Positions 1 to 49,200 of a DNA stretch of 49,200 nucleotides are shown piece by piece. The notes beneath the pieces were generated by a model. It saw nothing but the letters and a program-made list of their open reading frames with translations. It was not told the origin of the DNA and did no database searches. Source of the stretch: an uncultured Clostridia bacterium (lineage in GTDB: Bacteria; Bacillota; Clostridia; Christensenellales; Borkfalkiaceae); NCBI GenBank assembly GCA_945917475.1, contig CAMEHL010000002.1:1-49200 (forward strand). The letters are read 5' to 3'. The translations under genes were made by a program, and so were the position numbers. The first letter of the stretch is position 1. Every line of letters starts with the position of its first letter.

Positions 1-129
1 TTTATACGGATTTTATTATGTAAATTCCGGGCGTTTAGTTTTGCAGGCTTGGCACTTTTTTGTCCTGACCGCGATGTTATAATATATAGTGAAGGAAAAC
101 TTTGGAAAAAAATTAAAGGCAGGTTCGTT

Positions 130-603
130 ATGAACAAAAAAAGACTCACGACTACTATTATTTTACTGTTTTTGCTGTTTGCGTCGGCTTTCGGCAATTA
201 CGCCAACAGCGGCAACGATTATTACGCAGACAGAGCGTTGCTATTCGGATTTCTGGATTTCTGCATATCCTGCGCATGTATGATGTTCATCCCGTTTATT
301 TGCAGATTAAGCGAAAAAAAGAAAATAAAATATGAAGAAGGTAGGAAAATCTGCAAGTGGAACAGCATAATCTTGTTTATAGTATCCGTATTGCTGAATG
401 TAACTGTCGGCGTCGGAATTATCGGCGGGCTAGGCGCGCTGTGCTTTTATTTCATAAACAAATGGCTTTTCGTGCAAGATAAAGAAGTAAAAGACGATAA
501 CGGCGAAACCGAACGGAAAGAAAACGCCGCCGAAACCCCGCGGGAAGAGACGACGGAAAAAAGCGTTTCCGCGGATACGGAAAAAGAAGAGAGCGTTAAA
601 TAA
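130..603 (+). CDS. small membrane protein, acidic/charged C-terminal tail, unknown function
   Basis: ORF 49..603; the in-frame ATG at 130 (MNKKRLTTT...) is the likelier start; several hydrophobic helices. Confidence 0.55.
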   Translation: MNKKRLTTTIILLFLLFASAFGNYANSGNDYYADRALLFGFLDFCISCACMMFIPFICRLSEKKKIKYEEGRKICKWNSIILFIVSVLLNVTVGVGIIGGLGALCFYFINKWLFVQDKEVKDDNGETERKENAAETPREETTEKSVSADTEKEESVK

Positions 604-715
604 TATCGCCGTTTTAACGGACGACTGCGCGACGGATATTTTATCCGCCGCGGTTTTGTCGTGCGGCGGAGTTTCGGGCGAGACGGAGCGAAAAAACGCT
701 ATTTTTATTAAACCG

Positions 716-744
716 TTGACAGCAATGGCAAAAAGTTGTATACT
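716..744 (+). promoter_or_regulatory. sigmaA-type promoter
   Basis: TTGACA (716-721), 17-bp spacer, TATACT (739-744). Confidence 0.65.
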
Positions 745-753
745 TTTATAGTA

Positions 754-1896
754 ATGCCAAAAAAAAGGACAACCGTATGCGGGTTTGCTGCGGTTACGGA
801 GTCGCTCGTGCCCGATTGTGCGGAAGAAAAAAAACCGAAAAAGAAAAAATGGCTTAAATACGCCGTATGTATTCTTCTGCTCGTCGCCCTTGCCGCGCTT
901 ACTTTCCGGTATCTTTTAAAAGACGCGTCGTTGCCCGAAGTTTTTAAGACAATAAAAAGCGCAGACCCGTATCTTTTACTGCTGGCTGTGGCGTTTACGC
1001 TCGGCTACGTTCTGTTCGAAGCGTTGGGGCTTTTCGCGGTGATGCGTTCTCACGGGAACAGGACGCGGTTTATCAGTACGATAAAATACGCCGCGGCGGA
1101 CTTTTATTTTTGCGGAATCACTCCGTCAGCGTCGGGCGGTCAGCCCGTGGTGGCGGTGTTTATGGCGAAAGACGGCGTGTCGGTCGCCTTTTCCACGATA
1201 GTCCTGCTGCTCAGCACGGCGACTTTCAAAATGGTGCTCGTTCTTTTAAGTCTGTTGTCGCTGTTTTTCATTTCGCCTATGATTTTTGCGAGCGGTAACG
1301 TTCTGCTCGCGGTGCTGTTCTTCGTCGGACTGGTAATAAACGTACTGTTTATTCTTTTCTGTCTGCTGCTCGTGTATAAACCGTCTGTCGTGGAATCGTT
1401 CGGCAGAAAAACCCTTAAATTTCTGCACAGGATAAAGATAGTTAAAAACGTCGGAAAGGCGGGCGAAAAACTCGATAAGATGCTTGAAAGTTACCGCGAA
1501 GGCGCGGAATACGCCAAATCGCACTTCGGCGTGGTGGCGAGAATGTTTTTATACACGCTGATTCAGCGCGTGCTTTTGTTCTCGGTGGGCTACGTCGTCG
1601 CGGTAGCTCTCGGCGCGAAAAGCGACTATTTCGTGTTTATGTCTATTCAGGCGGTAATCGCCACCGCGGTGGACTCTATGCCTTTCCCGGGCGGGGTGGG
1701 GCTGTCGGAAACTATGTTCAAAAGGCTGTACTCGCTGGTGTATACGCCCGCGCTGATGATGCCCGCGTTGTTGCTGACCAGGGGGATTTCCTTTTATCTG
1801 CTTTTAACGCTTACGGGATTATATATATTGATTTACTGCGTTTTCCGTCTCGTGCGGGGTTCCGTCGCCGCTAAACGCAAGGAGAAAAACTTATGA
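754..1896 (+). CDS. lysylphosphatidylglycerol synthase TM region / UPF0104-type flippase-like membrane protein
   Basis: multi-TM ORF with family-like motifs (ITPSASGGQPV, PFPGGVGLSE); start uncertain. Confidence 0.75.
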   Translation: MPKKRTTVCGFAAVTESLVPDCAEEKKPKKKKWLKYAVCILLLVALAALTFRYLLKDASLPEVFKTIKSADPYLLLLAVAFTLGYVLFEALGLFAVMRSHGNRTRFISTIKYAAADFYFCGITPSASGGQPVVAVFMAKDGVSVAFSTIVLLLSTATFKMVLVLLSLLSLFFISPMIFASGNVLLAVLFFVGLVINVLFILFCLLLVYKPSVVESFGRKTLKFLHRIKIVKNVGKAGEKLDKMLESYREGAEYAKSHFGVVARMFLYTLIQRVLLFSVGYVVAVALGAKSDYFVFMSIQAVIATAVDSMPFPGGVGLSETMFKRLYSLVYTPALMMPALLLTRGISFYLLLTLTGLYILIYCVFRLVRGSVAAKRKEKNL

Positions 1897-2702
1897 AAAA
1901 GAAACTCGTCGGATTCTGGGATTATACCGTGATTTTAACATATCTCGGCTTTTGTTCGGGTATTGCGGGGATAATTTTCGCGCTCGTAAAAAAACCGAAC
2001 ACGAACGTTTCCTGGTCGTTTATTCTGCCCCTTTTCTGCCTTATGTTCTGCGGACTTTGCGACACTTTTGACGGCGTGATTGCAAAAACCAAGAAAAACA
2101 GAACCAAATCGGAAAAGCGTTTCGGCTCGCAGATAGATTCGCTCTCTGATATGGTGTGTTTCGGCGTTCTGCCCGCGGTAATAGGTTACCGCATAGGTCT
2201 TAAACAGCCCACCTGGATAATCTTACTCGTTTTCTACTGCCTTATGGCTTTGATACGCCTTGCGTATTTTAACGTGGAAGAAATAGAAAAAGACGTTGAA
2301 GCCTGCCTTGCGGAGAAAGAAGCGCAAAAACAAACCCAGACCGAGTCGAAAGACGACGGACTTAAAATGCGTTCGGGCGATTTCGGCGAAGAAGTCTGCA
2401 CAGATATGGCGGCAGTTGAAGTGGCGGCCGCCAAGGATAAGCAAAAGAGAAAATTCTATTACGGGCTGCCCGTAACGAACACCGCCTGGATATTCCCGCT
2501 GGTGTTCTGTTTCAAACCGTTTTTAGGCGAGTTTTTCGGCTGGCTTTACGCCGCCGCGCTTTTCGTCGTGGGCGTGCTTTTCGTGGTGAAGTTCAAAATA
2601 GTGAAATTCAACGTAAAACAGGCTCTGCCCGTGGTTATTCTCTGCGCACTGGTATTTATAGGTCTCGTGATAACGAGCGTCGTTTTAGAACTTAAATGGT
2701 AG
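1893..2702 (+). CDS. pssA: CDP-diacylglycerol--serine O-phosphatidyltransferase
   Basis: CDP-alcohol phosphatidyltransferase motif DTFDGVIAK...GSQIDSLSD; directly followed by psd. Confidence 0.85.
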   Translation: MKKKLVGFWDYTVILTYLGFCSGIAGIIFALVKKPNTNVSWSFILPLFCLMFCGLCDTFDGVIAKTKKNRTKSEKRFGSQIDSLSDMVCFGVLPAVIGYRIGLKQPTWIILLVFYCLMALIRLAYFNVEEIEKDVEACLAEKEAQKQTQTESKDDGLKMRSGDFGEEVCTDMAAVEVAAAKDKQKRKFYYGLPVTNTAWIFPLVFCFKPFLGEFFGWLYAAALFVVGVLFVVKFKIVKFNVKQALPVVILCALVFIGLVITSVVLELKW

Positions 2703-2707
2703 CGTAA

Positions 2708-3565
2708 ATGATAGTAGACAGACAGGGCAAAGTTCTCGTTAAAGACGACGCGAAGAAATCTCAGAAGTTTCTGTACCGCACTTTTTTAGGCAGGGTGTTG
2801 CTTAAAATCCTGACGAGACCGTTTGTTTCGCGGCTGGTCGGAAAATATAAAAGCGGCAGGGCGTCCGCGCGCGGCGTAAAGAAGTTCATCGCGAAAAACA
2901 ATATAGATATGAGCGATTACGAAAAACGCGAGTACCTATCTTTCAACGATTTTTTCACGCGCAGAATAAAAGACGGGGCAAGGCGGATAGACGATACGCC
3001 CGCGCACCTTATCGCGCCGTGCGACGGGAAACTTTCCGTGTATACGGCGGACGAAAAAGGCGTTTATCCGATTAAGAATTCCTATTACGATATAGCGGAC
3101 CTGACGGGCAAAGAGAACGCCGCTGAATTTTACGGTGGAACGATTCTCGTTTTCCGCCTGACCGTAGACGACTTTCACAGATATTCCTTTTTCGACGGCG
3201 GCACTGCCGAAGAAACGGTAAAAATCAAGGGCGAACTGCATACGGTAAACCCCATAGCGATGGAACGCTATAAAGTTTTTTCTAAAAACGCACGCGAATA
3301 CACGCTTATTCACACCGACCACGTCGGCGACGCGGTTGTTGCGGAGATAGGCGCGCTTATGGTGGGGAAAATCGTAAATTCGGGCAAGCGCGAATTTGCG
3401 CGCGGCGAAGAAAAGGGCTATTTCGAATTCGGCGGTTCTACGGTTATAGTCGTTCTCGGAAAGGGTGCGGTTACAATCGACGGCGACATACTCAAAAACA
3501 GCGCGGACGGCAACGAAACCAAAGTCCGTCTCGGCGAAAAAATAGGCGTAAAGCGGGCGGAATAA
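2708..3565 (+). CDS. psd: phosphatidylserine decarboxylase proenzyme
   Basis: FFTR motif, APCDGK, DDFHRY, and C-terminal FGGSTV processing site. Confidence 0.88.
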   Translation: MIVDRQGKVLVKDDAKKSQKFLYRTFLGRVLLKILTRPFVSRLVGKYKSGRASARGVKKFIAKNNIDMSDYEKREYLSFNDFFTRRIKDGARRIDDTPAHLIAPCDGKLSVYTADEKGVYPIKNSYYDIADLTGKENAAEFYGGTILVFRLTVDDFHRYSFFDGGTAEETVKIKGELHTVNPIAMERYKVFSKNAREYTLIHTDHVGDAVVAEIGALMVGKIVNSGKREFARGEEKGYFEFGGSTVIVVLGKGAVTIDGDILKNSADGNETKVRLGEKIGVKRAE

Positions 3566-3701
3566 CAGGCGAAAGGTCGGGCGGCGGCGCGTACGTAAAC
3601 AGACCGCGCGGGTTCAGGAATTAAAAGAGCGGAGAGCAAAAAAAGGAAACGTTGCGCCGGAATATGGCGGCGCATATACTAAAACGGTAAAGGATAAAGG
3701 T

Positions 3702-4787
3702 ATGGAAAAAATAATGAAGTTAATCGGTAATTTCCGCATAGAAGGAGAGCCGATAAGCGCGGAACGGTTCGGCGAAGGGCATATCAACGAAACGTATCTC
3801 GTTAAAACGAGCGCGGACGGCGGGGAAAGGAAATATATTTTTCAGAAGATAAATTCGGGACTGTTCCCCGACGCCGGAAAACTTATGAACAATATTAAAC
3901 TCGTAACCGAGTTCAACAGAAAGAAAATCGCCGAACGCGGCGGCGATCCCGACAGGGAAAGCCTTACCATAATATATACTAACGACGGCAAACCCTACTT
4001 AAAATCAGAGTGCGGCAATTACAGAATATATAAATATATAGACGGCATTGCGTATCAGGTGGTCGAAAAACCCGAGCATTTTTACCAGAGCGCGGTCGCT
4101 TTCGGTAATTTTGCAAATCTTCTTGCCGAATTCGACGCGAAAAGCCTTTACGAAGTGCTGCCCGATTTCCACAACACGGTAAAGAGATTCAACGATTTCA
4201 AAAAATCGCTCGCGCTTAACGCTTCGGGAAGGGCGGACGAAGTGAAAAAGGAAATAGAGTTCGTTCTGTCGCGCGAAAAATATTGCGATAAAATCACGTC
4301 TTTATTAAACAGCGGCAAAATGCCCACCAAGGTTACGCATAACGACACCAAACTCAACAACGTTATGTTCGATAAAATCACGGGGAAATATCTCGCGGTT
4401 ATCGATCTCGATACGATTATGCCCGGCAGTATATGTTACGACTTCGGCGACAGCATAAGATTCGGCTGCAACCCGAGCACGGAAGACGAAAGGGATTTGA
4501 GTAAAGTCAATTTCGACATAAACCTTTTCGAACAGTACGCGAAAGGCTATCTGTCCGCCGTCGGCGCGGGCGCGACTGCGATAGAGCGCGAAAATCTCGC
4601 GTTTTCTTCTATTCTGATGACTTACGAGTGCGGAATGAGATTTCTTGCCGACCACATAGACGGCGACAAATATTTCCATATTTCACGCGAAAATCAGAAT
4701 CTCGACAGGGCGAGAACGCAATTCAAACTCATAGAAGATATGGAAAAACTCCTGCCCGAAATGAACGCCATTGTGGCGAAATATTAA
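3702..4787 (+). CDS. aminoglycoside phosphotransferase-family sugar kinase (N-acetylhexosamine 1-kinase-like)
   Basis: GHINETYLV, THNDTKLNNVMFD, AVIDLDTIMPG kinase motifs. Confidence 0.75.
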   Translation: MEKIMKLIGNFRIEGEPISAERFGEGHINETYLVKTSADGGERKYIFQKINSGLFPDAGKLMNNIKLVTEFNRKKIAERGGDPDRESLTIIYTNDGKPYLKSECGNYRIYKYIDGIAYQVVEKPEHFYQSAVAFGNFANLLAEFDAKSLYEVLPDFHNTVKRFNDFKKSLALNASGRADEVKKEIEFVLSREKYCDKITSLLNSGKMPTKVTHNDTKLNNVMFDKITGKYLAVIDLDTIMPGSICYDFGDSIRFGCNPSTEDERDLSKVNFDINLFEQYAKGYLSAVGAGATAIERENLAFSSILMTYECGMRFLADHIDGDKYFHISRENQNLDRARTQFKLIEDMEKLLPEMNAIVAKY

Positions 4788-4875
4788 AATTTAACCTTAT
4801 AACGGCATATAGAAAACGGCTATCGGGCGGTGTTTAACTAAAAAAGGAAAAACGAAATAAACGGAAAGATAAAAA

Positions 4876-4926
4876 GCGGTGCGGTCGCATAAAATGCGAC
4901 CGCACCGCGGCTTTTAAATTTTTTTG
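4876..4926. terminator. bidirectional intrinsic terminator
   Basis: GCGGTGCGGTCGCAT / ATGCGACCGCACCGC hairpin with flanking A/T tracts between convergent genes. Confidence 0.8.
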
Positions 4927-4929
4927 ACG

Positions 4930-6210
4930 TTATAACGTTATTTTTTCCTGTCCGCCCATAAACGGTCTTAAAACTTCGGGAACGGTAACCGAGCCGTCCG
5001 CGTTCTGGAACTGTTCTATAATCGCGGGGAACACGCGTGAAGTCGCAAGACCCGAACCGTTAAGCGTATGCACGAACTGCGTTTTACCGTTAACGTCGCG
5101 GTATTTGGTGTTGTTTCTTCTCGCCTGATAATCGCGCGCGTTGGACACAGAACTCACTTCTTTGTAAATGCCCATAGAAGGAATCCATACTTCTATATCG
5201 TACGTTCTCGCCATAGAAGCGGAACAGTCGCCCGCCGCGAGTTTGCTTATGCGGAAATGGAGACCTAATTTTTCCATTAAAGACGCGGCTTTGTTCACGA
5301 GTTCGCCGAAAGCGGCGTCGCTTCCTTCCTGCGTGGTGTACTGCACCATTTCCACCTTATTGAACTGATGACCGCGAATCATTCCGCGTTCTTCCGCGCG
5401 GTAAGACCCCGCCTCTTTTCTGAAACAGGGGGTATAGGCGAAGAATTTCATCGGGAGTTTTGCGTTGTCTATGATTTCGCCCGAATAAAGGTTGACGAGC
5501 GCGGTTTCCGCGGTGGGGAGCATAAAGCGGTTTTTCTTTCTGTCCTCGTCCACGTCTAACCAATACACTTCGTCTGAAAATTTTGGAAACTGCCCCGCGC
5601 CGAATCCGCAGTTATAACCGAGTTGCAGGGGCGGAAGAATAAATTCGTAGCCGTCTTTTAAGTGTTCCGAAATAAAGAAGTTCAGAAGCGCCCATTCGAG
5701 TCTTGCGCCTTCTCCGCGGTATACCCAGAATCCGCCGCCCGACAGTTTAACGCCGCGCTGATAGTCTATTATGCCGAGTTTGGTACATATATCGACGTGG
5801 TTTTGCGGTTTGAACGAAAACTCGGGTTTTTCGCCGACAACCTTAATCACTTCGTTGTTTTCTTTTTCGCCGCTCTTTAAGTCTTCGTCGGGGATATTCG
5901 GCATAACGCAAAGCATATCGAACGCTTTTTGTTCGAGTTCTTTCGCTTCCGCGTCTTTTTCGGCGATTTCTTCGCCGAGTTTTCTCATCTCCGCGAAAAT
6001 GTCGTCTACGGGCTTGCCCGTCTTTTTAAGCGCGGGTATTTCCGCCGACACCTTGTTGCGCTGCGCTTTTAACGTTTCGACGTAAGACACGGCTTTTCTT
6101 CTCTTTTCGTCGATTGCCAAAAGCGCGTCTAAATCCGCGTCGTAACCTTTTCTCGCGAGCAGTTCTTTAATATGCTCTTTGTTTTCCTGAATTCTTTTTA
6201 AGTCTAACAT
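4930..6210 (-). CDS. serS: seryl-tRNA synthetase
   Basis: full-length ORF MLDLKRIQENKE... with class II aaRS motifs (FRKEAGSYRAEERGMIRGHQF). Confidence 0.95.
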   Translation of the reverse strand: MLDLKRIQENKEHIKELLARKGYDADLDALLAIDEKRRKAVSYVETLKAQRNKVSAEIPALKKTGKPVDDIFAEMRKLGEEIAEKDAEAKELEQKAFDMLCVMPNIPDEDLKSGEKENNEVIKVVGEKPEFSFKPQNHVDICTKLGIIDYQRGVKLSGGGFWVYRGEGARLEWALLNFFISEHLKDGYEFILPPLQLGYNCGFGAGQFPKFSDEVYWLDVDEDRKKNRFMLPTAETALVNLYSGEIIDNAKLPMKFFAYTPCFRKEAGSYRAEERGMIRGHQFNKVEMVQYTTQEGSDAAFGELVNKAASLMEKLGLHFRISKLAAGDCSASMARTYDIEVWIPSMGIYKEVSSVSNARDYQARRNNTKYRDVNGKTQFVHTLNGSGLATSRVFPAIIEQFQNADGSVTVPEVLRPFMGGQEKITL

Positions 6211-6435
6211 AAACGGTCTCCGTTTCGGGTTGTAATTGAGTTATATATCAATTATAACGGTATTTTAAGAGAAAATCAATAAAAACGTCGGAAAAAATAA
6301 ATTTACGCGCAGTTTTTTTCTTTTTCGGCTGCATCGTGCGCAAAAATGAAAAATTTTAACATTTTTACGGTAATTCGCGTTAATATGATTGCTAAAACGG
6401 CAAAACAATGTTAAAATATCTCAAAAGAGGTTTTT

Positions 6436-7194
6436 ATGAAAGACAGATTGTTTCATCTGAAAGAATTTATCGATAAAAACGGAAAAGTTACCGTGCACGA
6501 ACTCGAATGCGCGTTTCGCGGCGTGTCGTCAATGACGTTGCGGAGAGACTTAATACGGCTCGAAGAACAGAACGCCGTTCTGCGCGTACCGGGCGGCGCG
6601 GTTTCGATGGATTCGGTGGTAAGGGCGAAAGAAGCGGACGTCTCCAAGCGCATAAATTACAACGCTTCTGAAAAACTCGAAATCGCCGAAAAAGCCGTCG
6701 CGCTCGTAGAGCCTAAGAGTTGCGTTTTCATAGACGGCGGTTCGACGACGACGTATTTTGCGCGCGCTCTGCCCGACGATAATTTTTATATACTTACCAA
6801 CGCGCTGATTATCGCGGAAACGATATTGAGAAAAGAAAAACCCACGGTCGCGCTTTTAGGCGGCGATTTAAAAAAGAACAACTTCATCACGGTCGGCAAA
6901 ACGTGTCAGGACTTCATCGACAACGTGAATATTCAGACGGCGGTGATGACCGCAACGGGGTATATCCGCGATACGGGCGATTTTACCTGCGGAAGTCAGT
7001 CGGAAGCGGAAGTAAAACGCAAAGTCATAGAAAAAGCGGATTACGTTATAATGCTTTTAGACAGTTCCAAAGTCAACAAGAAAACGCCCTACACTTTCGC
7101 GCGGCTTACCGACGTAAACTGCATGGTGGTGGACAAAAACTTCTCGCGCGATTTAAAAGCGGGAATAGAAGCGCAGGGCGTGCGCGTGGTGTAA
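6436..7194 (+). CDS. DeoR/GlpR-family transcriptional regulator
   Basis: N-terminal HTH plus DeoR sensor motif (IFIDGGSTTTYFARAL, NALIIAETI). Confidence 0.85.
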   Translation: MKDRLFHLKEFIDKNGKVTVHELECAFRGVSSMTLRRDLIRLEEQNAVLRVPGGAVSMDSVVRAKEADVSKRINYNASEKLEIAEKAVALVEPKSCVFIDGGSTTTYFARALPDDNFYILTNALIIAETILRKEKPTVALLGGDLKKNNFITVGKTCQDFIDNVNIQTAVMTATGYIRDTGDFTCGSQSEAEVKRKVIEKADYVIMLLDSSKVNKKTPYTFARLTDVNCMVVDKNFSRDLKAGIEAQGVRVV

Positions 7195-7373
7195 CCTAAA
7201 ACGTACCGCTTTTAAGAGCCGCTTTGTATGCGGCGCGGGCAAGGCGAAAAAAACGGCGGGATATTCCGCCCCGCGTCGGTTGCTCACGGCGGCAGGGCGC
7301 AACGCGGCGAATAGTCCGCACGGCACGGCGGCAACGCCGCCGTAAAAGACGATAACAACGGGAAAAATAAGAT

Positions 7374-8066
7374 ATGTTTTTTAAGAATTTAAGAAAGGAC
7401 ATCAACGCGGCGAAAGCGAACGACCCCGCGGCGAGAAACAAATTCGAGATATTTCTCACCTATTCGGGCGTGAAGGCTCTTTCGTGGCACAGGTGGGCGC
7501 ACTTTCTGTATAAAATAAAACTGAAACTGCTTGCGAGAATGACCAGCCAGTTCGCGAAGTTTCTGACGGGTATAGAAATTCACCCGGCGGCGAAAATAGC
7601 GGGCGGCGTGTTTATCGACCACGGCGAAGGCGTGGTAATAGGCGAAACCGCCGAAATAGAAGAAGGCGTCGTGATTTATCAGGGCGTTACGCTGGGCGGC
7701 ACGGGCAAAGAAAAGGGTAAACGACACCCCACGATCAAAAAGGGCGTTATGATAAGCGCGGGCGCGAAGATACTCGGCGGGTTCACCGTGGGCGAATACG
7801 CCAAAATAGGCGCGGGCGCGGTGGTGCTTAAAGAAGTTCCGCCTTACGCTACGGTAGTCGGCGTGCCGGGAATGGTCGTGAGAATAAACGGCGAGAAAGT
7901 AACCGACCTGCAACAGGAAAAATGCGATCCGCTTCAACGCGAAGTGTGCCATTTGAGAGACAGGGTGTGCGAGTTGGAAGAAATCATCGCGAAAAACGGG
8001 CTTAAACTGCCCGAAAACGGAGAACCGCAGAAAGCGGATAAGGAAAACGGAAATGAAAATATATAA
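7374..8066 (+). CDS. cysE: serine O-acetyltransferase
   Basis: left-handed beta-helix hexapeptide repeats, GIEIHPAAKIAGGVFIDHGEGVVIGE. Confidence 0.9.
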   Translation: MFFKNLRKDINAAKANDPAARNKFEIFLTYSGVKALSWHRWAHFLYKIKLKLLARMTSQFAKFLTGIEIHPAAKIAGGVFIDHGEGVVIGETAEIEEGVVIYQGVTLGGTGKEKGKRHPTIKKGVMISAGAKILGGFTVGEYAKIGAGAVVLKEVPPYATVVGVPGMVVRINGEKVTDLQQEKCDPLQREVCHLRDRVCELEEIIAKNGLKLPENGEPQKADKENGNENI

Positions 8067-9435
8067 TACGCTTACGGGCAGAAAAGAAGAATTTAAACCG
8101 ATAGAAGACGGCAAAGTCAAAATGTACGCCTGCGGCATAACCGTTTCGGGCGAAGCGCACATAGGGCACGCGTATCAGGCTCTTATTTACGATATAATAA
8201 GAAAGTATCTCGAAAAAAAGGGTTACGACGTGGTGTACGCGCGAAATTATACCGACGTGGACGACAAAATCATCGCAAAGTCCAACGAAACGGGTATCCC
8301 CGCGGATAAATACGCCGCGGATATGATAAAGACCATCGACAAGGAAATGAAACGGTTTCAGGTGGATGACCCGACCGTCTGGATAAAGGCGACCGACTGC
8401 GTGGGCGACATTATAGGGTTTATAAAAACGCTTATCGAAAAAGGGCACGCTTACGCCACCGACAAGGGCGACGTGTATTTTTCGGTGGACAGTTTCAAAG
8501 GTTACGGCAAACTCTCGCACAGAAATCTCGAAGACGCTATGAACGGCGTCCGTATCGAAAACGACGAAAGCAAGAAAAACCCGCTCGACTTCGCGCTGTG
8601 GAAGTCCGCGAAAGAAGGCGAGCCGTTCTGGAATTCCCCCTGGGGCAAAGGCAGACCCGGCTGGCATATAGAATGTTCGGCAATGAACAGAAAAACGTTC
8701 GGCGACAGAATAGATATACACGGCGGCGGCAGAGACCTAATCTTTCCGCATCACGAGAACGAAATCGCGCAGACGGAAGCGCTTACGGGCAAACCTTTCG
8801 CGGAGTTCTGGATTCACAACGGGCTTATTAAAGTGAACGGTCAGAAAATGAGCAAATCTCTCGGCAACAGCCTGCTTTTAAAAGATTTGCTCGACGAATA
8901 TTCGCCCGAAACGGTTAAATTCGCGCTGCTTTCGACTAATTACCGCGCGGATATAAATATCACCGACGACCTTTTCCCCGAAGCGAAAAAACATCTCGTT
9001 TCTTTCTATTCTGCAATCAGGGCAGCGCAGGACGCGGGTATAGAAATCGCGGGCGAGTATCCCGCAATAGACGAAAAATTCAACTCCGCTATGGACGACG
9101 ACTTTAATACCGCGCTCGCTATAAGCGACCTGTTCGGATACTTTAAAAAGATAAAAGCGCTCGTCGCCGCAAAAGACCCTGCCGCAGGCGCGATGATAAA
9201 TCAGATAAGAAAGACGTATTCGCTTTTAGGTTTGTTCAAGGCGGATGCGTCCGGGTTTTTGTCGGACGGCAAAGAGCAAATCCCCGCGGATATAACCGCG
9301 CTCGCGGATAAAATGCAGTCGGCACGCGCCGTGAAAGATTACGCGGCGGCGGATGCTTACCGCGCGCAGATAAACGCCGCGGGCTATAACGTGGCTATTT
9401 CCAAAGACGGTTACACACTCACGAGAACAAAATGA
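8053..9435 (+). CDS. cysS: cysteinyl-tRNA synthetase
   Basis: MKIYNTLTGRKEEF..., HIGHAYQ, KMSKSLGN; overlaps cysE. Confidence 0.95.
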   Translation: MKIYNTLTGRKEEFKPIEDGKVKMYACGITVSGEAHIGHAYQALIYDIIRKYLEKKGYDVVYARNYTDVDDKIIAKSNETGIPADKYAADMIKTIDKEMKRFQVDDPTVWIKATDCVGDIIGFIKTLIEKGHAYATDKGDVYFSVDSFKGYGKLSHRNLEDAMNGVRIENDESKKNPLDFALWKSAKEGEPFWNSPWGKGRPGWHIECSAMNRKTFGDRIDIHGGGRDLIFPHHENEIAQTEALTGKPFAEFWIHNGLIKVNGQKMSKSLGNSLLLKDLLDEYSPETVKFALLSTNYRADINITDDLFPEAKKHLVSFYSAIRAAQDAGIEIAGEYPAIDEKFNSAMDDDFNTALAISDLFGYFKKIKALVAAKDPAAGAMINQIRKTYSLLGLFKADASGFLSDGKEQIPADITALADKMQSARAVKDYAAADAYRAQINAAGYNVAISKDGYTLTRTK

Positions 9436-11522
9436 AACCGCGCGCGGGAAAGGCAGGGTTTATACTTTTCGGCATACTGTCCGTGGCGGCGGTGGTCGTC
9501 GGAATTCTGCATATTCCCATTCTCGCCGCGCTCGGAGTAGACGTTTTCGCTCTGCGCGGACTTCTCGCGTTTACCGCTTTACCCGTAGCGGGCTTGTCGG
9601 GCGTTCCGCTTGCAATTTTTATGTTAAAGGTTATGAACGGGTGCAAAAAAAGAAAATCAAAGAACGGGAGTTCTTTTAATAATAAGGATTACGCTATGTA
9701 TAAAATCACTTCAAAAGAATTAAGAGAAAAATGGATAAAGTTTTACGAATCCAAAGGGCATATCGATATCGGCGCGGTATCGCTTATCGGCGACGGAACG
9801 ACGGGCGTTATGTTCAACGTGGCGGGTATGCAGCCGTTAATGCCCTATCTGCTCGGCAAACCGCACCCGTCCGGCAAAACACGGCTGTGTAACGTTCAGG
9901 GCTGCGTGCGCACCGTCGATATTGATTCCGTAGGTGACGCAACTCACTTCACTTTTTTCGAAATGATGGGCAACTGGTCGCTCGGCGACTACTTCAAAAA
10001 GGAAAAAACCGCCTGGACTTTCGAACTGTTAACAAAAGTGTTCGGTTTCGACAAAGACAAAATCTGTTCTACCGTGTTCGAGGGTAACGACTCCGTTCCG
10101 CGCGACGACGAGACTGCGGAACTGCTTAAAAATCTGGGCGTCCGTCCCGAAAACATTTTCTATCTTCCCAAAAAGGACAACTGGTGGGAGTTGGAAGGCA
10201 CGGTCGGCACGCCTTGCGGACCCGATAACGAATGGTTCTATCCGAGAGAAGACGGCGAAGATTCTTCCGACTTTTTAACGGGCAACCGTTACGTAGAAAT
10301 AGGCAACGACGTGTATATGCAGTACAAAAAATGCGAGGGCGGCAAATACGTCGAACTCGACCGCAAAAACGTGGATACGGGCTTCGGACTCGACAGGCTG
10401 CTTGTGTTCCTGAACGGGCTTGACGACGGTTATAAAACCGACCTTTTCGACGGCGCGATAAAATATCTCGAAAAGGCGTCGGGCAAGAGTTACGACGGGG
10501 ACGAAACGGCGCGCAAGGCTATGCGCATAATATCCGACCATACGAGAACGGCGGTTATGCTTATAGGCGACGCGAACGGAATTCTTCCGTCAAACACGGG
10601 CGCGGGATATATTTTAAGAAGACTTCTCCGCAGGGCAATCAGATACTGCAAAACGCTCGGCATAGACGCCGTCGAAATGAAAGGCGTGGCGGCAGTCTTT
10701 ATTGAAAAGGTTTACGACAAGGCTTATCCCGTTCTCGTCGAAAAAGAAGATTATATCTTATCCGAAATAGAAAAAGAAATCAAAAAATTCGAGGCGACTC
10801 TCGCCGCGGGCATAAAGGAATTCGATAAAACGGTTACGGGCATAGAGAGAAAGAACGCTTTTATGGCGCAGAAAGACGCCGCTTACGTTCCCGAAACGAC
10901 AATCTCGGGCAAAGCCGCGTTCAGACTGTACGACACTTACGGTTTCCCGCTCGAACTGACCGAAGAACTCGCCGCCGAGCGCGGGTTTTCCGTCGATAAA
11001 GCGGGATTTGACGAAGCGTTCAAAGCGCATCAGGAACTCTCGAAAGCGCAAGCCGCGGCGGCGAAAGGCGGACTTACGGCGCGCAACGAAATTACCACGA
11101 AGTACCATACCGCAACGCATATAATGCTCGCGGGGCTCAGAAAAATGTTCGGCGACAAAACCGAACAGAAAGGCTCTAACATCAACGAAGAACGTCTGCG
11201 TTTCGACTTCAACTGCGACCATAAAATGACCGACGAAGAACTCGCTTCGCTCGAGAAATTTGTAAACGACGCCGTCGCCGCCAAAATCGACGTCGTAAGA
11301 ACGGAAGTTCCTTATTCCGACGCAACGGCAAGCGGAGCGTACGGCGTGTTCCACGCCGATTCGCCCGACCAGATTGTTTCCGTCTACACCATAGAAGGCA
11401 TAGACAAGCAGATATGCGGCGGACCGCACGTCGGCAATACGTCCGAATTAGGGAAGTTCAGAATCGTCAAAGAAGAAAGTTCTTCTTCGGGCGTGAGAAG
11501 AATAAAAGCGGTTTTAGAATAA
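9432..11522 (+). CDS. alaS: alanyl-tRNA synthetase, short form lacking C-Ala; in-frame N-terminal TM extension from 9432, conventional start at 9696
   Basis: MYKITSKELREKWIKFYESKGH at 9696 preceded by AAGGA; aminoacylation motifs; editing-domain HTATH and CGGPH; ends right after the editing domain. Confidence 0.9.
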   Translation: MKPRAGKAGFILFGILSVAAVVVGILHIPILAALGVDVFALRGLLAFTALPVAGLSGVPLAIFMLKVMNGCKKRKSKNGSSFNNKDYAMYKITSKELREKWIKFYESKGHIDIGAVSLIGDGTTGVMFNVAGMQPLMPYLLGKPHPSGKTRLCNVQGCVRTVDIDSVGDATHFTFFEMMGNWSLGDYFKKEKTAWTFELLTKVFGFDKDKICSTVFEGNDSVPRDDETAELLKNLGVRPENIFYLPKKDNWWELEGTVGTPCGPDNEWFYPREDGEDSSDFLTGNRYVEIGNDVYMQYKKCEGGKYVELDRKNVDTGFGLDRLLVFLNGLDDGYKTDLFDGAIKYLEKASGKSYDGDETARKAMRIISDHTRTAVMLIGDANGILPSNTGAGYILRRLLRRAIRYCKTLGIDAVEMKGVAAVFIEKVYDKAYPVLVEKEDYILSEIEKEIKKFEATLAAGIKEFDKTVTGIERKNAFMAQKDAAYVPETTISGKAAFRLYDTYGFPLELTEELAAERGFSVDKAGFDEAFKAHQELSKAQAAAAKGGLTARNEITTKYHTATHIMLAGLRKMFGDKTEQKGSNINEERLRFDFNCDHKMTDEELASLEKFVNDAVAAKIDVVRTEVPYSDATASGAYGVFHADSPDQIVSVYTIEGIDKQICGGPHVGNTSELGKFRIVKEESSSSGVRRIKAVLE

Positions 11523-11528
11523 AAAACG

Positions 11529-11563
11529 TCCGCGGGAGAGTTTTCGCTCTCCCGCGGAAGAAC
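11529..11563. terminator. hairpin terminator downstream of alaS
   Basis: CCGCGGGAGAG-TTTTCG-CTCTCCCGCGG. Confidence 0.6.
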
Positions 11564-11620
11564 ATAAAAACCGCCGCGTACCGAAAAAACGAGAAAAATT
11601 ATTTTAAGCGTAAATATCGT

Positions 11621-11649
11621 TTGACAAAACGCGCTAAAAGATATAAAAT
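11621..11649 (+). promoter_or_regulatory. promoter of tRNA-Arg
   Basis: TTGACA-17-TAAAAT. Confidence 0.7.
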
Positions 11650-11728
11650 AAATAAGCCTAAAAAGGAAAGGCTTCCGCGTGTTTCATAGCGGCGGAAGAC
11701 TTAAACCCGAAAAGCGTATAAAACATAC

Positions 11729-11805
11729 GCGCCATTAGCGCAATTGGATAGAGCGCAGGTCTACGGAACCTGAGGTTAGGGGTTCGACTCCCTTATGGCG
11801 CGCCA
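11729..11805 (+). tRNA. tRNA-Arg(ACG), CCA encoded
   Basis: cloverleaf; acceptor GCGCCAT/ATGGCGC; anticodon loop CTACGGA. Confidence 0.95.
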
Positions 11806-11807
11806 GA

Positions 11808-11840
11808 CGCAACCTTATTCGAATATAAGGTTGCGTTTTT
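11808..11840 (+). terminator. tRNA-Arg terminator
   Basis: CGCAACCTTAT...ATAAGGTTGCG + TTTTT. Confidence 0.85.
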
Positions 11841-11861
11841 CTTTTTACATTTCATAATTTT

Positions 11862-12083
11862 TCAGTTTAATACCAAAACGCTCGACTTTTGCTCTTTAAC
11901 AACTGAGTAGCCCCGACTTTCAAAAAACGGCTCTGCAGTAATCGATGCAAAAGTTCTGATTTCCGCATAATCTTTTTGCCGTCCGAAGGGATATATCAAT
12001 CTTCTATTATAAGATTTCGTTTGTATTCTGTCGCCGTAATAATCGTTTCCCTTACGATTGACAAAAGACAGGGCGTATGTTCT
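11862..12083 (-). pseudogene. probable C-terminal remnant of a GNAT N-acetyltransferase
   Basis: hand translation: RTYALSFVNRKGNDYYGDRIQTKSYNRRLIYPFGRQKDYAEIRTFASITAEPFFESRGYSVVKEQKSSVLVLN*; GNAT-like SITA.PFFE.RGY.VVKEQ; in-frame TAA upstream and no ATG. Confidence 0.5.
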
Positions 12084-12156
12084 TTACCGTCGTTTTCCGT
12101 TGGCGGCGATTTACCGCTAAAACGGGTATGGATAAAACTCGATTCCTTTTTATTTC

Positions 12157-12185
12157 TTGCCAAAAGCAAAAATAAATGTTATACT
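12157..12185 (+). promoter_or_regulatory. sigmaA-type promoter for the SDR gene
   Basis: TTGCCA-17-TATACT. Confidence 0.6.
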
Positions 12186-12277
12186 GTAACAAAACGGTTA
12201 AAATCGTTGTTGCGGAAAATGTAACGGCAAATACGGGAAGATAAACGGGAAAGGAAATTTTTTTTGCGGAGAAGAAG

Positions 12278-13081
12278 ATGAAATACGCGGTTGTTACGGG
12301 CGCATACGGCGGAATGGGTTATAAAACAGTCAAAGCGCTCGCGGGGGCGGGGTTTACCGTGTTCGCGCTCGATAAAAACGTGGGGCAGGCGGAAGAAAGA
12401 ATCGTGCCTATCCGCACGGACGTTACCGACGCGGAAAGCGTTAAAAGCGCGTTTGAAGTCGTTAAAGCGGTTACGGACGAACTGTTCGCCGTGATACATT
12501 TCGCGGGCGTATATATGCTCGATTCTCTTATAGAGATGCCCGACGCCGATTTCGAGCGCATTTTCAGAATCAATTTTTTCGGGGCGTTTTACGTCAACAA
12601 AACGTTTAAGCCCTTACTGAAAAAGGGCGGCAGAATCGTAATGACTACGAGCGAACTTGCGCCGCTCGACCCGTTGCCGTTTACGGGGGTTTACGCCGTA
12701 ACCAAAAGCGCGCTCGACAAATACGCGTATTCGCTTAAAATGGAACTCCAACTTTTAGGGGTTTTTGTTTCGGTAATCCGTGCGGGAGCGGTTTCTACGG
12801 GTATGCTCGGCGTATCTACCGCCGCTCTCGAAAAGTTCTGCGAAAAAACCGCCGTCTACCGCTATAATGCGGCAAAGTTCCGCAAAATAGTGAACGGCGT
12901 CGAAGCGAAAAGCGTTCCGCCCGAAAAGATTGCGGAAAAAACGCTTAAAATTCTGCGCGCGAAAAACCCGAAATTCGCATACTCCGTCAACAGAAACAAA
13001 CTTCTGCTCCTTCTGAACGCTCTCCCGTACCGCTTGCAGTTTTTCGCGATAAGAAAAATCTTAAAACGGAAAGACGATTAG
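12278..13081 (+). CDS. short-chain dehydrogenase/reductase family protein
   Basis: TGAYGGMGY Rossmann motif and YAVTKSALD active site. Confidence 0.85.
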   Translation: MKYAVVTGAYGGMGYKTVKALAGAGFTVFALDKNVGQAEERIVPIRTDVTDAESVKSAFEVVKAVTDELFAVIHFAGVYMLDSLIEMPDADFERIFRINFFGAFYVNKTFKPLLKKGGRIVMTTSELAPLDPLPFTGVYAVTKSALDKYAYSLKMELQLLGVFVSVIRAGAVSTGMLGVSTAALEKFCEKTAVYRYNAAKFRKIVNGVEAKSVPPEKIAEKTLKILRAKNPKFAYSVNRNKLLLLLNALPYRLQFFAIRKILKRKDD

Positions 13082-13235
13082 GTCGGTTTTAACGGCAAAA
13101 CCGCAAAAACCAATCGCAAAACGGTTGCGGCGGAATAATGTGTAACGGAAAAACGCGTGACTGAAAAGGCAAAAAAATAATAAGGAAACAATACGTAAAA
13201 ACACCGACCGCCGCCTTGCGTTTTAAGGCGGCGGG

Positions 13236-13282
13236 CTAAAAAAGCGGCGCAGCGATATTTTATCGCTGCGCCGCCGACTTTT
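13236..13282. terminator. bidirectional terminator
   Basis: GGCGCAGCGATA-TTT-TATCGCTGCGCC hairpin between convergent genes. Confidence 0.75.
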
Positions 13283-13298
13283 CGCATATCGGAAAAGT

Positions 13299-14330
13299 TC
13301 AGGGTATGGGGAAATAAGGTTGTTCGGGTATATCGAAAGAGTCTCTCCACTCTTTTATGCGGCGTTCTATTTCTTCTTTCTGCTCGTTGAATTTATCTTC
13401 GTGTTCGCGGATTATTTCGGCAAATTCTTCGCGCCGCTGTTCCGCTCTTTCGCGTATTTCGTCTTTGATTGCCTGCGTTTTTTCTTTCGCCTGTTCTTTC
13501 AGTTCTTCCACCGCGGCTTTGTATTCGTCTTTCAGCGCGTCGTATTCTTCTTTAAGGGCGTCGTATTCCGCCTGCGCCGCCGCGCGTTCTTCTTCCGTCA
13601 GCGTTTCGTCGTCGAGTTTCGCCTTAACTTCTCTCAACTGTTGTTCGAGTTGGAAAAGTCGTTCGAATTCTGTTTTCAGTTCGTCTACCAAGCCCTTGTA
13701 CTCTTCGCGGAGATCGGCGGCGATGCCGTTGTTTTCGCAGTAATCCTTAATCAGGTCGAGCATTTCTTCGGGCGACTTTTCGGCTGCTTCTTCGGCGGTC
13801 AGTTCAGGGTACAGTTCGAGAACGCGCGATATAAGTCTTGCGTCCTGCAAAGAAACGCCGAGTTCGTCCGCGAGAGCCTGATACTCTTGCAGGTCTTCGG
13901 GTTCGACTTTGCCGAAAATGCCTTTCTCATTGAAAAACCCGTTCACTTTTTCGGTTATTTTTTCTTCGAGTTCTTTAACGAACCGCTCGTCTTTGCCGCC
14001 TGCGGATATGTATACGGTGGCGTTCTCGGAATCTACGTCCAGAAAGCCGAGTTCGGCGGCGGCGTCTGTGAACGCTTCGGCGGCGTCGCCTACGGATAAG
14101 CCTACGAGATTAAGCTCGGCAAGCACCGTCTCGCCGTCCGCGTTTACGGCGTTTACCGCTACCACCACGCCGTCTTTATCGACAACGAGTTCGATTTCGG
14201 GATTGATTCTCATACTGACGTAAGAAAGTTCGTCCGCGCTTACGGTAACGGTTCCCGAACAGCCGACCGCAAATCCGCACGCGAGACAAACGCAGGTTAT
14301 CACTCCGATTATTTTGTAAAACAGTTTCAT
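13299..14330 (-). CDS. secreted lipoprotein with RsgI-like middle domain and long charged coiled-coil C-terminus
   Basis: lipobox-like AVGC; MRINPEIELVVDKDGVVVAVNAVNADGETVL resembles the RsgI periplasmic core; Glu/Lys/Arg-rich heptad-like C-terminus. Confidence 0.65.
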   Translation of the reverse strand: MKLFYKIIGVITCVCLACGFAVGCSGTVTVSADELSYVSMRINPEIELVVDKDGVVVAVNAVNADGETVLAELNLVGLSVGDAAEAFTDAAAELGFLDVDSENATVYISAGGKDERFVKELEEKITEKVNGFFNEKGIFGKVEPEDLQEYQALADELGVSLQDARLISRVLELYPELTAEEAAEKSPEEMLDLIKDYCENNGIAADLREEYKGLVDELKTEFERLFQLEQQLREVKAKLDDETLTEEERAAAQAEYDALKEEYDALKDEYKAAVEELKEQAKEKTQAIKDEIRERAEQRREEFAEIIREHEDKFNEQKEEIERRIKEWRDSFDIPEQPYFPIP

Positions 14331-14671
14331 CTTTTTTCTCCTTGCTTATATTTTTTTATTTGTTTATTCGATTGGCGTTGTCGGACGGCTCCCGACAACG
14401 GTCAGGACGGTTTCCGTCAATTATTCCGCTGCATTTTTCTCACCCCCTCGTTTTGTGCTTTCATTAAATAAACGACGGACGAGCCCGATTTATCGCAACA
14501 ATAAAAAAATTTTTGAAAAATATCCGTATTTTCCCGCCTTTCCCGTTTTACGCGCGAAAAAAGGCGGAACGCCGTTCCGCCTGTCTTATTTCTGCTTTTA
14601 ACCGTTCTGCCGTTAAGTATAATCCGTGGGCGGGGTAAATAATTGCCCCGTTAAAAATATTCCGCAAAACG

Positions 14672-15766
14672 CTATTTCATCTCTCCGTCGGGGAAGGGCG
14701 GAATATCGTGCTTGCCGTCGCCGCCGTTCTGCGGCGGTCGTTCGTAAGAAACGTCGTCCGTTACTCTCCCAGTCTTGCAGTCCACTTCGAAAACGTAAAT
14801 TTTGTCGTCGCCTTTGAGTTTTACCGTTACCGAATACATCACTTTGAATTCGCCTTGCTTATACGGGATAGTATAAACGCTGTGATAGGCTACGTCGTTC
14901 TCGGTTTTGCCGAGTTGTTCTAAAACCGCCGCGTAAGCCTGTTCCGTCGTAACGTAGCCGTTGACTTTGCCCGAGATCACTTCGCCGTCGGGCGAGTCGC
15001 CCTTTTCGGGTTTAAGTGTGTACAAAAGGTTAAGGTCTTTTATTGACATACCCGAAAGTTCGGGCAGGTCTGCATCGCTCAGTTCGTCAATCGCGCTTAC
15101 CATTTTATCGAGAAGATACATTTTCCCGACGGAAATGCCGTTATCCGCAGCGCGCTTTATCAGCGATTCATCCGCCCTTACCGACTGCGCTATTATAGAA
15201 CATTCCATAGAAGAATTGTCGAATACTTCTTTTACCTGTTCGGTTACGGTCTGCAAAAAGCCCGCCGCGCCGTCGGGCGACGAAGTATCCACGCTGATTA
15301 ACATAGAATTGTCGTTTTCCGAGAGATAGCCTTTCACGTACATCGCGCCGACTATCGCGCTGAGCGCGGTTTTAAGTTTAACGCCTTCGAGTTCTAGTCC
15401 GACAAGCACGGTCTCGGCGTCCGCGTTTTCCGCTTCGCACGAAAGAACGGTTCTGTTGCCGTCGAGAGAAAGTTCTATGCTGGGGTTGACGTCAAGATAT
15501 AAAAAAGTGTCCGCGGACGCGGTCGGAACGGGTTCGGGAATTGCTTTACCCGTAAGCAGTCCCGCCACGAACAGCACGGCGCACGCGGCGACCGCGATAA
15601 ACCGCCTTATAACCGCCTTTCCGTGCGTTTTCGCTTTCCTTACGGGCGTGGCGGCAGGTGCGGCGAGTTGCGGCTCGTTTTCGCACGCCTTTATTATTTT
15701 ATCCCTTAAATCGGGCGTTTCTTCGCGGAACGCGTCCGCTATTTCGTTTTTTAAACGCGTTTTCAT
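14672..15766 (-). CDS. RsgI-like transmembrane anti-sigma factor
   Basis: adjacent to the ECF sigma gene (4-bp overlap); single TM (FIAVAACAVLFVAGLLTG); extracytoplasmic YLDVNPSIELSLDGNRTVL. Confidence 0.75.
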   Translation of the reverse strand: MKTRLKNEIADAFREETPDLRDKIIKACENEPQLAAPAATPVRKAKTHGKAVIRRFIAVAACAVLFVAGLLTGKAIPEPVPTASADTFLYLDVNPSIELSLDGNRTVLSCEAENADAETVLVGLELEGVKLKTALSAIVGAMYVKGYLSENDNSMLISVDTSSPDGAAGFLQTVTEQVKEVFDNSSMECSIIAQSVRADESLIKRAADNGISVGKMYLLDKMVSAIDELSDADLPELSGMSIKDLNLLYTLKPEKGDSPDGEVISGKVNGYVTTEQAYAAVLEQLGKTENDVAYHSVYTIPYKQGEFKVMYSVTVKLKGDDKIYVFEVDCKTGRVTDDVSYERPPQNGGDGKHDIPPFPDGEMK

Positions 15767-16332
15767 CGTCTCTCCTTTACTACCGCCTGCAACTTGCCGA
15801 GCGCGCGGTTGTATTTAGATAAAACCGTGGACAACGGTTTTTCGAGAAGTTTCGCTATTTCTCTGTGTTTAAGCCCCGATACGACGTGCAGAACGATTAT
15901 TTCGCGTTCTTCTTCCGTCAGCGTTTTAAGCAGTTCGCGCAAGAACGCGTTGTCGACGGCAGTCGTTTCGGGATTCGCGGCGGCAGCGTAATCCGCCGCC
16001 TTTTCGTCGAGCGCGGTCGTTCTTCTTTTTATCCTGAAGTATCTTCTGATAAGGTTTATCTCTATGGTGAAAATCCACGCCATAGGCTTGCCTTCCGGCA
16101 CGTAACGCGTCGCATTTCTGTAAATTTGCAGAAAAACGTTCTGCATAACGTCTTCCGCGTCCGCTTTATTGCCCGTCCTGGACAGAGCGTAAGCGAATAC
16201 GTCCGTCTTTATAAGGTCGTACAACGCGCCCATCGCCGATGCGTTTCCGCGCGATATTTCGGCGAGCAGTTTTTCTGTTTCGGCGTTTTTATCGCGTGTT
16301 TCGTCGCCGCCGATAGCGTAAATCAGAATCAA
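15763..16332 (-). CDS. ECF-type RNA polymerase sigma factor
   Basis: sigma2 (DAEDVMQNVFLQIYRN) and sigma4 (LTEEEREIIVLHVVSGLKHREIAKLL); TTG start with GGAAAGGA RBS. Confidence 0.88.
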   Translation of the reverse strand: MILIYAIGGDETRDKNAETEKLLAEISRGNASAMGALYDLIKTDVFAYALSRTGNKADAEDVMQNVFLQIYRNATRYVPEGKPMAWIFTIEINLIRRYFRIKRRTTALDEKAADYAAAANPETTAVDNAFLRELLKTLTEEEREIIVLHVVSGLKHREIAKLLEKPLSTVLSKYNRALGKLQAVVKERR

Positions 16333-16781
16333 GTTTTATCGTCCTTTCCGCGTTTATAGTTCAATAATACCACAAAAAGAGATAAAAAACAAGACTTTTT
16401 TCGCCGCCCTTTTTCGGCGGTTTACCCATAAAACGGTTTCCGTCCGCCGCGGCTTGCGGACGGCGCGGGTTCGGGCGTGTACGGCTGCGGTTTTGCCGAA
16501 TTAACGTGATTCCCGCGCCCGCCCCTTTCATAAAAATAATTACCGAGCCGCCCTTTTTATCGCAATTTTGTACGTAAATATTTATCGTTACGCCGAAAAA
16601 CGCGGCTGTCATTAAACTGACCTTATTAAAAAAAGTTAATCTGGGTATTTTAATATGTCCAAAAATCTGATAAATTGTTTTTAACGTAAGGTTTTCCGTA
16701 AACGCACGGCGCGTAACGCGACTGCGAAAAAACGGAAAACAGGTGCGGTAACGAAAATTATTTAAACAAGGAGACGTAAAT

Positions 16782-16904
16782 ATGGAAAACAACCGTTATC
16801 AGTTAAACAAACAACTCGCCCTTGCCTTTCATCCCGAACTCGAAAACGACGTCGTGTACAGGTGCTTTATAGATTCTCTCATACTGAAAAAGGGGCGCGC
16901 GTAA
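16782..16904 (+). CDS. 40-aa small ORF, unknown
   Basis: MENNRYQLNKQLALAFHPELENDVVYRCFIDSLILKKGRA* with AAGGAG about 8 nt upstream; below the ORF-track size cutoff. Confidence 0.45.
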   Translation: MENNRYQLNKQLALAFHPELENDVVYRCFIDSLILKKGRA

Positions 16905-16959
16905 AGCCGTTTTATAACCTTTGCTTATAACTCTCATAACGTTTAAGTTTCGCACGCGG

Positions 16960-16988
16960 TTGACATTACGCGTTAAAAGGTGTATACT
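16960..16988 (+). promoter_or_regulatory. promoter of the fucO-like gene
   Basis: TTGACA-17-TATACT. Confidence 0.75.
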
Positions 16989-17040
16989 TTATGCGGAATA
17001 AGGGTAAAACCCCCTAATAAAAATCAAGGAGAGAATACTT

Positions 17041-18189
17041 ATGGCAAACAGGTTCGTATTGAACGAAACGAGTTATCACGGCAAGGGCGCGATAAAGGAA
17101 ATCGCGACCGAGATAAAGGGCAGAGGCTTTAAAAAGGCTTTCGTGTGTTCTGACCCCGACCTTATCAGGTTCGGCGTAACCGGAAAGGTAACGGATATTC
17201 TCGACGAAAATAAAATCGATTACGAGATATACAGCGAAATCAAACCCAACCCCACTATCGAAAACGTTAAGCACGGCGTGGAATCTTTCAAAAAGAGCGG
17301 GGCGGACTGTCTCGTCGCTATCGGCGGCGGCTCGTCTATGGATACTTCTAAGGCAATCGGCATAATCATCGCCAACCCCGAATTCGAAGACGTGCGTTCG
17401 CTCGAAGGCGTCGCTCCGACCAAAAACAAATGCGTTCCCATAATCGCCGTTCCCACTACCGCGGGTACGGCGGCGGAAGTTACGATAAACTACGTTATTA
17501 CCGACGTGGAGAGAAAACGCAAATTCGTCTGCGTAGACCCCAAGGATATTCCCGTGGTGGCGATAGTCGACCCCGATATGATGAGTTCTATGCCCAAAGG
17601 TCTTACCGCGGCTACGGGTATGGACGCGCTCACTCACGCTATAGAAGGCTACATCACCAAAGGCGCGTGGGAACTTTCTGATATGTTCCATATCAAAGCG
17701 ATTGAAATTATCGCAAGGTCGCTCCGCGCCGCAGTCGAAGGCACTCCCGAAGGCAGAGAAGGCATGGCGCTCGGTCAGTACGTCGCGGGCATGGGCTTTT
17801 CAAACGTGGGGCTCGGCGTAGACCATTCTATGGCGCACACTCTTTCCGCTTATTACGACACGCCGCACGGCAAAGCGTGCGCTATTCTGCTCCCGACGGT
17901 TATGGCTTATAACGCCGAATACACGGGAACGAAATACCGCGACATAGCGATTGCGATGGGCGTTAAAGGCGTGGAAAACATGAGTCAGGCGGAATACAGA
18001 AAAGCCGCCGTGGACGCGGTGAAAAAACTGTCCGAAGACGTGGGGATTCCCACTTCGCTCAAAGGTATCGTCAAAGAAGAAGACGTTCAGGCTCTCGCGG
18101 AATCCGCTTATGCGGACGCGTGCCGCCCCGGCAACCCCAGAGAAACTTCGGTAGAAGACATAAAAGCCCTTTACAAGTCGCTGATGTAA
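17041..18189 (+). CDS. fucO: iron-containing alcohol dehydrogenase, lactaldehyde reductase-like
   Basis: GGGSSMDTSKAIG, GMDALTHAIEGY, and conserved His region (DHSMAHTLSAYYDTPHGKA). Confidence 0.85.
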   Translation: MANRFVLNETSYHGKGAIKEIATEIKGRGFKKAFVCSDPDLIRFGVTGKVTDILDENKIDYEIYSEIKPNPTIENVKHGVESFKKSGADCLVAIGGGSSMDTSKAIGIIIANPEFEDVRSLEGVAPTKNKCVPIIAVPTTAGTAAEVTINYVITDVERKRKFVCVDPKDIPVVAIVDPDMMSSMPKGLTAATGMDALTHAIEGYITKGAWELSDMFHIKAIEIIARSLRAAVEGTPEGREGMALGQYVAGMGFSNVGLGVDHSMAHTLSAYYDTPHGKACAILLPTVMAYNAEYTGTKYRDIAIAMGVKGVENMSQAEYRKAAVDAVKKLSEDVGIPTSLKGIVKEEDVQALAESAYADACRPGNPRETSVEDIKALYKSLM

Positions 18190-18425
18190 CCGCTTGCGGT
18201 CTTTATTACGGAAATCGGCGAAAAGCGGGTTTAAAAAAGCAATAAAGTCGCGCGCCGCCCGATTTTTCGGGCGGCGCGCTTTAAATAAGCGCAAAATCGC
18301 GGACTGCGTACTAAACGGATAAACCGCCCCGACGGCGCAGCGGACTAACGTAAACGCCTGACCGCGCGGCGCAGAAAACCATTCCGTTTGTCCCTTTCGC
18401 GTGCGAGCGGGAAAATTATTTTCGC

Positions 18426-18454
18426 TTGACAAATCTTACGATTGTCTGTAATAT
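18426..18454 (+). promoter_or_regulatory. promoter of the alarmone synthetase gene
   Basis: TTGACA-17-TAATAT. Confidence 0.65.
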
Positions 18455-18524
18455 ATTGCCTGTAATATATAAAAGGTTTATAGCGAACGGGAAAAGGGAT
18501 TGAACCCCCGAAAAAAGGAGAGCA

Positions 18525-19193
18525 ATGATTAACGAGAAAGATTACGGGAAAAACGGCGGCATTGCGGAGTTTTATAACGGCGCGCGCGAGTTTTCCGTTA
18601 TGCGCAACCTTTACGACTGCGCCGTAAAACAGTTGAAACTCAAACTCGAAATACTTAACAACGAGTTTAACGTGAGATATTCGAGAAATCCCATTCACCA
18701 CATTGAAAGCCGCCTTAAATCCGCCGACAGCATAATAGCCAAACTTCTTAAAAAGAACCTGCCCGTTTCGATAGAATCGGCGATGAAAAACGTAAACGAT
18801 ATAGCGGGCGTAAGGGTGGTTTGCAGTTATATAGACGACGTTTACGCCGTCGCGGAAATGCTTTTAAGGCAGACGGACGTAAAACTAAACAAAAGACAGG
18901 ATTACATAGCCGCGCCCAATTACAACGGTTACAGGTCGCTGCATCTCGACGTAAGCGTTCCCGTGTTTTTCTCGGATACAACACAGTTCGTTTCGGCGGA
19001 AGTGCAGATAAGAACGATTGCCATGGACTTCTGGGCGAGTTTAGAACACGACGTAAGATACAAAGCGGATAAGAGCAGGCTTCCGGCGGGTATCAACGAA
19101 GAAATGCTCGCCTGCGCCGACGAAATCGCGAGAATAGACGTCAAAATGCAGGATATGTATAAGCGTATTCAGCAGGCGGAAAGAAACGGTTAA
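18525..19193 (+). CDS. small alarmone synthetase (RelA/SpoT nucleotidyltransferase domain only)
   Basis: NDIAGVRVVCSYIDDVY, NYNGYRSLHLDV, EVQIRTIAMDFWASLEHDVRYK; no HD or C-terminal regulatory domains. Confidence 0.88.
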   Translation: MINEKDYGKNGGIAEFYNGAREFSVMRNLYDCAVKQLKLKLEILNNEFNVRYSRNPIHHIESRLKSADSIIAKLLKKNLPVSIESAMKNVNDIAGVRVVCSYIDDVYAVAEMLLRQTDVKLNKRQDYIAAPNYNGYRSLHLDVSVPVFFSDTTQFVSAEVQIRTIAMDFWASLEHDVRYKADKSRLPAGINEEMLACADEIARIDVKMQDMYKRIQQAERNG

Positions 19194-19278
19194 TCGGACA
19201 AAAACGACCGTTTGCCGTCGTCATTAACGCGAAAACGCGAAAAAACGTGAAAAAATTTTAAAAACGCTTTTCATACGT

Positions 19279-19307
19279 TTGACAAATTTAAAAAATACTG
19301 CTAACAT
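19279..19307 (+). promoter_or_regulatory. promoter of liv leader/operon
   Basis: TTGACA-17-TAACAT. Confidence 0.75.
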
Positions 19308-19335
19308 AAGAGCATAAAAAACAAGGCATAGACAT

Positions 19336-19425
19336 ATGAAACATTCGATATTCGTCAATCTTTCCATCGTCGTACTGCTTAGAGGTCTCATTATTAAGAA
19401 CGGACCTTGTTTTTGCCGTGTTTGA
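19336..19425 (+). CDS. 29-aa branched-chain amino acid leader peptide
   Basis: MKHSIFVNLSIVVLLRGLIIKNGPCFCRV*; 12 of 29 residues Ile/Leu/Val; just after a promoter and before a terminator hairpin. Confidence 0.85.
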   Translation: MKHSIFVNLSIVVLLRGLIIKNGPCFCRV

Positions 19426-19491
19426 TTTATAAATTCAAAAATACAGTGATTTCAAGGTTCTCGGTTTTATCTCGGGGACCTTGTTTTTTTT
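19383..19491 (+). promoter_or_regulatory. transcription attenuator (regions 1-4) of liv operon
   Basis: AGGTCT 19383-19388; GGACCTTG 19402-19409; CAAGGTTC 19453-19460; GGGGACCTTG 19474-19483 then T8; mutually exclusive pairings. Confidence 0.82.
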
Positions 19492-19592
19492 AAGAAAACG
19501 AACCGCTTGCGGAAAAAATTCCGCGCGGTCGCGATAAAACGGGTAATCTTCGGGTATAATCCCGTAAAAACTATTTTACAAGGAGTGTTGCT

Positions 19593-20786
19593 ATGAAAAA
19601 GACATTTTTAAAGTTGTTCACCGTGGCTGTCGCCGCGGTAATGACGGCGACGAGTTTCGTCGGTTGCGGCAGCGGAGAAGGATTTGCGAAAGATAAGTAC
19701 AATATCGGCGTATCCGGACCGTTAAGCGGCGGTGCTGCCGTTTACGGAGAAGCGGTTAAAAACGGTGCCGAACTCGCCATTAAGGAAATCAATGCCAAAC
19801 TCGGCGACGGCGAAACGAAGTACGCTTTCGAAATGAAAGACGACGAAGCAACCACCAAGAATATCGCGACCAACTTTTCCAGCCTTTACGAAAAGGGTAT
19901 GCAGGTTTCGCTCGGTTGCGTAACCACGGGTTCTTGTCTCGAATACAAGACTTACGCGAAAGAGAAGAACGTATTCTGCATTACTCCTTCCGCAACGGGC
20001 GACCAGGTTCCCGAAAACGCGGACAATATGTATCAGATGTGCTTTACCGACAGCAACCAGGGTTCTGCGTCGGTGGAATGGATGAAACGCGACAATAACG
20101 TGCCCACAAGCACCAAGATAGGCGTGTTCTACTGCAATAACGACGCGTATTCCAAAGGCATACGCGACAACTTTATCGCTGCGGCGAAAACTGCCGGATA
20201 TACGATAACGGAAGCGTCTTTCGCAAACAACGCGGACGGTTCCGCGCCCACCGATTTCAGCGCGCAGGTACGGACTCTCGAAAAATGCGAGTTCATATTT
20301 ATGCCCATATACTACACCCCCGCTTCCACCTTTATGAAAGCGGCGCAGAATATAGTTGCCGATACCGCTAAATTCTTCGGGTGCGACGGTTTCGACGGAA
20401 TAGATACCGCTATCGCGGGATTCGATATCAATACCATCAAACAGGAAGTTTCTATGCTTTCTCACTTCAATTCTTCCGCTACGACGGGCAAAGCGGCGGA
20501 CTTTATAAAGGCTTATAAAGACGAGTACGGCAAAACGCCCATACAGTTCGGCGCGGCTGCGTACGATTGCGTATACGTTATCTATCAGGCGATAGAAAAA
20601 GCCAAAGCGGACGGCAAATCGGTACCCGCGGATATCTCCGCAAGCGACCTTTGCAATATCCTTAAAGAAGTGTTCAAGAGCGCGTCGTTCTCTTTTGACG
20701 GCGTTACCGGCACGGGAATCAAATGGAACGCCGACGGAACGGTCGATAAACAGGCGGATAAATTCGTTATAAAAGCGCAAGGCTGA
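19593..20786 (+). CDS. livK: branched-chain amino acid ABC transporter substrate-binding protein
   Basis: lipoprotein signal (SFVGCGSG), periplasmic-binding fold motif GPLSGGAAVYGEAVKNGAELAIKEIN, followed by livHMGF. Confidence 0.92.
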   Translation: MKKTFLKLFTVAVAAVMTATSFVGCGSGEGFAKDKYNIGVSGPLSGGAAVYGEAVKNGAELAIKEINAKLGDGETKYAFEMKDDEATTKNIATNFSSLYEKGMQVSLGCVTTGSCLEYKTYAKEKNVFCITPSATGDQVPENADNMYQMCFTDSNQGSASVEWMKRDNNVPTSTKIGVFYCNNDAYSKGIRDNFIAAAKTAGYTITEASFANNADGSAPTDFSAQVRTLEKCEFIFMPIYYTPASTFMKAAQNIVADTAKFFGCDGFDGIDTAIAGFDINTIKQEVSMLSHFNSSATTGKAADFIKAYKDEYGKTPIQFGAAAYDCVYVIYQAIEKAKADGKSVPADISASDLCNILKEVFKSASFSFDGVTGTGIKWNADGTVDKQADKFVIKAQG

Positions 20787-20798
20787 TTAACTTAAAGA

Positions 20799-20827
20799 AT
20801 TTTTCTCTCACCACCCGACGGAAGGAG
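20799..20827 (+). other. intercistronic hairpin between livK and livH
   Basis: CACCACCCGAC-GGAAGGA-GTCGGGTGGTG, no U-tract. Confidence 0.65.
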
Positions 20828-20887
20828 TCGGGTGGTGCGGGATTTTAAAAACAGTCCGCAATTCGCGTTGCGGGCACGGAGAAAACA

Positions 20888-21763
20888 ATGTTGGATTTTT
20901 TGACTACGTTGATAAACGGGCTGAGTCTCGGCGGCGTTTACGCAATGATAGCGCTCGGCTATACTATGGTTTACGGTATAGCCAAAATGCTTAACTTCGC
21001 GCACGGCGACATAATAATGGTCGGCGGATTCGCTCTGCTTATCGTCTGCAACGCCACGGGGATTACTTCCGTATCGCTTATCGTCGCGGTAGTCGTGTGT
21101 ATGGCTGTGGGAATTTTAACCGAAATTCTCGCTTACCGCCCGCTCAGGGGCGCGTCTCCGCTCGCGGTGCTGATTACCGCGATAGGCGTGAGTTACCTGC
21201 TCAGAAGTATCGCGCAACTCGCGTTCGGCACGGAAGCGAAGTATCTCGAAATAAATATGGGAACGATAGCGATCGGGAGTTTCCGTTTAAGCGTCGGAAC
21301 GCTCGTTACGCTTTTATCCGCGTCGCTCGTAATGGTTTTGCTTACTCTGTTCATCAACAAGACCAGAACGGGCAAAGCGATGCTTGCCGTGTCCGAAGAC
21401 AAAGACGCGGCGCAACTTATGGGCATAAATTCGAACAGGATAATAATGATTACGTTCGCAATAGGTTCGGCGCTCGCCGCACTCGCGGGATTTTTCATAA
21501 TTCTGAAAAACCCCTTTTCGGTGAATAACACCATGGGTGCGATGCCGGGCATAATGGCGTTCACGGCGGCGGTTATAGGGGGAATCGGTTCTATTCCGGG
21601 CGCGATGCTCGGCGGGCTTGCGCTCGGCATTATAGAAACCTTTTCCAACTCCGTTCCCGCGCTCAATCCTTATACGGTGGCGATAGAATTCGCGCTCCTT
21701 ATCGTGATTCTGATTGTCAAACCCACCGGTCTTATCGGCAAGAAAAAACGGGAGAAGGTGTGA
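20888..21763 (+). CDS. livH: branched-chain amino acid ABC transporter permease LivH
   Basis: NGLSLGGVYAMIALGYTMVYGIAKMLNFAHGDI. Confidence 0.93.
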   Translation: MLDFLTTLINGLSLGGVYAMIALGYTMVYGIAKMLNFAHGDIIMVGGFALLIVCNATGITSVSLIVAVVVCMAVGILTEILAYRPLRGASPLAVLITAIGVSYLLRSIAQLAFGTEAKYLEINMGTIAIGSFRLSVGTLVTLLSASLVMVLLTLFINKTRTGKAMLAVSEDKDAAQLMGINSNRIIMITFAIGSALAALAGFFIILKNPFSVNNTMGAMPGIMAFTAAVIGGIGSIPGAMLGGLALGIIETFSNSVPALNPYTVAIEFALLIVILIVKPTGLIGKKKREKV

Positions 21764-21764
21764 T

Positions 21765-22991
21765 ATGAACGGCTTTATCAGATATTTTTCCGCCGTTAAG
21801 GCAAGATTCAAACTGAAAAATTATTTAACCTATTTCATCTTTCTCGCGTTTATTCTGATTTTTGCGCCGCTGGGACTTACGGGTTCGCTCAAAATGTCTA
21901 CGGAGTTTATGCTCGAACAGATAGGTTACAGCATAGTCGCGGCTATTTCTCTTTCGCTCGTCGTCGGGTTTTTAGGCGAACTCTCGCTCGGGCACGCGGG
22001 CTTTATGAGTATCGGCGCAATGGTCGGCGCGCTTTTGCAGAACAAACTCTATCCGTCCCTTTCGGCAAGCAGTCCCTTTCTCGCGCTCGTTATAGCAATG
22101 ATTGTAGGCGGGCTTGCGGCGGCGGTGTTCGGGTTTATAATAGGCTTGCCCGCGTTAAGGCTTAAAGGCGACTACCTTGCAATCGTTACGCTCGCGTTCT
22201 GCCAGATTGTGCAGACTATTTTCGAGCAACTCCCGTTTTTCGGCGGCACGCTCGGAATTGCCAACGCGGCGAGATATTCTTCGCACAAACTGTTTATAGT
22301 TATTTTCGTCGTCGCGCTCATTTCGCTCGTCGCGATAAACAACTTTATAAAGAGTAAACACGGCAGGGCGGTTATGGCGATACGCGACAACGAGATTGCC
22401 GCGCGCGCTATGGGCGTCAACGTGTCGTTCAATAAGATTTTCGTGTTCGTTTTCTCGTCGTTTATAGCGGGAATTGCGGGCGTTCTTATGGCGGCGTCTA
22501 AAAATACCGTCGCGGCGAACGCGTTTACTTATAACTATTCTATAGATATTCTCGTAATGGTAGTGCTCGGCGGTATGGGCAATATCAACGGTTCAATCGT
22601 CGCGGCGACTCTGATTACCGTGCTTAACATAAGTCTCAACAACGTGTTCACGGGAAGTATGGCTGCGATAAAGAATATCGTTTACGCGCTCGTGCTTATA
22701 TTGATTGTAATTTATACCAACGCGCCCGGCTTAAAGTCTTTCAGAGAAAAACACGGGTTCGGCGTATACTGGTCTAAATTTACGGCGAAAATCGTTAAAC
22801 TGTTTTCCAAAAAAGAGTTAAAACAAGACCCCGCCAAAGAAAAAGAATTCGGAGCGGACTGGTCGAAAGTCCCCACCAAAGTGGAAATGGACGCCATTTT
22901 ATCCACCGATTTAACGCCCGATAAATCTTACGTTTCGGATAAACCCGCGCCCGACGGGAAAACGGACGGTTCGGGGAAAGGAGATAAGTAA
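21765..22991 (+). CDS. livM: branched-chain amino acid ABC transporter permease LivM
   Basis: GFLGELSLGHAGFMSIGA, AIRDNEIAARAMGV; ATG at 21765 preferred over ORF-track start. Confidence 0.92.
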   Translation: MNGFIRYFSAVKARFKLKNYLTYFIFLAFILIFAPLGLTGSLKMSTEFMLEQIGYSIVAAISLSLVVGFLGELSLGHAGFMSIGAMVGALLQNKLYPSLSASSPFLALVIAMIVGGLAAAVFGFIIGLPALRLKGDYLAIVTLAFCQIVQTIFEQLPFFGGTLGIANAARYSSHKLFIVIFVVALISLVAINNFIKSKHGRAVMAIRDNEIAARAMGVNVSFNKIFVFVFSSFIAGIAGVLMAASKNTVAANAFTYNYSIDILVMVVLGGMGNINGSIVAATLITVLNISLNNVFTGSMAAIKNIVYALVLILIVIYTNAPGLKSFREKHGFGVYWSKFTAKIVKLFSKKELKQDPAKEKEFGADWSKVPTKVEMDAILSTDLTPDKSYVSDKPAPDGKTDGSGKGDK

Positions 22992-22992
22992 A

Positions 22993-23769
22993 ATGGCTGA
23001 AATAATTCTCAAAACGGAAAATCTCGGCATTTCCTTCGGCGGACTTAAAGCCGCCGAAGACGTTAATCTCGAAATCGTAAAAGGGGATATGTACGGGCTT
23101 ATCGGTCCTAACGGCGCGGGCAAAACCACTGTGTTCAACCTGATTACGGGCGTATATAAACCTACGTTCGGAAAGGTGTTTCTCTGCGGAAAAGATATTA
23201 CGGGCGAAAGCCAGATGAACGTGAACAAACTCGGCGTGGCGCGTACCTTCCAGAACATAAGACTGTTCAACAATATGAGCGTCATTAAAAACGTTATGGT
23301 GGGGCTCGCTAACAACCCCGACTATAAATGCAATATCGCGCAGAGCATTTTCCGCACTCCCGAATTTATGCGCACGGAAATCGCTATGCGTGAACACGCC
23401 AAAAAACTGCTCGAAGTTTTCGGGCTTTTAGAAGAACGCAACCAACTCGCGTATAATCTTCCTTACGGAAAGCAAAGAAAACTCGAAATAGCGCGCGCAC
23501 TCGCGACCAACCCCAAACTTCTGCTTTTAGACGAGCCTGCCGCAGGCATGAACCCGCACGAGACGGAAGAACTTATGGAAACCATAAAATTCGTCCGTAA
23601 AGACTTCGATATGACTATTTTGCTTATCGAACACGATATGAAACTCGTTAGCGGGATATGCGACAAACTCACGGTGCTTAACTTCGGGCACGAACTGTGC
23701 AAGGGCGAAACGAAAGAAGTCTTAAACAATCCCGAAGTGATAAAGGCGTATCTGGGCGACGAAAACTGA
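22993..23769 (+). CDS. livG: branched-chain amino acid ABC transporter ATP-binding protein LivG
   Basis: GPNGAGKTT, LLLLDEPAAGMNPHE. Confidence 0.93.
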   Translation: MAEIILKTENLGISFGGLKAAEDVNLEIVKGDMYGLIGPNGAGKTTVFNLITGVYKPTFGKVFLCGKDITGESQMNVNKLGVARTFQNIRLFNNMSVIKNVMVGLANNPDYKCNIAQSIFRTPEFMRTEIAMREHAKKLLEVFGLLEERNQLAYNLPYGKQRKLEIARALATNPKLLLLDEPAAGMNPHETEELMETIKFVRKDFDMTILLIEHDMKLVSGICDKLTVLNFGHELCKGETKEVLNNPEVIKAYLGDEN

Positions 23770-23788
23770 TTTTCAGGAGCGAATTGTT

Positions 23789-24499
23789 ATGGCGATAATG
23801 GAAGTAAAAGACTTAGTAGTGAGTTACGGTCTCATAAATGCGATAAAGGGCGTGTCTTTTAAGGTAGAAGAAGGCGAGATTGTCGCGCTTATCGGCGCAA
23901 ACGGCGCGGGCAAAACCACGATAATGCACGCCGTGAACGGAATACTCGGCAAAGCGGGCGGCAGCGTAACTTTCCACGGCGAAGACATAACTAAAACGCC
24001 CGCGTACGCGCTGGCGGAAAAGGGACTTACGCAAGTTCCCGAGGGCAGGAGAATATTTCAGGAACTCTCCGTAAAAGACAATCTGCTTCTCGGCGCGTTT
24101 TCCGTTAAAGACGGTAAAAAAATAAAAGAAACGCTCGAAAGGGTTTACGGGATATTCCCGCGGCTCAAAGAGAGAGCAAATCAGATAGGCGGAACTCTCT
24201 CGGGCGGCGAACAGCAGATGCTCGCCGTGGGCAGAGCGATGATGTCCAACCCCGTTATGCTGCTTTTAGACGAACCGTCTATGGGGCTTTCGCCGCTGTT
24301 CGTAAACATAATTTTCGATACGATAAAGAAGATAAACGAGAGCGGCACGACCGTGCTTTTAGTCGAACAGAACGCCAAAAAGGCGTTGTCCGTCGCAAGC
24401 AGGGCGTATATTCTCGAAACGGGCAGAATCGTAAAGGAAGGCAGGGGAAAAGACCTGTTAAACGACGAATCGATAAAAAAGGCGTATCTCGGAGAGTAA
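23789..24499 (+). CDS. livF: branched-chain amino acid ABC transporter ATP-binding protein LivF
   Basis: GANGAGKTT, LSGGEQQMLAVGRAMM, LLLDEPSMGLSPL. Confidence 0.93.
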   Translation: MAIMEVKDLVVSYGLINAIKGVSFKVEEGEIVALIGANGAGKTTIMHAVNGILGKAGGSVTFHGEDITKTPAYALAEKGLTQVPEGRRIFQELSVKDNLLLGAFSVKDGKKIKETLERVYGIFPRLKERANQIGGTLSGGEQQMLAVGRAMMSNPVMLLLDEPSMGLSPLFVNIIFDTIKKINESGTTVLLVEQNAKKALSVASRAYILETGRIVKEGRGKDLLNDESIKKAYLGE

Positions 24500-24526
24500 C
24501 TTATCGGGATTATGCGAAAGAAGAAA

Positions 24527-24575
24527 AACCGCCGCATGGCGCGGAATATCCGCGCCATGCGGCGGTTGATTTTTT
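24527..24575 (+). terminator. liv operon terminator
   Basis: 19-bp stem AACCGCCGCATGGCGCGGA/TCCGCGCCATGCGGCGGTT then T6. Confidence 0.88.
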
Positions 24576-24784
24576 CATTTACCGCGTTTTTTCGTTTGCC
24601 GTTTTCTGATTGATTTTCCCGTAGGGTAAAATATCGCCTTAAATAAGCGATATAACTTGCCGAAATGCAAATATAACCGACGCATTAACGATAAATCCCC
24701 GTTGCCGCACTGATAAAAGGGCGGTTTTTGCTCATAATATAAAAGGAAAAAATAAACTTTTTACCGAAAACGGCATTAAAACGT

Positions 24785-24813
24785 TTGACAAGAACGGTTA
24801 AAAAAACTATACT
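24785..24813 (+). promoter_or_regulatory. promoter of aromatic operon
   Basis: TTGACA-17-TATACT. Confidence 0.8.
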
Positions 24814-24844
24814 CAAAGCGTAAGAGAAATCGGAAGAGATTTTT

Positions 24845-24910
24845 ATGAAACGCACTATCGCATTAAACAACTTTTATTATTACGCATTTTACTTTAAACC
24901 GAATTTATGA
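24845..24910 (+). CDS. 21-aa Phe/Tyr leader peptide
   Basis: MKRTIALNNFYYYAFYFKPNL*; FYYYAFYF run, 7 of 8 aromatic. Confidence 0.85.
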   Translation: MKRTIALNNFYYYAFYFKPNL

Positions 24911-24991
24911 TATCGGTTATTTTGTGTTTGCGTTTTTTTACGGCGTATATGAAAATGACCGAGCGGGCAACCGAGTCGGTCGTTTTTTTTT
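24897..24991 (+). promoter_or_regulatory. transcription attenuator (regions 1-4) of aromatic operon
   Basis: AACCGA 24897-24902; TCGGTTATTTT 24913-24923; AAAATGACCGA 24952-24962; TCGGTCGTTTT 24976-24986 within T9. Confidence 0.85.
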
Positions 24992-25042
24992 GAATAAATA
25001 TTCTAAAAATAGAAATAAAGAAAGTAATACAGGAGAAACGTT

Positions 25043-26059
25043 ATGATTATTATCGTAAAAAAGGATTGCGAAAAGAAACAACTCGACAACCTTATCGGGT
25101 GGGTAAAAAAGCAGGGGCTTAAAGTGGACGTCAGCCGCGGCGCCCATTCTACTATTTTAGGACTCGTCGGGGACACCGGCAAAGTAGATATCGATCTCGT
25201 AAGGTCGCTCGATATAGTCGAAAACGTTAAGAGAATACAAGAACCTTTCAAATTGTCCAACCGTAAATTCCACCCCGACGACACGATTGTGGATATAGGC
25301 GGCGTAAAGATAGGCGGCAACCACTTTGCCATTATCGCGGGGCCGTGTTCGGTCGAAACGGAAAAACAGATAATAGGCGTTGCGGAAGCGGTTAAAAAAG
25401 CGGGCGCGAAACTGCTCCGCGGCGGCGCGTTCAAACCCAGAACGTCGCCCTATTCTTTCCAGGGACTGAGAGAGACGGGGCTCGACCTTCTCTTAAAGGC
25501 GAAAAAGGAAACGGGGCTGCCCATAGTAACCGAGATAATGAGCGTAAGGCACATAGACTTGTTCCGCGACGTAGACCTTATCCAGATAGGCGCGCGGGAT
25601 ATGCAGAACTACGAACTGCTTAAAGAAGTGGGCAAAACGGGCAAGCCCGTCCTTTTGAAAAGGGGTTTCTGCAACACGATAGAAGAGTGGCTTATGAGTG
25701 CGGAATACGTAATGAGCGAAGGCTCGAAAGACGTTATTCTGTGCGAACGCGGCATAAGAACGTTCGAGCCGTATACGAGAAACACGCTCGATTTGTCCGC
25801 GATTCCCGTCTTAAAAGAACTGACGCACCTGCCCGTGATAGTAGACCCGTCGCACGCTTCGGGGCTTGCAAGGCTGGTTAAACCCTTGTCGCTCGCGGCG
25901 GTGGGCGCGGGGTCTGACGGGCTTATGATAGAAGTGCATAACGACCCGCTGCATGCGCTTTGCGACGGCGCGCAGTCGGTGCGCCCCGACCAGTTCGAAG
26001 ACATAGCGCAAAGCGTTAATTCAATGCTGCACCTTTGCGGTAAAAACGAAATATTATAA
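25043..26059 (+). CDS. aroF: 3-deoxy-7-phosphoheptulonate synthase (with N-terminal ferredoxin-like domain)
   Basis: GPCSVETEKQI, LLRGGAFKPRTSPYSFQGL, DPSHASGL. Confidence 0.93.
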   Translation: MIIIVKKDCEKKQLDNLIGWVKKQGLKVDVSRGAHSTILGLVGDTGKVDIDLVRSLDIVENVKRIQEPFKLSNRKFHPDDTIVDIGGVKIGGNHFAIIAGPCSVETEKQIIGVAEAVKKAGAKLLRGGAFKPRTSPYSFQGLRETGLDLLLKAKKETGLPIVTEIMSVRHIDLFRDVDLIQIGARDMQNYELLKEVGKTGKPVLLKRGFCNTIEEWLMSAEYVMSEGSKDVILCERGIRTFEPYTRNTLDLSAIPVLKELTHLPVIVDPSHASGLARLVKPLSLAAVGAGSDGLMIEVHNDPLHALCDGAQSVRPDQFEDIAQSVNSMLHLCGKNEIL

Positions 26060-26073
26060 GCGCGGGGTATAAA

Positions 26074-26919
26074 ATGAACGTAGGTATAGCAGGATTAGGG
26101 TTAATGGGCGGCTCTTTCGGGCGCGCCGTGCTAAAAAACACGCCGCACGCCGTTTTCGGGTGCGACGTCAACCCCGACGCCGAGAAAAAAGCGCGTGAAC
26201 TGAACGCGATAAACGGAATATTAAGCGAAGAGACTGCGCGTTCGCTCGACTTGCTCGTTTTAGCCGTTACGCCCGAACACGTCCGCGGACTGCTCGATAA
26301 ATACGCGCCCGCTTTAAAGCGCGGCGCGGTCGTCGTGGATTTTTGCGGCGTAAAGCGGTCGGTTGTTAAGATTATGAAAGAGTATTCGGAAAAATACCCG
26401 GGAATAACCTTTATCGGCGGACACCCCATGGCGGGCAGAGAACTGTCGGGCATAGACAATTCCCGTGCGGACTTATTCGACGGCGCGTCTATGATATTCG
26501 TGAACGTAAACGCGGAAGAAAGCGTTTTCGGGCGGGTGAAAGAATTTTTCCTGTCCGCGGGGTTCGGTCGCGCCGAAGTTACCACGGCGGAAGAGCATGA
26601 CGCGATTATCGCCTATACTTCGCAACTCTGCCACGTTACTTCCAACGCGTACATAAAAAGCCCGACCGCCGAGAAGCATCTCGGGTTTTCCGCGGGCAGT
26701 TACAGGGATCTGACGCGCGTGGCGAGACTGGACGCCGATATGTGGGCGGAACTCATGACGGAAAACGCCGATTATCTTAAAGGCGAACTCCAAACGCTTA
26801 TAAACAATCTTAACGAATACCTTGCCGCCGTGAGCGCGGGCGACGTCGGTCGCCTTAAAACGCTCTTAAAAGACGGCAACGACAGAAAAATCGGCATAGA
26901 CAAAAAAGGAGACGATTAA
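26074..26919 (+). CDS. tyrA: prephenate dehydrogenase
   Basis: GLGLMGGSFGRAV, GGHPMAGRELSGIDNS. Confidence 0.9.
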   Translation: MNVGIAGLGLMGGSFGRAVLKNTPHAVFGCDVNPDAEKKARELNAINGILSEETARSLDLLVLAVTPEHVRGLLDKYAPALKRGAVVVDFCGVKRSVVKIMKEYSEKYPGITFIGGHPMAGRELSGIDNSRADLFDGASMIFVNVNAEESVFGRVKEFFLSAGFGRAEVTTAEEHDAIIAYTSQLCHVTSNAYIKSPTAEKHLGFSAGSYRDLTRVARLDADMWAELMTENADYLKGELQTLINNLNEYLAAVSAGDVGRLKTLLKDGNDRKIGIDKKGDD

Positions 26920-26920
26920 A

Positions 26921-27970
26921 ATGCTTTCTCTACGCGTCAACGCGTCTAAAACTTACGACGTTACGCTCGCCGAAAATATGGACGCTTTCGCCGAAAAGGC
27001 GTTGTCGCTAACGGTCGGCGACAAAATAGCGGTGATTGCCGACTCCGAAACGGAACGGCTGTACGGCGAAGAACTGATTAAACTGATTCGCGGAAAATGC
27101 GACAAAAAGGTGTTTTTGCACACGGTTAGGCAGGGCGAAAACAGTAAAAATCTCGTAAATTACGGAATTCTTCTCAACGCGCTCGCCCAAGACGGGCTTA
27201 CGCGCAAAGACGCGGTCGTAACTTTCGGCGGCGGTATGGTGGGCGATCTGGGCGCGTTCGTCGCGTCCACTTATATGCGCGGCGTTAAACTTATCGCGCT
27301 GCCCACAACGCTGCTTTCTATGGTAGATTCTTCCGTCGGCGGAAAGACTGCCGTCAATCTCGACAAGGGCAAAAATCTCTGCGGCACTTTTTATCAGCCT
27401 GACGCCGTTTATATAAATCTCGGTTTTTTGAAAACTCTTCCCGAACGCGAAAAAACGAGCGGTATGGGCGAAGTGGTGAAATACTCTTTTCTCCCCGGAG
27501 GCGAAAACGTAACCTGCGACGGAAAAATTACCGAACGGCTCGTGTACGAATGCCTTAAAATCAAAGCGGGCGTGGTCGCGCGCGACGAACGCGAGAGCGG
27601 CGAACGCAAACTGCTTAACTTCGGGCATACCGTGGGACACGCAATAGAAAAGCTCTCCGACTTTAACCTGTCGCACGGCTTGTGCGTCGCCAAGGGGATT
27701 AAGTACGCGCTCGATTTGTCGCGTGCGTATTACGGCGTTTCCGCGGAAAAGTTCGCGCCGCTATATAACAGGCTCGCGATTTTCGAAGACCTTTCGTGCG
27801 GCTATTCGCCCGAGAGCGTTGCAGAAGTCGTTTTGTCCGACAAAAAATCAGACGGAAAGGGCGTGGATTTTGTGCTTATTGACGAAGAGTTCAAAACACG
27901 CATAATAAATATTCCGGCCGAACGGTTGGTCGGATTTTTAAAACAAGGAGCGGCAATAAATGAAGATTAA
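26921..27970 (+). CDS. aroB: 3-dehydroquinate synthase
   Basis: GGGMVGDLGAFVASTYMRGV, VDSSVGGKTAVN, NFGHTVGHAIE. Confidence 0.94.
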   Translation: MLSLRVNASKTYDVTLAENMDAFAEKALSLTVGDKIAVIADSETERLYGEELIKLIRGKCDKKVFLHTVRQGENSKNLVNYGILLNALAQDGLTRKDAVVTFGGGMVGDLGAFVASTYMRGVKLIALPTTLLSMVDSSVGGKTAVNLDKGKNLCGTFYQPDAVYINLGFLKTLPEREKTSGMGEVVKYSFLPGGENVTCDGKITERLVYECLKIKAGVVARDERESGERKLLNFGHTVGHAIEKLSDFNLSHGLCVAKGIKYALDLSRAYYGVSAEKFAPLYNRLAIFEDLSCGYSPESVAEVVLSDKKSDGKGVDFVLIDEEFKTRIINIPAERLVGFLKQGAAINED

Positions 27971-29210
27971 AATTCATCCGTCCCGCATTTCGGGAACGGT
28001 CGCCGCACCCCCGTCCAAATCTTTCGCGCACAGACTGATTATCGCGGCTTGCCTTTCGGGCGGGAGAAAGACGGTTAAAAACACGGGCGACTCTAAAGAC
28101 GTGCAGGCGACCGTGCGCGCGCTTACCGCGCTCGGCGCAGATTGCTGCCTTTCGGGCGGCGATTTCGTTACGAACGGTTTTTCTCCCGTTAAAAACGCGC
28201 TCGCGGACTGCGGGGAGAGCGGTTCTACTTTAAGATTTTTAATTCCCGTCGCCGCCGCGCTCGGCGCGGACGCGGCGTTCACGGGCACGGAAAAACTGTT
28301 AAGTCGCCCGTGCGGCGCGCTTATAGACTGTCTGAAAACGCACGGCGTAACTGCCGACGGTTTCAAGTTTACGGGCAGGTTGTCGGGCGGAACGTTCGTG
28401 ATTGACGGCGGCATAAGTTCGCAATACGTAACGGGGCTGCTTTTCGCCGCGCCGCTTACGGGGCAGGACTGCGAGATTGTCGTAACGGGCAAAGAAGTCA
28501 GCAAACCGTATATTGAAATCACGCTCGCAGTGCTTGAAAAAAGCGGGATTACGGTTAAAAGAACGAAAAACGGGTTTTTTATTCCCAAAGGACAGAAATA
28601 CGCGTTGCCCGACGTTACCGAAACTGAAGGCGACTGGTCGGGCGCGGCTTTCACGCTCGCCGCGGGAGCGATAGGCGGCTCGGTTACGGTTACGGGACTC
28701 AATCCCGAGTCAATGCAGGGCGACCGCAAAATAGCGGAAATTTTAAGTCGGTTCGGCGCGTCCGTAACCTTTTCGGACGGAGCGGTTACGGCAAAACCGT
28801 CGGGAGACGGCACGCTTAAAGGCTTAACGGTAGACTGCGCGGAAATCCCCGACCTGGCGCAGATAATAGCGGTTACGGCGGCGTTCGCGCAAGGGAAAAC
28901 GGTATTGCTCGGAACGGAAAACTTAAAGCACAAAGAGAGCGACAGAACGGCGGCGATAATAAATACGCTTGCCGCGGCGGGAATAAAAGCGGAGACGGAC
29001 GGACGAAGCATAACCGTTTACGGCGGCGCGCCGAAAGGCTTTACCGCGGACAGCGGCAACGATCACAGAACGGCTATGTCGGCGGCGGTGCTTGCGGCGT
29101 ATTCGGACGGCGAGAGCGTAATCGACCGCGCGGAAGCGGTGGATAAATCGTATCCCGCTTTTTACGAAGATATGAAAAAAACAGGGGGTATTATAGATGT
29201 CCTTATTTAA
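27960..29210 (+). CDS. aroA: 3-phosphoshikimate 1-carboxyvinyltransferase (EPSP synthase)
   Basis: PPSKSFAHR, GESGSTLRFLIP, LKHKESDRTAAI. Confidence 0.94.
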   Translation: MKIKIHPSRISGTVAAPPSKSFAHRLIIAACLSGGRKTVKNTGDSKDVQATVRALTALGADCCLSGGDFVTNGFSPVKNALADCGESGSTLRFLIPVAAALGADAAFTGTEKLLSRPCGALIDCLKTHGVTADGFKFTGRLSGGTFVIDGGISSQYVTGLLFAAPLTGQDCEIVVTGKEVSKPYIEITLAVLEKSGITVKRTKNGFFIPKGQKYALPDVTETEGDWSGAAFTLAAGAIGGSVTVTGLNPESMQGDRKIAEILSRFGASVTFSDGAVTAKPSGDGTLKGLTVDCAEIPDLAQIIAVTAAFAQGKTVLLGTENLKHKESDRTAAIINTLAAAGIKAETDGRSITVYGGAPKGFTADSGNDHRTAMSAAVLAAYSDGESVIDRAEAVDKSYPAFYEDMKKTGGIIDVLI

Positions 29211-30252
29211 AGGCGAAAGAATCAGCGTGGAGATTTACGGCGAATCGCACAGCGAACGCATCGGCGCGATAGTTAAAAATATGCCCGTGGTATCCGTAAA
29301 CGCACAGGAACTCACCCGCTTTACCGAACGCAGAAAAGCGACTTCGGCGGTGTTTTCCACTACGAGAAAAGAACCGGATATACCCGTGTTCGATAAACCG
29401 CTCGGCGAAAACTTCGGCGGGGATTATTCGTTTTATATTCAGAACAAAGACGTAAAGAGTTCCGATTACAACGAACTGTACGGCAAACCGCGCCCGTCGC
29501 ACGCGGACTATTGCAGATACTTAAAAGACGGCGCGCTCGACTTTACGGGCGGCGGCAGATTTTCGGGCAGGCTCACCGCGCCGCTTTGCGTGGTCGGCGG
29601 AATATGCAAGCAGTATTTAGAGAGCAAAGGCGTAAAAATAGCCGCGTTTGTTTCGGAAATAGGCAAAGTCTCGGGCAAGAGTTATAAAACCGCCGCGCTT
29701 GACTTAGAGGAAATCGTAAACGCGCGGGACGACGGTTTTCCGTCGCTCGACAAAAAAGAAGAGATGCTCGCCGAAATAGCCGACGCGCGGCGCGACTACG
29801 ATTCGGTGGGCGGCAGGATAGACTGCGTGATTTTCGGGCTTAAACCCGGGTTGGGCGACAGCCTGTTTGAGGGGCTCGAAGGCAAAATATCGTCTCTCGT
29901 ATACGCCGTTCCCGCGGTGAAAGGCGTTGAATTCGGGCGTGGTTTCGGCTTTTGCGCAAGCCGCGGCGGCGAAGCGAACGACCAGATGTATTATAAAGAC
30001 GGAAAGGTATGTTTTTACACGAACGACGCGGGCGGAATCAACGGCGGCATTTCAAACGGAGAGCCGATAACGTTCAGCGTGGCGTTAAGACCGACGCCGT
30101 CCGTTTTTAAGACGCAGCGCACGGTGGACTTGGTAAACAAGATCGACTGCGAAATCAAAATAAAGGGCAGGCACGACGCGTGCATAGTGCCGCGCGCCGT
30201 GCCGTGTATAGAGAGCGCGGCGGCAATTGCGCTTACCGACGCCGGAGTATAG
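29197..30252 (+). CDS. aroC: chorismate synthase
   Basis: YGESHSERIGAI, GGRFSGRLTAPLC, NDAGGINGGISNGEPI. Confidence 0.94.
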   Translation: MSLFKGERISVEIYGESHSERIGAIVKNMPVVSVNAQELTRFTERRKATSAVFSTTRKEPDIPVFDKPLGENFGGDYSFYIQNKDVKSSDYNELYGKPRPSHADYCRYLKDGALDFTGGGRFSGRLTAPLCVVGGICKQYLESKGVKIAAFVSEIGKVSGKSYKTAALDLEEIVNARDDGFPSLDKKEEMLAEIADARRDYDSVGGRIDCVIFGLKPGLGDSLFEGLEGKISSLVYAVPAVKGVEFGRGFGFCASRGGEANDQMYYKDGKVCFYTNDAGGINGGISNGEPITFSVALRPTPSVFKTQRTVDLVNKIDCEIKIKGRHDACIVPRAVPCIESAAAIALTDAGV

Positions 30253-30294
30253 AACGGTAACGGCGCGCGCGGATAATAATAACGAAAAGTATTT

Positions 30295-31449
30295 TTGGAG
30301 ATATATATGAAAGAATTGAGCGAAATCAGAGAACTGATAGACAAGACGGACGACGAAATCAAAAACGCGTTTATTAAAAGGCTGGAATTGATGAAAGACG
30401 TTGCGGAAGCGAAAAAACGCACGGACAAGCCGCTTAACGACGCCAAGCGTGAAAACTCCATCGTGTTCCGACTTACGGAAAATATGCCCGAGAACTACGC
30501 GAGATATATCAAAGAACTGTATTCCGTGATTTTCTCGGCAAGCAAGGCGTATCAGTCGGAACTTATCGGCAGAAGTTCCGCCACAGTAGACGAAATAAAA
30601 AGCATACTGTCGGGCGGACTAAAAAGCGCGCCCGTCCGCGCGGCGGTGGCGTGCCAGGGCGTTGCGGGCGCGAACAGCGGCGCGGCGGCGAAAAAACTCT
30701 TTCCCATAAACGAAGTTACTTACTTTAAAAACTTCGAAGGGGTGTTCTCCGCGGTGGAAAGGGGATTGTGCGAATACGGCGTTCTGCCCATAGAAAACAG
30801 CACTGCGGGTTCTGTTTCGGAAGTATACGACCTGATGAAAAAGCACGATTTCCATATCGTCCGCGCGGTTAAACTGAGCATAGAACATTGTCTTGCGGGC
30901 GTTCGCGGCGCGACGGCAAAAGACGTAAAGCGCGTCCTTTCGCACCCGCAGGCGCTCCGTCAATGCGCGGAATATATAAAGTCCCGCAACTTCATTGCGG
31001 AAGAAGCGGCAAACACCGCCATCGCCGCTATGCAGGCGGCGGAAAAGGGAGATAAATCGGTCGCGGTATTGTGTTCCGCCGAGTGCGCCGAAGTATACGG
31101 ACTCACCGTTCTGGAACGCGGCGTTCAGGACGAAGCGAGCAACTACACGCGCTTTATCTGCATAGGCAAAAACGTGGAGATTTTTTCGGGAAGCGACAAA
31201 ATCAGCGTTATGACCACTCTGCCGCACAGACCGGGCGGACTTGTGAACGTGCTTAACGGCTTTGCCGCGCAGGGGCTTAACCTTACCAAAATAGAAAGCC
31301 GCCCCGTTCCCAACACCGACTTTGAATTTATGTTCTATTTCGACTTCGAGGGCGAAGTGAACAGACCCGAAGTGCTCGATTTAATCGCTTCGCTGGAAAA
31401 CAATTCGGATAAATTCGTGTTCCTTGGCGCGTACAAGGAGATTTCCTGA
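30295..31449 (+). CDS. pheA: bifunctional chorismate mutase / prephenate dehydratase
   Basis: N-terminal CM domain (IRELIDKTDDEIKNAFIKR), PDT domain (GVLPIENSTAGSV), ACT domain (ESRPVPNTDFEFMFYFDFEG). Confidence 0.93.
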   Translation: MEIYMKELSEIRELIDKTDDEIKNAFIKRLELMKDVAEAKKRTDKPLNDAKRENSIVFRLTENMPENYARYIKELYSVIFSASKAYQSELIGRSSATVDEIKSILSGGLKSAPVRAAVACQGVAGANSGAAAKKLFPINEVTYFKNFEGVFSAVERGLCEYGVLPIENSTAGSVSEVYDLMKKHDFHIVRAVKLSIEHCLAGVRGATAKDVKRVLSHPQALRQCAEYIKSRNFIAEEAANTAIAAMQAAEKGDKSVAVLCSAECAEVYGLTVLERGVQDEASNYTRFICIGKNVEIFSGSDKISVMTTLPHRPGGLVNVLNGFAAQGLNLTKIESRPVPNTDFEFMFYFDFEGEVNRPEVLDLIASLENNSDKFVFLGAYKEIS

Positions 31450-31460
31450 CGGGGCGCGTT

Positions 31461-32699
31461 ATGAAATACTGTCTTATAGGGAAAAAACTCTCGCACAGTT
31501 ATTCGTGCGACATACATAGCAAAAAGGGCTTTAATTACGTCCTTAAAGAACTTCCGCCCGACGGCGTGAAAGCGTTTTTCGGCGCGCGCGAATACGACGG
31601 GTTCAACGTTACGATTCCGTATAAAAAGGACGCGGCGCAACTTTGCGACGTTCTCTCCGTAGAAGCGGAAGAAACGGGCAGCGTAAACACCGTGAAAAAT
31701 TCGGGCGGCGTGGTTTACGGCTATAATACCGACGTAAAGGGCGTGTATTATATGCTTAAAAGAAAGGGCGTGTCGTTTAAAGATAAACGCGTGCTGATAG
31801 GCGGCACGGGCGGCGCGGCGCAGACGGTAGGTTACTGCGCAAGAAAAGGCGGCGCGGCGAGTGTAAGGTTTTTAAGCAGAACGGGCGAAATAAATTACGG
31901 AAACTGTTACGATATAGCCGCCGACACCGAAATTTTCGTGAACGCCACGCCCGTAGGAATGTTTCCCGACAACGACGCCCGCCCCGTGGACCTGTCGCTT
32001 TTTCCGCGACTGACGGCGGTTTTCGATTTAATCTACAACCCGTTCAGAACGCGGCTCTTGTTGCAGGCGGAAGCGCTCGGACTTACCTTTTCCGACGGAC
32101 TGCCTATGCTCGTAGAACAGGCTCTCGCCGCCGAAGACGTGTGGTCGGGCAGTTTTCATTCGGAAAAAGATACGGAGAACGTTCTTTCCGAAATCAGGAA
32201 AGAAAAATACAACGTGGTGCTTTGCGGAATGCCTTCCGCGGGCAAATCCACGGTGGGCAGATTAGTCGCGGCGAAACTCGGCAGAAAGTTTATAGACACC
32301 GACGAAACGATAACCGCAACGGAAGGCTTTACCCCCGCCGAAATCATTGAAACGCTCGGCGAAAAGGCGTTCAGAGAAAAAGAAGCGCGTGCGGTCGCGC
32401 TCGCCGCGAAAAACAGCGGAGCGGTTATTTCCGTGGGCGGCGGCGCGGTTATAAGCGAAGAAAACGTCGCCGCGCTTAAACAGAACGGCGTAATCGTCTG
32501 GTTAAAGCGAGATCTCAATTCGCTTACGGCGCAGGGCAGACCCGTTTCGCGTAACAAGGGAATTGCCGCGCTGTACGAAGAACGGCGCGAAAAATACGAA
32601 AGGGCGGCGGATATTACCGTCGATAACGACGGTTTGCCCGACAAAACGGCAGGAGAAGTGATTGAAAAATATGAAGATACTTGTAATAAACGGGGTTAA
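31461..32699 (+). CDS. shikimate dehydrogenase - shikimate kinase fusion
   Basis: AroE motifs (KLSHSYS, GFNVTIPYK, GGTGGAAQT) then AroK P-loop GMPSAGKSTVGR, DTDETI, VISVGGGAV in one ORF. Confidence 0.92.
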   Translation: MKYCLIGKKLSHSYSCDIHSKKGFNYVLKELPPDGVKAFFGAREYDGFNVTIPYKKDAAQLCDVLSVEAEETGSVNTVKNSGGVVYGYNTDVKGVYYMLKRKGVSFKDKRVLIGGTGGAAQTVGYCARKGGAASVRFLSRTGEINYGNCYDIAADTEIFVNATPVGMFPDNDARPVDLSLFPRLTAVFDLIYNPFRTRLLLQAEALGLTFSDGLPMLVEQALAAEDVWSGSFHSEKDTENVLSEIRKEKYNVVLCGMPSAGKSTVGRLVAAKLGRKFIDTDETITATEGFTPAEIIETLGEKAFREKEARAVALAAKNSGAVISVGGGAVISEENVAALKQNGVIVWLKRDLNSLTAQGRPVSRNKGIAALYEERREKYERAADITVDNDGLPDKTAGEVIEKYEDTCNKRG

Positions 32700-33132
32700 T
32701 CTCAATATGCTGGGTATCAGAGAACCCGCGCTTTACGGCGATAAAACCTATAAGTCTCTCGTGAAAAAAATCCGCTCTGATTGCGCCGCACTTGGCGTTA
32801 AAGTTAAGTGCGTTCAGTCTAACTACGAAGGCAAAATCGTGGATTATATACAGAAAGCGTATAAAAAATTCGACGGAATAGTGATAAATCCGGGCGCGTT
32901 CACGCACACCAGCGTGGCGATTTTAGACGCGCTTAAAGCGGTCGCTATCCCCGCGGCGGAAGTGCATATCACTAAGGTAGACGAAAGAGAAGATTTCCGC
33001 AAAATCAGTTATATCAGGGGTTACGCGTGCGTAACCGTAACGGGCAAAGGCTTTGACGGCTATATTCAGGCGGTTAAAGAACTCAAAGACAAGATAGAGA
33101 GCGGCGCGGCGCACGCCAAACGCGAAAATTAA
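32662..33132 (+). CDS. aroQ: 3-dehydroquinate dehydratase type II
   Basis: INGVNLNMLGIREP, INPGAFTHTSVAI, EVHITKVDEREDFRKISY. Confidence 0.93.
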   Translation: MKNMKILVINGVNLNMLGIREPALYGDKTYKSLVKKIRSDCAALGVKVKCVQSNYEGKIVDYIQKAYKKFDGIVINPGAFTHTSVAILDALKAVAIPAAEVHITKVDEREDFRKISYIRGYACVTVTGKGFDGYIQAVKELKDKIESGAAHAKREN

Positions 33133-33135
33133 CCG

Positions 33136-33915
33136 ATGGAACTGTTCGTTAAAATAATCGTGTGTTTAATCGCGGGGCTGGGCGCGGGCTTCGGCACGGG
33201 GCTTGCCGGACTTTCCGCGGCGGCGGTCATTTCGCCTATGCTGATTACCTTTCTCGGTATGGACGCGTATCAGGCGATAGGTATCGCGCTCGCGTCCGAC
33301 GTCCTTGCGTCCGCGGCGTCCGCCGTTACTTACGGGAAAAATAAGAATTTAGACGTAAGAAACGGGCTCGTTATGCTCATAACCGTGCTGATTTTTACGG
33401 TAGCGGGCAGTTATCTGTCTTCGCTGCTGCCGTCGGCAACTATGGGCGGCTTTTCTATGTTTATGACTCTTTTCGCGGGTTTAAAGTTCATTTTCCGTCC
33501 CGTGATGAGCGCGAAAGAAAGCAATATAACCCGTTCTCGCAAAAAGGCGGCGGTGCAATCAGTCGTCTGCGGCGTGTTTATAGGTTTAATCTGCGGTTTC
33601 GTCGGCGCGGGCGGCGGTATGATGATGTTGCTCGTTCTCGTGAGCGTTCTGGGTTACGAACTTAAAACCGCAGTCGGCACGAGCGTATTTATTATGACGT
33701 TCACCGCTCTCACGGGCGCGGCGTCGCATTTCGTTATAGGCGACGGCGTAGGGGATATGTGGGTTTTGATAGCGTGCGTGGTATTTACGCTTATCGGCGC
33801 TTTGATAACCGCGAGATTTGCAAACAAAGCCCCGCCTAAAATACTTAACCGCGTTCTCGGTTTCGGTTTAAGCGCAATGAGTATCGCGATGATAATAGTA
33901 CAATTTATAAAATAA
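33136..33915 (+). CDS. TauE/SafE (DUF81) family membrane transporter
   Basis: duplicated TM architecture, GFGTGLAGLSAAAVISPML, GFVGAGGGMMMLLVL. Confidence 0.85.
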   Translation: MELFVKIIVCLIAGLGAGFGTGLAGLSAAAVISPMLITFLGMDAYQAIGIALASDVLASAASAVTYGKNKNLDVRNGLVMLITVLIFTVAGSYLSSLLPSATMGGFSMFMTLFAGLKFIFRPVMSAKESNITRSRKKAAVQSVVCGVFIGLICGFVGAGGGMMMLLVLVSVLGYELKTAVGTSVFIMTFTALTGAASHFVIGDGVGDMWVLIACVVFTLIGALITARFANKAPPKILNRVLGFGLSAMSIAMIIVQFIK

Positions 33916-33937
33916 CCGTGTGGGAAAAAACGGTAAA

Positions 33938-33981
33938 AAAAGCGGCGCAGCGATTGAAAATCGCTACGCCGCTTGCTTTTA
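33938..33981. terminator. bidirectional terminator
   Basis: AAGCGGCGCAGCGATT-GAA-AATCGCTACGCCGCTT with A/T tracts between convergent operons. Confidence 0.85.
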
Positions 33982-34003
33982 TCGGTATTGAGTTTTAATA
34001 ACT

Positions 34004-36640
34004 TTAAGCGTTATTAGTTCTGTCCTGTAATTTTTCATTAGCAACGGTTTTGTCTTCGCCCCAGTCGTTGCCGCCGATATCGTATTGTATGCCGTCAGCA
34101 AGAGACTGCGCTTTCATTACTTCGTCCGCGCCGTCGCCCGAGTCGGTCGCCGTGTTGTCGCGGATAGTAATCTGCGTATCAGCGCCGACGTCTCCGAAAC
34201 GGATAATGCGGTCTCCGATATTAGCAAAGGTATTGCCCGTTATAACTACCTTCTTGTGGTTTACCGCTTCCGACCCCGACTGAATCGCAATAGCGTTATG
34301 TCCCGTCGTATCGAACGAGCAGCCCGTTACGGTTATGCCGTTTATTTTTTGCGTGTAAATGCTCTGGTAGCAGTTATTAAACGTGCAGTTTTCAACGGTA
34401 AGATTTTTCACGTTGCCGTTGTTGTTTTCGTTATAATAACGCAATCCCTGACCGTTTGCAGGTGCGATATCGCCAGTTGTGAAACTGCAATCTTTAAATT
34501 TTACGCCGTCGATTACCGTTGTGTCTAAAGAAGACGAGATTTCCGTTTTTGCGGTGAAGTTAATTCCTTCGAAAGCGATATTGCTGAATTTGTGCGTAAG
34601 GTAGTACGCGCTGCCGCTTGTATAAGCCTTGTCGAGAACGTAATCGTGAACGGTGCCGTAATAATGTCCCGAACTTGCGATTAAACCGTCAACGCTTACG
34701 GTTGCGCCGTCTGCCGCCTTAAAAGTAACTTTGTTGATATTGCGAACGTAATATGCGGAAGCGGACCAGTCTGTGCTTGTTTTGATTGCATAGAATTCGT
34801 CGAAAGTCTTTTTGTTTTCTTCGGAAACGCCGCCTATATAATATTGAGTATTGCTGCCGGCGTACTTCGTCGCGCGGCCGAGTTCTATTTTTGCGTAATT
34901 GCCCGATTCGAGAATAATCGTCTTTCCGTCGATAGAACCGAATTTGCCGTCGATATAATCCTGCAAGTTAGCGGGATTTGCGACGATGGCAGTGATGTTG
35001 GCGGTGTAGCCGCTTCCAAGCACGCCTGCCCTATGGTCGACAACGGTAAACAGATATGTATGCTCGGCGTTCTTCAACATATAATCGCCTGCGCGAAGGG
35101 CATAGACTATAACGCCGTTATGTACACTCGTCGTATTGTGGTCGCCGAACGTGGTAATTTCGCTACCGTCCGCATTAAGCACGGTATACGTGCCTGCGGC
35201 AATATCGGGGAGAGCCACTTCCATCTGATAAACTATATCCGTTTCGTCGGTTACGATGGGGGTAAGGTTGTGATTGTCGAAGTGGGTAAGATAGAGCGAA
35301 ATATTATTGTTGCCCTTAACTTCCGCGTTGAACGCGCTGCCTTCCGTGGGGCGAACGTACTGCGCATAGTCCCAGATACGCACGATTGCGCCGTTGTCGG
35401 AAGTGTTATTGTTGATAATTAGGTTCTTTTCCGTTCCCGTATAGCCTTTTCCCGCATAAATATCGTAAGCGATGTTAAGCCCCTTAAAGGTGTTGCCGAT
35501 AATTTCTATTTTTTCGGGCGTGTTGTTGTCGTCCATAGTATCGAACGCGCAATATTTAAAGTTTTCAAACGTGCAGTTTTTAACCGTAATTTTGCTCTTG
35601 CAGAAAAGGAACGCACGGTCAACGAGATTGTTTCCGTTAAAGCGGCAACCGTCGAGAGTGAAATCGTTATGGGGCGCGGTGTAAGCGTTGAGTGCGCCTC
35701 TCGTCGCCCAGCCGCTGATTCCGCTCTGTTCTGCGCCGACTTCTACCCAGACGTTCTTTAAAGTAACGTTATCCGCTAAAAGTTGAACGTTTTTATCCGC
35801 CGTGGTAACAAAAACCGTAGAATCGGCTTTGGTTGCTCCGATAATGCCTTCTACCGTAACGCCTTTCGTCGATACCGTGAACGGCGCGTACGTGCCGGGG
35901 CGCGCAAGGCGAATCACGTCGTTTTCCTGCGCGAGGTTAAGCGCGTCCGCAAGAGTATCCGTTTCTATGCTTCTGCCGTCGCGGATAATCCAGGCTTCGC
36001 CGTCGAATACGTGGACGTTACCCTGTACCGCTTCTACCGAGTAGGAAAGAACGCAGGATTTGCCCTGATATTCGTTACCCGAGCCTTGGGGAAGTTCTAT
36101 CGAAACGGGAATGATTATGTCGCTGCTGCCCGCTTCGAGCGCGTTCCAGTGCGAATAAGTCGTCGTTCCGCCGTAAACCTGTTCTTCCGCGCCTATCTTT
36201 ACGTTAAGTCCGCCGAAAAGGCCGTCGTCTTCGGTAACTTTGATTACCGTGCGGTATTGAACCGCCACGTTGCTGTCGTTATTTATTACGATATTGAACG
36301 ATACTTTGTCCATAGGCGTTATGCGGTTTAACGTAACCGTGTTTGCCGCCGTAGATACGCTCGCAAAACCGCCGTTAGCAAAATAATAGCCGCTGCCTGC
36401 CGCTTCGGAATACTCCGACGTGCTTATGACAAGGTCGTATTCGGACGTTTCGGCGTTCCACGACCCCGAGTATGCCTGCAAGTTTGCGACCGTCGCCTTT
36501 ACGTCTACCGTACCCGAAGATATGGCTACGTTCACTTTGCTTTCGCTCGTAAACAGGGCGAAAGTGCCGCCGACGGCGAGACTTGCGCACATTGCGATCG
36601 TCGCTACCGCCGATGCAATAACTTTTGTTTTCTTTTTCAT
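34004..36640 (-). CDS. SipW-dependent-type surface protein with TasA-like N-terminus and beta-helix region
   Basis: MKKKTKVIASAVATIAMCASLAVGGTFALFTSESKVNVAISSGTVDVKA; later repeats resemble right-handed parallel beta-helix. Confidence 0.75.
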   Translation of the reverse strand: MKKKTKVIASAVATIAMCASLAVGGTFALFTSESKVNVAISSGTVDVKATVANLQAYSGSWNAETSEYDLVISTSEYSEAAGSGYYFANGGFASVSTAANTVTLNRITPMDKVSFNIVINNDSNVAVQYRTVIKVTEDDGLFGGLNVKIGAEEQVYGGTTTYSHWNALEAGSSDIIIPVSIELPQGSGNEYQGKSCVLSYSVEAVQGNVHVFDGEAWIIRDGRSIETDTLADALNLAQENDVIRLARPGTYAPFTVSTKGVTVEGIIGATKADSTVFVTTADKNVQLLADNVTLKNVWVEVGAEQSGISGWATRGALNAYTAPHNDFTLDGCRFNGNNLVDRAFLFCKSKITVKNCTFENFKYCAFDTMDDNNTPEKIEIIGNTFKGLNIAYDIYAGKGYTGTEKNLIINNNTSDNGAIVRIWDYAQYVRPTEGSAFNAEVKGNNNISLYLTHFDNHNLTPIVTDETDIVYQMEVALPDIAAGTYTVLNADGSEITTFGDHNTTSVHNGVIVYALRAGDYMLKNAEHTYLFTVVDHRAGVLGSGYTANITAIVANPANLQDYIDGKFGSIDGKTIILESGNYAKIELGRATKYAGSNTQYYIGGVSEENKKTFDEFYAIKTSTDWSASAYYVRNINKVTFKAADGATVSVDGLIASSGHYYGTVHDYVLDKAYTSGSAYYLTHKFSNIAFEGINFTAKTEISSSLDTTVIDGVKFKDCSFTTGDIAPANGQGLRYYNENNNGNVKNLTVENCTFNNCYQSIYTQKINGITVTGCSFDTTGHNAIAIQSGSEAVNHKKVVITGNTFANIGDRIIRFGDVGADTQITIRDNTATDSGDGADEVMKAQSLADGIQYDIGGNDWGEDKTVANEKLQDRTNNA

Positions 36641-36736
36641 ATTATATTATCTCCTTGATTTACTGTTGGATAAGTTGGAATTTGCCCGTCCGCGTGCCTT
36701 AACGGGGACGGGCGTGTTCCGTTATAAACAGGGGTA

Positions 36737-38272
36737 TTATGCAATCGAGTCTATGCAGATTTCGCTGTTAGCGATGTATCCCGTGATACCCGCCGCGTTT
36801 TCGCCGATTGCGCAGTCGTGCGAAGAATCGCCGTAGGAAACGTAATAGTTCGCGTAAGCAGCGTAATAATACGGGACTGAGCCAAAGTAGGACGGGTTAT
36901 AATGTCCCGAAACGGAGGTCGGGGTATGGAGAATGCAGTAGTTCTTTAACGGGCTGTCGCTGCAAACGACGGGGATATCGGTAAGTTCTACAATGCCTTC
37001 AAATTGATAACCTGATTTTTCTTCGAACGTATTGTTGGTTACGGTAACGTTATTTATAATCGTTCTGTCTTCGTTCGCGCTGCTGCGCAAAACTAAACCT
37101 GCAAGTCCGCCCATGTTATAAGTACCCTTAATCGTGTTGTTTGAAGAAGTGCAATCGGTAAACGTTATCTGTGCGTTGCGGTCGGCAGCCATACCTACGA
37201 ACGCGCCAATCTTTCCGAAACCTTCTATCTTGCTGTATTTTACGGATACGTTCTCGAAAACGCAGTTGCCGTAAACGTATCCGACGATACCGCCGACGAC
37301 GTTTCTGCTTAAACCTTCGTTTATCTTGCTGTATTTGAACGAAATGTTTTTAATCGTCGTTAAGCCTGCCGAATCCTGCGAGAAAACGCCCGCGCCGTAA
37401 CCGGAATTCAATCCGCCCATTGTCGCCAGATAGGAGACTGTATAACCGTTACCGTCAATGGTGATGCCGCTGTTGTCTGCCGCTCTTAAATTAACGGGTT
37501 TCCATACCAGCCCCGTATTATAGAAACTGATATTGCGCATAATCTGTATCGTTTTATTCTTATAAGACGTTCCTGCATTTACGCTCTTGCCCCAGTTCAT
37601 AAAATCGGTCGCGGTGTAAACGTACACGTTGTTTTCGGTATCCTGATTTTCTACCGTCGCGTTGCCTTGTACCGCTTCTACGCAATACTCTATCTGGCAC
37701 GATTTATTCTGATATTCGTCGTCTGCCGTAATCGGAAGTTCGATTTCGACGGGAATCGATTCCACGTTATTTTGGTCGGGAGAAAGCGTTGTCCAGTCGG
37801 AAACCGCCGTCCAGCCCTGATATGTATCGCCGTTTATCGTGATGTTTAATCCCGAGAAAAGACCTTTATCCGTTTTCGCCATCAGAAGCGTGCGATACTG
37901 TACCGCAACGTCGCTGTCGTTGGTAACGTCTATTTTGAACGTTACTTTGTCGCCCGGCGTCATTTTGTCGAGTTTTACCGTGTTTCCGTCGGTAATCTTT
38001 GCAGTGCCGCCGTTAGTAAATGCTTCGCCTGCGACGTTCGCGTATTCGTACTTAAATCCGTTTTCGTCTACGAGCGTTCCGTCTTGCGCCGCTTGCGCAG
38101 AGTAAAGGGCAAGTTCGCTTGCTTGCGCCACAACGTCTACCGTGCCCGAAGATATGGCTACGTTTACTTTGCTTTCGCTCGTGAACAGGGCGAAAGTACC
38201 GCCTACGGAGAGACTCGCGCAGAGTGCGATTGTCGCTACCGCCGACGCAATAACTTTTGTTTTCTTTTTCAT
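36737..38272 (-). CDS. SipW-dependent-type surface protein with GLUG/beta-helix-like repeats
   Basis: near-identical N-terminus to 34004..36640; repeats such as VGGIVGYVYGNCVFENVSVKYSKIEG. Confidence 0.72.
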   Translation of the reverse strand: MKKKTKVIASAVATIALCASLSVGGTFALFTSESKVNVAISSGTVDVVAQASELALYSAQAAQDGTLVDENGFKYEYANVAGEAFTNGGTAKITDGNTVKLDKMTPGDKVTFKIDVTNDSDVAVQYRTLLMAKTDKGLFSGLNITINGDTYQGWTAVSDWTTLSPDQNNVESIPVEIELPITADDEYQNKSCQIEYCVEAVQGNATVENQDTENNVYVYTATDFMNWGKSVNAGTSYKNKTIQIMRNISFYNTGLVWKPVNLRAADNSGITIDGNGYTVSYLATMGGLNSGYGAGVFSQDSAGLTTIKNISFKYSKINEGLSRNVVGGIVGYVYGNCVFENVSVKYSKIEGFGKIGAFVGMAADRNAQITFTDCTSSNNTIKGTYNMGGLAGLVLRSSANEDRTIINNVTVTNNTFEEKSGYQFEGIVELTDIPVVCSDSPLKNYCILHTPTSVSGHYNPSYFGSVPYYYAAYANYYVSYGDSSHDCAIGENAAGITGYIANSEICIDSIA

Positions 38273-38352
38273 TTTTTTATAACTCCTTATTAAAATTTTT
38301 CCTGTTTAAATTGTCTTGATTGTTCTGCTTTTTGTTTTGTTTTTCTGTTCGA

Positions 38353-38982
38353 TTACGGTTCGGCGGTGAGTTGAACGGCGTTTATCAACAAATCGAAACT
38401 CGCTTGTTCGTTCTGCGCCGCGTTGTTTTCGTCAAGGTCGTCGAATGCGATTTTAACGGAAAATACTTTCGCGCCGTCGTTTTTCGCCATAGTCTGCGTC
38501 GAGATTATCGCTACGCCGTCGTTGCCCGTGAACGCGGACAGATAGCCTTTGTCTGTGCCGTCAACAAACACTTTCAACTGCTCTGCCAGCGCGTTGCTTG
38601 CGGATGTGAGTTTTATTATAATGTCGTAACCGAACGAAACGTCGCCGTCGTTGGTAAGTCTTAGTGTTGCGGCGTAATAAGCGCCGGGTACGATTTTTTC
38701 GTTTGCGCCAATTCCGAAAACGTTAATATTGCCCGTGTCGGTATCGGTTAAATCAACCGTCTGCGAGTCTTCGGTAACCGTGAGATAGCCCGTTTCTTCG
38801 TCGAGAGACGTTTTGGTAAGACTTGTTCTTTCGAGTTTTACCTTTAACGACCCCGCCGTAAGATGGTTTTCCACGCGTACGCTGTCGCTCCACAGCGCGA
38901 CCGTGCTTCCCACGACCAAGGCAGTACAAAACAGTATCATCATACACGTAACGATTATTGATCTGACTTTGGTTTTGCCCAT
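38353..38982 (-). CDS. TasA/camelysin-like protein with SipW-cognate signal peptide
   Basis: VVGSTVALWSDSVRVENHLTAGSLKVKLE. Confidence 0.72.
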   Translation of the reverse strand: MGKTKVRSIIVTCMMILFCTALVVGSTVALWSDSVRVENHLTAGSLKVKLERTSLTKTSLDEETGYLTVTEDSQTVDLTDTDTGNINVFGIGANEKIVPGAYYAATLRLTNDGDVSFGYDIIIKLTSASNALAEQLKVFVDGTDKGYLSAFTGNDGVAIISTQTMAKNDGAKVFSVKIAFDDLDENNAAQNEQASFDLLINAVQLTAEP

Positions 38983-39047
38983 ATTGACTGTTCCTCCTTT
39001 TTTTAATATTTATCCGATTCGCTCTTTATCTGGGCGATAAGATACGG

Positions 39048-39770
39048 TTATTCGGCTTTTACGTCCGCCGCGTTTTTCGCGTTCGCATAGTTAAGTTTGC
39101 GGCGGAGTTTCGCCTGTTCTTTTTTATAAGCCCTTTCTTCTTCTATTGCCTTTACCGCAATGGAAATGCTGTCTTTTACCGCCGAAAGAGTAGCCTCGTC
39201 CGTTACCTTTATCGAAACGGGGGCTTGTTTTACGGCGACTTTGTTGTCGTTTACGTAATTCTTGAACGCGAGATTGGGTATGACCAACTCGCATATTATT
39301 ACGCCGCGTCTGATTTTTATTTTCACGAAAGTGCTTCTGCCCACTTTGTATTCTTCCGCCCCCGAGTTTTTATAGCGTTTGCTTCCGTCTACCGCCATCG
39401 CGCACCGCACTATTTCGTCGTAATATCCCTTTTGTTCCGCGGAAAGTTCCAGATATTTTTCGTCCAGCGTAGAACGCTCCGCCGAAAACGCTATCGTGTT
39501 TTCGGAAAGTTCCGTTGCGTTCGCCGCGGCTGCCGCGGTTTCAGGCTGCTCTTCGGCAGGGCGGCTCATTGCCGCGCAAACGGCGTATTCCGTTCCGTTC
39601 GCTTCGAACGCGTCGGTGTCGGGCAGTTTCCCGACGGACAGCGATTGGGCGGCTTTGCGTTTTTGCCGTTTCTCCTTTTCTTCAAGCACCACGTCGCGAC
39701 CTGCTATAAACACGAAAAAAATGCCTATAAGAATTGCCGCAACGATAAAAATGTTAATCATTACTTCCAT
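39048..39770 (-). CDS. membrane-anchored protein of unknown function within the SipW/TasA-like operon
   Basis: start at 39770 (MEVMINIFIVAAILIGIFFVF) with AAGGAG; one N-terminal TM then charged region. Confidence 0.6.
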   Translation of the reverse strand: MEVMINIFIVAAILIGIFFVFIAGRDVVLEEKEKRQKRKAAQSLSVGKLPDTDAFEANGTEYAVCAAMSRPAEEQPETAAAAANATELSENTIAFSAERSTLDEKYLELSAEQKGYYDEIVRCAMAVDGSKRYKNSGAEEYKVGRSTFVKIKIRRGVIICELVIPNLAFKNYVNDNKVAVKQAPVSIKVTDEATLSAVKDSISIAVKAIEEERAYKKEQAKLRRKLNYANAKNAADVKAE

Positions 39771-39795
39771 AAATGTTTCTCCTTTTCGGCTCAGT

Positions 39796-40584
39796 TTAAT
39801 TTCCGTCGCAGTTATCGGACGGATTCTCCGCCGCATTTTTCTGATTTTGTAAAAGTGCAAGCCGACGTTTCAGTTCTTCTATTTCTTCGGTTTGCCGTTG
39901 CTCTTTTTCCTTTGCCTTTTCCTTTTTGTCCGCGCTTAATACTCTCACGAGTCTTGCGATTTCAAAGCCGATTATGATAAAGCAGGGGATTATAATAAGG
40001 CAAATCACGCCCACGGTTGTTTTGAACGCATATACGATTATGCCGAGAATATAACTCTGTCCGGTTACCTTGCCTATTATATAATTCGGGCTGTCCGTCA
40101 GAGAAGTGTCTATTGTTTGCCGCAACTGTTCCGAATCGGCGTTTTTGTTGTCGCCTTCGAGCGTGATGATATACCCGCCCGAATCCTTTTCTTCTATTGA
40201 AACGATACGGTGGGTTATGGTTTCCTGCCTTGTGTAAACGTATCTGAAAGTAAGCACGTCGCCGACTTTGAGACTTGCGTACCACTCTTTTTTTTGTTCT
40301 TCGTCTTCGGGCGCAACCTGCACGAAGATACATGATTTAACGGGAATACTTTTTATTCTGTATCCGCTTACGTCCGTCAGTTCGCATTTATCCATAGAGT
40401 CCGAGCGGACGAAACGCAGTTGATACCCGAACACGGTCGCCGTCCCGTCGCTGTCCTTTTTGGACGCTATGCTTAATACGAGAGCAAATAATGCAAAGAG
40501 TATTATGAAAAAAAGCGCCACGTCGACCGTAACGCGCAGCACTTTCTTTATCTTCGGTTTTTTTTCCGCCTTTTCGCTATTCAT
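39796..40584 (-). CDS. sipW: SipW-type (ER-type) signal peptidase I
   Basis: S26 motifs: RSDSM (Ser), GDVLTFRY, ETITHRIVSI (His in place of Lys), C-terminal TM and coiled tail. Confidence 0.85.
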   Translation of the reverse strand: MNSEKAEKKPKIKKVLRVTVDVALFFIILFALFALVLSIASKKDSDGTATVFGYQLRFVRSDSMDKCELTDVSGYRIKSIPVKSCIFVQVAPEDEEQKKEWYASLKVGDVLTFRYVYTRQETITHRIVSIEEKDSGGYIITLEGDNKNADSEQLRQTIDTSLTDSPNYIIGKVTGQSYILGIIVYAFKTTVGVICLIIIPCFIIIGFEIARLVRVLSADKKEKAKEKEQRQTEEIEELKRRLALLQNQKNAAENPSDNCDGN

Positions 40585-40605
40585 TGTATTTCCCCAAAAA
40601 ACATA

Positions 40606-41079
40606 TCACGAACGTTTTGCGTTCAGGTCGATATAGAAAGTTATATCGCTTTCCTGAGTTTCGTTGCTCGCGGATTCGGACATCGTGTAACTCAGAGTTA
40701 TTACGGAAGTGTTGCCGCCGAGCGCAACGGTATCGCCTTTAAGCAATTCTCCCAAAGGTTTTTCGATTATTGTATTTTCCGTTATTATTGCTACGGTAAC
40801 GTAATCTTTAAGCACGCCGTCGTCGTCGCCCTGAAAATTTAACGTTACGTCGTATTCTCTCGCGTTATCGCCCGCAAGGTTTATAACGTATTCGGCGGTT
40901 TTGCCGGGGTAAAGGTTACCGATTTCCGCTTTTAAGGTTCTGTGCGTATTGCCGTCTACGACGACAGTCGTATTATCGCTGAGTTTTGCGTCCGAACGGT
41001 TAGACCACACGATTGATATTCCGGTAAAAGATATTATTACGGTAACGATGCTTAAAATGAACAGTAGTTTCTTGCTCAT
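40606..41079 (-). CDS. small TasA/camelysin-like secreted protein
   Basis: N-terminal signal anchor (KKLLFILSIVTVIISFTGISIVWSNRSDAKLSDN), PGKTAEYVINLAGDNAREYDV; RBS GGAAGGA before ATG at 41079. Confidence 0.6.
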   Translation of the reverse strand: MSKKLLFILSIVTVIISFTGISIVWSNRSDAKLSDNTTVVVDGNTHRTLKAEIGNLYPGKTAEYVINLAGDNAREYDVTLNFQGDDDGVLKDYVTVAIITENTIIEKPLGELLKGDTVALGGNTSVITLSYTMSESASNETQESDITFYIDLNAKRS

Positions 41080-41126
41080 AATTCCTTCCAAAAATTTTTC
41101 AATAAACCTGTTTAAGCAATAAAAAA

Positions 41127-41152
41127 GTTCGCGGATTAATCTAATCCGCGAA
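41127..41152. repeat. left inverted recombination-site-like repeat (IR-L)
   Basis: GTTCGCGGATTAATCTAAT...; 25-bp core TTCGCGGAT-TAATCTA-ATCCGCGAA. Confidence 0.75.
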
Positions 41153-41230
41153 TCTTTTTCCGTTTTTTGTCCAAAAATCGGATATAAACAGGTGATTTTT
41201 TCGTTTTTTTACGATTTTGTTTTGTTTTTG

Positions 41231-41259
41231 TTGACAATTTATATATATAATGTTATACT
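41231..41259 (+). promoter_or_regulatory. strong promoter inside predicted invertible segment, now pointing right
   Basis: TTGACA-17-TATACT. Confidence 0.8.
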
Positions 41260-41274
41260 ATGTAAAAAAACTAG

Positions 41275-41300
41275 TTCATCTATTAGATTAATCCACGAAC
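41275..41300. repeat. right inverted recombination-site-like repeat (IR-R)
   Basis: TTCATCTAT-TAGATTA-ATCCACGAA(C); 41282-41300 matches the reverse complement of 41127-41145 at 18/19 positions. Confidence 0.75.
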
Positions 41301-41364
41301 AAACGGGGGCGGAGAGTTCTCGTTTTTTTTGTTGCCGTTTACAGGAAAATCTTGCCGAGTTTGT

Positions 41365-42249
41365 TCATATCATCGCGCACTTGTGTTCCATAAGGCTGTG
41401 CGCGTACCTTTTTAGCGTTACCGTCGGGTTTTTATGCCCTAAAATCTCGGATAGCGTTCTTACGTCCATTCCGCATTCCAGCGCCCGCGTGGCGAACGTG
41501 TGTCTTAAAGAGTGAATACCGCGCCGCGGTATCTTCAATTTTCTGAGCAGCAGTTCGAAACTTTTCTGATACGACCTGACCGAAACTTCTTCGCCCTTTT
41601 CTCCCGATATGAACCGCTTGCTTTCCGAACGCTTCTTTAAGGCTTTAAGCCAGGGCGATAACTGCCTTGGATAGGGGATTATTCTTCGCGAACTGTCCGT
41701 TTTCGGCTCGCCGATAACCTTTCTGTATTGCCTGTTCTCCCACCCGTCGAAACAGGATTTAGAAACTCTTATCGTTCTTTCGGCAAGGTCTATATCGTCC
41801 CATTCGAGAGCGAGCAATTCGCCCAACCGCAGCCCCGTGTAAAGACAAAGCACCACGCCGAACAGTTTGTCCTTTTTTCTGTCTTTTACGTATTTCTCAA
41901 TCGCTTTTTGTTCCGAAACGGTAAAGCACTCCACTTTTCTCTCGACCGATTTCGGTCTTCGTATCGCCGCCGAATACTGCTTGTTTACTACGCCCGTGTC
42001 CTGCGCCAGGGATAGCGAATTTTTAATGACCGCAATGACGCCCATTACCGTGTTAGAAGAATACTTGTCCGTCAGCCCCGCAACGAAACGTTGCAGTACG
42101 GGTGCGGTCAACTCGTCTAATCCGTAATTCCCCAACGCGCCCGACAGATGATTTATGACGATGCTGCAGTACTTGTAATAAGTTCTCTCTTTCTTTGTCG
42201 GCTTTACGTAATATTCAAGCCACTCGTTAAGCCACTCTGCGTATTTCAT
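41365..42249 (-). CDS. tyrosine recombinase / site-specific integrase
   Basis: catalytic signature TGLRLGELL (R), HSLRHTFATR (HxxR), LGHKNP (H), LKRYAH (Y). Confidence 0.9.
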   Translation of the reverse strand: MKYAEWLNEWLEYYVKPTKKERTYYKYCSIVINHLSGALGNYGLDELTAPVLQRFVAGLTDKYSSNTVMGVIAVIKNSLSLAQDTGVVNKQYSAAIRRPKSVERKVECFTVSEQKAIEKYVKDRKKDKLFGVVLCLYTGLRLGELLALEWDDIDLAERTIRVSKSCFDGWENRQYRKVIGEPKTDSSRRIIPYPRQLSPWLKALKKRSESKRFISGEKGEEVSVRSYQKSFELLLRKLKIPRRGIHSLRHTFATRALECGMDVRTLSEILGHKNPTVTLKRYAHSLMEHKCAMI

Positions 42250-42379
42250 TTTTTTTCTCCTTAAACAAAAAACCTCGTCGCATTTTAAGGCGACGGTTAT
42301 ATTATAGCCGTCGTTTTATTATTTTGAGAAGTTTTCGGCAAGCCATACCGTCGGCGTTATTTAAAAAAATTAAAAGGCG

Positions 42380-42414
42380 AGCCGACGGCTCGTAAATGCG
42401 CCGTCGGCTCGCCT
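42380..42414. terminator. strong hairpin, probable terminator
   Basis: GCGAGCCGACGG / CCGTCGGCTCGC with A/T-rich flank. Confidence 0.6.
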
Positions 42415-42521
42415 GTTCGGATATAATTTTATTTAATTCCGTTCAATTATATACAATTCGGTTTTTAGCCCGACTTAATAAAAAACAAACCCGAACAAAG
42501 GTGTTCGGATTTGTTAGCAGA

Positions 42522-42596
42522 TGGTGACCCCAACGGGATTCGAACCCATGATACCACCGTGAAAGGGTGGTGTCTTAACCGCTTGACCATGGGGCC
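42522..42596 (-). tRNA. tRNA-Glu(TTC), CCA encoded
   Basis: acceptor GGCCCCA/TGGGGTC; anticodon loop CTTTCAC. Confidence 0.95.
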
Positions 42597-42684
42597 ACTT
42601 TATGGGAAATATACAGTCCCCGCTGTCCGCGACGAATTGCTCCGTAACGGTATTTATGTGTTCGACTTTGCGCCGTGATTTACT

Positions 42685-42761
42685 TGGTAGCGGCGGTCAG
42701 AGTCGAACCGACGACCTGCCGGGTATGAACCGGCCGCTCTAACCAACTAAGCTACGCCGCC
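42685..42761 (-). tRNA. tRNA-Met(CAT), elongator-type or Ile2 (not initiator), CCA encoded
   Basis: GGCGGCGTAGCTTAGTTGGTTAGAGCGGCCGGTTCATACCCGGC...CCA; anticodon loop TTCATAC. Confidence 0.92.
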
Positions 42762-42942
42762 ATATTCTGCAATCAAATGCTAATGTATTATAGCGGAAAA
42801 CAGAAATTTTGTCAATTATATTTTGCCTGTTTTGACAAATTTTTTTGTTTTTTCGCAGACGCCCTTTTTGCGGTGGCGCGTAGGTGCTGTGCAAAAGTCA
42901 CATTGAGTAAGTGAGATGCGTAAGTTGTGTTGAAATATAAGA

Positions 42943-42978
42943 GCGTAGTGGCGGCAAATATTTGCCGCCACTACGCTT
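42943..42978. terminator. terminator of symporter gene
   Basis: AGCGTAGTGGCGGCAAATATTTGCCGCCACTACGCT near-perfect palindrome. Confidence 0.7.
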
Positions 42979-42988
42979 TATCGCATTT

Positions 42989-44491
42989 TTATTCGGCTTT
43001 ATCTATATTGCCGCTTATGGGCGCGTTAGGCGTTTCGTCGAAGTTTTTGCGCCCGTTTTCTTTAAGTTCCGTTATTACGGTTTTAGACAGGAACAGCAAC
43101 GCGAGCGCGTTGGGTATTACCATAAGGTAATTGAATAGGTCGGCACATTCCCAGACGAGATCGTTTGAGAGCAGAGAACCGAGAAAGATGAACGCGACCG
43201 AAAGCACCGAATAGACGATAGTGCTTTTCTTGCCGAACAGATACGTAAAGTTGATTTTCCCGAACAGATTCCAACTGATAATAGTCGAAAAGGCGAAGAA
43301 GAACAGGCATACCGCAACGAAAATCGCGGCGATTTTGTCGCCCACGCTTGCGTTGCCGAACAGGCTCGCGATACCGAGTCTTACCATTGTGTTGCCGGAA
43401 TAGCCCGCGTTTTTCAGCGCGTCGGTGGGATTGCCGCCCGCCGCGACGGTTTGTTCGGAGATTTGCGTTATCGCGCCGTTGCCCGCGTAGAGCGTGGTCA
43501 GGACTATCAGCGCGGTCATCGTAAGAACGATGAAAGTGTCGATAAACACGCCGACCATAGCGACAGTGCCTTGTTCGTGCGGGGTTTTGACGTTAGCCTG
43601 CGCGTGGGCGTGCGGGGTAGAACCCATACCCGCTTCGTTGGAGAAAAGCCCTCGTTTCGCGCCCATACTGATAGCCGTTTTAAGCGCGTAACCGATACCG
43701 CCGCCGATAATCGCGTCGGGCGTGAACGCGTATTTGAATATAAGCCATATTGCTTCGGGCAGCACGGTTATTTTGCAGCATATAATGATAAGTCCGCCGA
43801 GCAGGTAAACGGAAGCCATAACGGGGATAAGTTTTTCGGTAACGGACGCGAGTCTGGACACGCCGCCTATAAAAATCAGCGCGGCGAGAAAAGCCACGAT
43901 AAGCCCGATTATCCAGGGCTGAATATCAACCGCCTGCGTTACCGCGCTGGTAATCGAGTTGGACTGTACCATAGAACCTATAAAGCCGAGCGCGATTATG
44001 ATTGCGACGGCGAAGAACCCCGCAAGGAATTTCCCGAACCCGCCCTTGAACGCTTTCTTAATATAGTATACGGGTCCGCCCTGAACCGAACCGTCCGCGC
44101 CGACTATGCGCGTTTTCTGAGCGAGAACGGCTTCGGAATAAATGGTAGCCATACCGAAAAACGCGATAATCCACATCCAGAAAATCGCGCCGGGGCCGCC
44201 CGTTAAAATGGCGGCGCACGCGCCGACTATGTTGCCCGTTCCGACCTGAGCCGCGACGGCGGTCGTGAACGCCTGGAAAGAACTCATTCCGCTCTTGTGC
44301 TTGCCGCCGTTCAGTTTCAATTTGCCGAACACGTTTTTCATACCCTGTCCGAAACAGCGAATCTGCACGAACCGCGTTTTAATCGTATAAAACAAACCCA
44401 CGCCGACGAGCAGGATTACGAGAACGTAATCTGAAAGATACTTGTTGACCGTCTGAACCACGGTTAAAAGACCGTCTAAAAATTTTTGCAT
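42989..44491 (-). CDS. sodium:alanine/glycine symporter (AgcS family)
   Basis: GTGNIVGACAAILTGGPGAIFWMW, KRGLFSNEAGMGSTPHAHA; real start at 44491 (MQKFLDGLL), the rest of the ORF-track call runs into the riboswitch. Confidence 0.92.
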   Translation of the reverse strand: MQKFLDGLLTVVQTVNKYLSDYVLVILLVGVGLFYTIKTRFVQIRCFGQGMKNVFGKLKLNGGKHKSGMSSFQAFTTAVAAQVGTGNIVGACAAILTGGPGAIFWMWIIAFFGMATIYSEAVLAQKTRIVGADGSVQGGPVYYIKKAFKGGFGKFLAGFFAVAIIIALGFIGSMVQSNSITSAVTQAVDIQPWIIGLIVAFLAALIFIGGVSRLASVTEKLIPVMASVYLLGGLIIICCKITVLPEAIWLIFKYAFTPDAIIGGGIGYALKTAISMGAKRGLFSNEAGMGSTPHAHAQANVKTPHEQGTVAMVGVFIDTFIVLTMTALIVLTTLYAGNGAITQISEQTVAAGGNPTDALKNAGYSGNTMVRLGIASLFGNASVGDKIAAIFVAVCLFFFAFSTIISWNLFGKINFTYLFGKKSTIVYSVLSVAFIFLGSLLSNDLVWECADLFNYLMVIPNALALLFLSKTVITELKENGRKNFDETPNAPISGNIDKAE

Positions 44492-44561
44492 AAAAACTCC
44501 CGAAAAAAAAGAATCGCTTTCCGATGAAAAGCAACTCCGAGAAAAAAGCAAATAAAAAAAT

Positions 44562-44660
44562 TGCCCTGTCCTTTCGCCTGAGAGATTTGGGGAAAGCGTT
44601 CCCTTTGCACCTTCGGCACTTCCCATAAAGGGGAAGATTCTCCAGAGTTTCTCCGTCCGC
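44562..44660 (-). ncRNA. glycine riboswitch (single aptamer apparent)
   Basis: minus strand CGGAGAAACTCTGGAGA...GTGCCGAAGGTGCAAAGG...AATCTCTCAGGCGAAAGGACAGGGC matches the glycine aptamer consensus; upstream of AgcS symporter. Confidence 0.88.
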
Positions 44661-44835
44661 GGTTTCGGTAAAGATTCCGCCGACATCATCGAATAACGGG
44701 AGAATTATAGCACAAAGGATAAGCGTTGTCAACGGATAAAGGGCGATAAAAGCGGAAAAAGGGGCAATTTTGTAAAATAATCGCAAAACCGCGCGTTTTC
44801 TGACGGAAATGTTCGGATAAGAAAAAGGGGCGCGG

Positions 44836-45810
44836 TCAGGGGCGGTCGGACGCTATGGAAAAACGGTCGGTCAAATCTAACAGCGCGTTTACGTTTTCGT
44901 CGGAATATTCCACCTGGGCGGAATATTCGCGCGCAACGTCCGCGAGAAGAACTTTTCCGTCGTCCGTTTTTGCGCGTTCGCCCGTAAAAACCGCGTCGAT
45001 TGCATAAAGCGACAAAACGCAGAAAAGCAGTCTCGACTTCAAATCGGTTTTATCGACGGCGTTTACGACGTGCCGGTGAATAAAATACGTCGCGAGTTGC
45101 TCGAAAGGAACGGAATAATCCGAGTCGGGAAAAACCGTCGATAAGTCCGCCGTAAAAACGGCGTTTTCAATCCGCTCGCGCCACCCGTCGCCAAGGCGTT
45201 CGAGTTTCAGAAATACGTCTTTCCAGCCGAACGCGAGAAAGTCGCGCCCGCTGACGCCGCAAAGATCGAAAGCAAGGTTGAAACGTTCGTTAAAAGACAA
45301 ATCGCGGTTCTGAAAAATGCCGAAAGCCTTTTCGCGGAAGGATAGCGCGGTTTTTTCGAATTCGCGTTGTTCGGACGAAAGGGAAACGGGCGCTTCTCCG
45401 TCGTCGCATAGGGTAACGGTGCGCGCGGCAGGGGTATAGTTTATCACGGCTTTCGCGATTTCTTCGCAGCAAATGCCCACACCGTATTCCACGCGGTCGG
45501 AAAGGTAATTGCGGTAACGCGGGTGTTCGCGGCATACGTCGCACAAATAATCTTCGCCGAGATTGATAATCAGGTCGCAGAGATTGTCTTTATTCAAAAA
45601 CGCGCAGCGTTTGCCGTCGGTCGTTCTGAACCGCTTGCCCTTAAAGTCCACGCCGCCGAGCAGAGTCTTTCCGTATTCGCCTTTATATTTTTTGTATTTT
45701 TTAAGCGTTTCGTCGTCTATATCTATCTGCCAGCCCGTGCAGCAGTTGTGTCTGCATTTCGCGGCGGCGCATTTAAAACCGATAAAAAACCCGAGCGTAC
45801 GTACTTCCAT
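44836..45810 (-). CDS. FliB-like (flagellin lysine-N-methylase family) Cys-cluster protein
   Basis: CAAAKCRHNCCTGWQIDID, KRCAFLNKDNLCDLI, CDVCREHPRYRNYL, GICCEEIAK. Confidence 0.75.
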   Translation of the reverse strand: MEVRTLGFFIGFKCAAAKCRHNCCTGWQIDIDDETLKKYKKYKGEYGKTLLGGVDFKGKRFRTTDGKRCAFLNKDNLCDLIINLGEDYLCDVCREHPRYRNYLSDRVEYGVGICCEEIAKAVINYTPAARTVTLCDDGEAPVSLSSEQREFEKTALSFREKAFGIFQNRDLSFNERFNLAFDLCGVSGRDFLAFGWKDVFLKLERLGDGWRERIENAVFTADLSTVFPDSDYSVPFEQLATYFIHRHVVNAVDKTDLKSRLLFCVLSLYAIDAVFTGERAKTDDGKVLLADVAREYSAQVEYSDENVNALLDLTDRFSIASDRP

Positions 45811-45977
45811 TTTTTCCTTAAATCCTTTTGCGGGAAAGCGATAACCCCGACCGTTCCGTTAATCGTTCAGTTAATACGGGCGTAATCGGGCAACGTAAAA
45901 CATTATAATACAAAACCGCGCCTAAATCAACCGACGGCAAGGCGGACGTCGCCTTTTTATATAAGGTTTAAACATTG

Positions 45978-46006
45978 TTGACTTTTGAACAACGTTAATT
46001 TATAAT
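45978..46006 (+). promoter_or_regulatory. sigmaA-type promoter
   Basis: TTGACT-17-TATAAT. Confidence 0.7.
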
Positions 46007-46225
46007 ATAAAAGATGGTATTTGCGGAATAACGGATAAAACGGCGGCGAAAACGACGCCGAAGACGGCAGACTTTTCCGTTTGAAATAAACGCGTTTCCG
46101 ACGGATTGTCGTGCGGAGACGTTAAGTCTTGCCGGATATACGGAAACTCCGCCCGGATAACGGTACGATTTACGCGAAAGCGCGGAAACGGGAGTTTCTT
46201 AAAAAAATAAAGGACGGTAAAAAGT

Positions 46226-46774
46226 ATGAACGACGGAGAAAACCGCAAGGCGGCGGAGCGCGGAGCGGACGGAAAAAAGAACAAGGTTAACACGGGCGTT
46301 ATAAACCTGAACGTATCCAACGACGACGGGTTTCTTTCGCCTTATTCTTTTGAAGGCACACCCGTGATATCTTCCGAAGTGGCGGATTTTCTCGAAAATG
46401 CGGTCAAGGCGCACAGCCCCAAAGAAAAACTTATTCTCAACGTCAAAGGCGACTGCATAGACGAAAACGAGCGCGTGCAGTACGCCGCAGCGATAAAAAA
46501 CTATTATTCGCTTAAACTCAAAGAAGAAGAACGCGAGAGAAAAAACAGAACGAAAGTGGCGGCGATTTTCGCTTTGATAGGCATAATCGCGCTCGCGTTT
46601 ATGTTTTACCTTTCGGAAAGAGAAGTCTCCGAAATCTGGAAAGAGTGTATAGATATCTTCGCGTGGGTGTTTTTATGGGAAGCCGTGGATCAGTTTTTTA
46701 TAGAGCGCGGTGCGGTTAAAATCCGCCGTAAACGTTACCGGAATTTTGCCGAGATGGAAATACGTTTCGAGTGA
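46226..46774 (+). CDS. membrane protein of unknown function
   Basis: complete ORF after AAAGGA-like RBS; one clear TM plus a second hydrophobic segment. Confidence 0.6.
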   Translation: MNDGENRKAAERGADGKKNKVNTGVINLNVSNDDGFLSPYSFEGTPVISSEVADFLENAVKAHSPKEKLILNVKGDCIDENERVQYAAAIKNYYSLKLKEEERERKNRTKVAAIFALIGIIALAFMFYLSEREVSEIWKECIDIFAWVFLWEAVDQFFIERGAVKIRRKRYRNFAEMEIRFE

Positions 46775-47071
46775 TATATCGGGGCGATACTTCGGGCGAA
46801 ACGCAACCTGCGCGCCGAACGCGCCGCGGGAACGGAATATCCGTATATCCGTTTATAGTTGTCTGAAAAGTTCACGCCGCGCCGCGAGTATTCGCGGCGC
46901 GGCGCAGTTTACGCTTGAAAACGTTTACTCCTGCCCCGCTGCCTACCGCGGGGCGGGGTAATCAACGGACTTATTGCAAAAGTTTATATAAGGTTTTATA
47001 TAGTCTTTTCATATCGAAAATATAAACCGCCGCCCTGCGGCGCAGGGCGGCGGTTACGTCGGAATTGTTTA

Positions 47072-47608
47072 TTAAATCACGATTTCTTTGCTCGGGTCGA
47101 TAACTTCCGCAAGGAAAGGCAGTTCTCTGAACTTCTCGGCGTAGTCCAGACCGTAACCGATTACGAAACCGCAGGGAACGTCAAAGCCGATATAGTCCGC
47201 GCTGATATCCACTTCGCGCCGTTCCTTTTTATCGAGAAACGCGCATATTTTAACGCTTTTCGGTTGTTTTTTCTTTAACAGTCCTATAAAATACGCTAGC
47301 GTTTTGCCGCTGTCGACTATGTCTTCCACTATTATTACGTCTTTGTCCCTGATTTCCGCGGTTATGTTGGAAACGAGTTCCATTTCGCCGCCGACAGTCC
47401 CGTTTTTATAACTCGACAGCCGCGCAAAGTCTATCATAATGGGTATCTTTATGCTCTTTATAAGGTCGGCGAAAAAGTATACCGCGCCTTTAAGCATACA
47501 TATTATTACGGGTTCTTTGCCCGCGTAATCGGCGGTGATTTGCGCGCCGAGTTCCTTTACGCGTTTGCCTATTTGTTCTTCCGTCAGCAGAATTTTGTAG
47601 TTTTTCAT
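47072..47608 (-). CDS. hpt: hypoxanthine phosphoribosyltransferase
   Basis: IIVEDIVDSGKTL PRPP motif, PVIICMLKGAVYF. Confidence 0.94.
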   Translation of the reverse strand: MKNYKILLTEEQIGKRVKELGAQITADYAGKEPVIICMLKGAVYFFADLIKSIKIPIMIDFARLSSYKNGTVGGEMELVSNITAEIRDKDVIIVEDIVDSGKTLAYFIGLLKKKQPKSVKICAFLDKKERREVDISADYIGFDVPCGFVIGYGLDYAEKFRELPFLAEVIDPSKEIVI

Positions 47609-47619
47609 AGCGTTCCTTG

Positions 47620-48939
47620 TTATTCTTTCGTTATTTTAATCAACCGTTCGGTCGATTGAGTTACTTTTACGTCCCTCGATACCGCTATCCCGAATATCGC
47701 GTACACTCTGCCGCCCGCCGCGACGACGGGCAGGGTCTCTCTGTCGGCGTAGGGGATTTTCAGGTCGGTATAATAATCGCACAGTTTTTTGTTTCCGCCG
47801 CCGAACTTCCCGAATACGTCCCCGTTCCTTTTCGTGCGAATGGTCGCGTCCGCAGGGAGTTTGTCGCCGTCGAGATACAATCCGCTTTTTAAGTCTGTCG
47901 AGTCTATTTTTTCCGCAGGAACTCTCTCTATTTTAACGGTATGACCGCAAAAACGGTATTCGCCTTCCGCAAAAGGCAGCGTCTCGCCGTAAGTTTCAGC
48001 CGCGCCGTTCCTTTTAAATAGGATTTTGCCGTATTCGCGCCGAGCCGTAACGCCTCTGGGCAGATGAACGGTTTTTCCCGTCTGTTTGTCAATGAGCGCA
48101 AGCACGTCGTCCGCGTGCGCTTTCCCGTAATCTTTGATTATACCGCATTTTTTGAACGCGGAAATTATCGCAGCCCTAATAAGTGCCTTGTCGGCGGCGT
48201 CCGCACGCGCGGGGAAAGTTATTTCCGCGCCGAAGTCGGTAGCCCTTACGAGTTTTTCCGCCTGTTTTTCTATATACAGCGACTGTTCGTACGCTATTTC
48301 CGAAAGCCGCGCTATGCTCGTCTCCGCTTGCGGAAAAATCTTCTCGATTACGGGCAGTACGTTAAGCCTTATATAATTGCGCGTGTATTCGTCTGAAAAG
48401 TTGGTGGAATCGTTTACGAACGGCACGCCGTTTTCACGGGCGTATTCTTCTATTTCGCTTTTTTTTACGTTTATTAGCGGTCTTATTATATAACCGCCGC
48501 CGCGTATGCCCGATAAACCTTTAACCCCCGTTCCGCGGAAAAGGTTAAAAAGCACCGATTCCGCGTTGTCGCGCAGATGGTGCGCCGTCGCCACCAAATC
48601 GCACTTTCCGCTTTTAACCGCGTCGGCAAAACACTCGTAACGCACAACTCGCGCGGCTTCTTCGAGAGAGATTTTCTCCCGTTCGGCTTTTTTCGGAACG
48701 TCCGCACTGTAGGGGAAGAACAAAATATCGCGTTCTTTGCAATAATCGCGCACGAATTCGGTGTCTCTTACCGATTCTTCGCCGCGTATGCCGTGTTCCA
48801 CGTTAATCGCCGCAACGGTAAACCCGCATTTTCCGGCGACTTGCGACATATAGTGTAAAAGACACATAGAATCGCATCCGCCCGAAACGGCGACCGCGAC
48901 GGTTGAGTTTTCGGGAATCCCCGATAAATCCGGAAACAT
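47620..48939 (-). CDS. tilS: tRNA(Ile)-lysidine synthase
   Basis: AVSGGCDSMCLLHYM PP-loop, ATAHHLRDNAESVLFNLFRGTG; start at 48939; adjacent to hpt. Confidence 0.92.
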   Translation of the reverse strand: MFPDLSGIPENSTVAVAVSGGCDSMCLLHYMSQVAGKCGFTVAAINVEHGIRGEESVRDTEFVRDYCKERDILFFPYSADVPKKAEREKISLEEAARVVRYECFADAVKSGKCDLVATAHHLRDNAESVLFNLFRGTGVKGLSGIRGGGYIIRPLINVKKSEIEEYARENGVPFVNDSTNFSDEYTRNYIRLNVLPVIEKIFPQAETSIARLSEIAYEQSLYIEKQAEKLVRATDFGAEITFPARADAADKALIRAAIISAFKKCGIIKDYGKAHADDVLALIDKQTGKTVHLPRGVTARREYGKILFKRNGAAETYGETLPFAEGEYRFCGHTVKIERVPAEKIDSTDLKSGLYLDGDKLPADATIRTKRNGDVFGKFGGGNKKLCDYYTDLKIPYADRETLPVVAAGGRVYAIFGIAVSRDVKVTQSTERLIKITKE

Positions 48940-49062
48940 AGTTATATTGTAACAAAGGCGGAAAAAAATTTCAAGCGTTAAATGGAGAATATTTATAAAA
49001 ACGCGTTTTTTTTGCCCGAAAACAAAAAAGAATATTTTTTTCGTTATTACGGGGTATAACGT

Positions 49063-49091
49063 TTGACAAAAGAGAAAAAATGTTATATTAT
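49063..49091 (+). promoter_or_regulatory. promoter of tRNA-fMet
   Basis: TTGACA-17-TATTAT. Confidence 0.75.
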
Positions 49092-49122
49092 AGTAAAGCT
49101 TTCCGAAAGAGAGCGTAAACAT

Positions 49123-49200
<78 letters not shown>

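Follow-up and report, generated by a model that had tools for sequence, protein, structure and literature searches.

Promoters that invert under the action of a linked tyrosine recombinase are a familiar theme in bacteria, and surveys have covered clostridial invertons together with their linked recombinases. In the Escherichia coli switches fimS, hyxS and ipuS (FimB/FimE/FimX/IpuA/IpuB), the promoter lies in a short invertible segment, a tyrosine recombinase gene adjoins it and the targets are surface proteins; the ipuS repeats are 7 bp. In C. difficile, RecV serves several switches across the genome, among them cmr, an invertible promoter driving the adjacent operon. At cwpV, the promoter lies outside the invertible region, and an inverted repeat folds into an intrinsic terminator when the switch is OFF. 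The Bacillus tapA-sipW-tasA operon pairs a SipW-type peptidase with SipW-dependent secreted proteins. A survey of the hCom2 community (PMC11892184) describes a clostridial inverton group (139) found regularly beside one tyrosine-recombinase family (invertase group 35), which may be related to the family reported here. In the open-access literature, we found no description of this recombinase/site family or of a phase-variable SipW operon.

The locus studied here lies in a 49,200-nucleotide stretch of DNA (the window), part of contig 2 of a 1.35-Mb assembly that is 84% complete (Table 1). Judging from sequence comparison, we put the probability at about 0.87 that it is a self-contained invertible-promoter switch, one of a family of paired recombinases and sites that is widespread within a single order of gut Clostridia, whose switch-bearing hosts are Pumilibacter-, Borkfalkia- and Christensenella-like organisms. 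Like the E. coli switches, it places a promoter in a short segment beside a tyrosine recombinase gene and surface-protein targets; unlike them, it has a recombinase that matches the FimB-type invertase model only weakly, and the sites of its family take the form of long dyads whose half-sites follow one consensus throughout the family and whose 7-bp centre is private. As with cmr, a clostridial invertible promoter would drive an adjacent operon, although in this family each recombinase sits beside its own switch, a contrast with RecV drawn by description, and the window genome holds one site pair. The predicted OFF-state terminator recalls cwpV, but the promoter is inside the segment. The operon resembles tapA-sipW-tasA in encoding a SipW-like peptidase and SipW-dependent-type secreted proteins, whereas it has no TasA at the curated cutoff, a different gene content and a predicted invertible promoter.

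Table 1 Features of the switch locus and its neighbours in the window.
Feature	Position	Strand	Basis or remark
878-aa secreted protein, camelysin/TasA-type N-terminus and beta-helix	34004..36640	-	PF12389, PF13229; operon membership from spacing only
511-aa secreted protein, camelysin/TasA-type N-terminus	36737..38272	-	PF12389; operon membership from spacing only
SipW-dependent-type signal-peptide protein, 209 aa	38353..38982	-	TIGR04088 above cutoff
270-aa ORF, membrane protein, no assigned function	39048..39860	-	conserved in congener operons
SipW-like signal peptidase, 262 aa	39796..40584	-	NF046067, E 7e-17, below curated cutoff
First operon gene, 157 aa from ATG, secreted/membrane-anchored, no known family	40606..41079	-	homologs head congener operons
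Operon-side recombination site (predicted)	41127..41153		two 12-bp half-sites around ATC; 7-bp centre 41137-41143
Predicted invertible segment, between site centres	41140..41287		sequence; inverted homologous segments in relatives
Promoter TTGACA-17-TATACT, OFF, pointing away from operon	41231..41259	+	consensus match
Recombinase-side recombination site (predicted)	41274..41300		7-bp centre 41284-41290, inverse of operon-side centre
Predicted terminator, hairpin and T8	41304..41330	+	would stop OFF transcript before antisense run into recombinase gene
Recombinase-family conserved C-terminal tail, out of frame with ORF	41339..41368	-	relatives
Tyrosine recombinase, 294 aa	41365..42249	-	Pfam PF00589 and PF14659; relatives
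Promoter-like site TTCTCA-18-TATAAT ahead of recombinase gene	42301..42330	-	consensus match only

According to the proposed mechanism, the tyrosine recombinase would bind four 12-bp half-sites with the consensus GTWCRYNNAWTR, and strand exchange within the 7-bp region common to both sites would flip the segment, which spans about 147 bp. The state captured in the assembly is OFF: the promoter faces the 3' end of the recombinase gene and a hairpin terminator should halt its transcript; in the flipped state, transcription would run from about 41161 into the operon for the SipW-like signal peptidase and secreted proteins. From the conserved linkage between gene and sites, we infer that the window recombinase acts on the window sites. 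The operon would be controlled in this way, with surface-protein phase variation as the probable result.

A sequence-only reading had already proposed an inverted site pair here, and we recovered the same letters at both places: TTCGCGGAT-TAATCTA-ATCCGCGAA on the operon side (41128-41152) and TTCATCTAT-TAGATTA-ATCCACGAA on the recombinase side (41275-41299). Its 18/19 inverted repeat is likewise present (arms 41127-41145 / 41282-41300) and was reached in none of 1000 dinucleotide shuffles of the intergenic region, so that an inverted site pair does flank a short segment. Across the genome, only two true copies of the site were found; two further motif hits, no better than the level of a reversed-pattern control, were dropped. 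The promoter that this reading had placed within the segment matches the consensus at 11 of 12 positions, with a TG preceding the -10 element, and its direction is set by the orientation of the segment. This score was met by 18 of 2000 shuffles of the AT-rich segment, and taken alone the match is only moderately significant. A weaker payload-ward match, TTTACA-17-TATAAA, also lies within the segment. We agree that the captured state is OFF, as the promoter points away from the operon. In the 41079-41127 stretch of the minus strand, where the earlier reading saw no promoter belonging to the operon, our scan likewise reported no sigma-70-like site. Recomputed about the site centres, transcription after inversion would indeed start near 41161, about 80 nt ahead of the first ATG.

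A DNA search of the switch among congeners returned just short AT-rich matches of marginal significance; as this was uninformative, homology was traced through the recombinase. Relatives about 50-60% identical (E <= 1e-60) turned up in 93 of the 396 genomes that represented the order and in 33 of its 138 sampled genera, and 11 other genomes in the genus sample hold homologs at 55-60% identity. Named carriers are Clostridia bins, Candidatus Borkfalkia, Candidatus Fimimonas, Candidatus Coproplasma, Christensenella-labelled bins and Pumilibacter muris CLA-AA-M08. One family member sits on a Bacteroidales-labelled contig, by mis-binning or transfer. Beyond the order, we found only a few distant recombinases (39-49% identity), and three of these, from other orders, had no site pair. 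Most relatives carry, as in the window, an inverted repeat pair directly 3' of the recombinase gene, followed by a gene in the same direction. Scanning with the motif CRYNNAWTRNNNYAWTNNRYG (at most two mismatches per site, identical inverted 7-bp centre required) placed a site pair after the recombinase in 56 of the 71 loci with enough flank and none in the remaining 15, versus 0 of 76 upstream controls; among loci outside the motif derivation, it was found in four of five (0/27 controls over all loci of that set). The order recombinase, site, promoter, site, payload is collinear in dozens of loci, and the promoter lies within the segment across the family more strongly than in shuffles. Three loci hold two successive switches of the same family, two of them with a small gene between the switches.

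The sites themselves follow a shared grammar. The half-site consensus came from aligning four half-sites per switch, and its C4, A9 and T11 are nearly invariant. Across 43 switches, near-duplicates dropped, the paired sites match at half-site positions 11 and 12 in all 43 and at position 10 in 20. In 12 switches position 12 varies, in every case matching between the two sites and never within one site, and the 43 switches contain 23 different 3-bp cores. Because the site centre was chosen for maximal agreement, core included, part of the core identity is built in, which does not apply to the sharp edge separating position 11 from position 10. Strand exchange across 7 bp should produce such a pattern, and it bears out the earlier 9-7-9 description of the sites: paired sites agree across 7 bp and vary freely beyond. 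OFF switches also scored as more palindromic than ON switches (30 vs 6), a difference that we set aside as evidence given that the loci are non-independent and the centre was fitted.

Natural inversion is visible among the relatives. When the segments were aligned both ways round, 29 pairs scored far above shuffled sequences, and 12 of these pairs were inverted. Pairs in the same orientation had identical promoter calls throughout, and inverted pairs had opposite calls, save for the P. muris locus L066, undecided by score, whose promoter is the reverse of its sister's. That sister, L065 from a metagenome bin, shares flanks 99.8% identical on both sides, while the segment is 46.9% identical forward and 97.5% reversed. 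In a further pair (L084 and L118), the flanks are collinear and the segment is 99.3% identical reversed. Both orientations are thus seen for homologous switches in relatives, and the window copy itself is predicted to invert. Assemblies showed 40 switches OFF, 11 ON and 2 undecided, counts that are consensus states of partly related loci and not switching rates. Together with the conserved architecture, these comparisons support the invertible switch first proposed from the letters and make it very likely for the window locus.

The label "SipW/TasA-like" for the operon stands in part. The peptidase is SipW-like by clear homology, although its score of 61.5 bits falls below the curated cutoff of 190; a TasA ortholog was not found (20.6 vs 450 bits), the resemblance being to camelysin-type N-terminal domains. 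The two large proteins with such domains probably belong to the peptidase operon. The core operon also occurs in four congeners (L135-L138), where the site motif is absent. Two have a divergent XRE-type regulator together with a TTGACA-17-TAGAAT or TTGACA-17-TAAAAT promoter facing the operon, and a third has TTGACA-17-TATAAT in that direction; these promoters were identified by eye. Since these congeners share the operon without the switch, the window switch looks like a plug-in module, added to an operon that elsewhere is under fixed promoters. The symporter-like gene found upstream of the window recombinase (42989-44689) has a counterpart downstream of the SipW operon in L138, suggesting a rearranged neighbourhood.

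Could the switch be real by descent and yet be stuck in the OFF position in this strain? SAM-like and Phage_integrase domains are present in the recombinase, and R141, K183, H246, R249, H272 and Y282, which we take to be catalytic from general knowledge of the family, are invariant in the comparison and in frame. In nearly all of 80 relatives, however, the protein finishes with an MMN(K/R)(L/V)GKLL-type tail, which the window encodes out of frame, following CAMI-stop. The earlier description of a complete recombinase therefore holds for the expected catalytic residues and is doubtful for the C-terminus. Either a genuine, recent mutation or an error in the assembly may account for the frameshift. 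A structural model of one relative shows the tail prolonging the last helix, with low confidence, and E. coli IpuA without its 11 C-terminal residues still inverts its switch. With the catalytic residues intact, we consider a locked switch unlikely, though the most serious of the alternatives. It is a good deal less probable that an orientation-dependent terminator is the main control, as proposed for cwpV, with transcription entering from outside the segment. Besides the C. difficile precedent, terminators directed toward the payload were predicted at the sites in the OFF state (14 site tests over 52 switches) and in no case in ON. The window's operon-side site in OFF is a predicted terminator hairpin for operon-ward transcripts, changing from -15.5 to -1.6 kcal/mol upon in-silico inversion. 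The score was designed for E. coli, the window passes it by a slight margin (+1.9), and the loci, being related, do not count as independent. For most switches no site terminator is predicted, the promoter is inside the segment in the window and, beyond shuffle level, across the family, and its direction follows orientation in all homologous pairs. A site-embedded terminator acting only in OFF may complement promoter inversion as a weaker, secondary feature.

Two other readings fare worse. The recombinase might be a mobile-element integrase and the repeats remnants of its attachment sites, considering that the nearest solved structures are integrases and that phage integrases match at about 30% identity. 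The repeats are inverted rather than direct, at a fixed distance in dozens of loci, with natural inversions between them; we found no close phage or plasmid relative, nor similar DNA in plasmid records, and this origin seems very improbable. As for chance, the operon-side site doubles as a hairpin and has T-runs on either strand, as would befit a palindromic terminator beside an unrelated repeat in an AT-rich intergenic region. The shuffles and the arrangement conserved in relatives leave this scarcely credible, and a chance origin of the repeat pair is refuted by the comparative data.

The invertible-promoter switch precedes diverse payloads in the relatives. Lipoprotein-like payloads carry InlB-type or BspA leucine-rich repeats, and others are type III and MmeI-like methyltransferases, Snf2/DEAD helicases resembling defence proteins, a LytTR regulator, a NusG-like protein and a radical-SAM enzyme. 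On the recombinase tree, three payload classes, assigned by us, need 13 changes versus a minimum of 2, indicating that payloads have been exchanged repeatedly; the window recombinase forms a long branch without a supported sister. Tentatively, and at somewhat less than even odds, the family may constitute an order-wide portable cassette in which a linked recombinase and a private 7-bp crossover control unrelated payloads through promoter inversion and a site-formed OFF-state terminator. If the switch operates as proposed, one recognisable module would make surface-protein and restriction-modification genes phase-variable in common, though mostly uncultured, Clostridia of the gut and rumen, the recombinase and site consensus would provide a simple means to find such loci, and P. 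muris, being cultured, would allow a direct test. As the switches have half-sites in common but distinct 7-bp centres, they may also be of use as a set of mutually independent inversion tools. The switch precedes methyltransferase or defence-like helicase genes at nine loci (L059, L078, L112, L083, L104, L105, L108, L084 and L118), a placement that would render these genes phase-variable by promoter inversion. Three loci (L117, L119 and L125) have close recombinases and homologous switches with different payloads, which points to payload exchange.
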